Source of the DNA: Mesoaciditoga lauensis cd-1655R = DSM 25116
GTDB lineage: Bacteria > Thermotogota > Thermotogae > Mesoaciditogales > Mesoaciditogaceae
Assembly (NCBI RefSeq): GCF_000745455.1
Contig: NZ_JQJI01000002.1
Span: 1-64,000, forward strand
Length of the DNA stretch: 64,000 bases
Reading direction: 5' to 3'
This document shows positions 1 through 64,000 of the stretch, one piece after another. The notes beneath the pieces were generated by a model that was not told the DNA's origin, ran no database searches, and saw nothing but the letters and a program-made list of their open reading frames with translations. The translations under genes and the position numbers were made by a program. The first letter of the stretch is position 1. Every line of letters begins with the position of its first letter.

Positions 1-1
1 T

Positions 2-247
2 GAAAAAGTGAGAGACTCAAGCAAAGTGATAAAACGCTACGACAAAGCCACCACTCCATATGAAAGAGTCTTGAATTCCAAAGATGTGTCTCAAGAGAAA
101 AAAGAAGCTCTCAGAGCAATCCATGAAAAACTGGATTTATACGACTTAAAACGTAAGATAGTTAAATGCTCGAACGAGCTTCTCGAGATTCATGAAAAAA
201 AGAAGACAGAAAGGAGGCGTCTCAATTCCGTCAAATCACAAATGTAG
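2..247 (+). CDS. Transposase C-terminal fragment (integrase-core type), 5' end outside window
   Basis: The frame is open to the left edge, so only the last 80 or so residues are seen. The motif IKRYDKATTPYERVL followed by a charged helical tail (DLYDLKRKIVK) matches the C-terminal end of IS481/ISNCY (IS1202-like) integrase-core transposases, after the DDE catalytic core. The stop codon lies inside the first of two 20-bp repeats typical of the end of such elements. It belongs to an insertion sequence whose bulk lies upstream. I cannot tell whether the element is intact. Confidence 0.75.
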   Translation, partial: EKVRDSSKVIKRYDKATTPYERVLNSKDVSQEKKEALRAIHEKLDLYDLKRKIVKCSNELLEIHEKKKTERRRLNSVKSQM

Positions 248-299
248 ATTTTATTTTGAGGCAACGAATGCTACTTCCTGTAGATTTTATTTTGAGGCA
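244..299. repeat. Subterminal/terminal direct repeats of the insertion sequence
   Basis: The 20-bp sequence gtagattttattttgaggca occurs exactly twice, at 244-263 and 280-299, 36 bp apart. Arrays of such direct repeats behind the transposase gene are a feature of IS1202-type elements. The second copy probably marks the element boundary near position 300 and encodes the last residues of the converging regulator gene. Confidence 0.7.
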
Positions 300-1665
300 T
301 CACGGATGGATTTCCACCTTTTTTAACCCTTCTGTCCAAACTGTATTTCGCAATGAGTTTGTTCAAATATCTGTACGATATCCCAAGCCTATCTGCCACC
401 TCATGCTTGTCCCAACTGAACATCTTTAAAATCTCTGTCAAATATATCATATCAAAGTGGCTTTCTACGCTTCTTTTCAAAGCCAAAAAATGTGGAATGG
501 TGCCATTCCCTATTATGTTCTTTACCATAACAAGGATGGAATCAACCACCGTTCCCTTTAATTCTGAAGATATACCATCTGTGTTTGAAAAAACAATTTT
601 AGATTTTGTATTCCCCATAGTCTGAGAAGAAATTTTGATTTTTCCTTCAGAAATATAACCTCTTAAAAGATTCTGCAATTCACGTATGTTTCCGGGATAA
701 TTGTAATTCAAAAGTATATCTTGATCTTCACTCGACATGTCTTCAAACCTCAAATTGTACCCATTTTGTTTGAAAATGAAATTCGTGATGTCTGGGATAT
801 CCTCTTTTCTTTGCCTCAAAGGCGGAATCCTCAACACGCGTTCTGAAAGCCTAAAAAAGAGATCTTTCCTGAGGTAGGTAACTTCTCTGTTGGTGGCTGA
901 AATAAATCTCACATCTACCTTTCTTATCGTGGAATCTCCCACCATGTTGTAAGTGCCTTCTTCAACCACGTGAAGCAATTTGGCTTGAATATGCAAAGGA
1001 AGTTCGGCAATTTCATCGAAGAAAATATGCCCACCATCCGCTTTGGCTATAAGCCCTTCTTTTGAAGAATCGGCGCTGGTGTACGCTCCCTTAGCGTGGC
1101 CAAAGAGTTCGCTTTCGAGCAGCGAAACGGGAATCGTAGCCGCATTCAACGCCACGAATTTCTTTCTTTTGTTCACCACATCATGTATTATATTCGCCAA
1201 GAGAGTTTTTCCCGTACCGGTTTCACCAAGGATGAGAACGTTGGGATCAAAAAAGGCAAAGCTGATAACTTCCCTTTTCAAGTTTCTTGTATGTGCGCTG
1301 TTCCCGGCAAATTGATTTAACGCTTCCCTTATCCTTTTTATAAGCTTCGCCACCTCTTTTTGAGGATCATTTTTTGCCGGGATATGCAGCGTGCCTTTCC
1401 TTTCCAAAAAAATTGGATACACCTCTTCACCAACCACTACCACGGCAACTCCGATGTTGCTTTGGAGATACTTCAAAATATTCTCTATCTCATTTTTTGG
1501 AATAGGGCTGTTTCTAGATGAATTTATGAAGAGATAATTACCTTGAAGTTCAGAAGATGGGATGCTTTCCAACGCGTATCGATCCTCTAAATTCACTATT
1601 TCGTAGGTGCGAAGCGCTTTTTTCACGTCGGCAAGATTCCTGAATCCAACGAAGTAGAATTTCAA
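271..1665 (-). CDS. Sigma-54-type enhancer-binding transcriptional activator (AAA+ with Fis-type HTH)
   Basis: About 464 residues from a TTG start at 1665, chosen because a ggggg ribosome-binding site sits 7 nt upstream; the frame is open to 1869 but that stretch is dispersed-repeat DNA. Order: N-terminal sensor-like region of about 155 residues without a recognisable receiver or GAF signature, then the AAA+ domain with Walker A GETGTGKT, the sigma-54 contact loop as GAYTSA (usual GAFTGA), Walker B GGHIFFDE, and arginine-finger region LFFRLSERVL; C-terminal helix-turn-helix KHEVADRLGISYRYLNKLI. Such proteins hydrolyse ATP to open promoters bound by RpoN. The last dozen codons (MPQNKIYRK end) derive from the insertion-sequence repeat, so the native C-terminus may be altered. 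It is the obvious candidate activator for the -24/-12 promoter at 2836. Confidence 0.85.
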   Translation of the reverse strand: MKFYFVGFRNLADVKKALRTYEIVNLEDRYALESIPSSELQGNYLFINSSRNSPIPKNEIENILKYLQSNIGVAVVVVGEEVYPIFLERKGTLHIPAKNDPQKEVAKLIKRIREALNQFAGNSAHTRNLKREVISFAFFDPNVLILGETGTGKTLLANIIHDVVNKRKKFVALNAATIPVSLLESELFGHAKGAYTSADSSKEGLIAKADGGHIFFDEIAELPLHIQAKLLHVVEEGTYNMVGDSTIRKVDVRFISATNREVTYLRKDLFFRLSERVLRIPPLRQRKEDIPDITNFIFKQNGYNLRFEDMSSEDQDILLNYNYPGNIRELQNLLRGYISEGKIKISSQTMGNTKSKIVFSNTDGISSELKGTVVDSILVMVKNIIGNGTIPHFLALKRSVESHFDMIYLTEILKMFSWDKHEVADRLGISYRYLNKLIAKYSLDRRVKKGGNPSVMPQNKIYRK

Positions 1666-1756
1666 TCTAACGCCCCCTTTTTCGGATTTATATTTTACCA
1701 CAGAATTAACGAAAAGATACAAATTAACTTTCAAAATTCTACTTTTACAGAAAAGT

Positions 1757-1914
1757 AAGTAAGATCTCATCTTGTGCATGAACATTACAAAAAATAGGTC
1801 TCTACGGGATTGTATGGGTAACATATTTCGAATAATAGCATCTTTTGACATTTTACTACCGCTTTCCAAGTGGTCAAGGCAATTTTTTCGAAGTCCTGCC
1901 AGAACATATGAGCT
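1757..1914 (-). repeat. Partial copy of the dispersed palindromic element (right-end segment plus half palindrome)
   Basis: Sequence from gtgcatgaacattac through aacatatttcgaataatagc to cgaagtcctgccagaacat is nearly identical to 61650-61826. It falls under the 5' extension of the activator reading frame and explains why that frame stays open although the extension is probably not protein coding. Confidence 0.75.
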
Positions 1915-1917
1915 CTC

Positions 1918-2290
1918 CTCGCCGTTTTATGGATATTCTGCCCCCACATGTGGATGAAGTGGTGGTAAAGCCATTTTTATAGAAGTCTTTCCCCGCGTAT
2001 GGACGAAGGGCCGACGAAACCATTTCTATAAAAAGTCTGCCCCCGCTTGCGGGGGAAGTGTCAGCAAAGCTGACAAAGGGGGGCAATGAACCCTCCTCTC
2101 CAACTTCGTTGGCCATCTCCTCCCGGTTTCGGGAGGAGAATAAAGGAAACTACTTTCCAAATTGAAAAGTTTGCCTCCATTTATGTAGGAAGTGCCGGTG
2201 AAGCCATTTTATATAAGAGTCTGCCCCCGCTTGCGGGGGAAGTGGCGGCAGAGCCGGCGAAGGGGGTTCTCCATATTGTAGGAAGAAGAG
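1918..2290. repeat. Cluster of degenerate GC-rich palindromic units of about 50 bp
   Basis: Successive units begin with tctgccccc or a variant (about 1937, 1983, 2036, 2167, 2220). The best units (2036-2085 and 2220-2268) carry a perfect hairpin cccccgc-TT-gcggggg followed by a second small hairpin and a closing ggggg. The same unit, with the same left flank (cgccattttatggatattc), occurs at 18608-18682. Similar GC-rich palindromes are widespread non-coding repeats in many bacteria. No gene is visible here. Confidence 0.75.
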
Positions 2291-2344
2291 TCACTTCACA
2301 CTCACATTGTGCGTCAATGTTACAAAGCATTTCAAAAAAGGATT

Positions 2345-2662
2345 AAATCTCACCCTCAAAGTACTTGTCAGAACATATGAGCTCGCCATCTGAAGATTCA
2401 CAAATATGAGGTTGAGAGGCACAGGATGTGCCGAGAAAGCGAAGCACTCACGGACGAGTGTCTGAGCGTGCCTCATATTTTGAATTGTAAGATGGAAAGA
2501 AGAGCGAATCCGTTCTGACAAGTGCTTCAAAAAAAATGTCTTGATCACTTGAAAAGCGGTTTTTAAATCAAAATGTTCCATCAAATATGACTCACACTTC
2601 TCATAGAGAATTTTTGTAATGTCTCTTGCAATACATTCCGTAATGTTCACGCACAACATGAG
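2345..2662 (+). repeat. Dispersed palindromic element, subfamily B copy 1
   Basis: Core palindrome 2359-2528: outer arms aagtacttgtcagaac (2359-2374) and gttctgacaagtgctt (2512-2527), inner arms around atgagg/cctcat, and inner hairpins ggcaca-gga-tgtgcc and cactc...gagtg. A tail to 2662 (ctcatagagaatttttgtaatgt ... gcacaacatgag) is shared with the copy at 31.0-31.36 kb. Reading frames across it are not conserved between copies, so it is judged non-coding. Confidence 0.85.
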
Positions 2663-2716
2663 TTACTTCTTAAACTTGCCACACATCAAAAATCAGTTTT
2701 TGATTTTTCAATTTCA

Positions 2717-2769
2717 GGAACAATTGTTCCTCGCGAGAACATTTTATTCCTAACGGGAACATTTGTTCC
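2717..2769 (+). promoter_or_regulatory. Three tandem palindromic operator/enhancer boxes upstream of the surface cluster
   Basis: Box 1, ggaacaattgttcc (2717-2730), is a perfect palindrome; box 3, ggaacatttgttcc (2756-2769), is near perfect; box 2 (about 2735-2750, gagaacattttattcc) is degenerate. Centres are 19-20 bp apart, two helical turns, so all face the same side of the DNA. Relative to the start expected from the -24/-12 promoter (about 2861) the centres lie near -138, -118 and -98, where activators of sigma-54 promoters normally bind. Which protein binds is inference; the activator at 271-1665 is the nearest candidate. Confidence 0.75.
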
Positions 2770-2835
2770 TAAAACGGCAAAGCGAAAATTCTTTGTTCAT
2801 GGGGGTTTTCGAAATCATAAAAATTTGTGTCTTTT

Positions 2836-2851
2836 TGGCACGAATTTTGCT
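2836..2851 (+). promoter_or_regulatory. Sigma-54 (-24/-12) promoter
   Basis: TGGCACG-AATT-TTGCT matches the RpoN consensus at every conserved position, with the invariant GG (2837-2838) and GC (2849-2850) exactly 10 nt apart. The expected start of transcription is about 2861-2863, just upstream of the ggggg ribosome-binding site of the first gene. It lies 67 bp downstream of the last operator box. This arrangement would make expression strictly dependent on an ATP-driven activator. Confidence 0.85.
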
Positions 2852-2872
2852 CTTTCACAGCGGGGGAGATTA

Positions 2873-3310
2873 GTGAGAGATGAAGATGAAAAATTCGAAG
2901 TTATTTGTGACAAAAAAGATGGGGAAATGAATCTTTCGGTCTTTGAAATAAAGAGAAAGAAAACATGGCTCGTGATGTATCGTTTCTTTCATCATTCGAA
3001 TGAAACCTTCTACTCATTGAAAAACGGGATAGGGTTTATAGGGGGAGAGGGGGTTTTATTCGAAGTGAATTTCAGCGTAACCGCGCCAACAACCGAAAAT
3101 GGCTCTTTCGTTGAGTCGAACGTCTACATCAACTTGGTGGATGATAAGGATGAGAAAAAGATAATAAAAATGGGGAACGTGACTCTGGGAAAGGTTGCCA
3201 TGATCGGTAAAGAATTTCAAGATTTTGAGAAACTTTTGATGTCAATCCAGCTTCCAGCAAATGCAAAAGAAGGTGAGTACAAAGGAATGATAACCATAAC
3301 GCTGGGTTGA
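2873..3310 (+). CDS. Beta-rich protein of the surface cluster, no signal peptide (possibly truncated)
   Basis: I do not recognise a named family. From the GTG at 2873 (ribosome-binding site ggggag 4-6 nt upstream) the product has 145 residues. An upstream TTG at 2825 is unlikely because it precedes the -12 element of the promoter and hence the transcript. The sequence alternates polar and hydrophobic residues as beta strands and ends in PANAKEGEYKGMITITLG, a last-strand pattern like that of the exported protein at 9874-10683 (IPKDTRAGIYREEIIITV) and the remnant at 11524. Unlike its neighbours it lacks an export signal, so it may be a decayed or re-started copy. It is the first gene behind the sigma-54 promoter. 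Confidence 0.6.
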   Translation: MRDEDEKFEVICDKKDGEMNLSVFEIKRKKTWLVMYRFFHHSNETFYSLKNGIGFIGGEGVLFEVNFSVTAPTTENGSFVESNVYINLVDDKDEKKIIKMGNVTLGKVAMIGKEFQDFEKLLMSIQLPANAKEGEYKGMITITLG

Positions 3311-3423
3311 AGAATAAAGGGGGTGAAATGGAAAGCCAAGTATTTGGGAATGATGAATGATTTACACAATCAAGTTTCTTCAAACCGGGCGAAAGCCTAA
3401 AAATCTTAAAGGGGGTATTTCTT

Positions 3424-4032
3424 ATGAAGAAAGTTCTGATTCTTATGGTAATTGCGATTTTGGCGTTAGGCGTGATGGCAATAGCAGATCATGTGGGTCC
3501 AACTTGTGATGAAGCAACGCTAACAGTTACATCTAATATTTACGTGCTTTCAGGTTTTGAAGCCACAGCAACAGGATACGAGGCAACGTTCTGTGGAGCT
3601 TCAGGAGATTTAGTAAGTGGCACTGTTTTGAAGGAATCAAGTTCTCAATGGAACCCTACTCCATGGCCAGAAGGCTTTACTCCTAGTTCTAATCCTAATC
3701 TTCCTTATCTTTATTATAAGCGCTATCTAATTCTCGCGGGTCTTGATTTAAAGAGCAACTATGAAAATATAACTGTGAGGGTTACTCACGAAGGATTTTT
3801 TGAGGATCATAGCCTTGGCAACAACATTGATGTGAAGGCTGCTGATGGTTGGTTTTCTAGTGATGGCACTACGTGGCATCTTTCAGCAGATCCAACAACA
3901 AACGGCAGCCCATATTCCGGCGCTCTATATGTATACTACGATGCTTCTGATGGCATAACTCAATGGATTGAAGCTAATAAGTATAGTGAAACGATAAAAT
4001 TTACTGTAACACCAATCAATCCAAATTGGTAA
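3424..4032 (+). CDS. Exported small beta-rich surface protein, paralogue 1
   Basis: The product has 202 residues: a classical signal peptide (MKKVLILMVIAILALGVMAIA, probable cleavage before DHV), then a conserved 40-residue start with VGPTCDEATLTVTSNI and a second cysteine in TFCGASG, a variable middle, and a conserved end (WIEANKYSETIKFTVTP) finishing in tryptophan. The two cysteines could form a disulphide. Two close paralogues (4108, 10851) share signal peptide, N-terminal block and the leader aagggggtatttc-TATG. The pattern resembles a structural subunit (pilin- or coat-like) rather than an enzyme. No database family is recognised; function is inferred from repetition and from the secretin and chaperone-like genes next to it. 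Confidence 0.75.
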   Translation: MKKVLILMVIAILALGVMAIADHVGPTCDEATLTVTSNIYVLSGFEATATGYEATFCGASGDLVSGTVLKESSSQWNPTPWPEGFTPSSNPNLPYLYYKRYLILAGLDLKSNYENITVRVTHEGFFEDHSLGNNIDVKAADGWFSSDGTTWHLSADPTTNGSPYSGALYVYYDASDGITQWIEANKYSETIKFTVTPINPNW

Positions 4033-4051
4033 AAAAAGGTAAAGTAAGAAA

Positions 4052-4087
4052 CTTAACAGCAGCGGCATAAGTGTCGCTGCTGTTAAG
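4052..4087 (+). promoter_or_regulatory. Perfect 13-bp stem hairpin between two subunit genes
   Basis: Arms cttaacagcagcg (4052-4064) and cgctgctgttaag (4075-4087) enclose a 10-nt loop. No T-run follows; instead the ribosome-binding site of the next gene starts 7 nt later. This fits an RNA-stabilising or processing hairpin, or an attenuator, rather than a standard terminator. Confidence 0.7.
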
Positions 4088-4107
4088 GGAAGAAGGGGGT
4101 ATTTCGT

Positions 4108-4743
4108 ATGAAAAAAGTTCTGATTCTTACAGCAATTGCGATTTTGGCGTTAGGTGTGATGGCAATAGCAGCTCATGTGGGCCCAACTTGTGATGAAGCA
4201 ACATTGACAGTTACGTCTAATATAACAGTTGTTCAAGGATTTGAGGCTACTGCAACTGCGCAGGATGCCACTTTTTGCGGGGCGACCGGGAATCCATTGA
4301 GTGAGGTAACAGATTTTCAAACTTCTTTCTGGCACTATAATGGTAGAGATTATTCTGCAACAACATCAGTTTCTTTAAGCGGAGTTAAGTTCCTTGAGCT
4401 TGATGTAAGATCAAATGCAGCTACGATTGTTGTTAAAATCACTGCCAGTAATTTTAAACTTGGTGAAACTTCTCTGTCTTTGGCGCAATTAATTGCTTCC
4501 GGAAATTTGGGTAGTGTAGGTTTTAGCACTTATAACAATTATGGATGGGGTGAAGTTATTGCTCCTTCAGCTTATAATAATAGCATGAGTTATACTATCA
4601 TACTATTCCTTGGGAAAACTTCTCCTAACCCTTATTACAACGGCGCTCTTTATATGTATATCACAAATATGCCAGCATGGTTAGAAGCTGGAAAGTACTC
4701 TTTTGATACCTCATTCACCTTAATGCCTAGGACTAACTACTGA
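4108..4743 (+). CDS. Exported small beta-rich surface protein, paralogue 2
   Basis: The product has 211 residues, with signal peptide MKKVLILTAIAILALGVMAIA, then AHVGPTCDEATLTVTSNI, a second cysteine in TFCGATG, a divergent middle, and the shared end WLEAGKYSFDTSFTLMP finishing in tyrosine. Identity with the gene at 3424 is highest over the first 65 residues and the leader, which points to tandem duplication with fast divergence of the exposed middle part. A 13-bp hairpin separates the two genes. Role as a structural subunit is inference. Confidence 0.75.
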   Translation: MKKVLILTAIAILALGVMAIAAHVGPTCDEATLTVTSNITVVQGFEATATAQDATFCGATGNPLSEVTDFQTSFWHYNGRDYSATTSVSLSGVKFLELDVRSNAATIVVKITASNFKLGETSLSLAQLIASGNLGSVGFSTYNNYGWGEVIAPSAYNNSMSYTIILFLGKTSPNPYYNGALYMYITNMPAWLEAGKYSFDTSFTLMPRTNY

Positions 4744-4997
4744 CAAAAAAGTGGAAATAACAAGACTTAAGCAAACCGAATCTATTTAATTAGAAAAAGA
4801 AGAAAATGCAAAGCGATACGGTGGCACCTCGTGATGCCCACCGGTAGGATAAGAAACGTATAGGATTATGTAGAAGATAACGTTTTTGAAGTGCCACCGC
4901 TTTTCAAAGCACAGGCGAGGAAGTTCAAAGCAAGGATTATTCACAAAGAGTTTTTTGAGGAAGGACAACGGGTAAGTTGAGAGGGAAAAATGATGAG
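4744..4997. other. Non-coding gap in the surface cluster
   Basis: About 250 bp without a convincing gene. It contains a 9-bp inverted pair cggtggcac (4819-4827) and gtgccaccg (4891-4899) separated by 63 bp. The tggcac here is not followed by a GC at the right distance, so it is not a -24/-12 promoter. Confidence 0.5.
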
Positions 4998-5651
4998 ATG
5001 AAGAAAGATGGCATTGGAAAGAAAGAGTTGATTTTAAGTGAGGTTATTTTATCTATTCTATTTTACTCGGTGCTTTTTGCAAGCAGCATATCGACAAGTG
5101 GCGTATGCTGCTCAAAATCATCTTTATCGGTAACGTCTAACATATTCGTTCTTCCATATTGCGAAACGACAACAGTTTCTTACACAACGCCTTTGCTTCC
5201 TTCAAAAAGAAACCTTATAAATGAAGCTTTACAAGTAAAAAAAGATTTTTTGGTAAGACTCGCAACGTTAGAAGCAAAATTGAATTTCAACCAAGCGCTT
5301 ATTTACGTAAATGTCAATCGAACAAATATATTAAGATTTATGGAAAGCAAAGATTTTAGTGGCAATGAGAAAGTATATCGTACTCCTTATTACGGTTCAG
5401 ACGTTTATTTCGTAGTTTCGACTCGTATTCTTAAAGCCCCTGAGGGCTATTATTTCCTTAAAGTAGATGTAAAAATGTTGAATTCACTTGTTAAACAATG
5501 GACAAAGAGCTTTACCTATGCCGTTCCCATAGAGTTTACACTTTTGACAGAAGAGAATGGAAATACGTATAATTTATTGAACGACGGAATTAAAGAGATA
5601 GACAATCAGGAATTTTGGAAAATACATAACCGTCAAGGAGGGATAAGGTGA
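4998..5651 (+). CDS. Exported protein distantly related to the surface-subunit paralogues
   Basis: The ATG at 4998 gives MKKDGIGKKELILSEVILSI..., a lysine-rich start and one hydrophobic segment, probably a signal peptide ending near FASSISTS; a TTG at 4977 in the same frame is possible. The mature start, CCSKSSLSVTSNIFVL followed by a further cysteine, aligns with the LTVTSNIYVL block of the paralogues at 3424, 4108 and 10851, so it is a diverged member of the family with an extra C-terminal part. Its stop overlaps the next gene start by 4 bp, so both are translated together. Confidence 0.7.
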   Translation: MKKDGIGKKELILSEVILSILFYSVLFASSISTSGVCCSKSSLSVTSNIFVLPYCETTTVSYTTPLLPSKRNLINEALQVKKDFLVRLATLEAKLNFNQALIYVNVNRTNILRFMESKDFSGNEKVYRTPYYGSDVYFVVSTRILKAPEGYYFLKVDVKMLNSLVKQWTKSFTYAVPIEFTLLTEENGNTYNLLNDGIKEIDNQEFWKIHNRQGGIR

Positions 5652-7204
5652 ATTTCAAAAAGTATTTTATTTTATTCTCGTTCTTTTTAGTCATTATGGT
5701 AGCTGGTGTCTTTGCAGTAGGAGGCCTCTATATAACACCATTGGTGGAAAATCTTCATGGAGCCCCGGGGAGTGAAATCACTTTTAAAACTTCAATTACA
5801 AATCAAGCAAACGTTCAACTCAAGGCTCCCATATCTTTCAAAGACTTTTACATAGACTCTAACGGTAATTACAGCATGACCACATTTGCCTCTTATACAC
5901 ATTCATGCGCGGCGTGGATAACGGCACCATCAACAGCCCCAATTATAAGTGCAGGGCAAAGCATTGAAATGCCTTTTACAGTCCATATCCCTTCTAATGC
6001 TGCTGGAGAATATTTTGCAGCCATTTTAATAAACAACACACCACCACATCAAACTGGAAAAATAATAGTTGGGGTCAACACGGCGATATTGGTGAAAGTT
6101 ACGATTGACAATGTGCCACCAACTCATCGAGCGGTGTTTAAAGATGCTAAAATTTACAACACCATGAATGATAAGCTTCCTCCTGATTTTCCTTCTTCCA
6201 TGAAGAATGTTCCATACGTGCTGAAAATAACCTATAAGAACATTGGTAATGCGGTTGTGGGGCTGGATGGTCAATTAAGAATCATTTCTGATACGCTTCA
6301 TAAGATCGTGATGATGCAAAACGTGGAGAGAGAAAAGACGCTTGCTTTTCCAGATATAACAAGAACCGTTTGGATACCAATAGATAGAATTATGCCAAAC
6401 GGAAATTACAGGGTGTTGATTTCCGCGGATCTTGGAAACCATACAATGGTGAGCAAAAGCTTTAAGGTAAAGCTTAGCGGTCAAAAAGCAAGTAAATTCC
6501 CACTGTTGAAATTCGATAAAAATGTGCTAGTAGCGAAATTCGAAAGGCCAAAATCCTTCCTAAATATGGTATTAAATGTTGAAAGCCTTGATTATAGAAA
6601 ATCTAAAATAAAATCCACCATAGTGGGTATGAAAGAGCTGAAAGATGGCTCTATCGTTGAAGCCACTCTCGATAAAGAAGTATTCGGTAATTTTAAAGTT
6701 TATCCAAATCCTGTTGTCGTTTATCCTTATTCTTCACGAAGAATGGTTATAGCGGGAAAAGGCCCTGCGGTAAAGCCGGTAGATGGAGATCATTACGCCT
6801 TGTTGAAGATGGAAGAATCGGTGATAGGAGAAAAATCTACAAGCGTTCGAATTCCAATAATTTTGGAAGTAGGCAAACTGACAAAATCAATCGCACTCAA
6901 AGATTTTAGAATCACACCTAACGGAACAGAAACAAATGTATCGTTGGATATCGAAAATACGGGTAATTCACTGACTTATTACGCGGGGCAAGTCTTCGTA
7001 ACCAACGAAAAAGATGTAACGGTACTTAAGAATCCACAAATAATAAGCAGAGGCGTACTTTACGCGAATACAACTGTCTCAAGGAGTTTGACATTGCCTG
7101 TGAAAGTTGAAAAGGGTTACAGTGTTAGAGTGGTAATGTACTACTTCACCGATGAGAATTTTAAAAATATAGCGTCGGTTTCCGTTCAACAAAAAATAAA
7201 ATAA
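5648..7204 (+). CDS. Exported multidomain Ig-like (chaperone-like) protein
   Basis: The product has 518 residues from a GTG that overlaps the preceding stop (GTGA). The signal peptide probably ends at GVFA. The first 125 mature residues (LYITPLVENLHGAPGSEITF ... GQSIEMPFTVHIPSNAAGEYF) have the pattern of an extended Ig-like domain as in PapD-type pilus chaperones and DUF916/WxL-interacting proteins; a second such domain follows (KITYKNIGNAVVGLDGQL) and a third near residue 420 (ITPNGTETNVSLDIENTGNS). No transmembrane anchor is visible at the C-terminus. A chaperone or assembly role for the neighbouring subunits is inference; it could equally be a structural component. Confidence 0.7.
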   Translation: MNFKKYFILFSFFLVIMVAGVFAVGGLYITPLVENLHGAPGSEITFKTSITNQANVQLKAPISFKDFYIDSNGNYSMTTFASYTHSCAAWITAPSTAPIISAGQSIEMPFTVHIPSNAAGEYFAAILINNTPPHQTGKIIVGVNTAILVKVTIDNVPPTHRAVFKDAKIYNTMNDKLPPDFPSSMKNVPYVLKITYKNIGNAVVGLDGQLRIISDTLHKIVMMQNVEREKTLAFPDITRTVWIPIDRIMPNGNYRVLISADLGNHTMVSKSFKVKLSGQKASKFPLLKFDKNVLVAKFERPKSFLNMVLNVESLDYRKSKIKSTIVGMKELKDGSIVEATLDKEVFGNFKVYPNPVVVYPYSSRRMVIAGKGPAVKPVDGDHYALLKMEESVIGEKSTSVRIPIILEVGKLTKSIALKDFRITPNGTETNVSLDIENTGNSLTYYAGQVFVTNEKDVTVLKNPQIISRGVLYANTTVSRSLTLPVKVEKGYSVRVVMYYFTDENFKNIASVSVQQKIK

Positions 7205-7222
7205 ACAATGTGGGGGGATTTC

Positions 7223-8377
7223 ATGAAAAAATATTTAATTTTCTCTTTGAGTATCTTGGTTTTAGTAGGAATAGTTTTTTCAGAAAATGTAAGCATATCC
7301 TTTTTCCAAGAGCCATTAGTTCAAGCGCTCAACGATCTTGCCACGCAAGAGAACATAACGATACTTACAGACTCAACGATAGGGGGATTCATCACTTTGG
7401 ACCTTGAAGACGTTCCGCTTTCAGAGGTGTTAAACCTCATGCTGCTTCCAGGAGGATATTCTTGGAAGGAAATAAAACCCGGCGTCTATTTTGTTGGCAG
7501 TGCCAATCCATCTTCTAACAGCTTTTTTCAATTAGCATCTATGAGCTCCTACCATTTGCAATATGTGAAATCCTCAACACTTTTGGATTTGCTGCCAGCA
7601 GTTATGAAGCCTTACGTTTTCACATCGACTGATTCTCCTTACCTTGTCCTTGTCGGTGCACCTGAAGATGTGAAAGAGAACATCTTGTCCACGATAAAAA
7701 AGATAGATGTCCCAAAGAAAGAAGCCCTCTTTCAAGTAAACGTTGTTGAGGTGGACGAGTCTTATTTGAGAAAGCTGGGTATGGATCTTCAATGGTCAAA
7801 CTCTTCAAGCGCGACTAAAAACACGTTGAATGTATTAAAAATGGCCATAAATCTGGTTTATAACGGAAATGGAATGTCTATTTTATCCAACATTCGCTCT
7901 CAGGCATCTAATGGTCAAGCGAAGATATTGGCATCGCCCAAGATAAGGATCGTGAGTGGGAATAATGGTAAAGTAGATGTTTCCACAACTAGAAACTATT
8001 CTTACACTGATTCCAGTGGTAAGCTTGTCGTTTCAAGTGTTAAAGTTGGCGTGAGCATTTCCTTAACTCCAACCATATCTTCATCCGGTGATGTGTCTGT
8101 AAACATGTCAGAAACGGTGAGCGGCGCATTGGAAAATTCTGGTACAGTACCGGATACGATGTCAAACACACTTTCAACAGTTTTTGACACTCAAGTTGGA
8201 AAGACGGTGGCGGTAGGGGGAGTTGATTTTTCCACTTATGAAAAATCGATATCCAAAGTTCCTCTCTTGGGAGACATCCCAATAATAGGATATTTCTTCA
8301 GCCAAGAGAAAATGAAGAAAGTAAAAAAAGAGATCATCGTTTTCATCACCTGTGAAAGTGTGGGTGACAAGCGATGA
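7223..8377 (+). CDS. Short complete secretin (GspD/PilQ family)
   Basis: The ATG at 7223 has a gggggg ribosome-binding site 6 nt upstream, giving 384 residues. Signal peptide to about residue 20; then an STN/N0 domain (ISFFQEPLVQALNDLA ... VPLSEVLNLML), an N1-like domain (SYHLQYVKSSTLLDLLP ... IDVPKKEALFQVNVVEV), and a C-terminal secretin domain with the signature VPLLGDIPIIGYFF and end KKEIIVFIT. Secretins form ring-shaped outer-membrane pores for type II/III secretion, type IV pili and phage export. It is shorter than most because it has only two N domains. No lipobox cysteine and no pilotin gene are visible. The stop overlaps the next start (ATGA). Confidence 0.88.
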   Translation: MKKYLIFSLSILVLVGIVFSENVSISFFQEPLVQALNDLATQENITILTDSTIGGFITLDLEDVPLSEVLNLMLLPGGYSWKEIKPGVYFVGSANPSSNSFFQLASMSSYHLQYVKSSTLLDLLPAVMKPYVFTSTDSPYLVLVGAPEDVKENILSTIKKIDVPKKEALFQVNVVEVDESYLRKLGMDLQWSNSSSATKNTLNVLKMAINLVYNGNGMSILSNIRSQASNGQAKILASPKIRIVSGNNGKVDVSTTRNYSYTDSSGKLVVSSVKVGVSISLTPTISSSGDVSVNMSETVSGALENSGTVPDTMSNTLSTVFDTQVGKTVAVGGVDFSTYEKSISKVPLLGDIPIIGYFFSQEKMKKVKKEIIVFITCESVGDKR

Positions 8378-9843
8378 AGAAGACGTTTCTTATTGTTCCC
8401 CTACTTTTTATGGCGGTTTCAGCATTAGCGCTAACCGCTTCCTTTTCATTCTATCAAGAGGACTTGTCTCAAGCCTTTTCGGATATATCCATGCAGTTCA
8501 ACGTACCGATAGTCGTTGACCAAGGTGTGATTGGGAAAGTCACGGCCAATTTAAACGACGTAACCCTAAAAGAAGCGATGGATCTTTTGTGCAAGAAAGC
8601 CGGACTGTTTTACTTTGAAAGAAATGGAGTTTATTTTGTGGGAAGTTCATCGTCTTCTGCAAAGATGAAGATGTATGGATATGAAACACAAGTTATACCG
8701 TTGAAATATCTAAATGCCCAAGGAGCGGTTTCCTTTTTAACCAATTATTCTCAATACATATCATATTCCGCGAACGAACCTTTATTGCTCTTCAATGGAC
8801 CAAAAGAAATTTACGACGAAGTCTTAAAAACGCTTCAAAAATTGGATGTAAAAATGTCTCAAATGTACGTTACCTATACCATATACAAGGTATCCAACGA
8901 TACGTGGCAAAACGGGGGACAAAATTTTGGTATTTTGAGCCAGCTCCACAACTCCAACGGTTTTAACAGTGTGGACTTTGATGAATTTTTCAGAGAATCC
9001 AAACACTTTGAATTGAAATCCAGTGGCTTTGCGATGGTGAACGTTGGCAAGATAGCCGATTTTAAAGTGGAAGACATGAACACGGAGATAAAGATTCAGG
9101 TGACCTCTTCAAACCCTAATCAGACTGACCTAACCGTTGAGGCGTCAAATACGTTGAACTCCTATCTAAGCGTGAAGTCGGCGTTTAGCCTTTCGAAGGG
9201 AAAAGTGGGAGTTGCACAAATGAGAAATGGAGAAAATAGGTTCCTCGTGGAAGTGAACGTGGTAAAACCCTCTGAATATATCTCAAAAATGGCAAATATG
9301 TGGCCCGAAGAGGAAAAGAAGAAAGAAACATACCTTTCTATAAGAGGGTGTCTTAATTATGTGGCATTTGACGCATTTGGAAGATACAAAAACATGGCAG
9401 TTGGCGTGGTGAAAAAAGCGCCATCCTATCCAGTGGTCGTTTATGGAGGGATAAGCGAAGAATTGGCAGAGAACCTTTACGGTTACGCTTTTTTGGGAGT
9501 AACCGTTCCAGCAACATTTGATTCGTTAAACTCATATAGATTGAAACTGCTGCTTGTGCAAGTGGCAGATGGTTCAACCGCTGTCATGCCTTCTGGATAT
9601 GCAAGTGTAGAGATGCCGTTGAATGATTTGTCTGATTTCAGTATAGATTACGTTGGAAATTTGGAATACAAGATCGATAGCCTATTTGTAGGTGGAAGCG
9701 TTCACTACACTTACGATAAAAGTGGGCAATCGTTTACACCTTTGCTGAGTGTAGGATTGTTTTTTAACAAGAACCTAAAAGGAAGACTTTTGTATTCTCC
9801 TTTTGAAAAGACGTTTAGGGGAGAGATAAATTTTGAAATGTGA
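8374..9843 (+). CDS. Secretin-like protein with STN/N domains but no secretin pore domain
   Basis: The product has 489 residues with a signal peptide ending near ALALT. Its first 165 residues parallel those of the preceding secretin: FSFYQEDLSQAFSDIS, GKVTANLNDVTLKEAMDLL, NGVYFVGSS, then VIPLKYLNAQGAVSFLTNY and LLLFNGPKEIYDEVLKTLQ. After that the proteins diverge; the signature VPLLGDIPIIG is absent and the last 150 residues look like amphipathic beta strands (NLEYKIDSLFVGGSVHYTY, NLKGRLLYSPFEKTFRGEI), as in outer-membrane barrels. It may cap or extend the secretin ring in the periplasm, or act as a partner porin. Starts within the previous stop. Confidence 0.75.
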   Translation: MKKTFLIVPLLFMAVSALALTASFSFYQEDLSQAFSDISMQFNVPIVVDQGVIGKVTANLNDVTLKEAMDLLCKKAGLFYFERNGVYFVGSSSSSAKMKMYGYETQVIPLKYLNAQGAVSFLTNYSQYISYSANEPLLLFNGPKEIYDEVLKTLQKLDVKMSQMYVTYTIYKVSNDTWQNGGQNFGILSQLHNSNGFNSVDFDEFFRESKHFELKSSGFAMVNVGKIADFKVEDMNTEIKIQVTSSNPNQTDLTVEASNTLNSYLSVKSAFSLSKGKVGVAQMRNGENRFLVEVNVVKPSEYISKMANMWPEEEKKKETYLSIRGCLNYVAFDAFGRYKNMAVGVVKKAPSYPVVVYGGISEELAENLYGYAFLGVTVPATFDSLNSYRLKLLLVQVADGSTAVMPSGYASVEMPLNDLSDFSIDYVGNLEYKIDSLFVGGSVHYTYDKSGQSFTPLLSVGLFFNKNLKGRLLYSPFEKTFRGEINFEM

Positions 9844-9873
9844 TTTCCGGAGAGAATTAAGTGAGGTAAGAAT

Positions 9874-10683
9874 ATGAAAAGGGTGTTTGTTCTTACGATT
9901 TTAATTCTGGTGGCATTTTCACTTTCAGCAGTCTTTGCGGATGGATGGGTAGACGCTGAAAGTGAGATACAAAAAAGCGTTCAAGAGAATTCAACCAAAT
10001 CTTCGACCGTTGAATTTATAGATTTGGCTGCATCTATCCTGAACGGGCAAAATGTTGTGAATAAAGATGGGATTAATACTCAAGTCAATGGTGAAGGAGA
10101 AAATGGAAACGATCCTTACGCAATGGTAGTAGTTTGGAGCGCACAAGAGGTTAAAAAAATTCTTGAAAGTGGTAACAACTCTGATATATCAAGTCTGTTA
10201 AGCAACATCGAGGAGTTGTTAAAGGGGGATTTTACAGGATATTTTGGCAACACCGACGATAAGCTTTCTCTCTATCCTACTACAACGTTAAACATGGGAA
10301 CTTATATGCTTGCGAAATCAGGTTCCTTTGAATTTCCATTGTCTTTTCTCTTTGTTAGCACGAATGCAACGATTACAATTAGCGTCAAAAAGAATAATGG
10401 AGAAATTCCGTTGCAATTTGCTTTCGTGTCGTTGAAAAGTAATCTAACAACTATTCAACAAAACATGACTTCATCAAACGTTTATAGTATCCTTTTCAAC
10501 ACAAAACCTTTGGTGAATAATTTTGCTGCGGCTATTTCAACCACCATGGAAAATCCCTCAAGAGAAAACAAAACAGCGGTGAAGAGCTTGTGGATGAAAA
10601 TTAATATCCCAAAAGATACGCGTGCAGGTATCTACAGAGAGGAGATAATAATAACGGTCTCTGCGCACATTGAAGGTTGGTAG
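9874..10683 (+). CDS. Exported beta-rich protein of the surface cluster
   Basis: The product has 269 residues with a clear signal peptide (ILVAFSLSAVFA) and a gaggt ribosome-binding site. After a helical, polar first third (residues 30-120), the last 150 residues are predicted beta-rich (ATITISVKKNNGEIPLQFAF) and end IPKDTRAGIYREEIIITVSAHIEGW, resembling the ends of the proteins at 2873 and of the 11524 remnant. No cysteines are present. No family is recognised; a subunit, tip or anchor of the surface structure is possible. Confidence 0.65.
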   Translation: MKRVFVLTILILVAFSLSAVFADGWVDAESEIQKSVQENSTKSSTVEFIDLAASILNGQNVVNKDGINTQVNGEGENGNDPYAMVVVWSAQEVKKILESGNNSDISSLLSNIEELLKGDFTGYFGNTDDKLSLYPTTTLNMGTYMLAKSGSFEFPLSFLFVSTNATITISVKKNNGEIPLQFAFVSLKSNLTTIQQNMTSSNVYSILFNTKPLVNNFAAAISTTMENPSRENKTAVKSLWMKINIPKDTRAGIYREEIIITVSAHIEGW

Positions 10684-10850
10684 AAAATAAAAAATAACAA
10701 TGCAAAAGAATGTGTGAAAAGCCATCTTTGCTACTTATAAAAATTAGAAAAAATATTCTACTACTAATGCAGGGGTAAATAAAATGATTCGGTAGGGGAA
10801 CGAAGTTGGTAACACCGGTAACGCATTTTTAAGAAAAGGGGGTATTTCGT

Positions 10851-11507
10851 ATGAAGAAAGTTCTGATTCTTACGGTAATTGCGATTTTGGCATTGGGAGT
10901 TATAGCAATAGCGGACAGCGTAGGTCCAACTTGTGAAGAGGCAACACTGACAGTTACATCTAATATTTACGTGCTTCAGGGTTTTGAGGCTACCGCAACG
11001 GGATACGATGCAACGTTCTGTGGAGCAACAGGATATCTTTTAAAGGGACATGAAGCAGTTGATGCAGCACATGGTTCAAGTTTTCCTCAGATAGTATTGT
11101 ATGACGGAGGACCTTATGGACCAGGTAGTGGAATTGGAGACGACGATCTCGTGCTGTCTTCTCTATCGGTCATGTCGAATTACAATAAAGTTAAAATAAC
11201 TATTGATATAAGCGGTGTTCCAAGTGATTTTAGAAACATTCTCAAGATAGCCGTGTCGACCAATGATGATAATGACTGGAGTAATCCATCATATGTTGGT
11301 AATTCGTCGTCGGGAATCCTTACGTTACACGACACTAATGGTGGAAGTCCTTACAAAGGTTTCTTGTTCATTTACACAGTTTATACAGGCACGCCCAAGA
11401 TTTTCAATGGAACAAATCAAGGTTCTAACCAAATAGCACCATGGGTGGAAGCAGGAAAATATTCCATAACGTTTAAATTCACCATTTCACCTGACTTTAC
11501 ATTCTAA
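10851..11507 (+). CDS. Exported small beta-rich surface protein, paralogue 3
   Basis: The product has 218 residues. The leader aaaagggggtatttcg-TATG and signal peptide MKKVLILTVIAILALGVIAIA are almost identical to those of the genes at 3424 and 4108, followed by SVGPTCEEATLTVTSNI, TFCGATG and, after a variable middle, WVEAGKYSITFKFTISP ending in phenylalanine. It stands 170 bp behind the previous gene and 6 kb from its sisters, so it may be transcribed separately. An aromatic last residue is common to all three paralogues. Confidence 0.75.
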   Translation: MKKVLILTVIAILALGVIAIADSVGPTCEEATLTVTSNIYVLQGFEATATGYDATFCGATGYLLKGHEAVDAAHGSSFPQIVLYDGGPYGPGSGIGDDDLVLSSLSVMSNYNKVKITIDISGVPSDFRNILKIAVSTNDDNDWSNPSYVGNSSSGILTLHDTNGGSPYKGFLFIYTVYTGTPKIFNGTNQGSNQIAPWVEAGKYSITFKFTISPDFTF

Positions 11508-11523
11508 AAATTCAGAGATTAAA

Positions 11524-11616
11524 ATGAGGATTCAACACCCATTTTTCAGAGCCCCTGCAGGCGTTTACAAAGACAGTGTTAAGATAACGGTTTGTGCGGA
11601 TGTGAAAGATTGGTAA
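11524..11616 (+). pseudogene. C-terminal remnant of a surface-cluster beta protein
   Basis: A 30-codon frame ends in APAGVYKDSVKITVCADVKDW, which matches the final strands of the protein at 9874-10683 (AGIYREEIIITVSAHIEGW). The short ATG lead (MRIQHPFFR) has no ribosome-binding site of note. The rest of the gene is gone, probably by recombination when paralogue 3 was inserted or rearranged. Confidence 0.65.
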
Positions 11617-11634
11617 TCATTTCTCATTACCTAC

Positions 11635-11687
11635 GCCCTTTTCTGATTCGGCCGCTCATATTTGAGCATCAGAAGAGGGCTCTTTTT
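11635..11687 (+). terminator. Rho-independent terminator of the surface cluster
   Basis: Arms gcccttttctgat (11635-11647) and atcagaagagggc (11668-11680) pair at 12 of 13 positions and are followed by tcttttt. It has a T-run only on the plus strand and closes the cluster before the convergent response-regulator gene. Confidence 0.8.
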
Positions 11688-11703
11688 ATGGCATTCTAGA
11701 GCA

Positions 11704-12357
11704 TTAAAAATGATTGGTTTCCACTTCCGCACGATAGCCTTTTCCAAAGACAGTTCGTATTTTTACAGGAGAAGATTTCAATTTCTTTCTCAAATTTTTA
11801 ATTGTCGCATCCACTATTCTAGCTGAAACTTTTTGCCCTTTCCAAATCCTCTCCAAAAGCTCTTCTCTGCTTAAAACTTCTTCTTTGTTTTTCAACATCT
11901 CATGAAGTACTCTTGCCTCAGTTGCGGAAAGATATATACTCTCATTTTCCAAGACAAGGGCGTTATTTTGCAGATCAACGTAAGGATATTTTTCGCTTTT
12001 TGCCGAAAAGCGTTCAAGGAAATTATCCGCTTTTGCCAACAGCACTTTGGGGGAAAACGGCTTTGTTATGTAATCGATCGCTCCAAGTTTTAAACCGTTG
12101 AGGATATCTTCTTCCGCGTTTTTTGCGGTAACCATTATGACCGGGATTTCTTTGTCTTTTGCTATTTGCGCCAGCGTTTCGCCGCTGATTTTCGGAAGGA
12201 TCAAATCAAGAATCATAAGATCGATGGGGGTTTCTTTCATGATTTTCACGGCTTTCATTCCATCTTCTGCCAAAAGGACTTCATGTTCTTTTTCAAAATA
12301 GAGTTTTGTTATCTCCCGGATTGTGGGATCATCTTCAACGATCAAGATGGTTGCCAT
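11704..12357 (-). CDS. OmpR/PhoB-family response regulator (orphan)
   Basis: The product has 217 residues: a receiver domain (acidic pair VEDDP at residues 7-11, phosphoacceptor Asp in LMILDLILPK near 51, Lys in MVTAKN) and a winged-helix DNA-binding domain (LSATEARVLHEMLKNKEEVLSREELLERIW ... ATIKNLRKKL), the usual length and order. No histidine kinase gene adjoins it, so its partner is elsewhere or unknown. Its start lies 23 bp inside the 3' end of prmC, implying co-transcription with that housekeeping gene. Targets cannot be told from the sequence. Confidence 0.92.
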   Translation of the reverse strand: MATILIVEDDPTIREITKLYFEKEHEVLLAEDGMKAVKIMKETPIDLMILDLILPKISGETLAQIAKDKEIPVIMVTAKNAEEDILNGLKLGAIDYITKPFSPKVLLAKADNFLERFSAKSEKYPYVDLQNNALVLENESIYLSATEARVLHEMLKNKEEVLSREELLERIWKGQKVSARIVDATIKNLRKKLKSSPVKIRTVFGKGYRAEVETNHF

Positions 12358-13174
12358 CTTTTTTCACCACCGCTATCCTATTTCTCCCAGACATATCGTT
12401 TGTTATTTCATATGAAAAGCCTTTCTTGTCCAAAAAATCTTTCAAGCTTTTTCTAAAAGGATGGGCTATTTCGAAATAAAAGGCTTTGGGTGAATATCTT
12501 TCAAGTATGTACTTGTAAACGTCGTTTCCATCTTTGCCACCTACCAACGCTTCGTACGGTTCGCGATGAAGCTCCGGCAACTCTTCCCATTCTTTCTCTG
12601 TGAGATAAGGAGGGTTGGAAATGACAACATCTGGTGATAAAGGCTCTATGCCATATTCCCCAACATGAATTCTTTTGGATACGCCATGTAATTCAGCGTT
12701 TTCTTTTGTAAGCTGGATGGCAAATGGATTCACATCTATTGCCCATATTTCACAATTTGGAACGTATTTCGCAATGGAAACGGATATAACTCCGCTGCCA
12801 CACCCTATTTCCACTATTTTTGACCAGCCCTTGGCTTTTATGTCCATAATTGCCCGTTCGGTCAGCTCTTCCGTTTCCGGTCTCGGAACCAAGACTTTAT
12901 CGCTTATTCTGAATTCTAACGCCATAAAGAGTTTCCTTCCAGTTATATGATGAACTGGCACACCTTCAGAACGGCGTTTTATGAATTCTTTGAACTTCGC
13001 CAGTGTTTCTTTTTCCAGTTGGCTATCGAAGTTCGTGTAAAGCCACAATCTATTTTTTCCAACGGCATGACTCAAAAGTATCTCCGCGTCTGTGCGCGGA
13101 GATACCGAAACTTTGCTTAAATATTTTGTGGTCCATTCTATGAGACGTTTGACATTCCATTCTTCAGATGCCAA
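12335..13174 (-). CDS. prmC: Peptide chain release factor glutamine methyltransferase
   Basis: The product has 279 residues, normal for PrmC/HemK. An N-terminal helical domain is followed by the conserved PRPETEEL, the SAM-binding GCGSGVISVS and the catalytic NPPY motif (ISNPPYLTEKEW). It methylates the GGQ glutamine of RF1/RF2 with S-adenosylmethionine. The usual partner prfA is not adjacent. It overlaps the DUF59 gene start region by 11 bp and the response-regulator gene by 23 bp, so the three are probably one transcript. Confidence 0.93.
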   Translation of the reverse strand: MASEEWNVKRLIEWTTKYLSKVSVSPRTDAEILLSHAVGKNRLWLYTNFDSQLEKETLAKFKEFIKRRSEGVPVHHITGRKLFMALEFRISDKVLVPRPETEELTERAIMDIKAKGWSKIVEIGCGSGVISVSIAKYVPNCEIWAIDVNPFAIQLTKENAELHGVSKRIHVGEYGIEPLSPDVVISNPPYLTEKEWEELPELHREPYEALVGGKDGNDVYKYILERYSPKAFYFEIAHPFRKSLKDFLDKKGFSYEITNDMSGRNRIAVVKKDGNHLDR

Positions 13175-13466
13175 GCCTTGCCCTCACCTCTGGTTCTATC
13201 ATGTCAGGCGTCCACGGTGGATCCCATACAAGTTCCACGTTTACAGATTTCACGCCTTCTAAACTTTCCAAAATGTTCTTGGCATCTTCAGTTATCATAC
13301 CAACTAGTGGGCATCCCGGCGTTGTCATGGTCATTTTCACATTGACGTTGCCTTCTTCTGAAATGTTAACTTCGTATACAAGACCCAAAGAAACAACATC
13401 CAATCCTATTTCTGGGTCTATGACAGCCTTCAAGGCTTCCATTACCTTTTCTTTCGTTATGGCCAT
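13164..13466 (-). CDS. MIP18/DUF59 family iron-sulfur assembly protein (SufT/PaaD-like)
   Basis: The product has 100 residues: VMEALKAVIDPEIGLDVVSLGLVYEV and the cysteine motif MTTPGCPLVGMITEDA, followed by VELVWDPPWTPDMI, which is the full DUF59 domain. The family helps to mature iron-sulfur proteins. No suf genes are next to it; it is within the prmC run, 14 bp from the isomerase gene. Confidence 0.92.
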   Translation of the reverse strand: MAITKEKVMEALKAVIDPEIGLDVVSLGLVYEVNISEEGNVNVKMTMTTPGCPLVGMITEDAKNILESLEGVKSVNVELVWDPPWTPDMIEPEVRARLGI

Positions 13467-13480
13467 TTTTGTTTATCCTT

Positions 13481-14506
13481 TCATATGAACGTTTTTATCT
13501 TACTTTCTTTCTTGAACTTCTCAAATACACCTTTCATCCAATCGTTCCAAAGTTTTTGCTGTTTCTGAGAGAGCAATTGTCCTTTTATCTGATCTGCCAC
13601 TTCTTTTAAACTTTTGATAGATGGGTCTTTTTTGCCAACAACTTTAAAAAGTTCCCATCCGTAAGATGTCTTAACAGGCCCAACAATTCCGCCGATTTCC
13701 GTGTTGAAAAGCTTCTGCTCGAATTCTGGCATCTGCGAAGTTTCCGGAATCCATCCCAAGTCTCCATTTTTGTCTTTTGATTGTTTATCCAGTGAATATT
13801 TGGCAGCTGCCGATTCAAACGTGATATTTCCACTTTTTATTTCTTTCAAAACAGCGTTTGCGGTCGCTTCAGAACTCACCATTATGTGTTCTACGTCTAT
13901 CTGTTTTGGAGTCTTAAACGAATCTAAATTGGCGTTGTAATACTGTTTTACCTCATTTTCGTTGACGGTTGCAGCGGATGTAACGGCTTTTTTCAAGGCA
14001 TCAACGGTCATTGTGAATTTCATCGTGAAAATGGAATTGTTTTCAAACTGTTCCACGCTGCCGTATCCCTGAGATTGCAAATATTGAGCGAACTGCTCTT
14101 TCGTTATGTTGTAAGATTTCAACATTTGTTCAACCTGTTCTTTGACTTTTTGAAGAGCCTGGGCATCTGTGAATTTGATTCCGTAATTTTTTTCTGCCAA
14201 TTGTTCCATGAGAACGCTGTCGATCAAATCGCTTAAAACCGCTTCGTTGTACGCTTTAAGAAATTCTGTTCCGGCTTTGGATGAAACCAACAATTGGTAC
14301 ATCTTTGGATTCGCCTTTTCTATGGCTTTTAAAGTTTCAGGGACGTTTGCCGCTATTTTCAGAGTTTCAGCGTATATTGGTTCACCATTTACCAAAGCAA
14401 CCACCTGTTTGATTGCGTTACTTGACACCGTTGATGTAGCAGATGCCGCGAACATTGCCACCGCGAACACACTCAGAATAAGCGAAAGAATTAAAACTTT
14501 TTTCAA
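13481..14506 (-). CDS. Exported PpiC/SurA-type peptidyl-prolyl isomerase
   Basis: The product has 341 residues with a signal peptide (LSLILSVFAVAMFAASA; no lipobox cysteine). A SurA-like helical N-domain (VVALVNGEPIYAETLKIAA ... LIDSVLMEQLAEKNYG) precedes a rotamase domain (VEHIMVSSEATANAVL, GDLGWIPETSQMPEFEQKLF, VGPVKTSYGWELFKV). It should fold exported proteins in the periplasm-like space. It is separated from mazG by only 6 bp. Confidence 0.92.
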   Translation of the reverse strand: MKKVLILSLILSVFAVAMFAASATSTVSSNAIKQVVALVNGEPIYAETLKIAANVPETLKAIEKANPKMYQLLVSSKAGTEFLKAYNEAVLSDLIDSVLMEQLAEKNYGIKFTDAQALQKVKEQVEQMLKSYNITKEQFAQYLQSQGYGSVEQFENNSIFTMKFTMTVDALKKAVTSAATVNENEVKQYYNANLDSFKTPKQIDVEHIMVSSEATANAVLKEIKSGNITFESAAAKYSLDKQSKDKNGDLGWIPETSQMPEFEQKLFNTEIGGIVGPVKTSYGWELFKVVGKKDPSIKSLKEVADQIKGQLLSQKQQKLWNDWMKGVFEKFKKESKIKTFI

Positions 14507-14512
14507 ATTACT

Positions 14513-15268
14513 TCACTCCTCTCTCTTGGCTTTTTGCCAGAATTTTTCCATTATTTCAATGGGTTGAGATTTGAAATCAACACCTTCTTTTTCTGAAAGC
14601 TCGTACATCTTTTCAAACCTGTCTATGAACTTTTCATTTGCTTTTCTGACTGCGACTTCTGGATCGATGTTCAAATGTCTTGCAAGATTCACCACAGCAA
14701 AGAGAAGATCACCGATCTCTTCCGTTTTTTCCTCTTCTGTTTTTGCTTCTTTGAGTTCTTGAATTTCTTCTTCTACTTTATCGAAGACAGGCTCGGGGGT
14801 TTTCCAATCGAAACCGTAAGTGGCCGCATTTTCTTGAATGCGCCTTGCCATAGAAAGCCCTGGTAAAGCGGGATTGAGATTTCCAAGCTTTTTCTTTCTT
14901 TCTTTCTTTTCGGAGGCTTTTATTTCTTCCCATCTTTCGTAGGAATAACCCTTCACGTTTCCAAAAACGTGGGGATGCCTTCGAATTAGCTTCTCGTTCA
15001 AGGTTTTAGCAACATCGTAGATGTCGAATTCTCTTTTTTCTTCGGCTATCACAGCATGAAATATCACTTGAAGCAAAACATCACCAAGTTCTTCTTTCAA
15101 TTTCTGAGGATCTTTTGAACCTATAGCTTCCACAGCTTCAAAAGCCTCTTCTACCATGTAAGGCTTCAGGCTTTCATGGGTTTGTGCCGCGTCCCATTCA
15201 CATCCGCCTGGAGAACGCAAAATTTTCATCGTTTTTAAGAGCTCTTCTATATCTTTGATATCGGACAT
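14513..15268 (-). CDS. mazG: Nucleoside triphosphate pyrophosphohydrolase
   Basis: The product has 251 residues with two MazG domains, as in the E. coli-type enzyme: CEWDAAQTHESLKPYMVEEAFE with EELGDVLLQVIFH in the first, and EEIGDLLFAVVNLARHLN in the second. It hydrolyses (d)NTPs to NMP and pyrophosphate, cleaning damaged nucleotides. A member of the minus-strand housekeeping run, 9 bp after the DUF47 gene. Confidence 0.95.
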   Translation of the reverse strand: MSDIKDIEELLKTMKILRSPGGCEWDAAQTHESLKPYMVEEAFEAVEAIGSKDPQKLKEELGDVLLQVIFHAVIAEEKREFDIYDVAKTLNEKLIRRHPHVFGNVKGYSYERWEEIKASEKKERKKKLGNLNPALPGLSMARRIQENAATYGFDWKTPEPVFDKVEEEIQELKEAKTEEEKTEEIGDLLFAVVNLARHLNIDPEVAVRKANEKFIDRFEKMYELSEKEGVDFKSQPIEIMEKFWQKAKREE

Positions 15269-15277
15269 AAAACGCTA

Positions 15278-15913
15278 TCACGCACTCGTTTTCAAAAGTA
15301 TTATTTCTATCCTATCGGAAGCGTCTTCAGATCTGTCTGCTATATCTCCAACCTGGAAGGCCAATTCCCTCAATTGCATTTTCAAAGCCAAATCTATGTC
15401 CATACCGAATATCTTCTTTATAAGGGCTCTTTCTAAATGATCCCCCTGATTTTCAAATTTTTCCACTTCCAACACGAGTTCTTTGGTTCTTTCTATATCT
15501 TCAAAAAGGCTTTCGCATGCCTTTTGCAAAGCTTCATATGTTTGAACGGACATTTTGAATTCTTTTTTGTAATCCTCTATAAGTTCTTCTGGAATTCTCA
15601 AATTTTGCAGATAGATAAGATCGGAGATGAATTCAGCTTTGTTGGATATTTTATCTATAGATTCTATTAATCCTAGCATGTCTCCCCTGGATTGGGCAAG
15701 GAATGCTCCTGCGTACATCATCGTTTCGGCGTTCCTTCTTATAGAATCGGCTTCTGTTTCCAACTTTCTAACCTTTTCGGCTATATTATTTACCTCTTCC
15801 TCAGAAGCTCCAAAGAGTGTGTAAGTTGTATCGATTGTCTCCTTTACCTTCAGGAGGTGCTTAAAGAACAAATCCAACACTTCGTTCTCTTTCTTACCAA
15901 AAAGTAATGACAT
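15278..15913 (-). CDS. DUF47 / PhoU-like partner of phosphate permease
   Basis: The product has 211 residues, almost all helix, with the DUF47 patterns LFFKHLLKVKETIDTTYTLF, LETEADSIRRNAE and QVGDIADRSEDASDRIEI near the end. Members of the family are encoded beside PiT permeases and regulate them. Here the start codon is 3 bp from the permease stop, supporting a functional pair. Confidence 0.93.
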   Translation of the reverse strand: MSLLFGKKENEVLDLFFKHLLKVKETIDTTYTLFGASEEEVNNIAEKVRKLETEADSIRRNAETMMYAGAFLAQSRGDMLGLIESIDKISNKAEFISDLIYLQNLRIPEELIEDYKKEFKMSVQTYEALQKACESLFEDIERTKELVLEVEKFENQGDHLERALIKKIFGMDIDLALKMQLRELAFQVGDIADRSEDASDRIEIILLKTSA

Positions 15914-15916
15914 GAT

Positions 15917-16858
15917 TCACCTCCAAAACTTTAATAAAACCATATATATTATAACAGCAACTGTCCCGGTTGCAAAAGGTGTTATCAACCATCCAGAAAT
16001 GATTTTAAGAAGGGTTCTATTATTAATCATTTTTGTTCCTTTAACAAGTCCTACACCTATAACAGCACCCACAACGGCTTGAGCGCTTGAAGTGGGAACC
16101 CCAATTAACGAATATCCTAGCAGTGCCGTTGATTCAGCAACTAACGCAACTGCTGAGCCTAGTGGATCCAATTTCGTTATATCTTTTCCCACGGCATAGA
16201 TAACTTTTTTACTCGCTGTGAATGTTCCAAGTGCCATAGCAAGTCCTCCAAAAGCTAATGCCTGCGAAATATTTAACATTCCTTTGCTTGTAAATTGTCC
16301 ACTCACAATAGCAAGATTATTTGCACCTAGAGAATAAGCAGCATAAATACCTGCTGAAAGAGATAGAATTCTTACAAATGTTCCACGCTTTCTTACCGAT
16401 TTCATTCTTTGATAAAGGACGGCTATAAATTTAAAAAGAAAAAAAGATAACAAGATGGCACCTAACGGTGTTAATGCCCAAAAAGCAACTAGCTTTATCA
16501 CTAACTCCCAATTTACAACTGACTCCAATATACCTATTCCTACCACGGCACCAATAACCCCTTGCGTTATAGAAGTAGGAATTGAAAATGATGTCATTAC
16601 CAACGTAACAATGGCAGCGCTTAAAGAAACGCTAATTGCAGATAATATTGAAAGCTGTGTAATGGCTGAAACGGTGCTAACACCTGTAGTACCACCTATC
16701 CACGCTCCTAAAAAAATAAAAATAGAAGCCAAAATAGTAGCTAATCGATACTTTATAACCCCCGAAACAACTGGAGGGCCAAAAACGGTTGACATGTTAT
16801 TAAATCCAAGTGTCCACCCTAAAAATAAGACAGGTATTATTATTGCTAGATATATCAG
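15917..16858 (-). CDS. PiT-family inorganic phosphate permease, probable CTG start
   Basis: About 313 residues. The first ATG of the frame (16795) would cut off the first membrane helix and the first half of the family's duplicated signature. Reading upstream gives IYLAIIIPVLFLGWTLGFNN directly before MSTVFGPPVV, which restores the G-x-NN-x(4)-FG motif, paralleled in the second repeat by LGANNLAIVSGQ. No ATG, GTG or TTG lies in that extension, but a CTG at 16858 sits 8 nt after ggagg and overlaps the ispD stop as CTGA. About nine to ten membrane segments follow. It imports phosphate using cation symport. Confidence 0.85.
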   Translation of the reverse strand: MIYLAIIIPVLFLGWTLGFNNMSTVFGPPVVSGVIKYRLATILASIFIFLGAWIGGTTGVSTVSAITQLSILSAISVSLSAAIVTLVMTSFSIPTSITQGVIGAVVGIGILESVVNWELVIKLVAFWALTPLGAILLSFFLFKFIAVLYQRMKSVRKRGTFVRILSLSAGIYAAYSLGANNLAIVSGQFTSKGMLNISQALAFGGLAMALGTFTASKKVIYAVGKDITKLDPLGSAVALVAESTALLGYSLIGVPTSSAQAVVGAVIGVGLVKGTKMINNRTLLKIISGWLITPFATGTVAVIIYMVLLKFWR

Positions 16859-17532
16859 GGTTCTTTCCTCCCATTCATCACCTTATCCAACAAAAAAGAA
16901 GCAAAAATTAGATCTTCATTTGTGGTGATTTTTATATTTTCTTTACTTCCCTCAACACTTCTAATGATTAGCCCTGCTTTTTCAAAAGCCGCTGCATCAT
17001 CATAAAAATACTCGCTGCGGTATTTTTCATAGAGTTCTTTCAATTCTCCAGCCAGGCATCCTTGGGGCGTTTGAATCCTAAATACGGAATTCCTATCTAT
17101 GGTGTATAGTTTACCATATTTTTCAATCCTGAGAGTATCCTCACTTGGGATTACTGGTATCACACATGCGTGAGGTGCTACTTTGTTTTTCACCCTATTG
17201 ATCAAATCAACACTTATCAAAGGGCGGGCACCGTCATGAATGAGCACTTTTTCTTCGTCTTCAACTAGCTTTAAAGCGTTCATCACAGAATCTTGTCTTC
17301 TATTTCCACCAACGGCAAAGGAAAAGTCCCCCTCATTTGGCAGGAATTTTTCAAAAAGAGGCTTTTCTTCCTTTTTTACAACCAAGATGATTTTTTCAAC
17401 ACCACACACAAAGAATTTTTCCACTGAATACATGAAGATTGGCTTTTCGTTCAACATTTGCAGCGTTTTGTTGCTCTTTCCTTGTGAAAAGCGCGTAGAA
17501 GATCCCGCGCACAGAATTATGGCGGTTGTCAC
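16855..17532 (-). CDS. ispD: 2-C-methyl-D-erythritol 4-phosphate cytidylyltransferase
   Basis: The product has 225 residues: nucleotide-binding start IILCAGSSTRFSQGKSNKTL, then GGNRRQDSVMNAL, VLIHDGARPLIS and IQTPQGCLAGEL, all IspD hallmarks. It makes CDP-methylerythritol in the MEP isoprenoid pathway. It overlaps the PIN/TRAM gene by 4 bp and the phosphate permease by 4 bp. The usual follower ispF is absent here. Confidence 0.96.
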   Translation of the reverse strand: MTTAIILCAGSSTRFSQGKSNKTLQMLNEKPIFMYSVEKFFVCGVEKIILVVKKEEKPLFEKFLPNEGDFSFAVGGNRRQDSVMNALKLVEDEEKVLIHDGARPLISVDLINRVKNKVAPHACVIPVIPSEDTLRIEKYGKLYTIDRNSVFRIQTPQGCLAGELKELYEKYRSEYFYDDAAAFEKAGLIIRSVEGSKENIKITTNEDLIFASFLLDKVMNGRKEP

Positions 17533-18488
17533 TTCGGATTTATCCTTCCAAATAACAGCTTCCCAGCGTTTGTTCTCAGAATATTCGTTATGACTATCTC
17601 ATGATGGGTTCCAACGAATTTTCCGCCGTCTTCTACGACTATCATGGTACCATCTTCCGTGAATCCGATACCCTGCTCTTTGTTCTTTCCACGGCGGATT
17701 ATCTGGATCATCACCTTTTGACCTGGAAGCAAAGTGGGTTTGAGTATTTCGGAAAGATGATTCAGATTCAGCACCTTTACACCTTGCAACTGGGCCATCT
17801 TCGTGAGGTTGTAATCCAAAGTCACTATCTGGCCACTGAACTTTCTTGCAAGGTTCACTATTTCCTCATCCACTTTTCCTTCTTCGTACGTTATAGCATC
17901 GTCTATTTTGAATTCTATGTCCGGTATCTTCTTTATCTTTTCAACTATTTCAAAGCCCTTGCGACCTTTTTCCTTTTTTTCTGTATCAACGCTGTCAGCG
18001 AGCTTTTGCAATTCTATGAGGACGAATTGAGGGATTATGACTCTCCCGTTAAAGAGGCCTATGTCAAAGAGATCCAGAATTTTATCTTCCAACAAAGCGG
18101 ATGTATCGAAGATAAAGCTTCCACGGTTCCTGAATTTCTCTCGATTCAACACCTTTTCCAAGCTGATTCTTTTGCCAACCTCAATTGCGCTTAACAGCGC
18201 CATTACGACAATCACTAACTTTCCGATCGAAATCATCATGATATCGTCGCCCCACAAGTGATTCACAAGAAGTAAACCAGTGACAGAAAACACCATAAAC
18301 GCTCCAAGACCTATTGAAAAACTTATCGGTTCTACTTTCTTACCCTTCAAATCTTTGAATAAAAAATAAAGAGTTACCCCTATGGAAGCTCCTATAACTC
18401 CGCCGGGTAACAATCCCATCAAGGGATGTAGAGTATGGCCTACATAAAGGCCAAAGAGTGTTGGTATTAACGCTAAAGCCCATTCCAT
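17529..18488 (-). CDS. Membrane-anchored PIN/TRAM-domain protein (YacL-like)
   Basis: The product has 319 residues: about four hydrophobic segments in the first 110 residues, a PIN nuclease domain (SFIFDTSALLEDKILDLFD with the first acidic residue, VLIELQKLADS, GQIVTLDYNLTKMAQL) and a C-terminal TRAM-like beta domain (LPGQKVMIQIIRRGKNKEQG, GTMIVVEDG). In many Gram-positive bacteria this gene lies between disA and ispD, the order seen here except for the repeat block inserted after disA. Probable RNase; its target is unknown. Confidence 0.92.
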   Translation of the reverse strand: MEWALALIPTLFGLYVGHTLHPLMGLLPGGVIGASIGVTLYFLFKDLKGKKVEPISFSIGLGAFMVFSVTGLLLVNHLWGDDIMMISIGKLVIVVMALLSAIEVGKRISLEKVLNREKFRNRGSFIFDTSALLEDKILDLFDIGLFNGRVIIPQFVLIELQKLADSVDTEKKEKGRKGFEIVEKIKKIPDIEFKIDDAITYEEGKVDEEIVNLARKFSGQIVTLDYNLTKMAQLQGVKVLNLNHLSEILKPTLLPGQKVMIQIIRRGKNKEQGIGFTEDGTMIVVEDGGKFVGTHHEIVITNILRTNAGKLLFGRINPK

Positions 18489-18607
18489 AATAATTTTCCC
18501 CCCAACATAATAATATTTTAGAAACTAACTCCTTTTGTGCATCGATAAACGTACGTCAAGTTCAAGAAATTAATTGGGAAATAAAGTAAATAGTGAAAAA
18601 TGAACCC

Positions 18608-18682
18608 TCCTCGCCATTTTATGGATATTCTGCCCCCGATTGCGGGGGAAGTGGCAGCTTTGCTGCCGTAGGGGGCTCTCAC
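18608..18682. repeat. GC-rich palindromic unit, second locus
   Basis: tcgccattttatggatattc followed by tgcccccgattgcggggg and a small hairpin ggcagc-ttt-gctgcc, closing with ggggg. Sequence and left flank match the cluster at 1918-2290. Confidence 0.75.
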
Positions 18683-18729
18683 AGTTTTGGGCGGAGACCA
18701 AAGAGAAAAGATAATGAATTTCACTCTGC

Positions 18730-18982
18730 CTTTGAAGTTTCTGTCAAAACATATAAAGACTCCATATAAGATGCGAAAGAACAGAGCTTTTCTTCTTCTC
18801 CACCAAACTTCGAAACACTTGTCAGCACTTATGAACTCTCCATCTGAAGACTCATAAAACGAGGTTGAGAAACACATGGATGTGTTGAGAAAGCGAAGCA
18901 CTCACGGATGAGTGTCTGAGCGTGCCTCGTTTTTTGAGTCGTAAGATGGATAAAAGAGTGAATTGTGATGGCAAGCGCTTCA
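18730..18982 (+). repeat. Dispersed palindromic element, subfamily A copy 1 with preceding half-arm
   Basis: The core is 18811-18982, with outer arms cgaaacacttgtcagcac and the diverged gtgatggcaagcgcttca. Inside are aaacgagg/cctcgttt arms and the CGGA-loop hairpin cactcacggatgagtg. A preceding 60-bp half-arm (gaagtttctgtcaaaacat) is shared with the copies at 19.1 and 58.3 kb. Together with the next copy it fills the 835-bp gap between disA and the PIN/TRAM gene; no other feature is seen there. Confidence 0.85.
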
Positions 18983-19019
18983 AGTTAATCATGTTTTTTC
19001 TGTTTTTCTTTTCTCTCTT

Positions 19020-19275
19020 TTTGAAGTTTCTGTCAAAACATATGAAGACGCCATCCAAGATGCGAAATAACAGAGTTTTTTTCTTCTTCTCCGCCAGACT
19101 TCGAAACACTTGCCAGCACTTATGAACTCTCCATCTGGAGACTCATAAAAACGAGGTTGGGAAGCACACGGATGTGTTGAGAAAGCGAAGCACTCACGGA
19201 TGAGTGTCTGAGCGTGCCTCGTTTTTTGAGTCGTAAGATGGATAAAAGAGTGAATTCGTGCTGGTAAGTGTTTCG
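19020..19275 (+). repeat. Dispersed palindromic element, subfamily A copy 2
   Basis: The core 19102-19275 is the clearest copy: outer arms cgaaacacttgccagcac (19102-19119) and gtgctggtaagtgtttcg (19258-19275) match at 17 of 18 positions. The inner arms are 19131-19156 and 19217-19241, and two central hairpins have CGGA loops. The half-arm begins near 19020. It is in the same orientation as copy 1 and in tandem with it. Confidence 0.9.
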
Positions 19276-19323
19276 ATAAATATTTTCAATGATCGCCTTT
19301 CCTTACATTAAACGCCACTTTCT

Positions 19324-20397
19324 CTATCTCAAATTTGCTCTGTGCCTCAAAGATGAGATGCCTGTCGTGATCGATTGCGCACGTTTTTCTCCTATTCCTT
19401 CCACTTCTACCAAGTCTTCGAAGGAAGCATTCAAAATGCCAGAAAGATCTTTGAAACGCTTCACAACATTTTTCGCAACACTCATGGGTATCCTTGGAAT
19501 GTTTCGAAGTAAACGGTACCCGCGTGGTTGAACTTCCAATTCAAAGAGTTGGGAATCTTGAAGATCGTATCCTAAGGTCTTAACAATGGAGTTTACGTTG
19601 CTTTCATTGGCCAACAATTTGGCAAATACATCTTCAGGATCGTGCTCTTTACCTATCGCTTTCTGAGAAGCGTAATCCATTATCAAAAGCTTTATTATAT
19701 CTTCAACATCGTAAAGCAATTCATTCAAATGAACTCTGGCAAGCGTTCCGGCATCTCCTAATTCGGCTAGATAGAAGTTCAGCTCTTTGGAAATCTGGAG
19801 AATCGCAATTCCCCTTTCTATGACTTCAACTATATCGAAAAGGGTAACTCTTCCTTCTATTTCTTGAATATCTATGGCAGATATGCCCTTGTCAAAATTG
19901 CTTCTGTATCTTTCAATGGCACGAAGCCCCTGATTCATTTGCATGACAACAAAAGAAACGTCATTCAACATGTGTTTCCATGAATCTCGGTAAAGGGTTA
20001 TAACCTTTCTTCTTTGTGAAATGCACAAAACAAGCTTACCGGTTTGTTTGGCGATCCTTTCTGCGGTTTTATGGCGTGTGCCGGTTTCATCGCTGGGAAT
20101 CGTACTGTCTGGCACCAGGTGGGCATTTGCATACCAAATCGTTTTCAGATCTTCGGATATGACTATGGCACCATCCATCTTTGCCAATTCGTATAATTTG
20201 TTCGCCGTGAAAGGGCATTTCAATTCGAATCCAACTTGTATTATTCCATTTTTTACGTATTCATCAGGATTTTGCACGAAAAATATTATGGCTCCGTTGT
20301 CTGCACGCATTATATCGTCTACCGCGTTTCTCAAAGCGGTGCCTGGTGAAACCAATTTGAGCATTGCTAGAATATCTTCGTAGTTCATTTCACTCAT
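19324..20397 (-). CDS. disA: DNA integrity scanning protein, diadenylate cyclase
   Basis: The product has 357 residues: N-terminal DAC domain with KMDGAIVISEDLKTI and the signature TRHKTAERIAKQTG (the usual RHRTA has Lys for Arg), a helical linker, and a C-terminal helix-hairpin-helix DNA-binding domain (DLVEVEGIGEKRAQSI). It converts two ATP into c-di-AMP and pauses at branched DNA. It overlaps radA by 8 bp; RadA is known to inhibit DisA in other bacteria, so the pair is likely functional. Confidence 0.96.
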   Translation of the reverse strand: MSEMNYEDILAMLKLVSPGTALRNAVDDIMRADNGAIIFFVQNPDEYVKNGIIQVGFELKCPFTANKLYELAKMDGAIVISEDLKTIWYANAHLVPDSTIPSDETGTRHKTAERIAKQTGKLVLCISQRRKVITLYRDSWKHMLNDVSFVVMQMNQGLRAIERYRSNFDKGISAIDIQEIEGRVTLFDIVEVIERGIAILQISKELNFYLAELGDAGTLARVHLNELLYDVEDIIKLLIMDYASQKAIGKEHDPEDVFAKLLANESNVNSIVKTLGYDLQDSQLFELEVQPRGYRLLRNIPRIPMSVAKNVVKRFKDLSGILNASFEDLVEVEGIGEKRAQSITTGISSLRHRANLR

Positions 20398-21712
20398 CTC
20401 CTGCGAGTGCTTTCGTTATGGCTTCCCTAACAGTTTTAACGCCGATGGTATCTTTCTCTTTGGAATAATATGAAGTTATGATGCGCTTTATCCCCATTCT
20501 TTTCGCTTCCGAAACCCGCATCTTCATTTGTGGAACTGGTCTAATTCTTCCATCCAACCCAACTTCACCCACAAAAACGGTTTTAATTGGGAAATGCATT
20601 TTTTTACTGGAGGAGTAAAGTGCAGCCACTACAGCCAAGTCCACAGCCGGGTCTGTTACTTTCAACCCTCCCAAAATGTTCAAATAAAGGTCGTTGTTTT
20701 CAAGATGCACTCCTAGATAATTTGATGTAAGGGCGGAGAGCATCAGCAATCTTGAATTTTCTATACCTCTGGCTATTCTAATGGGGCTGGAACGTCGGTT
20801 AAACGTTGCCAAGGTCTGAACATTCACCAGCAAAGAACGTGAGCCCTCAACCACGACTGATAAAGCGTTTCCGGGTTCTTCCGAATCCATATCGGCAAAT
20901 ATTCTGGAAGGATCGGGTATCTCCGCCATGCCGTTTGAGTTCATTTCGTAAACCGCTATTTCATCTGTCGGTCCAAAGCGGTTCTTTATGGATCTTAAAA
21001 TCCTTCTTCCAGATCTGGGCTCACCTTCCAGATAAAGCACCGTATCCACCATATGTTCGAGCACCATCGGACCCGCTATGTTTCCAATTTTGGTTATGTG
21101 ACCTATTATGAATATGGGTGTATTGGTGCTTTTTGCATACTCAACAAGCTTTACGGTACATTCCCTCATTTGGGAAACGCTACCGGTTAAGGCGTTCATG
21201 CCAGACGTATGAAGTGTTTGAATTGAGTCAAAGACCATCGCAATCGGTTTTTTCTTAATTGAAGAGAAGACGCTGTCCACTTCCACGCTTGAAGAAAGGA
21301 AAAGTGTACCTTTATCTGCTTTTAACCTTTTTACCCGCGTGAGTATCTGAGAAACTGATTCTTCTCCACTTATGTAATAAACGCTTCCTTTTTCGGCAAG
21401 GGCGGATGCGTACTGTAAAAGGAGGGTTGATTTCCCTATGCCGGGCCCTCCTGCAACTAACACCACACTTCCGGGAGTTAGCCCTCCTCCCAACACTCTG
21501 TCCATTTCATGCATGTTAGTTTTCAATCTCTCGATGACGGCAATCGAGCTTTTGGAAGATTCAAATTCTACCGTAGAAGGGGCCTTTTTCATAGCCCCTT
21601 CTACTTCTACAGCTGTATTCCATTCACCACATTGGGGACATCTTCCAAACCATTTTGCCGAAGTGTATCCACAATTGGAACAAACGTAAATCTTATCCTT
21701 TTCCCGCTTCAC
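20390..21712 (-). CDS. radA: DNA repair protein RadA (branch-migration ATPase)
   Basis: The product has 440 residues. A zinc finger (CSNCGYTSAKWFGRCPQCGEW) leads, then a RecA-like core with Walker A GGPGIGKST and the RadA motif KNRFGPTDE, and a Lon-like C-terminal domain (AVVAALYSSSKKMHFP, FVGEVGLDGRIRPV). It extends recombination branches during repair. It overlaps clpC by 20 bp and disA by 8 bp. Confidence 0.97.
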   Translation of the reverse strand: MKREKDKIYVCSNCGYTSAKWFGRCPQCGEWNTAVEVEGAMKKAPSTVEFESSKSSIAVIERLKTNMHEMDRVLGGGLTPGSVVLVAGGPGIGKSTLLLQYASALAEKGSVYYISGEESVSQILTRVKRLKADKGTLFLSSSVEVDSVFSSIKKKPIAMVFDSIQTLHTSGMNALTGSVSQMRECTVKLVEYAKSTNTPIFIIGHITKIGNIAGPMVLEHMVDTVLYLEGEPRSGRRILRSIKNRFGPTDEIAVYEMNSNGMAEIPDPSRIFADMDSEEPGNALSVVVEGSRSLLVNVQTLATFNRRSSPIRIARGIENSRLLMLSALTSNYLGVHLENNDLYLNILGGLKVTDPAVDLAVVAALYSSSKKMHFPIKTVFVGEVGLDGRIRPVPQMKMRVSEAKRMGIKRIITSYYSKEKDTIGVKTVREAITKALAGDE

Positions 21713-24191
21713 TTAGCACTACCTTGTTGTTCTTGGCTTTTCGTTTTCTGAAAACGATCTTTCCCCTGTTGACACTCACAACTATGGTATCTCCTGCAGA
21801 AAATTTATTGGCCAACAATTGTTCTGAGAGCGGATCTTCGATGTCTTTTTGTATTTCACGCTTCAATGGCCTTGCACCGTATATCGGATCAAATCCTTTG
21901 GAGATCAAATACTCTTTTGATTTCTTGTTGAGAACTATCTTTATGCCACGTTCTTGAAGCCGCTTTTTCACGTCTTTCATCAAGATGTCTATTATCTTTT
22001 CCACATCGGTTCTCGTGAGTGAGTGGAATACAATGACTTCATCAAGGCGGTTAAGGAATTCTGGCCTGAACGTTTTCTTAACTTCCTCCATGACGATCGA
22101 TTTCATCGATTTATAGGAGGCTTCTTCACTGTTTTCTTCAACAAATCCAAGTGAATGTTTGGTTTTGTTTATTATTTCTCCACCCAGGTTCGATGTCATT
22201 ATTATTATCGTGTTCCTGAAATCGACCGTATGGCCTTGTGAATCGGTCAAACGACCTTCATCTAATATTTGAAGCAGTATGTTGAAAACATCCGGATGAG
22301 CCTTTTCTATTTCATCCAACAGCACGACGGAAAATGGCCTTCTTCTTATCTTTTCGGTCAAAGTTCCTCCTTCTTCGTAACCCACGTAACCTGGAGGCGC
22401 TCCAACAAGTCGCGATACCGCGAATCTCTCCATGTATTCGGACATATCAATTCTTATCAAAGCATTTTCGTCACCAAACAGATAATCGGCCAACGCTTTT
22501 GCAAGCTCGGTTTTTCCAACTCCGGTAGGTCCTAAGAACATGAACGAACCAGTAGGCCTTCTTGGATCTTTTAACCCGGATCTTGCCCTTCTTATGGCTT
22601 GAGATATTGCCTTAATGGCTTCTTCTTGTGAAACGATCCTTTTGTGTAACTCTTTTTCCAAACTCAACAACTTCTGGCTTTCACTCTTTTCTATCTTTGT
22701 CAAAGGTATGCCAGTCCAGTTTGAAACTATTTGCGATACATCTTCAGTTCCAATATGTATTATTTCCGTTTCATGCGCTTTTTTCCATCTGTTGTAAGCA
22801 GCGTTCAATCTTTGTTGGAGTTCTCTTTCTCTCAACCTTATCTCTGCCGCTTGATCGTAATCCTGCCTGGCAACCGCAAGCTCTTTCTCTTCTTGTGCGC
22901 TCTTTATTTCCTGTTCTATTCTCTTTATTTCATCTGGCATTATCATGTTTTTCAACCTGGCTCGTGCACCGGCTTCATCTATAACATCTATGGCTTTATC
23001 CGGCAAGTAGTGATCCGTTATGTAACGTTGAGAAAGTTTTACCGCCAATTCTAACGCATCATCGCTGTACTTAACCCCATGGTGAACTTCGTATTTGGAT
23101 TTTAAGCCTCTCAATATTTCAAGAGCCTGATCTGTGGTTGGTTCGCTAACATATATCTTTTGGAATCTGCGTTCCAAAGCCCCATCTTTTTCTATGTATT
23201 GCCGATATTCATCTGGCGTGGTGGAACCTATTATTTGAATTTCACCACGTGCCAACGGAGGCTTCAAGATGTTGGCCGCATCGACTGCCCCTTCGGCAGC
23301 TCCCGCTCCGACTATCGTGTGCACTTCATCTATGAAGAGTATTATGTTTTTGTCATCTTTAACGGTATTTATGACTTTTTTAAGCCTTTTCTCAAATTCT
23401 CCTCTGTACTTTGTGCCGGCTATAAGGGCGGCAACATCCAAAGAGAATATGATCTTTCCCTTAAGTAATTCAGGCACATCTCCAGATGCTATTCTTTGCG
23501 CCAACCCCTCAACGATAGCGGTTTTTCCAACGCCTGGTTCACCAATAAGAACGGGATTATTTTTCTTCCTTCTGGATAAAATTTGCATTATTCTTTCTAT
23601 TTCTTTTTCTCTGCCAATAACGGGATCTAGCTTCCTTTTTTTTGCCTCTTCCGTGAGATCCACTCCTAAATTTTCCAGCGTCTTCACGCTTCGAGACGCA
23701 TCCGTGCTGGACACTTCTCTTGAAAATTTTTCCGTTTCTTCCTCCTCTTTAGGGATGATTCCCATTTCTTCTATGAGTTCTCTTCTCATTTCAGCGAGAT
23801 CTATTCCGAATTTTCTCAATATGTGGGCTGCTACACCCTCACCTTCTCGCAATATCGCTAAAAGGATGTGCTCCGTAGATATGTAGTTTTGTTTCAACAT
23901 CTGAGCTTCTTCGTAAGCCAATTCTATGATTTTTCTTGCGCGCGGTGTCATTTGGGGGGAAGAAAAACTTTCCCTTGGGATGCCAGAACCAACTATGGAT
24001 ATGATCTCTTTTCTCAGAGAAGAATAATCCAATCCGTTTTCACGGAGAATGTTATAGGCCTCTCCGTTAGCGGCCTTCATTATTCCTAAGAGCAAATGCT
24101 CTGTTCCGACATACGAATGCCCCAATGAACGCGCTTCGTCCTGTGCGTTGACGAAAACCTGAGCTGCTCGCTTCGAAAATTTATTAAACAT
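21693..24191 (-). CDS. clpC: ATP-dependent Clp protease ATPase subunit ClpC
   Basis: The product has 832 residues. Two N-terminal Clp repeats (SLGHSYVGTEHLLLGIM, QNYISTEHILLAILREG), first AAA+ domain with GEPGVGKT and Walker B LFIDEVHT, a coiled M-domain near residues 405-460, and second AAA+ with GPTGVGKT and DEIEKAHPDVFN. It unfolds substrates for ClpP. The usual regulators ctsR, mcsA and mcsB are not in front of it; a CPBP protease gene is 13 bp upstream instead. Confidence 0.97.
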   Translation of the reverse strand: MFNKFSKRAAQVFVNAQDEARSLGHSYVGTEHLLLGIMKAANGEAYNILRENGLDYSSLRKEIISIVGSGIPRESFSSPQMTPRARKIIELAYEEAQMLKQNYISTEHILLAILREGEGVAAHILRKFGIDLAEMRRELIEEMGIIPKEEEETEKFSREVSSTDASRSVKTLENLGVDLTEEAKKRKLDPVIGREKEIERIMQILSRRKKNNPVLIGEPGVGKTAIVEGLAQRIASGDVPELLKGKIIFSLDVAALIAGTKYRGEFEKRLKKVINTVKDDKNIILFIDEVHTIVGAGAAEGAVDAANILKPPLARGEIQIIGSTTPDEYRQYIEKDGALERRFQKIYVSEPTTDQALEILRGLKSKYEVHHGVKYSDDALELAVKLSQRYITDHYLPDKAIDVIDEAGARARLKNMIMPDEIKRIEQEIKSAQEEKELAVARQDYDQAAEIRLRERELQQRLNAAYNRWKKAHETEIIHIGTEDVSQIVSNWTGIPLTKIEKSESQKLLSLEKELHKRIVSQEEAIKAISQAIRRARSGLKDPRRPTGSFMFLGPTGVGKTELAKALADYLFGDENALIRIDMSEYMERFAVSRLVGAPPGYVGYEEGGTLTEKIRRRPFSVVLLDEIEKAHPDVFNILLQILDEGRLTDSQGHTVDFRNTIIIMTSNLGGEIINKTKHSLGFVEENSEEASYKSMKSIVMEEVKKTFRPEFLNRLDEVIVFHSLTRTDVEKIIDILMKDVKKRLQERGIKIVLNKKSKEYLISKGFDPIYGARPLKREIQKDIEDPLSEQLLANKFSAGDTIVVSVNRGKIVFRKRKAKNNKVVLSEAGKG

Positions 24192-24204
24192 ATTACCACC
24201 TCTT

Positions 24205-24855
24205 TCAGACCTTTGACGTGTACAAATACATAATGGATAAGTACAACAAATTAACCATCACATGAAGCGTGGCCGGAACCGTCAAGGTCTTCCTCCTATA
24301 GTATAACAAATTTAAAAGCATTCCAAGAACAAACATTTTCATCCAATCTTCCAATGGATGTACCACGGCAAATGCCGTGGATACCATAACCATGGAGAAT
24401 TCTGGTGAGAACTTCTGTTCCATATATTCGTATAATGCACCTCTGAAAACCACCTCTTCTGCAACCGGAAAGAATAATCCTAAAGCTAAGACCATCAAAA
24501 AGGGATTCGTGTTCAAAGAAAAATAAGGATGCATTATATCTGAACTCCAAATTTTAGATGTCAAAAATACCATCAAAAGATATATTCCAAACACAACGGG
24601 AAACACTATGATAGACCATAGCAAGTCGTTTCCAAACGTTTTCATTCGGAACCATGTACCTATTCCTAGCCCTTTTTTCTTAAGGATCATGTGAAAACAC
24701 CAAATCAGATAAACTGAAAATGAAATCAAAATTACAGCAGCTATTTCGGAAGAAGGTATGACTTTTCTTATAAAATAGAAAGCTGCTAAAAAAGGAAAGG
24801 AAAATGCTATTAATTTTATGAAATCAAAAAAGTCCACATTTAAATTCTCATTCAT
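24205..24855 (-). CDS. CPBP-family intramembrane metalloprotease
   Basis: The product has 216 residues with about six membrane segments and the CPBP/Abi motifs EEVVFRGALYEYM (glutamates and arginine of the active site) and FAVVHPLEDW (histidine), with a third histidine in ATLHVMVNLLY. Related to CAAX-prenyl endopeptidases. Bacterial members act in bacteriocin immunity or signalling; the substrate here is unknown. It heads the clpC-radA-disA run. Confidence 0.9.
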   Translation of the reverse strand: MNENLNVDFFDFIKLIAFSFPFLAAFYFIRKVIPSSEIAAVILISFSVYLIWCFHMILKKKGLGIGTWFRMKTFGNDLLWSIIVFPVVFGIYLLMVFLTSKIWSSDIMHPYFSLNTNPFLMVLALGLFFPVAEEVVFRGALYEYMEQKFSPEFSMVMVSTAFAVVHPLEDWMKMFVLGMLLNLLYYRRKTLTVPATLHVMVNLLYLSIMYLYTSKV

Positions 24856-24863
24856 CCTTACTA

Positions 24864-24896
24864 ATTATACACTTTTTTCGTCTTCAATGCTATAAT
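24864..24896. promoter_or_regulatory. Divergent promoters between CPBP protease and glycosyltransferase genes
   Basis: Minus strand: tgtataat with -10 at 24864-24869, serving the CPBP-clpC run. Plus strand: extended -10 tgctataat, hexamer 24891-24896, serving the glycosyltransferase. The -35 elements are weak on both sides. Confidence 0.55.
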
Positions 24897-24940
24897 TCAA
24901 ACTGCTTACATATAACCATATTTTTGCATTGGAGGAAATT

Positions 24941-25774
24941 GTGAAAAAATATCTAATAGCTACAGCATGTGACGAAAAATACGAAGATTTCTTGCTTAAT
25001 CATTGGTACAAATCGTTGAAAGAAAACGTGAATCTATCTGAAACGGATATTTTAATAATAGATTGGGGCCTAAGTGATAGTATCAAGAAAAAATTTGATG
25101 GAGCCTTGATTTTTGAAAGCAAACATAAAGATGAAGGTTTAATAAACAATTTGAGATTCATGGATTTGTATGATTTTTTAACAAACAATCCACAATACGA
25201 ACAAGTTGCTTTATGTGATGGGGGGGATATGATATTTCAATCAGACATCTCTCATCTTTTCACATTAAAACCATCAATGGTGCGTGGAGTAACCGAAAAA
25301 ATATCTCCAAACATGGAAATACTCATAACAAACCGTAAAGTAAAAAACGCCGATAAGATCGTCAACTTTTTCAAAGACAAAAATCTTATAAACGTTGGAT
25401 TTGTTGTTTATCCATCAAAAGTTTTCATTCAGATCACCGAAAGGATGTTCGATCTAACTCTTGATAAAAATGCCTGGGGTGTTGATACCATATTACCGAA
25501 TTATTTGATCTACAAATCGGGTTTTTACGAAATAGATTCAAAATACAACTTTATACCCACAACTTCTAAAAGAAAGTTTTATATAAAAAATTCCACATTT
25601 TACCTGGCAAATGGAGAAATCATTCCCATTGTTCACAACGCTGGAAACAAGGACTTTTTCCGTTCTATTCGAAACTTTGGTTATGGCCCTGGTCACAATA
25701 AAACCAAAAAAGTAGTTATGAGTGTTTTAAGAGCTTTTTATGAGGCTTTAAGTTTCTTAAGGAGAAAGCGCTAA
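24941..25774 (+). CDS. GT8-like glycosyltransferase
   Basis: The GTG at 24941 follows ggagg by 5 nt and gives MKKYLIATACDEKY..., 277 residues; a TTG at 24929 is less likely. A nucleotide-sugar-binding fold is suggested by YLIATACDEKYEDFL at the start, the DxD-type QVALCDGGDMIF, the NVGFVVYPSK stretch, WGVDTILPNYLIY and IPIVHNAG near the end. The sugar and acceptor cannot be told. It stands alone on the plus strand between minus-strand runs, convergent with the GT2 gene. Confidence 0.75.
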   Translation: MKKYLIATACDEKYEDFLLNHWYKSLKENVNLSETDILIIDWGLSDSIKKKFDGALIFESKHKDEGLINNLRFMDLYDFLTNNPQYEQVALCDGGDMIFQSDISHLFTLKPSMVRGVTEKISPNMEILITNRKVKNADKIVNFFKDKNLINVGFVVYPSKVFIQITERMFDLTLDKNAWGVDTILPNYLIYKSGFYEIDSKYNFIPTTSKRKFYIKNSTFYLANGEIIPIVHNAGNKDFFRSIRNFGYGPGHNKTKKVVMSVLRAFYEALSFLRRKR

Positions 25775-26974
25775 TCATTCACGTTTCGTCTTTTCAAATT
25801 TTCCACTTTCCAAATAGCGTGGATTACTGAATATAGCTCTGTTGTACAGGTAAACGTTATAGACAGTTGAGAAAAACAATTCTAACGAAAATAGCAAAAA
25901 ACCTAATATTGCCCCTTTAAAACTTTTAAAGGACAGCGCCATACCAAGAATAATTCCAAATAAAGTTGCCAATACACCGTAGGTTATTAAAGCAAGATAA
26001 GTCTTAGGAAATAAAAACGAAAAAATTATCATAAACAGTGCAAAGTACTGAATCAAAACTCCCATTGAAAGTGATCTTATTCTTTCAAGAACACCATTTT
26101 TCGTCCATTTGAGCATTTGAGATAATTTAACCGAGAATTTTTCAGGGGCCAATTCCATCACGGAAGCCGAATATATTCTTCTCCCTTTCTTTTTGTGTTG
26201 CGCGATCCAATTTCCAATGTAAGTATCATCACTCAAGCAAACATCATTGTATTTAAAAGTCTTGAAACTTTCTTTGCGAATCAAGTGGCCTGATCCTGGA
26301 AATATGCTTCCTCCAAATATACTTACCACTTCATTCATCAAAGACATGAAAAGTTCGTTTATATCTGCAGAGTAGTAAGATATCTTTTCTTTTTCTATAT
26401 TTCTTCTTTGAGCTGACACATAATCGAGTTTTTCTTTCTCCATCGTTAAAATTAAAAAATTCAAATCATCCAGCGATATCAAACTGTCGCCATCACAGAT
26501 GAAAACAAAATCACTTTTTTCATCTTTAAGGGCAATTTCAAATCCCTCACCTTTTGGATGTAAAACCCTTCCGGATCTTATAAGTCTTCTAATTTCAACA
26601 TTTTTAAAAGCTTTCAACAGATACTCGTATGTTCCATCCGTTGAGTTATCATCAAATACTAAAATATGAAAGTTATGAGGAAACCTTCCATAATGTTCAA
26701 TAAATCTCTTAGCCGAAATGATATCATTTTTAATAACGGTGAATATAAGAACATCTTTTGGAGTAATGCCATGAAAAATCTTTTTTCTCTCCATTTTCTC
26801 TCTTTTTAGCCTTATTTCAAATAGCAAAAATGATGATAACGAGAATATGCCAAAAAGAAGAGGGAAAAACCACTCTAATGGAATGCTTCTTGTCCTGAAT
26901 GCAAAAAGTATAAGCACGGCAGATATTTCTGAAGATAACATCATAATTTTTTTCAATGTGTTTGTTTTAAACAT
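25775..26974 (-). CDS. Membrane glycosyltransferase family 2
   Basis: The start MFKTNTLKK (ATG at 26974) follows ggagg by 5 nt; the frame is open 36 bp further. The product has 399 residues: two membrane segments (residues 8-60), a GT2 catalytic domain with HILVFDDNSTDGTYEYL, DFVFICDGDSLISLDDL (DxD), GSGHLIRKESF and a QMLKWTKNG acceptor motif, then two or three C-terminal membrane helices. This is the layout of ceramide glucosyltransferase- or hyaluronan synthase-like enzymes. Likely envelope polysaccharide or glycolipid synthesis together with the next acyltransferase. Confidence 0.85.
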   Translation of the reverse strand: MFKTNTLKKIMMLSSEISAVLILFAFRTRSIPLEWFFPLLFGIFSLSSFLLFEIRLKREKMERKKIFHGITPKDVLIFTVIKNDIISAKRFIEHYGRFPHNFHILVFDDNSTDGTYEYLLKAFKNVEIRRLIRSGRVLHPKGEGFEIALKDEKSDFVFICDGDSLISLDDLNFLILTMEKEKLDYVSAQRRNIEKEKISYYSADINELFMSLMNEVVSIFGGSIFPGSGHLIRKESFKTFKYNDVCLSDDTYIGNWIAQHKKKGRRIYSASVMELAPEKFSVKLSQMLKWTKNGVLERIRSLSMGVLIQYFALFMIIFSFLFPKTYLALITYGVLATLFGIILGMALSFKSFKGAILGFLLFSLELFFSTVYNVYLYNRAIFSNPRYLESGKFEKTKRE

Positions 26975-27006
26975 TTTATCCTCCATGTTTATTTCTGAGT
27001 CAAAAA

Positions 27007-28068
27007 TCACGCCAACGTATTCCTGAGTAAAGCAGGAAGCTTGTTAATTATCCTTGCGAAGCTATAACAAACCCCTATACCAATTAACCCAGCGATGAAA
27101 TTCAAAACAACATGGGATTCACTTAAAAAATTGTTGTTGAACATCACAACAATTCCCAAAATACCGTAAAGAATTACACCATGGGAGAGATAAATTCCAA
27201 AAGAATTCTTTCCAAGAGCAGAAAGGCTTTTGGAAACGAATTCAGTTCTCTGAGAAAGACGATAACTTATCCAAAGATAAACGTTTATCGCAAAAAAATA
27301 AAATCCATACACGCCTGGGCCAAGTATAAGATAGGATTCCCAATCAACGTTTAGCTTTGGAACTGTTATTATTTCTAGTGACGAAACAGCGTAAGTTATA
27401 AAAAAACCGAGGATTAACCATGAAGACGGACGATTTCTCCATGAAATATTTTGGGTTTTTGCTTTATACATTCCCCATACGTAAAAAAACATCCAAGCAA
27501 AGGGATCTCTGTACGTTGACAGAGATGAAATGTATTCTCTTTTAAAATAAAGAGGTATGAAATAAAGTCCCATGACAAAAAGCCCGCTTGCAAATAGTAC
27601 CACCAAGAATCTTTTCATTCTATTTACTGTTAGTTTTGAAATCCAGGGAGTTATCAGATAAAACACTATTAAGATTATTATGTAGTAAAACGGTAAAAAT
27701 GCTTCTCCTAGCAAGTATTTCTTCATCACATTCACAAAGTTAAATTGATAAGTATATCCAATAACTTGCCCCACTTCAGCTTGGAGTAGAAGGTATATCG
27801 TTGACCAAACTAGATAAGGAGGCAAAATAACACTGAGCTTTTGAAGTTCGAATACTTTTGTTTTTCCTCTTTTAATGTAACTTTGATATCCCAAAAACCC
27901 TGATATGAAAAAGAACATTGCAATTGCTGGCGCTAGAAAAGTTGAAAGAATCATGACCATATTTTGAGAAAAAACACTCAATTTTCCAAGATTAAAGAAA
28001 ATGGCGTGAATTATAACCACCACTGATATCGCAAAGCCTTTGGCAATATCGAACTCTTTTATTCTCAT
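27007..28068 (-). CDS. Acyltransferase family 3 membrane protein
   Basis: MRIKEFDIAKG is the usual first motif of acyltransferase-3 proteins, and its ATG (28068) follows gggagg by 4 nt, so the longer frame to 28143 is rejected. The product has 353 residues with about ten membrane helices, VVVIIHAIFF (catalytic histidine) and FFISGFLGYQ. Such enzymes O-acylate exported sugars. It lies 17 bp from glpK, and with the GT2 gene suggests glycan or glycolipid decoration. Confidence 0.85.
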   Translation of the reverse strand: MRIKEFDIAKGFAISVVVIIHAIFFNLGKLSVFSQNMVMILSTFLAPAIAMFFFISGFLGYQSYIKRGKTKVFELQKLSVILPPYLVWSTIYLLLQAEVGQVIGYTYQFNFVNVMKKYLLGEAFLPFYYIIILIVFYLITPWISKLTVNRMKRFLVVLFASGLFVMGLYFIPLYFKREYISSLSTYRDPFAWMFFYVWGMYKAKTQNISWRNRPSSWLILGFFITYAVSSLEIITVPKLNVDWESYLILGPGVYGFYFFAINVYLWISYRLSQRTEFVSKSLSALGKNSFGIYLSHGVILYGILGIVVMFNNNFLSESHVVLNFIAGLIGIGVCYSFARIINKLPALLRNTLA

Positions 28069-28085
28069 ATTCCTCCCAAAAAAAT

Positions 28086-29537
28086 TTAAGGATTTGTCAG
28101 GTATTTTGACCAGTTTATGGAGATTTCTTCCGCCTTTTTCCATTTCGAATACTCACTTGAAAGATCGTTCATAGGTTGGAAAAGGTCGGAAGGATTTTTC
28201 TGATTTTTTAAATATTTTAGGTCCCACATTTTTGCTCCTATACCGCTTATCAAGAACGCTCCGTAAGCAGTCATTTCGTGAAAATGTGGTCTTTCAACTG
28301 GAACTTGGCTGGCGTCTGCAAGGGTTTGAATGAGTAAAGAATTCTTAGCCCCTCCCCCATCCACGCTTATTTTAGAAATGGATAGGCCACTTTTTCGGAA
28401 GGCATCTACAACCTCAACGGTGGAAAACGCCATGGCATTTAGAATGGAGCGAACCAAATGGGCTTTGGTGTGAAAAGAACTTAGTCCCAAAAAAGTTCCT
28501 CGCGCTTCGGGAATCCATCTTGGTGCCCCAATTCCATCCAATGCAGGCACATAATACACTCCCTCACTTGAAACGACTGATCTCGCAAGAGGTTCTATTT
28601 CGCTTTCTTCTTTTATCAATCCTACGTTCTTCTTTATCCACGTGATGTTCTGACCGCTTCCCAAAATCGCTCCTTCCAATGCATACGTCACTTCATTTTC
28701 TATTTTCCAAGCTATTGTTTTTAGAAGGCCACCTGGATTTGAAGTATTTGAGCTTCCAATGTTAGCCAAAACAAACGCTCCCGTTCCATACGTACATTTC
28801 ACTTCGCCGGCATTGTAACATCTGTTTCCAAAGAGAGATGCTTGTTGGTCGCCTAATACTCCAACCACGTTTCCGTAAAGCGAAGCTCCAAAATCGTAAG
28901 CGGAGGATTTAACCTCAGGCAATGTTTCTAACGGTACACCAAAAATCTCAAGCAAATCATCATCCCAGGAGAGCGTTGATAGGTTGAAGAGAAGCGTTCT
29001 AGAAGCGTTTGAAACGTCCGTTAGATGTTTTCCAGTTAGCTTCCATATCAAATACGAATCTACAGTTCCAAATTTCAGCTCACCCTTCATCATCGCCTCT
29101 TTTACTTCTTTCACGTTATCTATTAGCCATTTCATTTTCGAGGCGGAAAAATAAGGATCTAATAATAGGCCTGTTTTCTCGCGAATTTCGTTCTCATACC
29201 CTTTGAATTTTATTTTTTCACAAAGTGCTTGTCCCCTCTTATCCCTCCAAACAATGGCGTTATAGAGAGGCTCACCCGTTTCTGAATTCCAGGCTATGAT
29301 CGTTTCACGCTGATTTGTGATGCCAACAAAATCAGGTGAACATTTGCATTTTTCTATAGCCTCTTTCAGCGCTTCGACGCTTTTAGCGTATATCTCATTT
29401 GCAGATTGTTCCACCCATCCAGCTTGAGGGTAAAAAGTTGTCAGCTCTTTTTGAGAGCTTGATGACGGATTTCCATTTTCATCAAAGATGATCGCACGCG
29501 TGCTCGTTGTACCTTCGTCTATCACGGCGACAAACAT
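28086..29537 (-). CDS. glpK: Glycerol kinase
   Basis: The product has 483 residues, slightly short of the typical 495. FGGY features: AVIDEGTTSTRAIIFDENG at the N-terminus, GITNQRETIIAWN, GEVKCTYGTGAFVLANIG and SKISVDGGGAKNSLLIQ. It phosphorylates glycerol with ATP. Neither glpF nor glpD is beside it; its place before envelope-glycan genes suggests a link with lipid supply, which is only inference. It starts one base from the DUF501 stop. Confidence 0.95.
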   Translation of the reverse strand: MFVAVIDEGTTSTRAIIFDENGNPSSSSQKELTTFYPQAGWVEQSANEIYAKSVEALKEAIEKCKCSPDFVGITNQRETIIAWNSETGEPLYNAIVWRDKRGQALCEKIKFKGYENEIREKTGLLLDPYFSASKMKWLIDNVKEVKEAMMKGELKFGTVDSYLIWKLTGKHLTDVSNASRTLLFNLSTLSWDDDLLEIFGVPLETLPEVKSSAYDFGASLYGNVVGVLGDQQASLFGNRCYNAGEVKCTYGTGAFVLANIGSSNTSNPGGLLKTIAWKIENEVTYALEGAILGSGQNITWIKKNVGLIKEESEIEPLARSVVSSEGVYYVPALDGIGAPRWIPEARGTFLGLSSFHTKAHLVRSILNAMAFSTVEVVDAFRKSGLSISKISVDGGGAKNSLLIQTLADASQVPVERPHFHEMTAYGAFLISGIGAKMWDLKYLKNQKNPSDLFQPMNDLSSEYSKWKKAEEISINWSKYLTNP

Positions 29538-30032
29538 TCACATCACCTCTTTGTATTTTTCACACAGAGCGTTTTTGCATTCCAGTTGTCTTATCTCGTC
29601 TAAAACCATTTCTCCAACCGGATTCCTGATGCCACCTAAATGGTATGCAACCTGTAAATGAAGACATTTAATATGTGAAAAATCGGATATGCCACCCATT
29701 CCACTCTTTTTTATCCTTTTTATCACCCATTCGTTATCTCCAGCTAATTCTATAGCTTCTTTTCTTGCAAGGAGATGAGCTTCCTCTTGCAAATGAAAAA
29801 GTGCTTTCGAAGAGTCTATGATCTTTTCGTACTTAGCAATGCCACCCTCGGCTTCTATTTGTGAAATACGATATCTCAAGTAAGGACACGTAAGCCAATA
29901 TATCGTTGGAAAAGGTTTTCCGTCCAGGACGGGGTTAGATTTCACAACCACGGGAAATCCATATGAACACCTATATGAAACTTCTAAAACGTTTTTAGGA
30001 GTTCTTCCAAGTTGAGAAGATATGACTTTCAA
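29538..30032 (-). CDS. DUF501 family protein
   Basis: DUF501 proteins carry the pattern seen here: VISSQLGRTPKNVLEVSYRCSYGFPVVVKS near the start, FPTIYWLTCPYL, and HIKCLHLQVAYHLGGIRNPVGE towards the end, with several conserved cysteines and histidines. The TTG at 30032 overlaps the prmA stop (TTGA) and follows ggtgaag; an ATG at 30056 within prmA is the alternative. Function of the family is unknown; it is often encoded near ppx and eno in other bacteria. Confidence 0.85.
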   Translation of the reverse strand: MKVISSQLGRTPKNVLEVSYRCSYGFPVVVKSNPVLDGKPFPTIYWLTCPYLRYRISQIEAEGGIAKYEKIIDSSKALFHLQEEAHLLARKEAIELAGDNEWVIKRIKKSGMGGISDFSHIKCLHLQVAYHLGGIRNPVGEMVLDEIRQLECKNALCEKYKEVM

Positions 30033-30835
30033 GTCTTCACCGCAAACGCGCACCATTCGTTCTCACATCGCTTTTCTATTATTTGAAAATCCATTTTTTC
30101 GCAAAAGTTTGCAAATTCGTCTGCTCGTGGCTTATCCACGCCAGAGGCTATAAAAAGCACTTTATGTGGAAGTTGAGGTATAAGTTTTAAGAGAACATCA
30201 AATACTATGTTTGCAACGTAAAGATCAAATTCTTCGTTTACGTTCAACAACAAATCAGATTTTTTCACCTCGTAATCAACATCATTTAAAACAGCGGTTT
30301 CTCTGGCTTGCTTTAAAGCGTCCTCATCCATATCAACGGCCAAAACCTTTGAAGCTCCAAGTTTTTTGGCGATGGCTGAAAGCACGCCAGTACCACACCC
30401 AACATCGCAAACCCTCATGCCATCTTTTAAATACGTTTTAAGAAGGCTGGCAGCTAACTTTGTCGTTTCATGTTCACCGGTTCCAAATGCCATACCAGGC
30501 GTTACCTTTACGGTTATGCCATCTTCAGGATCTTGGAACCTCTCTGGATCAGGATTTATGTGTAAGCCCTTTTCAACATCTATTATTTTAAGGCTTCTCC
30601 TCCATATGGAGATCCAATCTTCATCATTGGAAATCTTCATTTCACACGTGACACCAAATTTTTTCGCGATCTCATCTATCATACTTTTATCTTCCGTGTA
30701 TATGTGAAATGTTTCTTCTTTTCCATTCGGAAGAGACTCAGAATAAAACGATGTCAACCCATAAAAAGATAGAAATTCAAAGATTTCGTTCGATCTTTTT
30801 GAATCTATTTTCAGTATCCACTCTTTTCTTTTCAA
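30029..30835 (-). CDS. prmA: Ribosomal protein L11 methyltransferase
   Basis: The product has 268 residues: an N-terminal ferredoxin-like substrate domain (WISIWRRSLKIIDV), VTPGMAFGTGEHETTKLA, the SAM-binding VCDVGCGTGVLSAIAKKLG, and YVANIVFDVLLKL (NxxxxxL region). It methylates ribosomal protein L11. First gene of a minus-strand run with DUF501 and glpK. Confidence 0.92.
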   Translation of the reverse strand: MKRKEWILKIDSKRSNEIFEFLSFYGLTSFYSESLPNGKEETFHIYTEDKSMIDEIAKKFGVTCEMKISNDEDWISIWRRSLKIIDVEKGLHINPDPERFQDPEDGITVKVTPGMAFGTGEHETTKLAASLLKTYLKDGMRVCDVGCGTGVLSAIAKKLGASKVLAVDMDEDALKQARETAVLNDVDYEVKKSDLLLNVNEEFDLYVANIVFDVLLKLIPQLPHKVLFIASGVDKPRADEFANFCEKMDFQIIEKRCENEWCAFAVKT

Positions 30836-30860
30836 CTATCTTTCACCCCTTTTTCGGAAA

Positions 30861-30866
30861 ATTATA
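30861..30866 (-). promoter_or_regulatory. Extended -10 element upstream of prmA
   Basis: On the minus strand tgatataat lies 26-31 bp before the prmA start. A good -35 is not evident, which fits an extended -10 promoter. Confidence 0.5.
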
Positions 30867-30928
30867 TCATTTTGTTAATATGATTAGGTATAATGGTCTC
30901 AACGTTTTGAGTAAGAAGTGGTTTTTAA

Positions 30929-31356
30929 AATTTGGTTCTCATCAGTTTAGTGTGGATAAAACATGCCGATTCTCTATTCTGTTTGTTGTTGCAGTTCTGA
31001 ACAAAATCATCCTAAAATACCTTGTTATCAAGTAAAAGAACAAGCACCCTCGAAGTACTTGTCAGAACATATGAGCTCCCATCTGGAAATTCAAAATATG
31101 AGGTTGAGAGGCACAGGACGTGCCGAGAAAGCGAAGCACTCATGGACAAGTGTCTGAGCGTGCCTTATATTTTGAATCAGAAGATGGAGAGAAGAGCGAA
31201 TCCGTTCTGACAGGACTTCGAAAAAATTGCCTTGACCGCCTGGAAAGGGGGTAAATCAAAAAGGATTGTATTCCAATGTGTTGCTCACATATTCTCATAG
31301 AGAATTTTTGTAATGTTTCTTGTAATACTTTTCGTAATGTTCACGCACAACATGAG
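30929..31356 (+). repeat. Dispersed palindromic element, subfamily B copy 2, with long left extension
   Basis: The core 31051-31220 has outer arms cgaagtacttgtcagaac (31051-31068) and gttctgacaggacttcg (31204-31220). The left 120 bp (ggttctcatcagtttag to caagcaccctcgaag) recurs in inverted orientation at 61981-62101 with few differences. The right tail to 31356 is shared with the 2.4-kb copy. It fills nearly the whole 570-bp gap between prmA and the chromate transporter. Confidence 0.88.
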
Positions 31357-31456
31357 TGTTTAGATGAAAAAACATTCAAGGAGAAACAAAAAAATCTGAT
31401 AAAGATTGGTTAAATCCTTAAAGACGCACAAAAATCAACGAAATGGAGAGCCGTTG

Positions 31457-32005
31457 GTGAAAAAAGAAAAAGAAGTGGATTTTTTCCCGATATTTCTTAC
31501 ATTCTTCAGAATTTCTTTGTTGACAATAGGCGGGGGCTATGCCATGGTTCCCGTTATGGCAAAAGAAATGGAAAAGAAAAAATGGATGAGTAAAAGCGAT
31601 TTTTACACTTTACTCGCGCAATCTCAGTCAATTCCAGGTTCGGTGGCATTTAACCTTTCAATCCTCGTGGGGAAAAAGATTTCCGGATTGAAGGGAAGCT
31701 TCGCGGGCGCTATTGGGGTGATCCTTCCACCGTTTTTTGCGATAATTCTGATAGGCGCCTTACTCTCAAAATTTTCGAATTCGCCAATAGTCATAGGCTT
31801 TTTAAAAGGGGCTTACGGAGCCGTTATCGGGTTGATAGCAGGCATACTTTACAAGATGATAACTTTGAGAAAATGGAACTTCCTGGAAGTTCTCGTTGGC
31901 GTAATTGGCATTTTCTTTTTAATCCTAAAAAGCGATTACGTTTTGGTGATATTCATCTTGATTGTTTTAACAGTGTGGATTGGTGATAAAAAGTGGAAAT
32001 CGTAG
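31457..32005 (+). CDS. Chromate transporter family protein, N-terminal half (short-chain CHR)
   Basis: The GTG at 31457 follows ggagag by 6 nt, giving 182 residues; the frame is open to 31406. The CHR signature FFRISLLTIGGGYAMVPVM and QSIPGSVAFNLSILVG is present with about six membrane segments. Short-chain CHR proteins work as pairs; the partner gene follows with 13 bp overlap. Substrate (chromate or another anion) is not certain. Confidence 0.88.
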   Translation: MKKEKEVDFFPIFLTFFRISLLTIGGGYAMVPVMAKEMEKKKWMSKSDFYTLLAQSQSIPGSVAFNLSILVGKKISGLKGSFAGAIGVILPPFFAIILIGALLSKFSNSPIVIGFLKGAYGAVIGLIAGILYKMITLRKWNFLEVLVGVIGIFFLILKSDYVLVIFILIVLTVWIGDKKWKS

Positions 32006-32508
32006 AACTCTTTTTTGTGTTTTTCAAAATAGGATTCCTTTCTTTTGGGGGAGGCTGGACGGTTGTAGGTTTGATAAGCCATGAGGTGGTTTCTCATCAT
32101 TGGCTTTCTCCAAGCGATTTTTCAAAGATAGTTTCCGTTTCACAGTTAACACCCGGCCCTGTAGCCGTGAATGTGGCCACTTATGTTGGCTTCAAAATGG
32201 ATGGCATCCTTGGTTCTATTTTTTCGACAATTGGAATATTGACTCCATCTATCGTGATAATCGTGCTGGTCAGCTTTCTCTCTAAGCTCGTCAAGGCGGA
32301 TGAAAAATACCTGAACTCAGCCTTGCGTGTCGCATCGATTTCTCTTATCTTTTTGACTCTCTATTCCCTTTTATATTCCTGCAGTTGGGATTGGCTAACA
32401 CTGTTACTGGCGGCCGTTTCATTTATACTTTTTGTAAAAACAGACATAGATCCAATTTACATAATAATTTTTTCTGCGCTAACAGGCGCACTGTTGTATG
32501 TATTGTAA
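31993..32508 (+). CDS. Chromate transporter family protein, C-terminal half (short-chain CHR)
   Basis: The product has 171 residues from a GTG overlapping the previous gene. It carries the same signature (FFKIGFLSFGGGWTVVGLI, QLTPGPVAVNVATYVG) as its partner but in diverged form, consistent with a heterodimer replacing the fused two-domain ChrA. About five membrane segments. Confidence 0.88.
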   Translation: MEIVELFFVFFKIGFLSFGGGWTVVGLISHEVVSHHWLSPSDFSKIVSVSQLTPGPVAVNVATYVGFKMDGILGSIFSTIGILTPSIVIIVLVSFLSKLVKADEKYLNSALRVASISLIFLTLYSLLYSCSWDWLTLLLAAVSFILFVKTDIDPIYIIIFSALTGALLYVL

Positions 32509-32520
32509 AGTACAACGTGA

Positions 32521-32526
32521 TATAAT
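32521..32526 (+). promoter_or_regulatory. Extended -10 element before the O-antigen-ligase-like gene
   Basis: TGATATAAT, with the hexamer tataat at 32521-32526, 44 bp before the start codon. No convincing -35 is seen at 16-18 bp. Confidence 0.5.
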
Positions 32527-32569
32527 TTGCAAGGAAAAATTAAAAATAGTTTTGCTTGAAAGGTAGGTA

Positions 32570-35500
32570 ATGTTCATGGAAGTGGTTAAGTCAGAGATTT
32601 CAAAATTCGAAGAGTACACCCTTTACCTGATAGCTCTTTTTATTCCAATCGTTACCATTCCAGGTTGGACTTATGAATACAGCACGCAAAAGTACGCTTT
32701 CTTTTCGATATTGGCTTTTGTGGTGTTGGTGGCGGCTGTTTGGGAATCTAGAAGGCGTGAAAGTATTGCCGTAAGGTTTACATTGCCTTCAATAGGATGG
32801 GGATTTTTCGCGCTGTCGGCTTTGCTATCGCTCTTCCCGGTGGCAATGGAAGATACCCCTTACCTGAGATATTCCGGTCAGGTTGCGCTTTACGTCGTTC
32901 TGACTTTTATATTTGCAATTTATCTTATGAACAGGGTAAACACCAAAAGGGTGATGATAAACATCCTCGGTATGCTTTTGATAAGCGCTGGTTTTATAAC
33001 GTTGGATGCGTTTATAAACTTTTACGCGGGTTGGGATATCTGGCTTGGGCATATAGGAACTCCATATACCAGAATAGCTATAAGAGCCACAATTGGAAAC
33101 CCAGACTTCGTCCCAGACTATCTGGGTGTTATGCTCTTCGTGGCGTTTTACTTTTTGATTTCTAAAGATCTTGGATACAAGATAACAAAAGAAAACGCAA
33201 AGAGTGTTTATTTAAGATTATCCATAATAAAAGCATCTGTTCTCATAGAAGCCATTGCGATGGTTGCCGTTATAATCTTCGCTCAAACAAGGGGAGATTA
33301 CCTGGCAGTACCCGCTTCTTTCGTTTTTTTCGCTTTGAGCTACACGTACTACCAAAATTTCAAGCATAAACGCAAAGAAGAAACCAAGGAAATTCCAGAA
33401 GTTAGCAGGACGTATAAAAAGATCGCCAAGCTTACCACTATCTTTGTGATAGTATTTGTAGGCGCTGTTTTTTTGGAATTCTTGCTTTATTCCATTCCTG
33501 GACCGTTTACAGGCGGCAAATTCAGCGTTTTTGGAAGAGTTTCAACGATTTCATCTGCCACAACATCTGGTGGAAGCGGGCAGCAAAGGTATTTGGCCTG
33601 GTGGGCAGCCTTTTACCAATGGAAAGATCATCCCATCGTTGGTCAGGGCATAGGCACTTATCAAACAAACGTTTTACACTATTTAGGAGTGGCAGTCCAA
33701 CATCATCCCGCCCTTATCGTCGCGTGGAACAACTTCAAAAGGGCTCACAACGATTACGTACAGGTTTTGGGAGAAACCGGCATTTTAGGATTTGCATCCA
33801 TCGTTTTCTTTCTTATATCCCTTTTGCTTTATTACTTGAGAGTTCTGAAAAAGCAGAATTACGATAACGCCATGTTGATGATGTTGTTGGCATCGGGCGC
33901 TTTGGTAACAATTTTGACGAGTGTGCTCTCTTTTGCGGAACATCTCATGCCAGATTCCATGACGTTGATGTTTTTACTTGCCTTTTTGAATTCTAACTTG
34001 TTCAACAAAGATAAAGATTACACATGGGAATGGGTTTTCAACAAAGCGAAATTCGTTGCAGTTGCGACGGTGACGTTGGCGATAGCTGGAAGTGTGGCGT
34101 TGTTGAAAACGATGTATTTCGTCAGTGAAGTTTACTTCCTTAAGGGTAATGTGAGCTATCAATACATAAGCGCGTATCAGAGAGCTGTGAAAAACGTTTC
34201 ATCTCAGCTTCAAAGCGTTAAGAATGACATCCAGCTTTTAAAAAGCTACAAAGGAAAATTCGCTTATCTTGATCCGAAAAACTACATTCCCCAGCACCTA
34301 AACGCTTTGCTCATGAGAAACCCAAATCTCAACAGAACGCAAGCATCGATTCAGCTAGAACACCAACGTGTTGATGAATACAACAAACAGATGAACAATT
34401 TGGTAAATGCACAAAAAGAACTTGAAAACAATTTGAACGCATTTGAAAGAAATGAAAATATTTCATACAGCGATGCCGTTTACCACTTCACGAGTTCTCT
34501 TGGATGGGATTGGACGTACGGAACCTCAGAGTTCTATCTCGGACTCCTTTCAACTTTTCCTCAACGTAACCAAAGAATCGTGGGCGAATTGAATGTGGCT
34601 CTGAAGAAAGATACACAAACACAGCTTAACGTATTGAAAAAATTGTTCTACGGCAAGGATCCCATGACGTATTACATATATCCACCTTACAGGCATCTCA
34701 ATTACGTTGACGATTACAATTTGATTGCAAAACTTGTCAAAAATGGAGAAAACCTTGTCAAGCTCTGGAACGAACTTAACATCAATCAATTGATTCAGAT
34801 GCAAATGTACAGAGACGGAATAGATTATTTACAAACGTCCTTCCTTTCATTTGATGAAAAGAATTCTTACAGGTTGATAGCGGAATTTTCTTCGACACTT
34901 TATCACCTGGAAAGACAACAAATAACGTCTTACGAACGTGCCATGAAGCTTTTTCCGAAATTCAAAACCGATTTTGAGAAGATGATATCAGATCATGAAA
35001 AATTGGCAAACGAAGATAGAATAGCGATGGAAAAGTGGTATGATAAAACGATCTTCATACTCCCAGGTGGATGGAACAGGTATCCGGGTTGGGAAAACGT
35101 CTATTCAGAGTACATAAACAACATATTAAGAGACACTCCGATGAACGCTCAAACGTATGCGAAAATAAAAGAAATAGCTGGGAAATATGTTTGGATAGGC
35201 AATTACATGCAAAGAACATATTGGGCTGTGCCGATAAAAGTTTTTGACATTTTCACTTCATTGGCTCAAACGTTTATAAACCAAAAGAAATACGCTGAAG
35301 CTCTTACGGTTGTTACCGACACGTTAAAAATATTCAAACCCGCTTACGAGTGGAATTTGAAGGATGAATCGAGATGGAAACACAACGAAAAGATCCATTC
35401 TCTGGTAACCAAATTCATCAAGGAATACCAGGAACTGGAAAATAATCGCGCAACTTTTCTCAAGCAATTGAAGAACGTTTATCTTTACACTTTTACCAAC

Positions 35501-35629
35501 CCAAAAACTAAAAAATTGGCTCAAGAGTATTTAAACGATTGGAACAAAAATTTGTTACTTGCCAGTGAACAAAATATGTCAACATCTGATATAATATCTT
35601 ATGTTGTTAAACTAGAAAAACAAAAATAA
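32570..35629 (+). CDS. Large O-antigen ligase/polymerase-like membrane protein with long C-terminal region
   Basis: The product has 1019 residues. The first 510 hold about twelve membrane segments and the O-antigen ligase (WaaL/Wzy_C) pattern, including RGDYLAVPASF and HNDYVQVLGETGILGFASIV (the usual HN.YL.. motif of the large loop end). After a last helix near 505-520, some 480 residues are non-membrane and mostly helical, with PTSEFYLG-like repeats not clear enough to call TPRs. Ligases join glycans to lipid or protein carriers. It may glycosylate surface proteins such as those of the 3-11 kb cluster, but that is speculation. ATG at 32570 or 32576. Confidence 0.8.
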   Translation: MFMEVVKSEISKFEEYTLYLIALFIPIVTIPGWTYEYSTQKYAFFSILAFVVLVAAVWESRRRESIAVRFTLPSIGWGFFALSALLSLFPVAMEDTPYLRYSGQVALYVVLTFIFAIYLMNRVNTKRVMINILGMLLISAGFITLDAFINFYAGWDIWLGHIGTPYTRIAIRATIGNPDFVPDYLGVMLFVAFYFLISKDLGYKITKENAKSVYLRLSIIKASVLIEAIAMVAVIIFAQTRGDYLAVPASFVFFALSYTYYQNFKHKRKEETKEIPEVSRTYKKIAKLTTIFVIVFVGAVFLEFLLYSIPGPFTGGKFSVFGRVSTISSATTSGGSGQQRYLAWWAAFYQWKDHPIVGQGIGTYQTNVLHYLGVAVQHHPALIVAWNNFKRAHNDYVQVLGETGILGFASIVFFLISLLLYYLRVLKKQNYDNAMLMMLLASGALVTILTSVLSFAEHLMPDSMTLMFLLAFLNSNLFNKDKDYTWEWVFNKAKFVAVATVTLAIAGSVALLKTMYFVSEVYFLKGNVSYQYISAYQRAVKNVSSQLQSVKNDIQLLKSYKGKFAYLDPKNYIPQHLNALLMRNPNLNRTQASIQLEHQRVDEYNKQMNNLVNAQKELENNLNAFERNENISYSDAVYHFTSSLGWDWTYGTSEFYLGLLSTFPQRNQRIVGELNVALKKDTQTQLNVLKKLFYGKDPMTYYIYPPYRHLNYVDDYNLIAKLVKNGENLVKLWNELNINQLIQMQMYRDGIDYLQTSFLSFDEKNSYRLIAEFSSTLYHLERQQITSYERAMKLFPKFKTDFEKMISDHEKLANEDRIAMEKWYDKTIFILPGGWNRYPGWENVYSEYINNILRDTPMNAQTYAKIKEIAGKYVWIGNYMQRTYWAVPIKVFDIFTSLAQTFINQKKYAEALTVVTDTLKIFKPAYEWNLKDESRWKHNEKIHSLVTKFIKEYQELENNRATFLKQLKNVYLYTFTNPKTKKLAQEYLNDWNKNLLLASEQNMSTSDIISYVVKLEKQK

Positions 35630-35647
35630 AGAAAATGAGTGTAATAA

Positions 35648-36304
35648 ATGCTTGATAAAAAGACGGCAATAAATACACTTTTAGACGTTATAAAGCTCTA
35701 TCCACGTCATCACGAACGAAAAGATCCATTCTTTGTTCTCATAAGTACGGTTTTAAGTCAAAGAACTCGAGATGCAAACACTGATAAAGCATCTCGTGCT
35801 CTTTTTGAGAAATTCCCAACAGCCTATGAGCTCTCAAAAGCGGAGAAGAAAGATGTTGAGAAGCTTATAAAGCCAGCGGGAATGTACAAACAAAAAGCGG
35901 AGCGGATCGTTGAGATCGCTAAGGAGGTAATTGAAAAGTACAACGGAAAGGTTCCTAACGATCTCAAAAGCCTCCTGACGTTGAAAGGCGTTGGCAGAAA
36001 GACAGCCAACATAGTTTTGGCGGTTTCTTTCGATATTCCAGCAATTGCCGTAGATGTTCATGTGCATCGAATTACAAATCGCATGGGAATTGTAAAAACT
36101 AACAAACCAGAAGAAACAGAAGTTGAACTTATGAAGATTCTGCCAAAGAAATATTGGACCAAGCTGAACGGCGCATTGGTGAATTTTGGTCAACAAATAT
36201 GCACCCCCAGAAATCCGAAGTGCGCTGAATGCATGTTCAGGGAGGTGTGTGAATACGGTCGAAGGAACGGAAGCGAAGTTAGCGAAGTTGGCACAGGAAA
36301 GTGA
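35648..36304 (+). CDS. nth: Endonuclease III
   Basis: The product has 218 residues: FVLISTVLSQRTRDANTDKA, the helix-hairpin-helix LKGVGRKTANIVLAVSF with catalytic Lys, the catalytic Asp in IAVDVHVHRITNRMG, and a 4Fe-4S cluster loop CTPRNPKCAECMFREVC. It removes oxidised pyrimidines and nicks the abasic site. The end of the gene overlaps murB by about 55 bp. Confidence 0.95.
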   Translation: MLDKKTAINTLLDVIKLYPRHHERKDPFFVLISTVLSQRTRDANTDKASRALFEKFPTAYELSKAEKKDVEKLIKPAGMYKQKAERIVEIAKEVIEKYNGKVPNDLKSLLTLKGVGRKTANIVLAVSFDIPAIAVDVHVHRITNRMGIVKTNKPEETEVELMKILPKKYWTKLNGALVNFGQQICTPRNPKCAECMFREVCEYGRRNGSEVSEVGTGK

Positions 36305-37136
36305 ACTTTCCACTCTTACTACGTTTCAACTGGCTGGAAAAGTAAAAAAACTCTTAAAGCCTGCAAATGTTAACGAGCTGGCAGAAATCATTCAGATGTT
36401 TCACCAAGATGGAGAACACTTCAAGATCATAGGTGGTGGCTCCAACACGATTATTCGCGATGGAGCGAATGTTCCGTTGGTAAGCACCACACGCCTGAAA
36501 AAGATGAAATTCGATGGAAACTACGTTTTCGTTGAAAGCGGCGTGAATCTATCTACCATTGTGGCTGAATCTGCAAAAAGAGGACTATCAGGAATAGAGT
36601 TCGCAAGTGGAATTCCAGGCACCATAGGTGGAGCGGTGTTTATGAACAGCGGAGCGTTTGGCGGAGAAATCTCACATCATCTTCAAAGCATATTCATCGT
36701 GAATGAAAAAGGAGAAACAAAAGAGGTAAAAGCGTCGGATGTAGAATTCTCTTACAGGGACTCTTCCTTTCACGATGAAAAAATGTGGGTAGCGGGATGC
36801 GTCCTGAAATTGAATTACTCAACGCCATCTGAAGTGAAAAACAAAGTTGAAAAATTCCTCGAAGAAAAAAGGAAAAGCCAACCCTTGTCTATGCCAAGTG
36901 TGGGATGCATATTCAAAAATCCGGAAGGCGATTATGCGGCTAGACTTATAGATGTGGCTGGTCTTAAAGGATTTAGGGTTGGGGGAGTCATGGTTTCAAC
37001 GAAGCATGCTGGATTTTTCGTTAACATTGGCGAAGCCACTTTTAATGATTTCAAAGCTGTATACATGCGAGTTCAAAAAGAGGTGAAAGAAAAACTCGGA
37101 GTAGAATTGGAACCCGAGATCACGATAGTATGGTAG
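36249..37136 (+). CDS. murB: UDP-N-acetylenolpyruvoylglucosamine reductase
   Basis: About 295 residues, type II-like MurB: LSTLTTFQLAGKVKKLLKP, FKIIGGGSNTIIRDG (FAD loop), IEFASGIPGTIGGAVFMNSGAFGGEI, VEFSYRDSSF, and LSMPSVGCIFKNP with the catalytic serine replaced by cysteine or shifted to SVGCIFKN as in type IIb enzymes. The GTG at 36249 just after ggaggt is chosen although spacing is short; a TTG at 36288 is possible. It makes UDP-MurNAc for peptidoglycan. Confidence 0.93.
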   Translation: MNTVEGTEAKLAKLAQESELSTLTTFQLAGKVKKLLKPANVNELAEIIQMFHQDGEHFKIIGGGSNTIIRDGANVPLVSTTRLKKMKFDGNYVFVESGVNLSTIVAESAKRGLSGIEFASGIPGTIGGAVFMNSGAFGGEISHHLQSIFIVNEKGETKEVKASDVEFSYRDSSFHDEKMWVAGCVLKLNYSTPSEVKNKVEKFLEEKRKSQPLSMPSVGCIFKNPEGDYAARLIDVAGLKGFRVGGVMVSTKHAGFFVNIGEATFNDFKAVYMRVQKEVKEKLGVELEPEITIVW

Positions 37137-37152
37137 GATACGAGGTGTTAAA

Positions 37153-38229
37153 ATGAACATTCTTTACGCTTTGTGCACTTGGGGATTGGGGCACATGACG
37201 AGGAGTTTGCCGATCATGAGGCGATTGGTCGAAGAAGGAAACCATCTAATAATTTACACAGCTCATCGCCCTTTAATAGCCTTGAAGAAAGAATTTGGTG
37301 ATCGGTGCGAATACATTGAAAGCGTTATGTACCCGAGTCCCTACGGTAAAAACGGCGCATTCGCCGTAAAGCTTTCTTTTATAATGCCGTCAATAATCAG
37401 TGCAATGCTTAAAGAGCATAAGCAGATTCTTCAAATTTCAAAAGAAAAAAATGTGGATCTTTTCATAGCAGATTCAAAGTATGGGGCTTTTGATAAGACA
37501 AAACCCTCGGTTTTTATATTTCATCAGCTTCGTTACATACCTCCGGATTTCTTAAAATTCTTGAGAAACAAAACGGAGAAGTTCAACTATTTTTTCCGCG
37601 ATTCGTTTAAAAAATTCGTCGTGCCAGATTTTGAAATGGATGAAGGATTAACAGGTGATCTGTCTCACAATCTTTCGTATTTTCCAAAGGAAAAAATAGA
37701 ATACATAGGAATACTATCAGACTATGAAAAGAAAGATGTTGAACAAGATATAGATTACTTGATTTCCTTATCCGGAAGAGAACCAAATCGTTCAATGCTT
37801 GAAAAAAGAATTGTCTCTCAGATCGATGAACTTGAAGGAAAGATCGTTCTTGTTCGAGGAACTCCCGAGGAAACGGAAAAAATAAACGTTCCAGGTGTGG
37901 AAATAGTGAATTACGCCGGTAAAGGTGTAAGAGATGATCTGATGAACCGCGCTAAATTCGTAATAGCCAGATCGGGATATTCTACCATAATGGATATGGT
38001 GGAACTTGGGAAAAAAGGTCTTCTCATTCCTACCCCTGGTCAGACGGAACAGGAATACCTTGGTGAATATCTTTCACAAAAAGGATATTTTTATTCGGTA
38101 GAAGAAAACAACATAATGCTGAAAAGAGACGTTGAAAAGGCAAAAAAATACACCGGATTTAATCCACCGTGGAGGACAAAAGAAAGCGTTGAGAAATTTA
38201 TGAAACTCATAAAGGAATTGGTACAATGA
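37153..38229 (+). CDS. GT-B glycosyltransferase (MurG/MJ1255-like)
   Basis: The product has 358 residues. The N-terminal CTWGLGHMTRSLPIMRRL is the glycosyltransferase-28-like glycine-rich loop and the C-terminal IARSGYSTIMDMVELGKKGLLIPTPGQ is the donor-binding motif with TEQEYLGEYL. The family, similar to archaeal MJ1255, resembles MurG but its substrate is unknown. It is 16 bp after murB and overlaps the glycosylase gene by 4 bp. Confidence 0.85.
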   Translation: MNILYALCTWGLGHMTRSLPIMRRLVEEGNHLIIYTAHRPLIALKKEFGDRCEYIESVMYPSPYGKNGAFAVKLSFIMPSIISAMLKEHKQILQISKEKNVDLFIADSKYGAFDKTKPSVFIFHQLRYIPPDFLKFLRNKTEKFNYFFRDSFKKFVVPDFEMDEGLTGDLSHNLSYFPKEKIEYIGILSDYEKKDVEQDIDYLISLSGREPNRSMLEKRIVSQIDELEGKIVLVRGTPEETEKINVPGVEIVNYAGKGVRDDLMNRAKFVIARSGYSTIMDMVELGKKGLLIPTPGQTEQEYLGEYLSQKGYFYSVEENNIMLKRDVEKAKKYTGFNPPWRTKESVEKFMKLIKELVQ

Positions 38230-38849
38230 ATGACATCGTTACGGAAGTAGAAAAAATATTTGATGAAGCCACCCCATTGGTAGAAGAAAAATGGCAATCC
38301 TTTCTCTCCTTAGGCAGAAAAGCAAATGAAGAAGAGCTCTTCAGTGAGCTCTCTTTTTGTGTCCTAACGGCAAATTGGTCTGCTTTAGGAGGAATTAAAG
38401 CTCAAAACGAGATAGGAAAAGGCTTTGTTCACTTTTCCCTCTCAGAATTGGAAAATGCGTTGAAGAAAGTGGGGCATAGATTTCCAAATGCAAGGGCAAA
38501 TTACATAGTTTCAAATAGGTGGATCATAGGGAATTTGAAAGAAGTTTTAAATATGCCAACTCTTGAAGCGAGAGAATATTTGGTTAAAAATGTTAAAGGA
38601 ATTGGTTGGAAAGAAGCGAGCCATTTTTTAAGGAACGTCGGCAAAGGAGAAGTGGCCATTCTTGACAAACATATAATGAGAATGATGCTATCCGCCCATC
38701 TCATAGATGAAATTCCCAAAGGGTGGACAAAAAAGAGGTATTTGGATTACGAATCACGGCTCGGCCCAATTGCCAAACATTTTGATATGCCTTTGGGCAA
38801 ACTGGATCTGTATCTTTGGTACAGCGTAAAAAAAAGGGTGGATAAATAA
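38226..38849 (+). CDS. 8-oxoguanine DNA glycosylase/AP lyase, archaeal type (Ogg2)
   Basis: The product has 207 residues, with ELSFCVLTANWSALGGIKAQ, the helix-hairpin-helix NVKGIGWKEASHFLRNVG with catalytic lysine, and the catalytic aspartate in VAILDKHIMRMM. The short all-helical form without the N-terminal domain is Ogg2, frequent in archaea and Thermotogales. It removes 8-oxoguanine. Two base-excision enzymes (nth and this) thus frame the murB genes. Confidence 0.92.
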   Translation: MNDIVTEVEKIFDEATPLVEEKWQSFLSLGRKANEEELFSELSFCVLTANWSALGGIKAQNEIGKGFVHFSLSELENALKKVGHRFPNARANYIVSNRWIIGNLKEVLNMPTLEAREYLVKNVKGIGWKEASHFLRNVGKGEVAILDKHIMRMMLSAHLIDEIPKGWTKKRYLDYESRLGPIAKHFDMPLGKLDLYLWYSVKKRVDK

Positions 38850-38859
38850 TCCAGAATGA

Positions 38860-40248
38860 TCACGGAGTAAATGGAATTGCGATTATCTTTCCATCTTTAT
38901 TCACAAATTTCGTGGGCCCCATTTCTTTTTCCACAATTAATCGCACGTTTCCTATTTTCACTTCAAGCCCTGGATAAATCTTTGACGTTGCAACTACACT
39001 TCCTTTGGAAGATTCTATTTCACTTTCTTTTTGAAGCTCTTTCATTTCGGCCATCATCTTTGAAAGCCCTTGATAGAGCACGTATTGAGTCTTTTTCAAC
39101 TTCGTATATGTTTCTTCTTTGTCGGGAGGAAGAGAACCTTTCTTTTCTTTCAGCTCTTCTAGCACCTTTATCAATCGCATGACTTTCTCCAAATTTTCTT
39201 TGTCTATGTATATTTTGGCGGATAATTCACTTATCTTATCTCGAAGTTCTGGATTTACTCCCACTTCCAAATGAGCTGCCGCTGAGACCCAAGAACCTAT
39301 TTGCTTAGATATTATCATAGTTTTTGCCACAATATCAGAGCTTATTATTTCTCCCTTTCCTTCGACAACTTCTACGAAGTTACCTGCTCTCACCACACTG
39401 TTAACTATGGAATCTCTCACGTAAAGTGATCCTCTACACTCAACTGTGGCATTTTCCAAGAACATGACCCTCACATCTTTTTTCGCAGATATTATCCCTT
39501 TATTTCTTCCTTTTACTCCATGACATTCCACACTCATTTCACTTTGAATGGTCGCTGCTTCCACTATACCATCGATCCTTACGTCTCCTTTTGCTTTTAC
39601 CACAAAGGTAGGCTTAACCCCACCTTTTATGTAAACATCACCCGGAAAATCTATGTTTCCAGTTGAGTAGTCAACATCGCCTTTTATTTCGAGCACTTCA
39701 CTTACTTCAACGATGCCGTTTCCCATTTTTGGAATTCCACTCTTTGTGGCCATAAGATGAGTCCCGTCAGGACTTAATTTTGTGTTTTTACCGTTGAAAA
39801 ATTTCACATCTTTTCCATCTTTGGCCACTATTTCGTTTCCAAATACATCTGTACCGTTTTTACCTTTGGTAGCAGGGTGTTTAATGGCCAACACGTCCCC
39901 TGCAGAAACAAGATTGTATGACTTTATCTCTCTGTAATCGACACTACCGTTTTCCATCATTACAGGTCTTTTTTCCTTGGTTTCTCCCTTAAGCGTGTAC
40001 TCGATAAAAGCATCTTTACCTTCAACTGGTGGGATTCCTTGTGCTATAAGCACAGGTTCTTCAATTACGGGATTTCTCATCAGCTTCGACATGTTCTCCT
40101 TAAGAATTCCAAACTTTATGCCAACAGATTTCAAAGCCGCGTAAATTTCTTCTTCTGAGACATCCTGAGAGTGTAAAATGACAAAAGCGTTCAATTTGTT
40201 TGTATCAACTCTTATCTCGATTTTTTGAAAGCTCTTATTTTCCTCCAT
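38860..40248 (-). CDS. FapA (DUF342) family protein
   Basis: The product has 462 residues. Typical order: N-terminal domain ending near residue 125, a beta-helical repeat region (DVDYSTGNIDFPGDVYIKGGV, GDVRIDGIVEAATIQSEMSVE, CRGSLYVRDSIVNSVVRAG), then a coiled coil (DKISELSAKIYIDKENLEKVMR...) and a short C-terminal beta domain. Proteins of this family (polymer-forming, FapA) are linked to motility, flagellar placement or RNA binding in different bacteria. Convergent with ogg2, no operon partner. Confidence 0.88.
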   Translation of the reverse strand: MEENKSFQKIEIRVDTNKLNAFVILHSQDVSEEEIYAALKSVGIKFGILKENMSKLMRNPVIEEPVLIAQGIPPVEGKDAFIEYTLKGETKEKRPVMMENGSVDYREIKSYNLVSAGDVLAIKHPATKGKNGTDVFGNEIVAKDGKDVKFFNGKNTKLSPDGTHLMATKSGIPKMGNGIVEVSEVLEIKGDVDYSTGNIDFPGDVYIKGGVKPTFVVKAKGDVRIDGIVEAATIQSEMSVECHGVKGRNKGIISAKKDVRVMFLENATVECRGSLYVRDSIVNSVVRAGNFVEVVEGKGEIISSDIVAKTMIISKQIGSWVSAAAHLEVGVNPELRDKISELSAKIYIDKENLEKVMRLIKVLEELKEKKGSLPPDKEETYTKLKKTQYVLYQGLSKMMAEMKELQKESEIESSKGSVVATSKIYPGLEVKIGNVRLIVEKEMGPTKFVNKDGKIIAIPFTP

Positions 40249-40430
40249 AAAAGACCCCTCATATGTTTTTTACTTTCTGTCAGAATCAGAATAAACGAAT
40301 TACTCCGCATCAATTAACAGCTCACCTTGTGTGCAAGTGTTAAGTAATTAAAGTACTAACGAAATTTTCACATGCGTCAAGTTTAAGAATCATAAAGCAC
40401 AAAACATCGCTCAATAAATGTTCTTTTTAT
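40249..40430. other. Upstream region of the FapA-like gene, no gene seen
   Basis: AT-rich, with no frame of note and no clear hairpin. It probably holds the promoter of the FapA-like gene, but no convincing -35/-10 pair could be assigned. Confidence 0.4.
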
Positions 40431-40437
40431 ACTTTCT

Positions 40438-40611
40438 CGAAACACGTGCCAGCACTTGTGAACTCTCCAGCTGGAGACTTATAAAAACGAGGTTGGAAAA
40501 CACACGGATGTGTTGAGAAAGCGAAGCACTCACGGATGAGTGTCTGAGCGTGCCTCGTTTTTTGAGTCGTAAGATGGATAAAAGAGTGAATCCGTGCTGG
40601 CAAGTGTTTCG
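40438..40611 (+). repeat. Dispersed palindromic element, subfamily A copy 3
   Basis: Outer arms cgaaacacgtgccagcac (40438-40455) and gtgctggcaagtgtttcg (40594-40611); inner aaaaacgagg and cctcgttttt arms and both CGGA-loop hairpins are retained. It lacks the half-arm found before other A copies. It lies between alaS and the FapA-like gene. Confidence 0.9.
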
Positions 40612-40722
40612 ATAAACATTTTCTTGTGCGTTAAGAGTTAACAAATTAAAGAAATCAGCTCCTCACTTTTTACCGTTTATATTTGCCAAGCACCTTTCCC
40701 CTCAACATTAAATTGAAGAAAA

Positions 40723-43314
40723 TCACGCTTTTAACGCTTCATCTACTTCTTTTGCACTTACCTTTTTGTTCCAGCCACCTTGCGCCATGTCAAGGCGTCC
40801 TCCACCTTTTCCACCGAAGGCGGAAGCAATCTTCTTTGCCACTTCATTCGCTTTTACCCTTCCAGAACTCTTGACCACAAATGAACTTTTATCTTTTTTG
40901 GGCGAAAAGATCACGATAACAACGCCGTTTTTGATCGAATTCAGAGCCATATCCGCGATATTTCTTGCTTGGGCACTGGATGCATCTTGCGCATCAAAAA
41001 CCACGATTTCTTGTGATGATTTTTTTGCTTTTTCCAGTGTTTCGTCCAACATTCGTTTCAGCATTTTCTCTTTTACCCGTGTTAAGCGATCTGAAAGGTC
41101 AGAATTTTCTTTGATTACTTCTTTAACCTTTTGAACTAAAGAATTAGGTGGAGTATTTAGTTCCTTTGATAAGGTTTCTATTTCGGTTCGCATTTCTCTT
41201 ATCATTTTCAACGTATTCCTACCACTTGTGGCTTCTATTCTTCGTACGCCAGCAGAAGTTGCTTTCTCTTCTAAGATAACGAAACTTCCTATGTTACCCG
41301 TATTTTTAACGTGAGTTCCTCCACAAAGTTCTTTGCTGAAATTTCCTACGCTAACAACTCTAACTTCATCAGAATATTTCTCGTTGAACAGTGCCATGGC
41401 ACCACTTTCCTTTGCTTCTTCGAGAGACATGATTTCTGTGGTTACCGGTACAGCTTCAAGTATCACGGCGTTAACCATATCTTCCACCTTTTGAATCTCT
41501 TCTTTTGTGAGAGGTTTCATATGGGTGAAGTCGAATCTTAACCGATCAAATGATACCAACGATCCCGCTTGCTTGACGTGTTCGCCCAACACTTTTCTAA
41601 GGGCTGCGTGAAGTAAGTGAGTTGCGGTATGATTTCTGGCCGTATCATTTCGCCTTTCTTCATCCACTTCAAGTGTTGCTTCCATGCTAACTTCTAGCGT
41701 TCCTCTTTCCACTTTCAATTGATGCAAATGAAGTGATCCATTCAGGTAAGTGTTGGAAATTTTTCCAATTCCATCTTTCCAGCGGCATATGCCTGTATCC
41801 CCGATTTGTCCTCCCTTTTCGGCGTAAAAAGGCGTCTTGTCAAAGACCACTTCGCCTTCCTCGCCTGCTCTCAGTTCAGACACACTTTCACCATTGGAAA
41901 TTATGGCAACAACTTTCGCGTCGCATTTCAACTCATCGTAACCGATAAATTCAGTTTTTGTATTTGCAAGCTTCTCATATGTTCTACCTACAAAAGCTTT
42001 GTCTCCTCTTTTTTCTCTGGCTCTCTTTCTTTGCTCTTCCATCAAAGCGTTGAAACCATCCACTTCCACCTTGACACCTTTTTCTTTCGCTATTTCCAGA
42101 GTGATATCAAGTGGCATACCGTACGTGTCGTACAATTTGAAAGCCTCTTCTGATGAAATAGTTGAAGATGAGGAAACGATCTTTTCAATCAGTGCTAGGC
42201 CTTGATCCAAGGTGTTGAAAAATCTTTCTTCTTCCGCTTTTATCGTCTCTTTTATCAGATCGTATTTTTCTGGAATTTCAGGATAGAATTCTCCCATCAC
42301 TTCGTTGACAACATCCACGAATTTGTAAAGGAAAGGCTCATCTTTTCCCAGGAGTTTCCCGTGCCTAACCGCTCTTCTTATCAGTCTTCTTAAAACGTAG
42401 CCTCTTTCGGTGTTTGAAGGGAAAACCCCATCAGCTATTAAAAATGCTGATGCTCGACTGTGATCGGCTATAACCCTCATAGATATATCGTTCTTCTCGT
42501 TCTTTCCATAGGATTTCCCAAAAAGTTTTTCGCTTTTTTTGATAAATGGAATGAAAAGATCGGTTTCAAAAACGCTTTCCACGTTTTGCATAACGGCTGT
42601 GATACGTTCAAGACCCATGCCAGTATCTATATTTTTCCTTTCAAGTTCTCCGATCTCTCCCTTTTCGTTTTGGTACAAACCTGTGAAAACCAAGTTCCAT
42701 ACTTCGAGGAATCTATCACAATCACAAGTGGGATCGCACTTATCAGGATCCGGACACTCTTTTACATCTAGCATGGTATCGTAGAAAATCTCGGAATCAG
42801 GTCCACATGGCCCACTTGGCCCTACCGGACCCCAAAAATTGTCTTCTTTGCCCATTCGCACAATCTTTCTTGGTTCAAGTCCTATGTTCTCCGTCCATAG
42901 TTCATAGGCTTCATCATCATCTTCGTAGATGGAAACCCATAATCTTTCTTCCGGTATTTCCAACCATTTGGTCAAAAATTCCCATGCGTATTCTATGGCT
43001 TCTTTTTTGTAGTAATCCCCAAAGGAGAAATTACCTAGCATTTCGAACATCGTCTGATGACGCGGCGTTTTCCCAACATTTTCTATGTCGTTAGTTCTCA
43101 AACACTTTTGAACGGTTGCAACTCTTGGATATTTTGGCTTTTCCAGCCCCCAAAATATCTTTTTGAAAGGCACCATACCGGCAACAGTAAAAAGCAATTG
43201 AGGATCATCTGGTATCAGAGAACTGCTTGGCAGAATTTTATGACCTTTTGATTTGAAGAAATCCAAGAACATTTTTCTTATCTGAGCAGAAGACAACTTC
43301 TTCAACTTTCTCAT
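40723..43314 (-). CDS. alaS: Alanyl-tRNA synthetase
   Basis: The product has 863 residues: MFLDFFKSKGHKILPSSSL at the catalytic start, FTVAGMVPFKKIFWG, then the editing domain with HTATHLLHAALRKVLGEHV and CGGTHVKNTGNIGSF (zinc-binding H and C), and the C-Ala region with a DHHA1-type GGKGGGRLDMAQGG. It charges tRNA-Ala. Its start overlaps the cdsA stop by 4 bp, so it is joined to the frr-uppS-cdsA run. Confidence 0.97.
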   Translation of the reverse strand: MRKLKKLSSAQIRKMFLDFFKSKGHKILPSSSLIPDDPQLLFTVAGMVPFKKIFWGLEKPKYPRVATVQKCLRTNDIENVGKTPRHQTMFEMLGNFSFGDYYKKEAIEYAWEFLTKWLEIPEERLWVSIYEDDDEAYELWTENIGLEPRKIVRMGKEDNFWGPVGPSGPCGPDSEIFYDTMLDVKECPDPDKCDPTCDCDRFLEVWNLVFTGLYQNEKGEIGELERKNIDTGMGLERITAVMQNVESVFETDLFIPFIKKSEKLFGKSYGKNEKNDISMRVIADHSRASAFLIADGVFPSNTERGYVLRRLIRRAVRHGKLLGKDEPFLYKFVDVVNEVMGEFYPEIPEKYDLIKETIKAEEERFFNTLDQGLALIEKIVSSSSTISSEEAFKLYDTYGMPLDITLEIAKEKGVKVEVDGFNALMEEQRKRAREKRGDKAFVGRTYEKLANTKTEFIGYDELKCDAKVVAIISNGESVSELRAGEEGEVVFDKTPFYAEKGGQIGDTGICRWKDGIGKISNTYLNGSLHLHQLKVERGTLEVSMEATLEVDEERRNDTARNHTATHLLHAALRKVLGEHVKQAGSLVSFDRLRFDFTHMKPLTKEEIQKVEDMVNAVILEAVPVTTEIMSLEEAKESGAMALFNEKYSDEVRVVSVGNFSKELCGGTHVKNTGNIGSFVILEEKATSAGVRRIEATSGRNTLKMIREMRTEIETLSKELNTPPNSLVQKVKEVIKENSDLSDRLTRVKEKMLKRMLDETLEKAKKSSQEIVVFDAQDASSAQARNIADMALNSIKNGVVIVIFSPKKDKSSFVVKSSGRVKANEVAKKIASAFGGKGGGRLDMAQGGWNKKVSAKEVDEALKA

Positions 43315-44156
43315 CCTTTCATAGATAAAATGTGAAAATACCTGAGAATTTCGATGGTTACAAAGTACATCGGTGCCGTTACAACCAATCCATCTATCCT
43401 ATCCCAAAAGCCCCCATGACCTGGTAAAAATTTCCCGGCGTTCTTCATTTCCCTGTTTCTCTTGAAAATAGATTGCGTAAGATCACCGACACTGTCAAAA
43501 AGGGCTATGATGGACGAAATTAGTAAAATCGATATCCACGAGTAATGCCTCCATCCAACGAAAGGATACAAGACGGCATCGTAAATCAAAAAAAAGAAGA
43601 TTGTGAACACCCATCCGCCTATTATTCCCTCAATGGATTTTCCAGAACTTATTCTTTTCACGAATTTATGCTTTCCCCACTTGCTTCCAACAAAGTAAGC
43701 GGCCGAGTCAAATGAATAAACCGCACCCAATAAAGCAAGAGAGTAGAGGGCATCAAACCTGTAATATATCGCCGTGAAAAATGAAAGATTGAAAGACAAA
43801 TACCACAATCCCAACGTTCCATATACGATATTTTTTTCTATGATCTCATTTGGATCTTTAAAGGCTATGTCGAAGAAAAATCCTCCTGCCATCACTATTA
43901 AATATGCTGACACAACGGCGAAAGGGTCTTTAACAAGAAAGCCAAACGCAACGGCCAGCGCCGGGATTGCCGCTATGTAATAAATTTTGTGGAATTTTCG
44001 TGAGTTATTTAAAACTATGGTTACGTAGTTATACCCTGCCATCCCTATTGCTACCGTCACCAGACCGACCGTTCCCCAAAAGTTGGCAAAACATAGAACA
44101 GAAGCCGGTACCGCGATAGCCGCTGTTATCAATCTTATCTTCGTTTCTTTCCTCAA
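43311..44156 (-). CDS. cdsA: Phosphatidate cytidylyltransferase
   Basis: The product has 281 residues with about eight membrane segments and the signature SFDSAAYFVGSKWGKHKF ... SSGKSIEGIIGG, followed by DSVGDLTQSIFKRNREMKNAGKFLPGHGGFWDRIDG, the end motif of CTP:phosphatidate transferases. It makes CDP-diacylglycerol. Four-base overlaps on both sides. Confidence 0.94.
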   Translation of the reverse strand: MRKETKIRLITAAIAVPASVLCFANFWGTVGLVTVAIGMAGYNYVTIVLNNSRKFHKIYYIAAIPALAVAFGFLVKDPFAVVSAYLIVMAGGFFFDIAFKDPNEIIEKNIVYGTLGLWYLSFNLSFFTAIYYRFDALYSLALLGAVYSFDSAAYFVGSKWGKHKFVKRISSGKSIEGIIGGWVFTIFFFLIYDAVLYPFVGWRHYSWISILLISSIIALFDSVGDLTQSIFKRNREMKNAGKFLPGHGGFWDRIDGLVVTAPMYFVTIEILRYFHILSMKG

Positions 44157-44812
44157 TTTATCCCTCCGAATTTTCTTTTTCTATGAGAAAAATCACTTAA
44201 AGCTTTGTCAAAGTCTTCTTCACTGAAATCCGGCCACAAAACTTTTGTGAAATACAATTCGGTATAGGCAAGTTGCCACAACATGAAGTTGCTTATTCTC
44301 ATTTCTCCGCCAGTACGAATTAGCAGATCTGGATCGGGTTGCCCAACGGTGTAAAGGTGATCTTCGAATTTTCCAATCCCATTCCACTCTTTGGCGGCTT
44401 TCATTATTTCAGCACGTCCACCGTAATTCAAAGCGATGTTCAACGTCATCCCATTTGCATGGGAAGTTTTTCTTTCTGCTTCAAGGCAAACTTTTCTGGT
44501 GTTCTCGTCCAACGCTTCCAGATCACCTATGAACTTTACACTTACGTTATTTTCTATCAACTCATCAGTTCTGTTCTTCATGTATTCCGCCAAAATGGAG
44601 AAGATGGCGTTGATCTCTTCTTTTGGCCTTTTCCAATTTTCCGTTGAAAAAGAAAAAAGCGTCAGGTATTTTATCTTCCGGTTACTACTCCACCGGACGA
44701 CGTTTTCGGCCACTTGCGCACCCTTGTGATGGCCCTCCCATCTGTGCAACCCTTTTTCAGTGGCCCATCTGCCGTTACCATCCATTATTATGGCCAAATG
44801 AGTTGGAATCAA
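44153..44812 (-). CDS. uppS: Undecaprenyl diphosphate synthase
   Basis: The product has 219 residues: [28 protein letters not shown] (catalytic Asp in DGNGRW), [27 protein letters not shown] and [19 protein letters not shown]. It makes the C55 lipid carrier for peptidoglycan and surface glycans from farnesyl and isopentenyl diphosphate. Order frr-uppS-cdsA is the common bacterial arrangement. Confidence 0.96.
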
Positions 44813-45369
44813 AATTCCATTATCTCCTTTTCTTTTTCTTCGTAAACTTCATCTAGCTTTTTCACGTATTCATCGGTAACTTTTTGCAATTCATTCTCCA
44901 AAGCTTTCGCATCATCTTCAGGAAATTCTCCACTTTCTTTTTTCTCCTTTATGGTCTTCATGATATCTCTACGAACGTTTCTTACGGCTATCTTTCCTTC
45001 TTCCACGATGGATTTTGCCTTTTTAGCAAGATGTTTTCTTTGATCAGTGGTAGGAGAAGGAAATGCCAATCTTATAACACTCCCATCGTTTGAGGGATTT
45101 ATTCCAAGATCGGATGCCTGAATAGCCTTTTCAATGGAAGATATCAAGTTCTTATCCCACGGCTTTACCACCAGCATTCGTCCCTCGCTTACAGATATAG
45201 TCGACAGCTGGGATACCGGTGTTGGAGTACCATAGTAATCCACTTTTATTTCCTCAAGCAACGCAGCAGAAGGCCTTCCCGTTCTTAGATGATTTAACTC
45301 GGTTCTTATAGTTTCAACCGATTTTTCCATCTTTTCTCTGGCTTGTTTTATTAACGGATGAGACTTCAT
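44809..45369 (-). CDS. frr: Ribosome recycling factor
   Basis: The product has 186 residues from the ATG at 45369 (8 nt after ggagg); an ATG at 45375 is also in frame. RRF patterns: [57 protein letters not shown] and [22 protein letters not shown]. It splits post-termination ribosomes with EF-G. The usual upstream gene pyrH is absent here; priA lies upstream in the same direction. Confidence 0.96.
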
Positions 45370-45433
45370 TAACATCCTCCTCCTTTAAAGATGATTTTGG
45401 GTTAAAACATGAATTTCCAACGTATTATAACAT

Positions 45434-47563
45434 TCAAAACGTTGAGTACGGTTGAACATCTATTTTTAAGGCGTCAACGGGATCAAATTCCAAATTTTCT
45501 TTTGTCAAATGCGATTTCAGAAAGTCAATGGCTGTCTGAATCTGCTCACATTTCAAAAGCAGTTGATAGCGATAAACGCTTTTCAATCTAAAAATCGAAG
45601 ATTCAACAGGACCTAGCACCTGGAATGGTCCATCTTTGATCTTCGCTTTTACAACTTCTGAACATTTTTTAGCTTCTTTGAAGTTCTTATTTTGAACGGT
45701 TATGAGTATCAAACTCTTAAAAGGAGGGTACCCCAAAGCCTTCCTTCTCTTGAGTTCCTCTTCGTAAAAACTTTCAAAATCTCCTTTTGTTATGGCCTGA
45801 AAAACAGGATTGTAAGGATCCATGCTCTGAATGATCACACGCCCTTTTACTCCTCTTCCAGCTCTTCCTGCCATCTGAGCCACCAACTGAAAAGCTCTTT
45901 CGTTGGCACGAAAGTCTGGAATTGCAAAAACGTGATCTGTATCTATAACTCCAACCAATTCAACGGTGGGAAAATCCAACCCTTTTGTTATCATTTTGGT
46001 TCCTACCACCACATCTATTTTCATCTTAGATATTTCTTTCAAAACCTTTTCCAACGAGGAAATATCATTTATCTCCTCACGGTCTATTCTCTTAACTCTT
46101 AGGCCGGGAAAAATTTTACTTACCTCATTTTCAACCCTTTCCGTGCCTATTCCACCTCTTATCAAATTCGTTGAACCACACTTTGGACAGCTTTGAGGTA
46201 TTTTCTCCGTGTAACCACAATAGTGGCATTTCAATATTCCTTTGTTTCTATGATAGGTAAGCGCCACATCGCAATTTGGGCACATGAATATGTATCCACA
46301 ATCAGCGCATTGTAATCTGGTTGAAAATCCCTTTCTTGGAACGAAAAGAAAAGATTGATTTCCATTTTTGGCCACTTTTTCCATTTGAGTTACCAATTCG
46401 TGGGAAACTATCTCTCCTCTTCTTCCGCGCATGTCAACTACATTTACCTTTGGAATTTTTCCAACGGCCCTTGAGGTCAACTTGTGCAAGGTGATTTCTC
46501 CTTTTTTTGCAAGATAGTACGTTTCAACACGAGGAGTCGCCGAAGACAAAAGAAATGTTGCTTTCTCCAATTCACATCGCCTTTTTGCAACATCGACGGC
46601 GTTGTAAAAAGGTCTCATAGCGTATTGTTTGTACGATTCATCTTGTTCTTCATCTACGATGATAAGTCCCAGGTTCTTCATTGGGATCCATACAGCGCTT
46701 CTGGTACCGATAAGAATGTCCGTTTTCCCCTCAACTGCTTCAAGCCATTCCTTTTTTCTAGAGGCTCCTAGCCCACTGTGATACACTCCTATCTTCCTGT
46801 CAGGAAAACGTTGACGCGTCCTCAAAAGTAGTTGAGGTGTAAGCGAAATTTCTGGAACGAGGATCAAAACTTTTTTTGACGTTTCCAAAACTCTCTCGGC
46901 TATTTCAAAGTACACTTCCGTCTTCCCCGAACCGGTCACACCGTATATAAGATGATGCTTGAAGGGTTCAGAAAGGATTTCCTGAACCACCTTTTTCTGC
47001 TCAGCGTTTAAATTGAATTTTTTCAGGGAAAAAGTGGAATCCATCTCTATTATCTTTACGTATCCTTTTCTTTCAAGAGATTTAATAGTTGAGCGCGGGA
47101 ATTTTTTTAAAGCCGTTGAATATTCGATTGGATCGGTTTCTAGAAGTTGCTCTATAACTTCTTCTTCCCTTTTTCCAAGTCTGGAAGAGAGTATCTTGGA
47201 AATAGAAGTGCTAAGTGTTATGTATCGAGTTTTTGTGATCGAAATCCTTGTCATTTTTACATCTTGATGAGAGGGCAAAAAACACAAGTCCAATATTTCG
47301 CCTATGCTGGCAAAATATCTATTTGACATCTCAATGGCCAAATTCAACATTTCATCGTTTAAAAGCGAACTTTTGTCTACCTTTTCTATCACATCACGAG
47401 TTTTGAAAGGGGGGGGTTCAACTTCTCCGAGGACGTATCCAATCTTCTTCCTGTTTCTTACAGGCACCAAAACACGTATTCCTCTTTCCAATTTTTCCTG
47501 AGAGGAGTAAACGAGAGGAGGTAATGGATATTTGGAAATGGCGATGGAATAAAAATAAATCAT
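45434..47563 (-). CDS. priA: Primosomal protein N' (replication restart helicase)
   Basis: The product has 709 residues: DNA-binding N-terminal domain, DEAD-like helicase with Walker A GVTGSGKTEVYFEIAER and IIVDEEQDESYKQ, a zinc region with CADCGYIFMCPNCDVAL and CHYCGYTEKIPQSCPKCGS, and conserved helicase motif AGRAGRGVKGRVIIQS. It reloads the replisome at stalled forks. It overlaps the following small gene by 4 bp. Confidence 0.96.
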   Translation of the reverse strand: MIYFYSIAISKYPLPPLVYSSQEKLERGIRVLVPVRNRKKIGYVLGEVEPPPFKTRDVIEKVDKSSLLNDEMLNLAIEMSNRYFASIGEILDLCFLPSHQDVKMTRISITKTRYITLSTSISKILSSRLGKREEEVIEQLLETDPIEYSTALKKFPRSTIKSLERKGYVKIIEMDSTFSLKKFNLNAEQKKVVQEILSEPFKHHLIYGVTGSGKTEVYFEIAERVLETSKKVLILVPEISLTPQLLLRTRQRFPDRKIGVYHSGLGASRKKEWLEAVEGKTDILIGTRSAVWIPMKNLGLIIVDEEQDESYKQYAMRPFYNAVDVAKRRCELEKATFLLSSATPRVETYYLAKKGEITLHKLTSRAVGKIPKVNVVDMRGRRGEIVSHELVTQMEKVAKNGNQSFLFVPRKGFSTRLQCADCGYIFMCPNCDVALTYHRNKGILKCHYCGYTEKIPQSCPKCGSTNLIRGGIGTERVENEVSKIFPGLRVKRIDREEINDISSLEKVLKEISKMKIDVVVGTKMITKGLDFPTVELVGVIDTDHVFAIPDFRANERAFQLVAQMAGRAGRGVKGRVIIQSMDPYNPVFQAITKGDFESFYEEELKRRKALGYPPFKSLILITVQNKNFKEAKKCSEVVKAKIKDGPFQVLGPVESSIFRLKSVYRYQLLLKCEQIQTAIDFLKSHLTKENLEFDPVDALKIDVQPYSTF

Positions 47564-47961
47564 TTTGACAGATCTATTTCAAGGCTTTCGATGAAAAGGG
47601 CAAGCATGGGTATATCCGAAAGCTCTATTTCCGAAAGATATGCCCTTTCCACTTCTTCCGAGCATCTTAAATGAATTATTTCAAGCTTCGCAAGCTCAAA
47701 ATCAGAAGTGAGAACTATGCCGCTTTCTTTTATAACACTTTTGTCATCAAAAACGTATTCTTCTCTGAACATGACGTCACGATAAAGAAGGGCTTCCGTT
47801 GAGCTTTGTGTACCTTTATCGTAAACGGTCATCTTCGCCATTTTTGGGAAGATGCTTTTCTCAAATTCCGCTTTTTTCAGCTCAAAGGTTTTAGAAGCCT
47901 TTTCCAACATGGAATTCAAAACATCTTCAAGTTCGGAAAACGCTTGTTCTTTTATGTTCAT
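47560..47961 (-). CDS. Conserved hypothetical small protein upstream of priA
   Basis: From the ATG at 47961 (after ggggg, 8 nt) 133 residues, acidic and mostly helical in the first half (QAFSELEDVLNSMLEKASK), beta in the second. No motif is recognised. The start shares one base with the manA stop (TAATG) and the end overlaps priA, so it is translated as part of a manA-priA unit. Confidence 0.7.
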   Translation of the reverse strand: MNIKEQAFSELEDVLNSMLEKASKTFELKKAEFEKSIFPKMAKMTVYDKGTQSSTEALLYRDVMFREEYVFDDKSVIKESGIVLTSDFELAKLEIIHLRCSEEVERAYLSEIELSDIPMLALFIESLEIDLSK

Positions 47962-48761
47962 TACGATTCCCCCATTTCGAAAATACGTCCCTGAGTTTCT
48001 ATCGTTTCTTTTCCAGAGCTTATGAAAGCCGTGGGGATATTGCAAATCTCTCTTTTAAAAAGGCCTTTTTCCACCAGATAGACGCTTTTTTTTGTGGTCA
48101 ATTTTTCATTTTCTGTAAGCTTTACCGTGAAGTAAGGACATGAAAATTCTTCAAATTTGAATGGTTGTGCTACGTTTTCCGTAGCGACGGCAAGAGCCTC
48201 TTCAAAATGAAGCTTCCGTCCCCTATCCCAATCGTAAAGTCTGTACGTCATATCTGAGGTAAGCTGAAATTCGTACACCTCAACGCCCGGGCCCATTGCA
48301 TGGACGGTGCCCGGTTGAATATAAACGGCTTCTCCAGCTTTGACTTTAACGAAGTTAAGCAAAGACTCCCAATCCCTGTTTCCTTTTTTTATCTCATTAA
48401 GAGCCCCTTTTTTCAGCCCGTTGACGATCTCACCATCGCTCAGGAAGAACCACATTTCTGGTTTCCCCCAGGGTTCTCCAACTTTCTTTGCAGTTTCGTT
48501 ATCGGGATGAACTTGTATGGAAAGCCATTGAGTGGTTTTTATGTGTTTGATCAAAAATGGAAATCTCTCAGTTCGCCATATATCGTTTATCTTGTTCCAT
48601 TCCACTTTTTTACCATCTTCATCTACCAAATCCGTTCGCTTGGATGGAAAATCAGAGCACAACCAAACTTCCCCTATTTTCCCTTTAACCGAATAACGCT
48701 CGGATAAACTTTCATCTCCCCATATCTTCTCGACGAATTGGGGTATACACTTGTAGACCAT
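47961..48761 (-). CDS. manA: Class I mannose-6-phosphate isomerase
   Basis: The product has 266 residues, the short form of the type I enzyme: QFVEKIWGDESLSERY, zinc ligands in WLSIQVHPDN (Gln, His), KPEMWFFLSDG (Glu) and a later histidine in YIQPGTVHAMGPGVEVYEFQ. It interconverts mannose 6-phosphate and fructose 6-phosphate, feeding nucleotide-sugar synthesis. Confidence 0.92.
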   Translation of the reverse strand: MVYKCIPQFVEKIWGDESLSERYSVKGKIGEVWLCSDFPSKRTDLVDEDGKKVEWNKINDIWRTERFPFLIKHIKTTQWLSIQVHPDNETAKKVGEPWGKPEMWFFLSDGEIVNGLKKGALNEIKKGNRDWESLLNFVKVKAGEAVYIQPGTVHAMGPGVEVYEFQLTSDMTYRLYDWDRGRKLHFEEALAVATENVAQPFKFEEFSCPYFTVKLTENEKLTTKKSVYLVEKGLFKREICNIPTAFISSGKETIETQGRIFEMGES

Positions 48762-49918
48762 CAGCTTATCTCCTCCACATTTTCTATGTTGTTAAACAAC
48801 AAAATGGAAACAAAAAGGGAAGCCCCTACATACAACAATATTGGGAACAGATCTGCGTTGAAAACGTTCGAAATCGTATATCCCAAAACGTTTATACGCT
48901 GCAAAGCGTCAGATGCAAATGTCAACGGAAAAGCTTTTGAAAACAGCTGAGCTATTCGGGGCATTTGGTGTATTGGAATGAACACACCGCTTAAAAATAT
49001 ACTTGGGAATATGTATCCTATCATTATGGCATTGGAAATACGTTGATTTGGCGAAAGAATAGATATGATCATGCCTATGCCAGCAAACGCAAAGGTTCCC
49101 ATCAAAAGCATGAAAATGGTCCTTACTGGATTCTGAAGGCCGCTTGAAAAGAAAATCTGAGCTGTGATCAAGGCAAACAGTCCTTTTACAGTACCATCTA
49201 CCGTATGAGCGGCTATTTTGCCAAGAATATGGAAATTCCTGTTAACCGTGCTTATAAGTATGACTTTTAAAACCCCATTTTCCCGCTCATATGAAATCGA
49301 AGAAGAAAGCGTAATCGCAACACTGGCCATGGCTATCAATATGGCAAGCGACGGGATCATGAAGTTCACGTAATTCATATTTTCTCCGTAAGGACCAGCT
49401 ATCGTCAGAGACGGAGGAATGATCTCAACACGATCTTTTGGATTCTTGTAAAGCTCCAAAACGTTCCTAACTACCACCGCGTTTCCTATCTCAGAAAAGA
49501 GCGTTTTAAGGGTATCGTATATTATCACGGATGTCTGGATGTTTACAGCCGATGGTACAAAAGCAAGATGGAATTTTTCTCCCTTTTTGACGGAGTCGGA
49601 AAAACCTTTCGGGATCACTACCGCTCCATCGTAGGTGCCATCATCCAAACCTTTGTACAATTTATCGAGATCGTCAACTCGCTTGATGGTGTCTCCTTTT
49701 ATCATGCCGTAAACCAACATCAACGCGAGGTTGGAATAAGGACCCTTGTCCTCGTTGTAAACCGCTATCTTATAATTTTGCATGTTCATGATGTTGGGAA
49801 ATATCAAGCCCGTTAATATCATGGCAGCTATGGGAATGATGACGGTCAAAAAAATGCTGTTCTTGCCCCTGTAAACGATCTTCAGTTCGTTGAAAAACGC
49901 TCTCAAGAAATCACCCAT
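48761..49918 (-). CDS. ABC-2 type transporter permease
   Basis: From MGDFLRAFFNELKIVYRGKN (ATG at 49918) 385 residues. An N-terminal helix, a large extracytoplasmic domain (residues 40-190) with DDGTYDGAVVIPKGFSDSVKKG, and five C-terminal helices including SYERENGVLKVILISTV and IFPSIFLSGVFIPIHQMP mark the YhgE/ABC-2 exporter permeases. No ATP-binding subunit gene is adjacent, unusual for the family. It overlaps the 3' end of the unknown gene upstream by 8 bp. Confidence 0.88.
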   Translation of the reverse strand: MGDFLRAFFNELKIVYRGKNSIFLTVIIPIAAMILTGLIFPNIMNMQNYKIAVYNEDKGPYSNLALMLVYGMIKGDTIKRVDDLDKLYKGLDDGTYDGAVVIPKGFSDSVKKGEKFHLAFVPSAVNIQTSVIIYDTLKTLFSEIGNAVVVRNVLELYKNPKDRVEIIPPSLTIAGPYGENMNYVNFMIPSLAILIAMASVAITLSSSISYERENGVLKVILISTVNRNFHILGKIAAHTVDGTVKGLFALITAQIFFSSGLQNPVRTIFMLLMGTFAFAGIGMIISILSPNQRISNAIMIGYIFPSIFLSGVFIPIHQMPRIAQLFSKAFPLTFASDALQRINVLGYTISNVFNADLFPILLYVGASLFVSILLFNNIENVEEIS

Positions 49919-50750
49919 TTGTAGGCACCATCCTGTAAGAAGCATTTCTAAACAACATCAATTCATTTCCCTTTTTTGAAAGGTACATGTCATGAGTTTT
50001 GGGGAAATTGAATCTGTACTCCAGCTCTTTTCCGTTATCAAAAAGAATCGTTAGAGAGATGTCTGCTATCTTTTTTACTTGAACTGATTTCCCGAAGGCA
50101 TCTTTTGCCGCCATTTCCATTATACCGCTTATCATTTGCCTTCTTGCCCAGGCAAAATTTGAAAGGCATCCAACCGTTCCGTAATATTTCCTTCCTTTAT
50201 CACTCAAATAGTTGCTTTCTTTGATCTTAAGTGCGACACTTTTTGAAAAATTCTCGCCGCCTGCCCTTATTGTCGATATGAGATGTTTATCCGATTTCCA
50301 AAATTCGATTTTAACATTCGATATATTTTCCATCGTTTTCAAGGCCACTTCAAAATCATCGTAGTCTATCACCGTAGGATCGGCAAATGCAAAGACTCCA
50401 GAAAATTCCGTTACTTTCATGTCCTCTTCATTTCCAAATGCGGTGTCAACGGCCCATCTGCTTCCCTTCGTTAAAAGGGATTTCACCCCTTTTTTGCCCA
50501 TCGTACGTATTCTTTTGAGAACTTTTTCCATTCGCAACTCAAAGAACTTTTTGAGCTTTTGAACATTTTCACTGGAAGGATATTTATCCACGAGCACAAA
50601 ACTCATGCCATCGTTGATGTCCATCAAAAATTCTGGAAGAATTTTCGCTTTTTCCCTATCAACATGGAAGTAAAATCCTTCCCAATTATCGTCTTTTTCA
50701 ATTGCGCCTTCCAGTTTCTTTATCTTTTCATAAATATCAAACTCATTCAT
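49911..50750 (-). CDS. Hypothetical cytoplasmic protein
   Basis: From the ATG at 50750 (MNEFDIYEKI) 279 residues; no signal peptide or membrane segment. Contains KKGVKSLLTKGSRWAVDTAFG and NFAWARRQMISGIMEMAA. I do not recognise a family. The overlap with the ABC-2 permease gene suggests a linked role, perhaps replacing the missing ATPase partner in the locus, but there is no Walker motif. Confidence 0.7.
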   Translation of the reverse strand: MNEFDIYEKIKKLEGAIEKDDNWEGFYFHVDREKAKILPEFLMDINDGMSFVLVDKYPSSENVQKLKKFFELRMEKVLKRIRTMGKKGVKSLLTKGSRWAVDTAFGNEEDMKVTEFSGVFAFADPTVIDYDDFEVALKTMENISNVKIEFWKSDKHLISTIRAGGENFSKSVALKIKESNYLSDKGRKYYGTVGCLSNFAWARRQMISGIMEMAAKDAFGKSVQVKKIADISLTILFDNGKELEYRFNFPKTHDMYLSKKGNELMLFRNASYRMVPTNG

Positions 50751-50774
50751 CTTCTTCACCCTCACACTTTTTCG

Positions 50775-52037
50775 TCACAGCACACTGGATAAAAGGAGAA
50801 AATCATCCACGTAAAAAGTTGCTTCCCCACTTTCGTTGATGTAAAAGGTGTATGGGATTTTTTTAACGTGATCAAAGGCATGAATGTAAGTGTTTTTCAG
50901 TTCATCGTTAAATCTCACACTTATATTATGCGGTTCTCCCTCAAGATTTCCAACGTAAAGCAAAAAGTACTTATCCATCCTTCTAAGTATCGATGCGGAG
51001 GTATGCGAAGCGTTATTTTTCAAAACATGCATTTCTCCATACTTCATAACTGGCATGCTTTTTCTCAGCTCCAACATAGAGCTGAGAAAATCTTGAAATT
51101 CTTTATTTCCCTTGGAAAAGTCCAGCTTATACTCGTTGAATATATCCGGTTTTTCTTCCAAGGCGAATTCTTGGCCGTTGTAAATTAGAATAGCTCCTTT
51201 TTGTACGAGTAAAAAAACGGTCCATGCCTTTAACTTTTCAGCCGGAACGTAATGCGCTATTCTCTCTTGATCGTGATTTTCAAGGAATCTCAATTTAACA
51301 TTTCCGTTGAAAGCCTTCTTTTGGTATTCAAAGTGACTCAGGTAATCGGCAAGCAAAGCTTTTCCTTCAAAATGAGAACGAAGTATATCGTAGCTGTCAT
51401 AGTCGTAGGTGAGATCAAATGCCTGGTACATCTCTGGTTCTTTGGATTCTGAAATCCAAAGTAGTTTCTTCAAATCCGACAGCTCAACACGTGCCCTATT
51501 CCAGAAAGCTATCGGAACGAGTCCTGCCACATCACATCTGAATCCATCCACATCGCATTCTTCCACCCAGAATTTCAAAGTGTCTATCAGGTATTTCACA
51601 AGATCGTAATTGGAAAAATCGAAATCTATAACATCTGTCCAATCGGCAACTTTACGTGTTGGGCCGTTACCATCTCTTAAAAACCAGTCGGGATGATCTT
51701 TCAAAAGAACGGAATCCGCTGCCATATGATTGAAAACAACATCCATCAGGACTTTCATTCCCATTTCGTGGGTTTTTGAGACCAAATTTTTGAAATCATC
51801 TAAGCTTCCCAGGGCAGGATCAATACTTCTGTAATCCCTTATGGCATATGGAGAACCCAAGGTTCCCTTTCTGTTGAGAGTTCCTGTAGGATGAATTGGC
51901 ATAAACCAGACGGTGTTAACACCCAGTTTTTTTATTCTTTCAAGATCCTCTTCAACCCTTTTGAATCCGCCATACGCTCTGGCGAACACCTCATATACAA
52001 CCAAGTCCTCAAGATTTTTCGCAGTATCAAGCGCCAT
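50775..52037 (-). CDS. Intracellular alpha-amylase family (GH13) glycoside hydrolase
   Basis: The product has 420 residues without signal peptide. GH13 regions in order: MKVLMDVVFNHMAADS, DGFRCDVAGL (nucleophile Asp), LLWISESKEPEMYQ (acid Glu) and VKLRFLENHDQERIA (transition-state Asp). Short size and absence of extra domains suggest a cyclomaltodextrinase- or sugar-hydrolase-like cytoplasmic enzyme acting on imported oligosaccharides. Confidence 0.9.
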   Translation of the reverse strand: MALDTAKNLEDLVVYEVFARAYGGFKRVEEDLERIKKLGVNTVWFMPIHPTGTLNRKGTLGSPYAIRDYRSIDPALGSLDDFKNLVSKTHEMGMKVLMDVVFNHMAADSVLLKDHPDWFLRDGNGPTRKVADWTDVIDFDFSNYDLVKYLIDTLKFWVEECDVDGFRCDVAGLVPIAFWNRARVELSDLKKLLWISESKEPEMYQAFDLTYDYDSYDILRSHFEGKALLADYLSHFEYQKKAFNGNVKLRFLENHDQERIAHYVPAEKLKAWTVFLLVQKGAILIYNGQEFALEEKPDIFNEYKLDFSKGNKEFQDFLSSMLELRKSMPVMKYGEMHVLKNNASHTSASILRRMDKYFLLYVGNLEGEPHNISVRFNDELKNTYIHAFDHVKKIPYTFYINESGEATFYVDDFLLLSSVL

Positions 52038-52053
52038 TTTTTTCTTCTCCTTT

Positions 52054-52083
52054 TTGAATATGAAACATTGTAGGTGTTATAAT
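52054..52083 (+). promoter_or_regulatory. Promoter of queA-radC
   Basis: TTGAAT (52054-52059), 18-nt spacer, extended -10 TGTTATAAT (hexamer 52078-52083). The queA start is 58 bp further. Confidence 0.7.
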
Positions 52084-52140
52084 CCACACGGTATATTCTA
52101 ACACGAAAAAAAGCAGCAAAAAGTCTATTGGGAGGAAAAA

Positions 52141-53130
52141 TTGAAGCTAGAAGATTTTGATTACGAATTGCCAAAAGAAGCTATAGCTCAAGTGCCAGCA
52201 AACCCTCGCGACAGTGCTAAAATGATGGTAATTCATAGAAAAAGCGGCAAAATAGAACATAAAATTTTCAGAGAAGTTTTTGATTATATAGAAAAAGATG
52301 ATGTTTTGGTTCTAAATGAAACAAAGGTCATAAGAGCCCGCTTGTTGGGAAACAAAACAACAGGCGCAAGAGTGGAAGTTTTCCTTTTGAAGAAGATAGA
52401 GGAAAGAATTTGGCAAACTTTGGTAAGACCAGGTGGAAAAATAAAAGAAGGAACAGAGGTCGTTTTTTCCAATAACGTCCGCGGCAGATGTATTCGCCAT
52501 CTTGAAGATGGAACCAGGTACTTCGAGTTCAATGTAGATGACGACGAACTTGAAGAAGTGGGAGAGGTTCCTCTTCCACCTTACATAACGAGCCGGCAAA
52601 GCCGCCCAGAAGATTATCAAACGGTTTTCGCAAGGATTCCAGGCTCTGTTGCGGCGCCCACAGCTGGATTGCACTTCACTCCTGAATTGTTGGAAAAACT
52701 GAAAAAAAAGGGAGTTAAAATTCTAAAAATATCCCTTGACGTTGGTCTCGATACATTTAAACCCATAGAAGAGGAAAATATAGAAGAGCATAAAATGCAC
52801 ACCGAGTTTTACAGGATAAATCCAGAAGTTGCAAAAGAGATAAAAAGCAGAAAAGGGCGAATTTTCGCGGTTGGAACAACGGTCGTTAGAACTTTGGAAT
52901 CCTGGGCAAAAACTGGCAATTTATCCGGTTACACAGATCTCTACATTTATCCTCCTTACGAATTCAAAATGGTGGATGCGCTCATAACGAATTTTCATAT
53001 TCCTCGTTCTTCCCTTATAGTGCTAGTTTCTGCATTTGCGGGAAGGGATTTGGTATTAAAAGCTTACAAAATGGCTTTAGAAAGAGGATATCGTTTCTTT
53101 TCATTTGGCGATGCGTGCCTTTTTCTGTAA
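52141..53130 (+). CDS. queA: S-adenosylmethionine:tRNA ribosyltransferase-isomerase
   Basis: The product has 329 residues from a TTG start 6 nt after ggagg. QueA features: DFDYELPKEAIAQVP, VLNETKVIRARL, VAAPTAGLHFTPELL, and FHIPRSSLIVLVSAFAG. It turns preQ1 in tRNA into epoxyqueuosine using the ribosyl part of SAM. Paired with radC, a common neighbour-less arrangement here. Confidence 0.96.
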   Translation: MKLEDFDYELPKEAIAQVPANPRDSAKMMVIHRKSGKIEHKIFREVFDYIEKDDVLVLNETKVIRARLLGNKTTGARVEVFLLKKIEERIWQTLVRPGGKIKEGTEVVFSNNVRGRCIRHLEDGTRYFEFNVDDDELEEVGEVPLPPYITSRQSRPEDYQTVFARIPGSVAAPTAGLHFTPELLEKLKKKGVKILKISLDVGLDTFKPIEEENIEEHKMHTEFYRINPEVAKEIKSRKGRIFAVGTTVVRTLESWAKTGNLSGYTDLYIYPPYEFKMVDALITNFHIPRSSLIVLVSAFAGRDLVLKAYKMALERGYRFFSFGDACLFL

Positions 53131-53150
53131 GGAGTCACACGGAGCAAAAG

Positions 53151-53831
53151 ATGGAAAAACCCAGAGAACGCGCTAAAAAATATGGAATAGAATCACTAAG
53201 CGACGCCGAACTAGTTGCCATCCTTTTAAGGACGGGGCGAAACGGTAAAAACGTTGTGAGCGTTGCCGAAGAAATGATGCGGGCATTTGAAAATTCTTTT
53301 TTAAGAATGGAAAAGGCGGATGTCAAAGAACTTTCTCAAATTGCCGGCGTTGGAACTGCAAAGGCTTTGACGATCCAGGCATCGCTGGAAATCGGGAAGA
53401 GAATGTGGAAAGAATCGTTAAAGTTAAAGCGGCGCCTGGAAACACCACAAGATGTTTTTGAGTTTTGCAAAGATATGACGCTCTTAAACGTTGAAGTGGT
53501 TCGGGTGATGGCGATGGATGGAAAATTGGGAGTGATAGCGTCAAAAGATTTGACGGTTGGAACGGCTACGATGTCGTTAATTCACCCAAGAGAAGTTTTT
53601 GCATTTGCGGTTTCTTATCCTACTTCTGGCATTATATTGGTGCATAACCATCCATCCGGAGATCCTTTACCAAGTGAAAATGATAAAAAGATAACACAAA
53701 AAATCGAAGCTGCTTCTAAAGTAATGGGTATAGCACTTTTGGATCACATCATAGTCGCAGCAAAGGGGTATTACAGTTTTTCTGAAGGTAAAGCGAAACT
53801 TCAGAACGGAAATGTTGTTGTCGATAATTAA
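53151..53831 (+). CDS. radC: RadC family JAB/MPN-domain protein
   Basis: From MEKPRERAKKYG (ATG at 53151, after ggagc) 226 residues. N-terminal helix-hairpin-helix part (SDAELVAILLRTGRNGKNV, LSQIAGVGTAKALTI) and a C-terminal metal-binding JAB domain with HNHPSGDPLPSENDKK preceded by ILV. Function of RadC is unsettled; a nuclease or repair role has been proposed. Confidence 0.93.
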   Translation: MEKPRERAKKYGIESLSDAELVAILLRTGRNGKNVVSVAEEMMRAFENSFLRMEKADVKELSQIAGVGTAKALTIQASLEIGKRMWKESLKLKRRLETPQDVFEFCKDMTLLNVEVVRVMAMDGKLGVIASKDLTVGTATMSLIHPREVFAFAVSYPTSGIILVHNHPSGDPLPSENDKKITQKIEAASKVMGIALLDHIIVAAKGYYSFSEGKAKLQNGNVVVDN

Positions 53832-53933
53832 GAAGGTCTTCGTTACAATCAGAAAGCAAAGTAAGGCATAAGATAACAAAAGAATGTATAATCTGGAAAT
53901 TTATTCTAAATACTATATTTTTGGAGGTGTGAC

Positions 53934-56255
53934 ATGAAAGTTTGGCTTAAGATCTCTCTAATCGCTGTTATTGTTGGAGCCATCCTCGGCGTGTTGGTCT
54001 TTGTGGTTTATCTTAAACGTGTCAGTGTGAATGACGCCATTGCCCAAGTGAATATTTCCACCCAGCAAGTAGAGAAAGCCTATTCTTTTACACGGAGCGT
54101 GGCTAATCTTAGATACACATCCACATTTGCCCTTTCAATGTTGAATCTTGGCGTTTTCAGTTCAAGCTACACTGATCTTGCCCAACGTGAAAAAGATTTT
54201 AATTCGCAGATTTCTCAAGCTCTTGATTTACTTTCGAACCTCCCAACTTCCACGGTTACTAATAATGTAAAAAGTGATTTGATGACCTTGAAAGTTAGCG
54301 GAGATACAGTTTTATTACAAACCAAAGCTTTGATAAGAAATAGAGAAAATTTGAAAAAACAACAAGAAAAACTGCAAGATTATCAAATGCAACTCACAAA
54401 ACTAGATGGCGAGATGTCCAACCTCTTCGAGTATCACAACAAGCTTTACAACACGATATCAGCGAGTTACATGGCAATTTCCCAGAAAGCAAACGATCTT
54501 ACGTCACTTACAGGGGATAAGCTGAAGGAAGCTCAAAGCAGAATAGCATCTCAAGTGAAAGCTTTACCAATTGCACAAACGAGTATAAGCGATGTGGAAA
54601 AGCTGCTGACAGATCTTGCCAATTACGCAGGTGTAGCTCAAGCTAACGATGCCATAACGGCAATGAAACTTGCGGTAAGACAAATAAGGCTAGCAAATGG
54701 AGACACCGCGATAGATGAAGAATTAAGCAACTTCAAAGTACATCTTCAAGATTATGAAACCGTCTTGAACATGGGGCTTTTGAACTATGCAGATACCCTC
54801 TACGGAAAATTACTCTTGGACAGATATTTGAAATTGGCAACTGATTTTGCCGATTTCATAAAACAATACTCCACGGTTCAATTTGAAATGCAGTCTCAGT
54901 CAACGATAGTTAACGGTTATTCTTCGCAAATAGCAAATCAACAAAACCTCATATCGACACTTCTGAACACAAAAGTCAAAACAACATTTGAATCTCTCAT
55001 ATCAAGTATATCCGATCTTTTCACTCAATCGGATAAAACTTTGAAGGCATCTCTGAAAGATATACATTCATCTTCTTCCAACGTGGCCAACACTTTCAGT
55101 TCGCTGATGAAATTTTTCCTCATCATAGCCATCAGTGCCATACTCGTCATGATAATTGCAGCTATCTGGCTTATATTCAATTTTGTAACGATCTTGAACA
55201 AGTTAAAGGAAATGGCAATTAAGATCAAAGAAGGTGATCTTACTTTTGAAATAGAAAAAACGAATAGAAAAGATGAATTTGGTATCCTTCAAAACACCTT
55301 TAAAGACATGGTTGACTCTTTAAAAAATATCGTGAATAACATAAAGACAAGCGCTGATGAGGTAAACGATGGTTCTCAAAACCTCAGTGCGGCCATAGAA
55401 GAGAACTCCGCTACCGTTGAGGAAGTAAGCGCAAGTTTGGAAAAGATGAAAAATTCTGCTGGCGAAGCGGTTGAAGGCTTAAGCAAAATGGTGGAAAGGA
55501 TAGCAGACCTGGAAAAATTAGAGGACAACACAAATGATAACGCGCAATCTGTTAAGAATGCTGCGGAAGGTTCCGTTGGTGTTGCACATGAAGGACAACA
55601 GAAGATAGAGAAAATGGTTGATGATTTACTTCAAACAAAAGAAACCATTATGGATGGAGTTAAGTCCATAGAAAGACTGAAAGAATCCTACTCTTCCATT
55701 TCCAAATTCGTTGAAACCATAGAAGCGATAGCCGAGCAGACGAACCTTCTTGCCTTGAATGCAGCCATAGAAGCGGCACGTGCTGGTGAAGCGGGCAAAG
55801 GTTTTGCGGTTGTTGCAGAAGAAATAAGAAGTCTGGCGGAAGAGTCAAATAAAGCTGCCGAAGAAGTGAGAAAACAGATCAACACCCTTCAAGCCGAAGT
55901 GGTCGGGACAACAAAAGACATTGAATCTGGAGCGCAATCAATAGAAGAACTTTCCGCCGAAGCGAATTCCGTTGTAGAGGCTGTTCATAAGATGATATCT
56001 GCTTTCGACGATATAAACGCAAAAGTGGAAGAAATAACGGAAGCACTTCAAACTCAAAAGACGGAAATGGCAGAAACCGCCGCGGATTCCAAAGAAAGAG
56101 AAGAAGCGTTTAAACAGATGATGGAAGACCTTGAAAGTGTTTCGGAAAGCTTGAATGAAAGCGGAAGAGCCGTTGCAGACATAGCAAATACTGCTGAAGA
56201 GCTTGCAAGAATATCTGAAAAACTGAATGAGCTCACAAGACAGTTTCAGGTTTAA
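53934..56255 (+). CDS. Methyl-accepting chemotaxis protein
   Basis: The product has 773 residues: membrane helix at 6-28, an unusually long helical sensor (about 350 residues with [20 protein letters not shown]), second helix near 393-418, HAMP ([24 protein letters not shown]), then the signalling hairpin with [20 protein letters not shown] and [19 protein letters not shown]. It senses an extracellular or membrane signal and controls CheA. Monocistronic, with a terminator behind. No che genes adjoin it. Confidence 0.95.
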
Positions 56256-56290
56256 CGATTTAAAAGCAATTTTAAATCTTCATTCCAAAT

Positions 56291-56318
56291 AAAAACCGCC
56301 CTTAAAGGGCGGTTTTTT
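56291..56318. terminator. Bidirectional terminator between chemoreceptor and sugar permease genes
   Basis: aaaaaccgccct-taa-agggcggtttttt: 7 GC-rich pairs flanked by an A-run on the left and a T-run on the right, so it works for both converging genes. Confidence 0.88.
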
Positions 56319-56328
56319 CTCACCAATA

Positions 56329-57165
56329 TTATTCTTTAACCGCTCCTTGCGTTAATCCTGCCACTATGTACCTTTGTGCAAAAGCAAAAACCACAATCGT
56401 TGGAAGCAGTGCAACAATTAAACCAGCACTCATGACATTCCATTGGATGCCCGCTTTAGATATGAAAGAATTCAAAGCAACTGGCACAGTCATTTTGGAA
56501 TTGCTGTTTATGAAGAGAACGGCCGTGAATAATTCATTCCACGTGTTAACAAAGGAAAAACTGAAAATGGCGGCTATTCCAGGAAGTGAAAGCGGTATAG
56601 TAATACGAAAGATGGCGCCTATCCTTGAAGTGCCGTCGATCATGGCCGCTTCTTCCAAGGAACGCGGGATTCTGGAAAAGAATCCGCGCGCCATTATGGT
56701 GCTAAAAGATGCCGCGACGTTGACATATATTATGACAAGCGCCCACAAGTTGTTTATCAAACCAAGCTTTGAAAACATCGTGTACTGAGGTATCATCAAA
56801 AGATACGCCGGGATCATCTGTGCTAAGAAAAGAGTAATTATGAGTAACTTTTTAAATCTAAAGGTGTATCTCGCCATGATGTAGCCGCTTAAAACAGAAA
56901 AGCTCATCGCCAAAAAAGAAGCCGTTATAGACACAAAAAGGCTGTTTTTGAAATACTGCGCAAAATTTGCAAACCCAAAAAGAAATTTATAGCTCTCGAA
57001 TGAAACATGCTTTGGCCAATAAACAATAGGATAAGCGTATACCTCTTTCGGAGATTTTATCGACGTAAGGAAAATCCAATAAAGTGGAACTACTGCAGCC
57101 ACCAGGTAAAGAGAAAGAAAGAAAAATCTTAATATTTTTGAGACTGTTCTCTTCTTTTTTCTCAT
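56329..57165 (-). CDS. ABC sugar transporter permease, MalG type
   Basis: The product has 278 residues with six membrane segments and the cytoplasmic EAA loop LEEAAMIDGTSRIGAIFRITIPLSLPG. Typical end LTQGAVKE. It forms the channel with the product of the gene one base upstream. No ATPase is encoded here, as often when a shared MalK/MsmX-type ATPase is used. Confidence 0.94.
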   Translation of the reverse strand: MRKKKRTVSKILRFFFLSLYLVAAVVPLYWIFLTSIKSPKEVYAYPIVYWPKHVSFESYKFLFGFANFAQYFKNSLFVSITASFLAMSFSVLSGYIMARYTFRFKKLLIITLFLAQMIPAYLLMIPQYTMFSKLGLINNLWALVIIYVNVAASFSTIMARGFFSRIPRSLEEAAMIDGTSRIGAIFRITIPLSLPGIAAIFSFSFVNTWNELFTAVLFINSNSKMTVPVALNSFISKAGIQWNVMSAGLIVALLPTIVVFAFAQRYIVAGLTQGAVKE

Positions 57166-58079
57166 CAGATCTCACCTAATTCATATGTGGATGTGAATTT
57201 TAAGTATATCAAGGCGTAAATCATCAACACGCTTACAATTATAAGCCCCACAGCTGATGCTTTGCTGTAATCCGTTTCGTAATAAACTATGTTTATCATA
57301 TAGGTTGCCAAAATATTTGTGGCTCCAGCGGGGCCTCCCCTTGTCATACCATATATTATGTCTGGAAAGTTCATAACCCATATAACTCTGAGTAAAAGAG
57401 TGCTAACAACAGTCGGCTTTATGTAAGGTAACGTCACGTTGAAAAACTTAGAAATTGCTCCCGCCCCGTCTATCTCAGCAGCTTCGTATAGTGAGTTGGG
57501 TATTGATTGCAAAGCGGCCAGGATCATTATTGCGAAAAACGGCACTCCATACCAAACATTTACCGCAATTACCGAAATGAAAGCATAAAAGGGATTGGAA
57601 AGGAAATTTATTCCATGCTGAATCAAATGAAGTTTTATAAGTATATCGTTTATCAAACCGAATTGACCATTTAAAAGCCACGACCAAAGTATACCAAGAG
57701 CAAAACCAGAAAGAGCCCATGGGTAAAAAACTATGCCCGCGTAAATTCCTCTTCCCTTGAAAGGTTCTTTCATCAGCAGAGCCAAAGCAAAGCCTAAAAC
57801 AAATTGAAGTGCTACGGAAAAAGCGATCCACCATACCGTGTTCCACAATGCTATGAAGAAATTTGGATCCATGAATATGTTTTCAAAATTTTGCCATCCA
57901 ACGAATTGAATGTTTTGAAAGTTAAAAACCGTGTAGTCCTCAAACGCAAGGAATACGCCCTTTATAGTTGGATAATAAGTTAAAACTGCGACTATTGAAA
58001 AAGTCGGGAGAAGCATCCAAAAGATGAATCTTTTCAACTTCCGATCAGAACTTCGCCTTTTTCTGTGCACATTCATCAT
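57165..58079 (-). CDS. ABC sugar transporter permease, MalF type
   Basis: The product has 304 residues with six membrane segments; EAA loop YEAAEIDGAGAISKFFNVTLPYIKP and RGGPAGATNILATY. Family 1 sugar permease. Starts ATGATG at 58079. Downstream gene overlaps by one base, while the binding-protein gene lies upstream beyond a repeat element. Confidence 0.94.
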   Translation of the reverse strand: MMNVHRKRRSSDRKLKRFIFWMLLPTFSIVAVLTYYPTIKGVFLAFEDYTVFNFQNIQFVGWQNFENIFMDPNFFIALWNTVWWIAFSVALQFVLGFALALLMKEPFKGRGIYAGIVFYPWALSGFALGILWSWLLNGQFGLINDILIKLHLIQHGINFLSNPFYAFISVIAVNVWYGVPFFAIMILAALQSIPNSLYEAAEIDGAGAISKFFNVTLPYIKPTVVSTLLLRVIWVMNFPDIIYGMTRGGPAGATNILATYMINIVYYETDYSKASAVGLIIVSVLMIYALIYLKFTSTYELGEI

Positions 58080-58267
58080 CCTTATCTACATCAATTATGA
58101 AAATCCATATGGCAGAAAATCTTCATCACCTTTTAAATCACCTAACCCACTCTGTTCGCGATTGTGATAAGCAATTAACATTAACAAAACCCTTAAATCA
58201 GAGGGCAAAATCTTACTCACGTGGATGTTCTAAATATACTATACTTTGTTTTTCCTTTTGCCCCCTT

Positions 58268-58519
58268 GAAGTTTCTATCAAAACGTATGAAGACGCCATA
58301 CAAGATGCGAAATAACAGAGTTTTTTCTTTTTCCTCTTCCCGTTTATCGAAACACTTGCCAGCACTTATGAACTCGCCATCTGAAGACTCTAAAAACGAG
58401 GTTGGGAAACACACGGATGTGTTGAGAAAGCGAAGCACTCACGGACGAGTGTCTGAGCGTGCCTCGTTTTTTGAGTCGTAAGATGGATAAAAGAGTGAAT
58501 CGTGCTGGCAGGTGTTCCG
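58268..58519 (+). repeat. Dispersed palindromic element, subfamily A copy 4 with half-arm
   Basis: The core 58348-58519 has outer arms cgaaacacttgccagcac and gtgctggcaggtgttccg. The half-arm (gaagtttctatcaaaacgt) begins near 58268 as in the 18.7 and 19.0 kb copies. It separates the permease genes from the binding-protein gene of the sugar importer. The remaining DNA from 58080 to 58267 shows no gene. Confidence 0.9.
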
Positions 58520-58591
58520 ATAAATATTTTCAATGATCACCTTTTCCTTTAAAATCCTTACTTTAACGCATATCAAGAATCAATGTCTAAA

Positions 58592-58618
58592 GAAAATGGC
58601 GGTTAAACCGCCATTTTC
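58592..58618 (-). terminator. Terminator of the sugar-binding protein gene
   Basis: gaaaatggcggtt-taa-ccgccattttc on the minus strand directly after the binding-protein stop: 8-9 pairs plus flanking A/T run. It probably limits read-through into the permease genes so that binding protein is made in excess. Confidence 0.8.
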
Positions 58619-58625
58619 CAAGGCA

Positions 58626-59897
58626 TTACATTCCAAATGCTTTTTTCCAGAAATTGTACCATTCAGTTGTCAGCTTATCCAGGCTTATCCTTCCAAGCAA
58701 CGCCTGTTGCATCGTGTCTTGTTCGTACTTAGTCCATTTTGGCCAGGCTGGATTTGCCAAGGGGTAAGAAGTGAAAACATATTTTTGTGGATTGGCAAAC
58801 ATTTTTTTCCAACCTTCGAAAACACCAGAACTGAAATATGGATCGTTATCAAAAACCGATTTCAAAACCGGTAATGCGCCGTATTCTTTACAGAAATATG
58901 CGGAGATCATGGGTGTTGTGAAGAATTTAATGAACTCCCAGGCCAGATCTTTATGTTTCGAATAATTTGGTATTCCCCATCCACCAAAACCGTAGCTTGG
59001 ATAGACTTTTCCACTGGGTCCAACTGGAAGCGGAGCAGTTTTGTACTGTCCCTTCTTGAGCATGGTGTTCAACAAACCAGTGGTATCTGGATCTTGGAAC
59101 AGGAACGGAGTTGTGCCAGCAACAAAGGCATTTACTTGGGCATCAAATCCCCAATTTATGGAATCTTTGGGAGCCGTATTCTTGTAGAAATCCACATACA
59201 ATTTTAAGCCTTCCATCGCTCTTGGATCTTTGAACCAAAGTTTACCATTCTTGAGTTTGTACATATTCGATGGATCTATGTCATCTAAGTAAGACGTGGT
59301 TACTATATCTATGAAGTTCGTTGGAAAGCCCGTTCCTCTGAAATCAAAACCGTATTGGTTCTTAGCGGGATCGGTGATTTTAACACAGTCGTTGTAAAGT
59401 TCTTTCATCGTTGCCGGCGGTTGGGTAATACCGTATTTGGCAAGAATATCTGGCCTGTAAAAGAGTGCTTTTGCGTAAACGCCATTTGGTATTATGTACG
59501 CTTTACCTCCTGTTACCCTGACGGCATTCAAAAGGCCAGGAATCAAATCTTTTGCACCTTCCCACTTAGCTATGTAAGGTTCGAGATTTTCCATCTTTCC
59601 AAGTTTTACAACTCCTTCAAGAGACCAGTCTCCAACCTCAACTATATCAAGTGGTTGATTCGTACTCAGCATGAGATATATTTTCTGATAAGCACTTTCG
59701 TAAGGAGGAGATATCAAATTTATATGCACATTTGGATGTAAAGCTTCGAATTCGTTTATTATCGTCTCCAAAATGTGAGTTCTTTGAGGGCTGGTAAAAA
59801 CCTGAATCATGTTAAGCGTTACCGGTTTAGCTGCGAAACTCACTACCAACAGCAAAATCAACAAAACAGACAGCATTACCAAAATTTTCCCCTTCAT
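58626..59897 (-). CDS. Extracellular solute-binding protein (sugar type)
   Basis: From MKGKILVML (ATG at 59897, 6 nt after ggaggtg) 423 residues; signal peptide ends near VVSFA, with no lipobox cysteine. Family 1 features: TLNMIQVFTSPQRTHILETIINEFEALHPNVHI at the start, YIIPNGVYAKALFYRPDILAKYGI and GGWGIPNYSKHKDLAWEFIKFF. It binds an oligo- or disaccharide and hands it to the permeases at 56.3-58.1 kb. The sugar cannot be told. Confidence 0.93.
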   Translation of the reverse strand: MKGKILVMLSVLLILLLVVSFAAKPVTLNMIQVFTSPQRTHILETIINEFEALHPNVHINLISPPYESAYQKIYLMLSTNQPLDIVEVGDWSLEGVVKLGKMENLEPYIAKWEGAKDLIPGLLNAVRVTGGKAYIIPNGVYAKALFYRPDILAKYGITQPPATMKELYNDCVKITDPAKNQYGFDFRGTGFPTNFIDIVTTSYLDDIDPSNMYKLKNGKLWFKDPRAMEGLKLYVDFYKNTAPKDSINWGFDAQVNAFVAGTTPFLFQDPDTTGLLNTMLKKGQYKTAPLPVGPSGKVYPSYGFGGWGIPNYSKHKDLAWEFIKFFTTPMISAYFCKEYGALPVLKSVFDNDPYFSSGVFEGWKKMFANPQKYVFTSYPLANPAWPKWTKYEQDTMQQALLGRISLDKLTTEWYNFWKKAFGM

Positions 59898-59926
59898 AAA
59901 CACCACCTCCAATCTTTGATAAAGAT

Positions 59927-59956
59927 ATTTTAACATGTTTTAAACCTTACTGTCCA
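59927..59956 (-). promoter_or_regulatory. Promoter of the solute-binding protein gene
   Basis: Reading the minus strand: TGGACA (59951-59956), 18-nt spacer, extended -10 TGTTAAAAT with hexamer at 59927-59932, 30 bp from the start codon. Confidence 0.7.
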
Positions 59957-60084
59957 TTTACCTTTCTTCTTTAACTATGTATCAAGTTTAAGAAAACAAT
60001 CAATTTCTCGATTTTCCTTGTTTTTCATTAACTACCATGATTTACGACTCGCTTTCCACCATTTACTTTTCACAATTCAATCCA

Positions 60085-60113
60085 TTGACATTGACTGATT
60101 TTAATGCTAAAAT
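60085..60113 (+). promoter_or_regulatory. Strong housekeeping promoter of the DUF438 operon
   Basis: TTGACA (60085-60090), 17-nt spacer, extended -10 TGCTAAAAT with hexamer at 60108-60113: close to the sigma-A consensus. The start codon lies 39 bp further with aggagg before it. Confidence 0.85.
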
Positions 60114-60151
60114 AAAGTAGATGAAAATGGTAGAGATTAGGAGGAAAAGAG

Positions 60152-61180
60152 ATGTTACCTTACAAAAAGAGCACCAAATTTTCAGAGGTTTTAAAGGATT
60201 ATCCTGGGGCTCCTGAATATTTGATGAGCAAAAATCCAAAATTTAAAATTCTAAAGAATGCCATAGTTGTTCAACTAATGGCACCAAAGATAACACTTGG
60301 GAAAATGGCAAAAAAACACGGCATGACCTTTGAAGAATTAATCTCCCTGCTCGAAGAGGGCGTTAAAAATGGAGAAATCGGAAGTGGCGAAAAGTTCAAG
60401 AAAAGAATCACTGAAGCCAATAACATCAAAGAGCAGATTAAAGGCCTCATGAAAGCACTTTTCGAAGAAGGTGAAGATGTAGAAGAGATAAAAGAAAAAT
60501 TCAAAGAAATCGTGAGCAAAGCAAATCCGGTGATAATTGCCATTGCCGAGGCAGAATTAACGAGAGAGGGATATTCAATTCAAGATTTGATAAAAGCTTG
60601 CGACGTGCATCTTGAACTTTTCAAGGATCAACTCATGAACTCAAGAAGAAAAATTCCCAAAACGCATCCTCTGTGGAGGTTTATAAAAGATCACGATGCC
60701 ATGATGTTTTGGTTCGAGCAAGGACTACAAATATCAAGGGAGCTGCAAAAAAGAGAAGGCTATGATGATGCAAAAGACCTGGTATTAAAGCTGAACGAGA
60801 TAATGAAAAATTTGCGTGCTTCAGAAAATCATGACGTTCGCCAAGAAAATACACTCTTCCCAGTTTTGGAAAAGTACGGCGTTGAGGAACCACCTGCTAT
60901 AATGTGGGATGAACACTCCAAAATGAAAGATAGAAGAAAGTACATAGAAGATCTCTTAAAAGAAATTCCAAACGTTCCATATGACGAATTTGTGGACAAA
61001 CTTCAAGGAGCTTTTACATACCTGGTAGAAGTATTCGTGAAACATACCCAAAAAGAACAAGAAATACTTTACAACGTGGCACTAGATATTTTAAGTGAAA
61101 AAGATTGGGAAGATATTCAGCGCGAGTCAGATAGGCTCGGATATTTCGATTTGCCAAAGGAGGTCTTGAACGATGAATGA
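60152..61180 (+). CDS. DUF1858 + DUF438/hemerythrin-domain protein
   Basis: The product has 342 residues. First 70: DUF1858-like (KFSEVLKDYPGAPEYLMSKNPKFKIL, MAKKHGMTFEELISLLEEGV). Then DUF438 (EEGEDVEEIKEKFKEIV, ISEAEL) and a hemerythrin-type bundle with iron ligands suggested by LWRFIKDHDAMMFW, SENHDVRQENTLFPVLEKYG, WDEHSKMKDRR and FVKHTQKEQEILY. In many bacteria the same protein also carries a C-terminal PAS domain; here that is a separate gene overlapping by 8 bp. Probably senses or handles oxygen, NO or iron. Confidence 0.9.
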   Translation: MLPYKKSTKFSEVLKDYPGAPEYLMSKNPKFKILKNAIVVQLMAPKITLGKMAKKHGMTFEELISLLEEGVKNGEIGSGEKFKKRITEANNIKEQIKGLMKALFEEGEDVEEIKEKFKEIVSKANPVIIAIAEAELTREGYSIQDLIKACDVHLELFKDQLMNSRRKIPKTHPLWRFIKDHDAMMFWFEQGLQISRELQKREGYDDAKDLVLKLNEIMKNLRASENHDVRQENTLFPVLEKYGVEEPPAIMWDEHSKMKDRRKYIEDLLKEIPNVPYDEFVDKLQGAFTYLVEVFVKHTQKEQEILYNVALDILSEKDWEDIQRESDRLGYFDLPKEVLNDE

Positions 61181-61613
61181 ACCAGACAGAATAGACACAC
61201 AGGAGCTTTTTGAAGATCTGGATACGGAGACGCTTCTCTACATCCTCGACAACATACCATTAGACATAACGTTCGTGAACAAGGATGATGTCGTAACGTA
61301 TTTTAACATGCCAATGGGAAAACAACATGCCTTCCCAAGGGTGGAATTGGATCTTGGTCGAAAAGTGCAAAATTGCCACCCTCCAAAAAGCGTTCACATC
61401 GTGCAAAAGATATTGGACGATTTCAAGACCAAAAAAAGAAAGTCAGCAGATTTTTGGATTCATTACCATGATAAATATTTGTACATAAGATATTTTCCGG
61501 TTTATGATAAAAATGGAGATTATTTCGGTGTTCTTGAAGTCGTCCAGGATATTTCGGAAATTCAAAAGATAAAAGGCGAAAGAATGTTGTTAGATGAGGA
61601 AAGCGAAAATTGA
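61173..61613 (+). CDS. PAS-domain protein, split-off partner of DUF438 protein
   Basis: The product has 146 residues: LLYILDNIPLDITFVNKDDVVTYFN, GRKVQNCHPPKSVHIVQKIL and YLYIRYFPVYDKNGDYFGVLEVVQD form one PAS domain of the type that terminates DUF438 proteins, with the conserved NCHPPKS. Overlaps the preceding gene by 8 bp in another frame, so the two are translated as separate proteins. Ligand unknown. Confidence 0.9.
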   Translation: MNEPDRIDTQELFEDLDTETLLYILDNIPLDITFVNKDDVVTYFNMPMGKQHAFPRVELDLGRKVQNCHPPKSVHIVQKILDDFKTKKRKSADFWIHYHDKYLYIRYFPVYDKNGDYFGVLEVVQDISEIQKIKGERMLLDEESEN

Positions 61614-61639
61614 GTTCAAGCTCTCGCTTCTTGTGATAC

Positions 61640-62103
61640 CTTTTGTGGTGTTCATGCACAAGATGAGCGATCATTACATCTTGTAACCACCATCTTTGTT
61701 ATTTTTAGAAAAATTCAGCTCTCTGGGAATTTGTGTGGATAACATATTTCGAATAATAGCATCCTTTGACATTTTACCACCGCTTTCCAAGCGATCAATA
61801 TATTTTTTTCGAAGTTCTGTCAGAACGGATTCGCTCTTTTGTCCATCTTACAATTCAAAATACGAGGCACGCTCAGACACTCGTCCGTGAGTGCTTCGCT
61901 TTCTCGGCACGTCCTGTGCCTCTCAACCTCATATTTGTGAATTTCCAGATGGAGAGCTCATATGTTCTGACAAGTACTTCGAGGGTGCTTGTTCTTTTAC
62001 TTGATAACAAGGTATTTTGGAATGATTTTATTCAGAACTACAACAACAGACAGAATAGAGAATCGGCATGTTTTACCCACACTAAACTGATGAGAACCCA
62101 AAA
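61640..62103 (-). repeat. Dispersed palindromic element, subfamily B copy 3 (inverted orientation)
   Basis: The core 61810-61981 has arms cgaagttctgtcagaac and gttctgacaagtacttcg. The part 61981-62101 is the inverted counterpart of 30931-31051; the part 61650-61809 matches 1757-1890 (gttcatgcacaagatgag, aacatatttcgaataatagc). It occupies most of the 575-bp gap between the PAS and mobB genes; nothing else is seen there besides a possible -10 (tataat 62162-62167). Confidence 0.88.
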
Positions 62104-62203
62104 TTCTCATTTGCTCTCACTCTAACTTCTTGCTATTTACAATATTCACTGTGAGTTAATGTATAATCTTCAAGATTAAAAATAAAATTTGGAGATGATG
62201 GTC

Positions 62204-62932
62204 TTGAAACTAATAGAATTCTTTGGCCCTTCTAATTCTGGAAAAACGGTTGCTATAACGAAGATGGCTGAGATGTTGAAAAAACATGGCTACTCTGTGG
62301 CTACAGTTAAAAGCACACCTCATTCTCTTGATTACGAGAGCGACTCAAAAGACAGCATGAAATACCTTGAAGCAGGGTCTAATTTGTCAGTCGCCATTGG
62401 AAAAAATGGAACCATCTTTCACCTTTCAAAATCCGTAAAATTGTTTGAAATTCTGGAACATATAAACTACGATTTTGTGCTCGTAGAAGGAGAAACAGGG
62501 TTTCCAATGCCTAAAATACTTTTCTTAAAGGAAAAAGAAGGAATAGAAAGAATAGACGATTTAACAATAGCGGTGGTTGGAAACATTGAGGATGAAAATA
62601 AAAATCTTCAAGAAATCAAACCTGGCGATTACGAGACACTTTACAACATCATTCTCGCACAGGCAATGCCACCTCTTCCAGGTGACGATTGTGGACATTG
62701 CGGAAGCGACTGCACAACGATGATGATAGGCATAATAAAGGGAGAAAAAACTTACAAAAACTGTGTTAAACTTTCCAAAAAATCTGTTAACGTAGAATTT
62801 GATGGAAAAAACGTACCAATATTGCCATTTATTTCTTCTATAATCAGTGATGTTAATGCCGGCATCTTGAAAAATCTAAAAGGCATGAAGAGAGAAGGGC
62901 GCGTCAAAATAGAGTTTGATTTGAGAGACTGA
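62204..62932 (+). CDS. MobB-like molybdopterin-guanine dinucleotide biosynthesis protein with cysteine motif
   Basis: From a TTG at 62204 (8 nt after ggag; the frame is open to 62189) MKLIEFFGPSNSGKT..., about 242 residues. P-loop GPSNSGKTVAITKMAEMLKKHGY and VATVKSTPHSLDYE follow the MobB GTPase family. After residue 150 it adds a domain with CGHCGSDCTTMMIGII and LPFISSIISDV, resembling the end of Fe-S-type molybdenum-cofactor factors. It is followed 4 bp later by mobA. Cofactor delivery to a molybdenum or tungsten enzyme elsewhere is likely. Confidence 0.82.
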   Translation: MKLIEFFGPSNSGKTVAITKMAEMLKKHGYSVATVKSTPHSLDYESDSKDSMKYLEAGSNLSVAIGKNGTIFHLSKSVKLFEILEHINYDFVLVEGETGFPMPKILFLKEKEGIERIDDLTIAVVGNIEDENKNLQEIKPGDYETLYNIILAQAMPPLPGDDCGHCGSDCTTMMIGIIKGEKTYKNCVKLSKKSVNVEFDGKNVPILPFISSIISDVNAGILKNLKGMKREGRVKIEFDLRD

Positions 62933-62936
62933 AAAG

Positions 62937-63521
62937 ATGGGAATATCTCTTGCCATACTCACCGGCGGAAATTCAAAGAGATTCGGCACTAACAAGTGTA
63001 CTTTCCAATTAGGCGGAAAAACGATGATCGAGATGATGCTGGAATCCGTCTCTTTTCTGTTCGATGAGATCATATTTGCCGGTACAGATCCAAAAATAAA
63101 AGTGGGCAAAGTAGCGCCTGATCTGCATCCCAACAAAGGACCCGTCGGTGGACTGGAAAGTGCGTTAATGCGCGCGAAAAATGAATACGTCTTCCTGTTG
63201 GCATGCGATATGCCACTTGTTTCTTCTATTGTGATAAAGAAAATGATCGATAGTGTGAAGGATCAAAGTATTCTGTGTCCTTTCGTGGATAAAAAATACC
63301 AAACGACCCATGCAATATATTCAAAAAGCATATTACCCATTGTGCGAAAAGAATTAAAAAGGGATAAATCCACTCTTACTCATATAGTACTGACTGCAAG
63401 TAACGTAACTTTCTTGGACGAACGTTTTTTTCATGATGTTGAAAAATATGAACGAAGCTTCAAAAATTTCAATTCCCTAGAAGAGTTAAAAAGGCAGCTT
63501 GGAAGGGCCTCGCTTTCGTAA
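62937..63521 (+). CDS. mobA: Molybdenum cofactor guanylyltransferase
   Basis: The product has 194 residues: LAILTGGNSKRFGTNKCTFQLGG (nucleotide-binding loop), DLHPNKGPVGGLESAL, and FLLACDMPLVSS with the metal-binding Asp. It transfers GMP from GTP to molybdopterin. Four bp behind the MobB-like gene, forming one operon. Confidence 0.9.
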   Translation: MGISLAILTGGNSKRFGTNKCTFQLGGKTMIEMMLESVSFLFDEIIFAGTDPKIKVGKVAPDLHPNKGPVGGLESALMRAKNEYVFLLACDMPLVSSIVIKKMIDSVKDQSILCPFVDKKYQTTHAIYSKSILPIVRKELKRDKSTLTHIVLTASNVTFLDERFFHDVEKYERSFKNFNSLEELKRQLGRASLS

Positions 63522-63551
63522 AGGGCCCTAAAATATGCCTCATTTTTGTGA

Positions 63552-63557
63552 TACAAT
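63552..63557 (+). promoter_or_regulatory. Extended -10 promoter of the thiamine transport operon
   Basis: TGATACAAT, hexamer tacaat at 63552-63557, about 7 bp before the expected transcription start of the riboswitch. No good -35. Confidence 0.55.
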
Positions 63558-63565
63558 ATAAATAG

Positions 63566-63651
63566 AAACGGGGAGCCGGTGGACCGGCTGAGAGGAGGCT
63601 GAAAGCCTCGACCCTTTGAACCTGCTCCGGGTAATGCCGGCGAAGGGAAAA
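63566..63651 (+). ncRNA. TPP (THI-box) riboswitch aptamer
   Basis: Matches the TPP riboswitch core: ctgaga (63588-63593), accctttgaacctg, and gggtaatgccggcgaaggga at its 3' side, with stems ggagccggt/accgg and gaggct/agcctc. It senses thiamine pyrophosphate. It precedes a transcription terminator and a thiamine-binding protein gene, so TPP should switch the operon off. Confidence 0.95.
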
Positions 63652-63656
63652 ATGGG

Positions 63657-63689
63657 CCGTTCCCCGTTTTGTTTGGGAACGGATTTTTT
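63657..63689 (+). terminator. Riboswitch-controlled intrinsic terminator
   Basis: Arms ccgttccc (63657-63664) and gggaacgg (63675-63682) followed by atttttta. The 5' end of the leader, aaacgggga (63566-63574), is complementary to tccccgttt (63661-63669), overlapping the left arm and loop, and so can act as antiterminator when TPP is absent. Confidence 0.88.
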
Positions 63690-63711
63690 ATTTTAATGGA
63701 GGTGGCGTTGT

Positions 63712-64000
63712 ATGAAAAGGTTCATGGTGGTACTTTCCGTTGTGGTGTTGATAGTGGTTGGAGTTTTTGCCACGGAGACGCTCACTGTTTACACTTACGA
63801 TAGCTTTATATCCGGCATGGCAAAACAGGTTGGACCTATCTTTGAAAAGATGTACAACTGCAAGGTGAATTTTCTCTCATTCGGAGATTCGGGCAGTTTG
63901 CTGTCGTGTTTGATTTTGGAAAAGTCACATTCAAGGGCAGATATCGTGATAGGTTTGTCTCAAAGTCAGCTTCCCAAAGCCCTGCAAGCCGATATATTCC
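63712..64000 (+). CDS. thiB: Thiamine ABC transporter substrate-binding protein, 3' end outside window
   Basis: ATG at 63712, 9 nt after ggaggtgg. The 96 visible codons start with a signal peptide (about MKRFMVVLSVVVLIVVGVFA) and continue ETLTVYTYDSFISGM, IFEKMYNCKVNFLSFGDSGSLLS and ADIVIGLSQSQLPKALQ, the pattern of ThiB/TbpA proteins. The upstream TPP riboswitch supports thiamine as the ligand. Cut by the window end; the permease and ATPase genes presumably follow. Confidence 0.9.
   Translation, partial: MKRFMVVLSVVVLIVVGVFATETLTVYTYDSFISGMAKQVGPIFEKMYNCKVNFLSFGDSGSLLSCLILEKSHSRADIVIGLSQSQLPKALQADIF

Follow-up and report, generated by a model that had tools for sequence, protein, structure and literature searches.

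The locus at positions 3424-11507 of the window, by which we mean the whole 64,000-nucleotide stretch of Mesoaciditoga lauensis DNA analysed here, raises the question of which kind of envelope system a secretin serves when it is encoded among exported beta-rich proteins. The original prediction was that the cluster might encode an as yet undescribed surface or secretion system built on a secretin, and ORF calls together with Pfam and NCBIfam scans confirmed all the cluster genes. The cluster extends beyond this interval: an activator gene lies at 271-1869, a promoter at 2835-2851 and a gene at 2873-3310, and on the far side the remnant of a gene runs to position 11616. The 2.17-Mb genome is assembled in 65 contigs. 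The features of the locus are as follows.

271..1869, - strand: divergent sigma-54-dependent activator, a probable regulator, with an AAA+ domain (PF00158, E=4e-49) and a C-terminal HTH_8-like region
2835..2851, + strand: sigma-54 (-24/-12) promoter TTGGCACGAATTTTGCT, 13/13 consensus positions
2873..3310, + strand: gene next downstream of the promoter, starting at GTG; beta-rich C-terminus, without signal peptide, kept in close relatives
3408..3616, + strand: 209-nt repeat (RBS, signal peptide, N-terminus), recurring at 4092-4300 (78%) and 10835-11043 (85%)
3424..4032, + strand: exported beta-rich protein, paralogue 1, a putative surface subunit; signal-peptide-like N-terminus, 48% identity to the 10851 paralogue
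4108..4743, + strand: exported beta-rich protein, paralogue 2; 56% identity to paralogue 1 across the first 125 aa
4977..5651, + strand: exported beta-rich protein, a divergent relative matching the paralogues weakly; likely start ATG 4998
5648..7204, + strand: large exported Ig-like (WxLIP-like) protein, its N-terminal domain homologous to the WxLIP peptidoglycan-binding domain (DUF916); putative periplasmic chaperone or anchor
7223..8377, + strand: short secretin of 384 aa, N0-N1-secretin domain only (PF00263, E=2e-28)
8374..9843, + strand: N0/N1 domains followed by what is predicted to be an outer-membrane beta-barrel at the C-terminus; profile match to PilQ/GspD N-domains in the PDB at 1e-9
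9328..9837, + strand: predicted 12-strand barrel segment, residues 319-488, from DSSP strands of the AF2 model
9874..10683, + strand: exported protein with a beta-rich C-terminal domain and signal-peptide-like N-terminus; orthologues 3' of the barrel gene in loci L066, L069 and L070
10851..11507, + strand: exported beta-rich protein, paralogue 3; AF2 model beta-rich, of low confidence (pLDDT 59)
11545..11616, + strand: remnant of another subunit gene, FRAPAGVYKDSVKITVCADVKDW-stop, with an identical ending in the L066 homologue of the 9874 gene

The same gene order was sought in related genomes, as had been suggested, and was found in 22 loci from eight Thermotogota families, where it reads beta-rich exported proteins, WxLIP-like protein, secretin, barrel protein. 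Because the order recurs in eight families, the cluster is not a chance assembly. The gaps between its genes are short, and the commonest junction is a 4-nt overlap. When the genes around these 22 loci were clustered, recurrence in at least five families was confined to the small exported proteins, the Ig protein and the secretin/N0-barrel group, and no other neighbour is conserved phylum-wide. Orthologues of the 4977 gene occupy the equivalent place in loci L072 and L073. By profile search, the WxLIP-like gene is present in 62 of 103 Thermotogota genomes. Among the matches listed, 49 of 54 short secretins lie within 6 kb of the Ig gene; 47 of these 49 follow it directly in the same orientation, two are inverted, and of the five unpaired ones most come from fragmented assemblies or from close to the end of a contig. 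The sequences in the broad secretin alignment diverged too far to support a degenerate scan. A narrower alignment matched only Thermotogota, Athalassotoga saccharophila included, with Mesoaciditoga MAGs closest.

The M. lauensis genome carries a second complete cluster on contig C30 (locus L004), with a divergent sigma-54 activator, three small exported proteins, the Ig protein, the secretin and the N0-barrel protein. Identity between the two clusters is only 25-35%. In the secretin tree both cluster types fall in supported clades (100/100 each), the window type including one f4 sequence, which indicates that both have long been kept. PilQ sits on a very long branch, and this tree does not place it.

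T. maritima and T. neapolitana are among the carriers of the conserved gene order; T. maritima was a named control in the family search, which supports it independently as a carrier. We take genomes G090, G091 and G080 to be T. maritima, T. neapolitana and T. melanesiensis, respectively. G090 has two secretins, in frames of 1287 and 404 aa. Two T. maritima pilQ genes, TM0088 and TM1117, have been listed (PMC5637354), and their match to these two secretins supports the assignment of G090; CTN_1450 and CTN_1933 of T. neapolitana are listed as pilQ in the same work. TM1117, CTN_1450 and CTN_1933 are cluster secretins, so far listed only as pilQ in that work.

A signal-peptide-bearing secretin had been claimed for the window, and this was borne out: PF00263 is nearly complete, covering residues 233-382 of 389 (E=2e-28), with the likely start revised from 7208 to ATG 7223. 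Its STN and Secretin_N matches are weak. The best NCBIfam match is TIGR02515 PilQ (E=7e-34), scoring 117 bits where the cut-off is 284. The neighbouring protein at 8374-9843 had been called a secretin-like partner, which holds for its N-terminus but not for its C-terminus. It matches the STN, Secretin_N and PilQ N-terminal models, and a profile search linked its N-terminus to PDB PilQ/GspD N-domains at 1e-9; Pfam found no canonical secretin domain in it, and the C-terminus is a predicted barrel. AlphaFold2, given 13 sequences, returned a model with pLDDT 81 in which 12 strands span residues 319-488 at about 90. Foldseek with this model recovered secretin N0/N1 domains and local OmpC/OmpF porin strands at low TM-score. 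A C-terminal aromatic residue is present in 15 of 19 barrel-protein homologues, compared with none of 19 secretins and a background of 18%, and hydrophobic residues alternate at the C-terminus (4.5 of 5 odd against 1.7 of 5 even positions); the window copy ends in Met. With its signal peptide, beta strands and C-terminal signature, this third protein is predicted to be an outer-membrane beta-barrel. It adjoins the true secretin wherever the contig extends among the loci compared. The third protein of several other families gives no N0/STN match and retains the barrel-like ending.

The large exported protein had been described as PapD/DUF916-like. The DUF916 half of this description stands at the level of the family, where 17 of 20 members match PF06030 (WxLIP_PGBD, DUF916) at E<=0.1, the best at 1e-8, and several exceed the curated cut-off; the 518-aa window protein alone falls below the Pfam threshold. 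The family profile retrieved the solved EfmWxLIP1 from the PDB at E=5.7e-11. The pili-chaperone family is absent from the 25 best Pfam matches listed for the 20 members, where WxLIP_PGBD appears instead. On this sequence evidence the Ig protein is distantly homologous to the WxL-interacting protein. The WxLIP PGBD has been proposed to bind peptidoglycan, and AlphaFold predicts that WxLIP completes the WxL sandwich by inserting a hairpin strand (PMC10599100). None of the 20 members has a C-terminal TM helix, the maximum 19-residue hydropathy after residue 45 being 1.76. Outside the phylum, DUF916 gave weak plasmid matches, and no annotated secretin lay nearby in the two Deinococcus neighbourhoods opened.

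At least five exported beta-rich proteins had also been claimed, and five are present, at 3424, 4108, 4977, 9874 and 10851. The leaders of the cluster products are ordinary and signal-peptide-like, as judged by eye and hydropathy only, and no gene in the cluster is prepilin-like. The shared 209-nt part of the three paralogues is 78-85% identical and the rest about 50-70% in ungapped columns, a pattern that suggests surface proteins which are diversifying or undergoing partial gene conversion. The small proteins of different families share a late motif, AGxY...T..P, often with a terminal aromatic residue; leader and C-terminal strand motif are conserved, and the remainder is divergent in a surface-like manner. 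Pfam gave nothing meaningful for them and no WxL family match, and paired W-x-L motifs occur in none of 29. In a profile search their C-terminus weakly matched the pilin CfaE at its C-terminal strand (5e-4).

In the window, TTGGCACGAATTTTGCT at 2835 is the sole full-consensus -24/-12 site in 64 kb, and none arose in ten shuffles. Given this promoter, the first ORF cannot start at 2825; the GTG at 2873 fits both the promoter position and the alignment with loci L067, L069 and L070. Sites scoring 11-13 of 13 precede the cluster genes in most Mesoaciditogaceae loci scanned, and none with this score was found at the genome's own C30 cluster. A sigma-54 gene is present in the genome, and activators homologous to that of the window accompany the second cluster (L004:3843-5168) and occur in Mesoaciditogaceae relatives. 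From the promoter and the adjacent activator, we infer that a sigma-54 activator turns the cluster on in Mesoaciditogaceae. No sigma-54 match was obtained in the T. maritima control, so sigma-54 regulation lies outside the cluster core. A BTAD-type regulator gene lies near several loci in four families; Mesoaciditogaceae have the sigma-54 activator instead.

How might these parts work together? The original prediction held that no ATPase, platform protein, pseudopilin or prepilin peptidase is present, and indeed none travels with the cluster in 22 loci; within 3424-11507 we found no ATPase, platform, prepilin or usher gene. The reading we favour, at evenly balanced confidence, is a chaperone-like and secretin pathway that lacks a motor of its own and carries Sec-exported beta-rich proteins to the outer surface. 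Judging by their leaders, the small proteins would leave the cytoplasm through Sec. By homology, the WxLIP-type protein would receive them in the periplasm at the peptidoglycan, and may complete the subunit beta-sandwich with a strand, as predicted for WxLIP and WxL. This strand complementation is a guess: the small-protein model is of low confidence (pLDDT 59) and Foldseek returned no match below 0.001. The subunits would then cross the outer membrane via the short secretin ring, on which the N0/N1-barrel protein would probably dock by its matching N-domains, either gating the ring or holding subunits at the surface. The occurrence of secretin N-domains in both outer-membrane proteins supports such an export pathway. 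Because no inner-membrane ATPase is encoded, folding and strand exchange would provide the drive, as in chaperone-usher systems. Counting against motor-free export, no secretin is known to export without an inner-membrane engine, and T4P genes are present in trans. The barrel matches, local and of low TM-score, and the third proteins of several families that give no N0/STN match also weigh against the pathway. More tentatively, and with some doubt, we put forward a motor-free export class for diderm cells, in which beta-sandwich surface fibres or coats would be built by a minimal secretin together with a periplasmic WxLIP-type chaperone.

The missing motor gene, absent across the 22 loci, would also suit a structure through which nothing is exported. 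Here the WxLIP-like protein would tie the secretin ring and barrel, as fixed outer-membrane anchors, to the peptidoglycan, with the small proteins as components of the periplasm or of the toga lattice. The proposed peptidoglycan binding of the WxLIP PGBD (PMC10599100) fits this arrangement, as does the detached toga of Thermotogota, which is tethered by OmpA/OmpB (PMC3387000). A secretin, however, is a channel fold and costly as a mere anchor, and the small proteins diverge fast, as surface-exposed ones do. The WxLIP-like gene is moreover missing in about 40% of genomes and is thus not essential for the toga. We regard such a connector as unlikely, while still giving it serious weight.

Type IV pili could offer a motor in trans. 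The same genome holds T4P genes on other contigs: PilB on C11, PilT on C9, and on C7 a PilC...PilQ set comprising a PilC-like T2SSF protein, small Pfam-unmatched genes at the usual M-N-O-P positions and a 1101-aa PilQ. With PilB/PilC as the drive, the short secretin might stand in for PilQ in DNA uptake or in a special pilus, as its best NCBIfam match, TIGR02515 PilQ, and the listing of TM1117 and CTN_1450/CTN_1933 as pilQ (PMC5637354) would allow. Against this, a 1101-aa PilQ is already encoded in the T4P operon itself, and the cluster products have ordinary signal peptides with no prepilin-like gene among them. A secretin is present in 96 of 103 Thermotogota genomes, and in about 35 of the 41 genomes without a WxLIP-like match one persists, almost always of the long type, so T4P does not need the cluster; PilN was uninformative as a T4P marker across the phylum. 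An alternative outlet for type IV pili is for these reasons decidedly improbable, and a plain type IV pilus secretin as the sole reading was rejected, since the T4P operon has its own PilQ. The original prediction had named, as grounds for refutation, a cognate T4P locus co-occurring with the cluster in all genomes. This case does not clearly apply: T4P genes do co-occur, but with their own PilQ, and in about a third of genomes they are found where the cluster is missing.

The WxLIP domain held in common, and the grouping of one WxLIP with small exported beta-rich proteins (PMC10599100), could point to a diderm WxL adhesion cluster, in which WxLIP-like and WxL-like proteins form an adhesive platform that the secretin and barrel only place. 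We think this very unlikely, since the 29 small proteins include none with the paired WxL motif and give no WxL family match, and the WxLIP-like protein has no C-terminal TM helix. A WxL cluster proper was rejected on the lack of these motifs. That the N0/STN-barrel protein is a substrate importer, with the small proteins as surface binding proteins for polymers, is barely credible: STN domains occur also in TonB-dependent receptors (Pfam STN description), but the predicted 12-strand barrel has no plug domain match in Pfam and neighbours a true secretin on every contig that reaches far enough.

The proposal of a possible undescribed system is upheld by the gene order in eight families, the absence of a motor gene and the lack of any usher above cut-off in 103 genomes. 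In the openly accessible papers searched we found no description of the cluster, of which only the secretin is listed, as PilQ (PMC5637354); it has apparently never been described as a system. A survey of diderms named Thermotogae as the only clade without a recognised protein secretion system and suggested a toga-suited system of their own (PMC4793230). The cluster is a concrete candidate for such a secretion route, phylum-wide and with genes named in cultivable species. In it WxLIP, a surface module of Gram-positive bacteria, is combined with an outer-membrane channel, which bears on the monoderm/diderm change of wall-anchored surface systems. If motor-free export were true, it would constitute a new class and a dedicated Thermotogota secretion route, and would connect a diderm pathway with the WxL surface clusters of Gram-positive bacteria.

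The mismatch claimed with type II and type III secretion, type IV pili and chaperone-usher operons survived comparison, as tested defining features of each are lacking. The PilQ/HofQ/GspD secretins of T4P and T2SS resemble the cluster secretins in their N0, N1 and secretin domains (PF00263, E=2e-28), with PilQ the nearest named subfamily, but the cluster secretins are short (mostly 362-434 aa frames). The cluster operon differs from T4P and T2SS in lacking ATPase, platform, alignment and pseudopilin genes; across the 22 loci, no cognate ATPase, platform, prepilin peptidase or (pseudo)pilin gene is in the cluster or conserved beside it. Nor are a type III export apparatus and its ATPase conserved around the cluster. 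The pIV protein of filamentous phages is likewise a short secretin of about 400 aa outside a full T2SS or T4P; it works with the pI/pXI ATPase and exports virions, whereas no phage genes lie at the cluster. The Thermotoga toga proteins OmpA1/OmpB share the same-phylum outer envelope and a barrel with a C-terminal aromatic, but their genes TM0476/TM0477 are unrelated to the cluster, which is absent from the six porin candidates (PMC3387000). Chaperone-usher pili are alike in their periplasmic Ig-fold partner, beta-rich subunits, outer-membrane pore and ATPase-free locus. In the cluster, by contrast, the pore is a secretin and the Ig protein is of DUF916 type, not a PapD-family chaperone; a chaperone-usher system was rejected, no usher (PF00577) scoring above cut-off in 103 Thermotogota genomes. 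WxL/WxLIP clusters of Gram-positive bacteria share the homologous DUF916 (PGBD) and small exported beta-rich proteins, while the cluster has neither WxL motifs nor a TM helix, two extra outer-membrane proteins and a longer Ig protein (about 470-560 aa, compared with 337-365 for WxLIP). Judged by sequence, all the parts belong to known families, and the cluster is a variant of secretin-based envelope systems.

On the 3' side of the exported beta-rich paralogue 3, window positions 11545-11616 hold the remains of another subunit gene (FRAPAGVYKDSVKITVCADVKDW-stop), which suggests that this edge of the cluster has undergone gene loss or cassette turnover. On the upstream side, four imperfect copies of a G+C-rich, 48-nt palindromic repeat (CCCCCGCTTGCGGGGG...) are found at 1930-2266, between the cluster and the sigma-54 activator gene. 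The first gene after the sigma-54 promoter (2873-3310) encodes a product whose end is similar to the C-terminal motif of the subunits, despite its lack of a signal peptide, and is kept in relatives at 43-97% identity.

In Athalassotoga and a relative, the window-type cluster is adjoined by two neighbouring sigma-54 activator genes:

L072:4097-6745, paired sigma-54 activator genes
L073:2634-5191, paired sigma-54 activator genes

The paralogous, second-type secretin clusters of relatives carry a lipoprotein-like gene with beta-propeller-type repeats among the small exported protein genes, which is missing from the M. lauensis cluster on contig C30:

L046:5849-7234, lipoprotein-like gene
L047:5800-7191, lipoprotein-like gene
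L051:5283-6671, lipoprotein-like gene

Two small proteins of the presumed T. maritima locus (L062:7229-8618) share a near-identical tail beyond the last strand, NQKPWID.EGNY..DLE.YV, which is possibly a sorting signal.

DUF916-like proteins are also encoded on Deinococcus plasmids (L119:7938-9314 and L120:7474-8801), where the neighbouring genes encode small hypothetical proteins and large proteins and no annotated secretin was found around them. These loci possibly represent another diderm WxLIP-type cluster.

Follow-up and report, generated by a model that had tools for sequence, protein, structure and literature searches.

MITE-like elements carrying a TwoAYGGAY-like structured core in Mesoaciditoga lauensis

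Introduction

The orphan RNA motif TwoAYGGAY (Rfam RF01731) has been listed from human gut, gamma-Proteobacteria and Clostridiales (PMC2864571). Gardner and Eldai proposed that it binds CsrA, on the basis of its paired GGA hairpin loops (PMC4333381). In the literature we found neither a tested function for the motif nor a description of it as mobile cargo. In CsrB, RsmY and RsmZ, GGA likewise lies in hairpin loops, and paired sites suit the CsrA dimer (PMC4333381). Among mobile elements, QMITE1 and QMITE2 of Coxiella are 300-400-bp MITEs with about 50 copies, whose transcripts have long palindromic folds and include some sRNAs (PMC5896051). Correia/NEMIS and pneumococcal BOX elements are present in more than 100 intergenic copies and have stable RNA folds that affect their neighbours (PMC10969869, PMC2229807).

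Here we describe a folded core of ~175 nt, dispersed in ~180 copies across the Mesoaciditoga lauensis genome. It shares with TwoAYGGAY an adjacent pair of AYGGAY-loop hairpins, a long outer stem and a tandem-GA step (GCGAAG...TCTGAGC), but has much longer outer arms, lies in MITE units in ~180 copies and scores only 28.6 bits against the Rfam model. Its GGA hairpin loops and two sites also recall CsrB, RsmY and RsmZ. Those are single-copy genes of gammaproteobacteria with many GGA hairpins, whereas the M. lauensis cores have two per copy and are dispersed, and their transcription and CsrA binding are putative. QMITE1 and QMITE2 are MITEs of similar size with a palindromic fold, but belong to another organism, and PMC5896051 contains no CsrA link or cross-family protein-binding motif. 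Correia/NEMIS and BOX elements are known for providing RNase III sites, IHF sites and promoters rather than CsrA-type loops; no sequence relation to the M. lauensis cores was noticed. BOX elements are modular, as are the arrays of A and C cores described below.

Results

The 43-nt centre of the core, allowing at most three mismatches, has 182 matches in the M. lauensis genome (2.17 Mb, 65 contigs), 92 on one strand and 90 on the other, and the reversed pattern has none. The stretches around copies, 448 kb in all, contain 159 full cores and many truncated ones. Full cores fall into three subfamilies which differ in sequence but have a common fold: 81 B, 66 A and 12 C. They are intergenic and occur in both orientations. 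None of the 159 overlaps a gene predicted by a simple dicodon model written for the analysis, confirming that full copies stay outside gene bodies. No exact match to the core was found in IMG/VR.

Seven full cores and one partial copy had been noted in the initial annotation of the window (the whole stretch of DNA analysed here, 64 kb). A covariance model of the 72-nt core centre (R2) returns exactly these seven, with E values from 1e-24 to 5e-28 (Table 1). The partial copy near 1757 is also real, and consists of one core arm together with the 3' portion of a T2-type unit. The elements encode no conserved protein, as had been stated: the arms give only spurious ORFs, for example 2291-2659, and a protein-coding role was rejected. 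A truncated 5' half of C often lies ahead of an A core, the two repeating in tandem as units of ~290 bp, and these arrays are sometimes closed by a full C core. The copies at 18811 and 19102 hold up as cores, but their description needs correcting, as they belong to one tandem array, with a truncated C 5' half ahead of each A core. An A-C array is also found ~2 kb from csrA (G000:C64:7444-7832 and C64:5203).

Table 1. Cores, truncated cores and mobile units in the 64-kb window.
Feature	Position	Strand	Remarks
Partial copy: T2-type right end, 3' flank and one B-core arm	1757..1931	-	
T1-type MITE unit with B core	2300..2663	+	TIRs 2300-2323 and 2640-2663; boundaries from unit consensus
B core	2357..2536	+	initially placed at 2359; TwoAYGGAY-like centre 2406-2477
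Truncated 5' half of C core, first member of A array	18732..18788	+	
A core	18811..18985	+	TwoAYGGAY-like centre 18859-18931; RF01731 28.6 bits, sub-threshold
Second truncated 5' half of C core	19021..19075	+	
A core	19102..19278	+	centre 19151-19223
Chimeric unit with one B core	30934..31357	+	T2-type left end 30934-30962; T1-type right end 31334-31357
B core	31051..31224	+	centre 31098-31169
T1-like TIR upstream of A core at 40438	40319..40343	+	diverged; single end placed
A core	40438..40614	+	centre 40487-40559
Truncated 5' half of C core upstream of A core	58266..58320	+	
A core	58348..58522	+	centre 58396-58468
T2-type MITE unit with B core	61717..62098	-	flanks AAAAATTC / CAAAATTC, which look like an 8-bp target duplication
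B core	61806..61981	-	initially placed at 61810; centre 61861-61932

The fold common to A, B and C is a long interrupted outer stem followed by two central hairpins. Each copy in the window has a folding energy far below that of its shuffles (z -8 to -11). When left unconstrained, the minimum-energy structure of subfamily C departs from this fold in the centre, and the two-hairpin form is less stable there by 3.5 kcal/mol. The 72-nt centre comprises a closing stem, hairpin 1, the purine linker GAGAAAGCGAA and hairpin 2 with its tandem-GA step. In A cores hairpin 1 is AACACA-CGGA-TGTGTT, followed by the linker GAGAAA, and hairpin 2 is GC-GA-AGCACTCA-CGGA-TGAGTG-T-CT-GA-GC, over the tandem-GA step. 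The step is present in A, B and RF01731 members as GCGAAG...TCTGAGC, with subfamily C departing from it (GCGAATC...ATGCAGC). In the 66 A and 81 B copies, the positions that flank GGA in the loops are either C or T, GGA itself is nearly invariant and the neighbours of the variable positions are almost fixed, giving AYGGAY.

Pairing was counted in a structure-free MAFFT alignment of 30 copies. In this alignment 94.8% of cells were paired, 19 pairs showed double changes and 142 cells were compensatory. Observed pairing and covariation were equalled by none of 500 shuffles, and sliding the partner columns by 1-3 left 30-41% paired. A second alignment comprised 43 distinct cores and covered two families; it was fitted to the model, and its counts lean towards that model. 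Double changes were present in 19 of 23 pairs. The covariation score was 0.52, while shuffles gave 0.16 and slid controls no more than 0.08. GGA was found in both hairpin loops of 36 of these 43 cores. Loop sequence has thus persisted through turnover of the stems. Covariation, AYGGAY loops and TwoAYGGAY architecture all support the structured repeat first proposed.

RNA-level selection usually produces an excess of G-U over A-C in stems. At the stem pairs of the core, G-U and A-C were counted at 101 vs 105 in A, 82 vs 61 in B and 13 vs 15 across families. As the two are equal, covariation alone cannot separate RNA selection from DNA-level maintenance of the palindrome. The wobble counts do not indicate which strand is selected, nor whether it is RNA or DNA.

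The only meaningful Rfam match of the core is TwoAYGGAY (RF01731), at 28.6 bits and in another case 22.6 bits, with an alignment that spans the whole model, including both AYGGAY hairpins and the outer stem. The Rfam gathering threshold is 43 bits. It is not reached, and a scan of the class with RF01731 gave no match in the M. lauensis genome at E<=0.001. The core is therefore not filed under RF01731. Other sub-threshold Rfam matches (STnc320, EGFOA-assoc-1 and similar) were dismissed as chance. The class search did find dispersed, multicopy RF01731 matches above the cut-off in another Thermotogota family (f7, genus g10), with as many as 24 in a single closed genome, some of them below the cut-off. 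The f7 elements have the common linkers GCGAAGC...TCTGAGCG. In the reverse direction, a covariance model built only from the M. lauensis genome (R2) matched nine of ten f7 RF01731 loci at E 1e-14 to 8e-3 and the tenth at 0.12. Carriers of R2 matches were 10 of 103 class genomes, namely six Mesoaciditogaceae and four members of f7. Judged from these comparisons, the core is of RF01731 architecture and reciprocally similar to that family.

The palindrome is not the mobile unit but lies inside MITE-like units with TIRs. When flanks were aligned, conservation extended past the core and then stopped sharply, at TIRs of two unrelated types. T1 (~60 units) has a TIR of ~24 bp with a ACTCACATTGTGCGT end; units start ACTCACATTGTGCGTCAATGTTAC, finish with the imperfect inverse GTAATGTTCACGCACAACATGAGT and are ~265-450 bp long, mostly ~364 bp. 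They are flanked by 5-bp target duplications, with an exact 5-mer match in 32 of 62 units against a shuffled mean of 3.0, often, by eye, in a T-N5-A context. T2 (16 units) has a TIR of ~29 bp with a GGTTCTCATCAGTTTAGTGTGG end; units start GGTTCTCATCAGTTTAGTGTGGGTAAAAC, finish ...ATGTTATCCACACAAATTCGNAGAGAAC and are ~381 bp long. Their target duplications are AT-rich and ~8 bp, exact in 6 of 16 units against 0.5 when shuffled. Small size, many copies and cores without a predicted gene are likewise features of MITEs. The size of about 170 bp in the initial annotation applies to the structured core and not to the mobile unit, and the cgaaacac... ends that it assigned to a mobile palindrome find no support, cgaaacacttgccagcac being an internal arm and not a transposon end.

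The identical core type was found in both TIR contexts and in a chimera. With its T2 left end and T1 right end, the chimeric unit, together with the T1 and T2 units in the window, indicates that one core is carried by two unrelated TIR systems, between which it may be transferred by recombination within cores. No autonomous element was recognised from core-free T1 or T2 ends in the 448 kb around copies. TIR resemblance and the 8-bp duplication length hinted at an ISL3-type enzyme for T2 units, but the ISL3 transposase (PF01610), the sole transposase family searched, had no match in the draft assembly.

Among the named relatives, the carriers of the core are Mesoaciditoga and other Thermotogae MAGs. 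Copies are patchy, with ~10 in G001 (same genus), 5 in G003, 10 in G004, 49 in G008 and 2 in G006. Four sister-genus genomes have no copy. Units with T1-like ends occur in G001 and G004, and with T2-like ends in G008. Measured between aligned blocks, the spaces of G001 orthologous to those at 18.5-19.3, 30.9-31.5 and 58.0-58.6 kb are 42, 34 and 89 bp long, against ~813, 563 and 582 bp in M. lauensis. The 61.6-62.2-kb space measures 607 bp in M. lauensis but 40 bp in G003, where the 18.5-19.3-kb space is 10 bp. These are empty orthologous sites for the insertions at 18.8/19.1, 31.05, 58.3 and 61.8 kb. Copies were thus not at identical positions in all relatives, four spaces of the window being empty in G001 and/or G003. 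TIRs, target duplications and empty sites agree with the MITE-like character and mobility originally suggested.

Cores of G004, G006 and G008 (L086 1501-1596 region, L113, L101, L103) have an extra hairpin module of ~60 nt (GAGCGAGATTGCAC..TGCAATGTTTTCTCGCTTTTACGACCAAAGCGGTAGCTGCGA) placed between the outer stem and hairpin 1, with stem changes that preserve pairing. An Rfam search with this module gave nothing above chance.

We also checked for CsrA in the carriers. The M. lauensis genome has csrA in a fliW-csrA operon, and the protein, read by eye against E. coli CsrA, keeps Leu4 and the Arg44 equivalent. The gene was present in 10 of 11 core carriers, the exception being G008 (87% complete), and in 51 of the 61 class genomes examined. 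Co-occurrence of core and csrA is thus weak evidence, as csrA is common in the class. The CsrA SELEX consensus is RUACARGGAUGU. Hairpin 1 of the core, ACAGGAUGU or ACACGGAUGU, is close to it, which supports a predicted CsrA site.

Of the units lying between co-directional genes, 49 have the GGA strand antisense to those genes and 15 have it in sense. A units account for nearly all of this bias, being antisense to sense at 29:2 (p=5e-7), with B units at 20:13. The ratio in A units indicates that their GGA strand is mostly absent from host mRNAs. This bias may reflect purging of sense copies, with the GGA strand acting in mRNA, or the opposite strand may be the useful one.

Discussion

The elements are very probably MITEs with a TwoAYGGAY-like cargo. 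The vehicle is ordinary, whilst the cargo is structured, conserved and unexpected. The occurrence of RF01731 architecture on two unrelated MITE types, together with dispersed RF01731 in a second Thermotogota family, suggests how the motif spreads.

We propose that the elements are MITEs, non-autonomous DNA transposons, and fall into two or more kinds, distinguished by TIRs and target-duplication length, which would be mobilised, now or formerly, by transposases supplied in trans. Both the T1 and T2 kinds bear a common cargo, the ~175-nt structured module with its 72-nt centre of TwoAYGGAY architecture, most likely active as RNA. Its two adjacent GGA loops would form a paired site for the CsrA dimer, and any transcribed copy could sequester CsrA or come under CsrA control. 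We infer transcription, CsrA binding and a regulatory effect of the core. The explanation as a whole, MITEs with CsrA-binding RNA as cargo, has in our view about an even chance of being right; CsrA binding as the reason why the cargo is kept is more tentative. A bolder version, rather unlikely as it stands, is that a CsrA-binding TwoAYGGAY-like module was captured by unrelated MITE families, its ~180 copies forming a dispersed sponge or rewiring device, and that the MITEs may exploit CsrA binding to limit their cost or aid their spread. No paper linking CsrA-type motifs with MITEs was found in a limited literature search. If CsrA is bound, small transposons would supply a global RNA regulator with binding sites. 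With carriers that have CsrA and ~180 natural variants, the standing prediction of CsrA binding is directly testable.

The main rival is that the elements are purely selfish MITEs whose palindromic core acts as DNA, through a cruciform or single-strand hairpin that aids transposition, excision or replication, with arms kept perfect by template switching and not by RNA function. We consider this a real possibility, if a somewhat doubtful one. TIRs, target duplications and empty sites are all expected of it, as are intergenic copies in both orientations, and the equal frequency of G-U and A-C mismatches gives no strand-specific sign of RNA pairing. However, the best conserved parts of the core are unpaired or non-Watson-Crick (GGA in both loops, the purine linker, the tandem GA), and they recur in the second family with different stems and surroundings. 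Carriage of one core on two unrelated TIR systems places it outside the recognition of one transposase, and the orientation bias of A units also argues against a role purely as DNA.

It is improbable that the core is a cis-acting RNA (5'-UTR switch, attenuator or terminator) spread and kept to regulate adjacent genes. RF01731 is typed as Cis-reg in Rfam, cores are always intergenic and the 3' flank of B cores has an outward promoter-like TTGACC-16-TAAAAT/TTAAAT, but units in sense upstream of a co-directional gene are the minority (15 vs 49 antisense; 2 vs 29 for A units). No common class of downstream gene was noticed, sites are not conserved between relatives and a T-run after the stem is absent on both strands. 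A palindrome of REP/BIME type, moved by a RAYT (Y1) transposase as the initial annotation suggested checking, shares with these elements intergenic position, palindromic form and high copy number. To our knowledge REP and IS200-type elements have subterminal hairpins and no target duplication; the units described here have long TIRs and target duplications of 5 bp or ~8 bp, and their core is far longer than a REP. We therefore regard this origin as very improbable.

Neighbouring features

A second repeat family, the GC-rich double hairpin CTGCCCCCGCTTGCGGGGGAAGTGTCGGCGAAGCCGACAAAGGGGG, was found at 1983-2082, 2167-2266 and 18600-18660 and upstream of many A arrays. These repeats often adjoin or nest with T1 units. 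The promoter-like sequence in the 3' flank of B cores, for example at 61750-61800 (-), points outward as TTGACC-16-TAAAAT, with a CCGCTTGGAAAGCGG hairpin as its spacer. On this side of B units there tends to be a gene that starts and reads away from the unit.

At the left of the window, the ORF of a sigma-54 activator (271-1869, -), called from a TTG at 1869, runs into a T2 end. Its MSKDAIIRNML.. is encoded by the T2 terminus, and the T2 element may thus supply the start of this gene. A TPP riboswitch (RF00059) lies at 63559-63665 (61.9 bits). The stretches 3424-4743 and 10851-11507, beside secretin-like genes, encode three small paralogues (MKKVLILTVIAILALGVMAIA..) that look secreted and have nearly identical leader regions.
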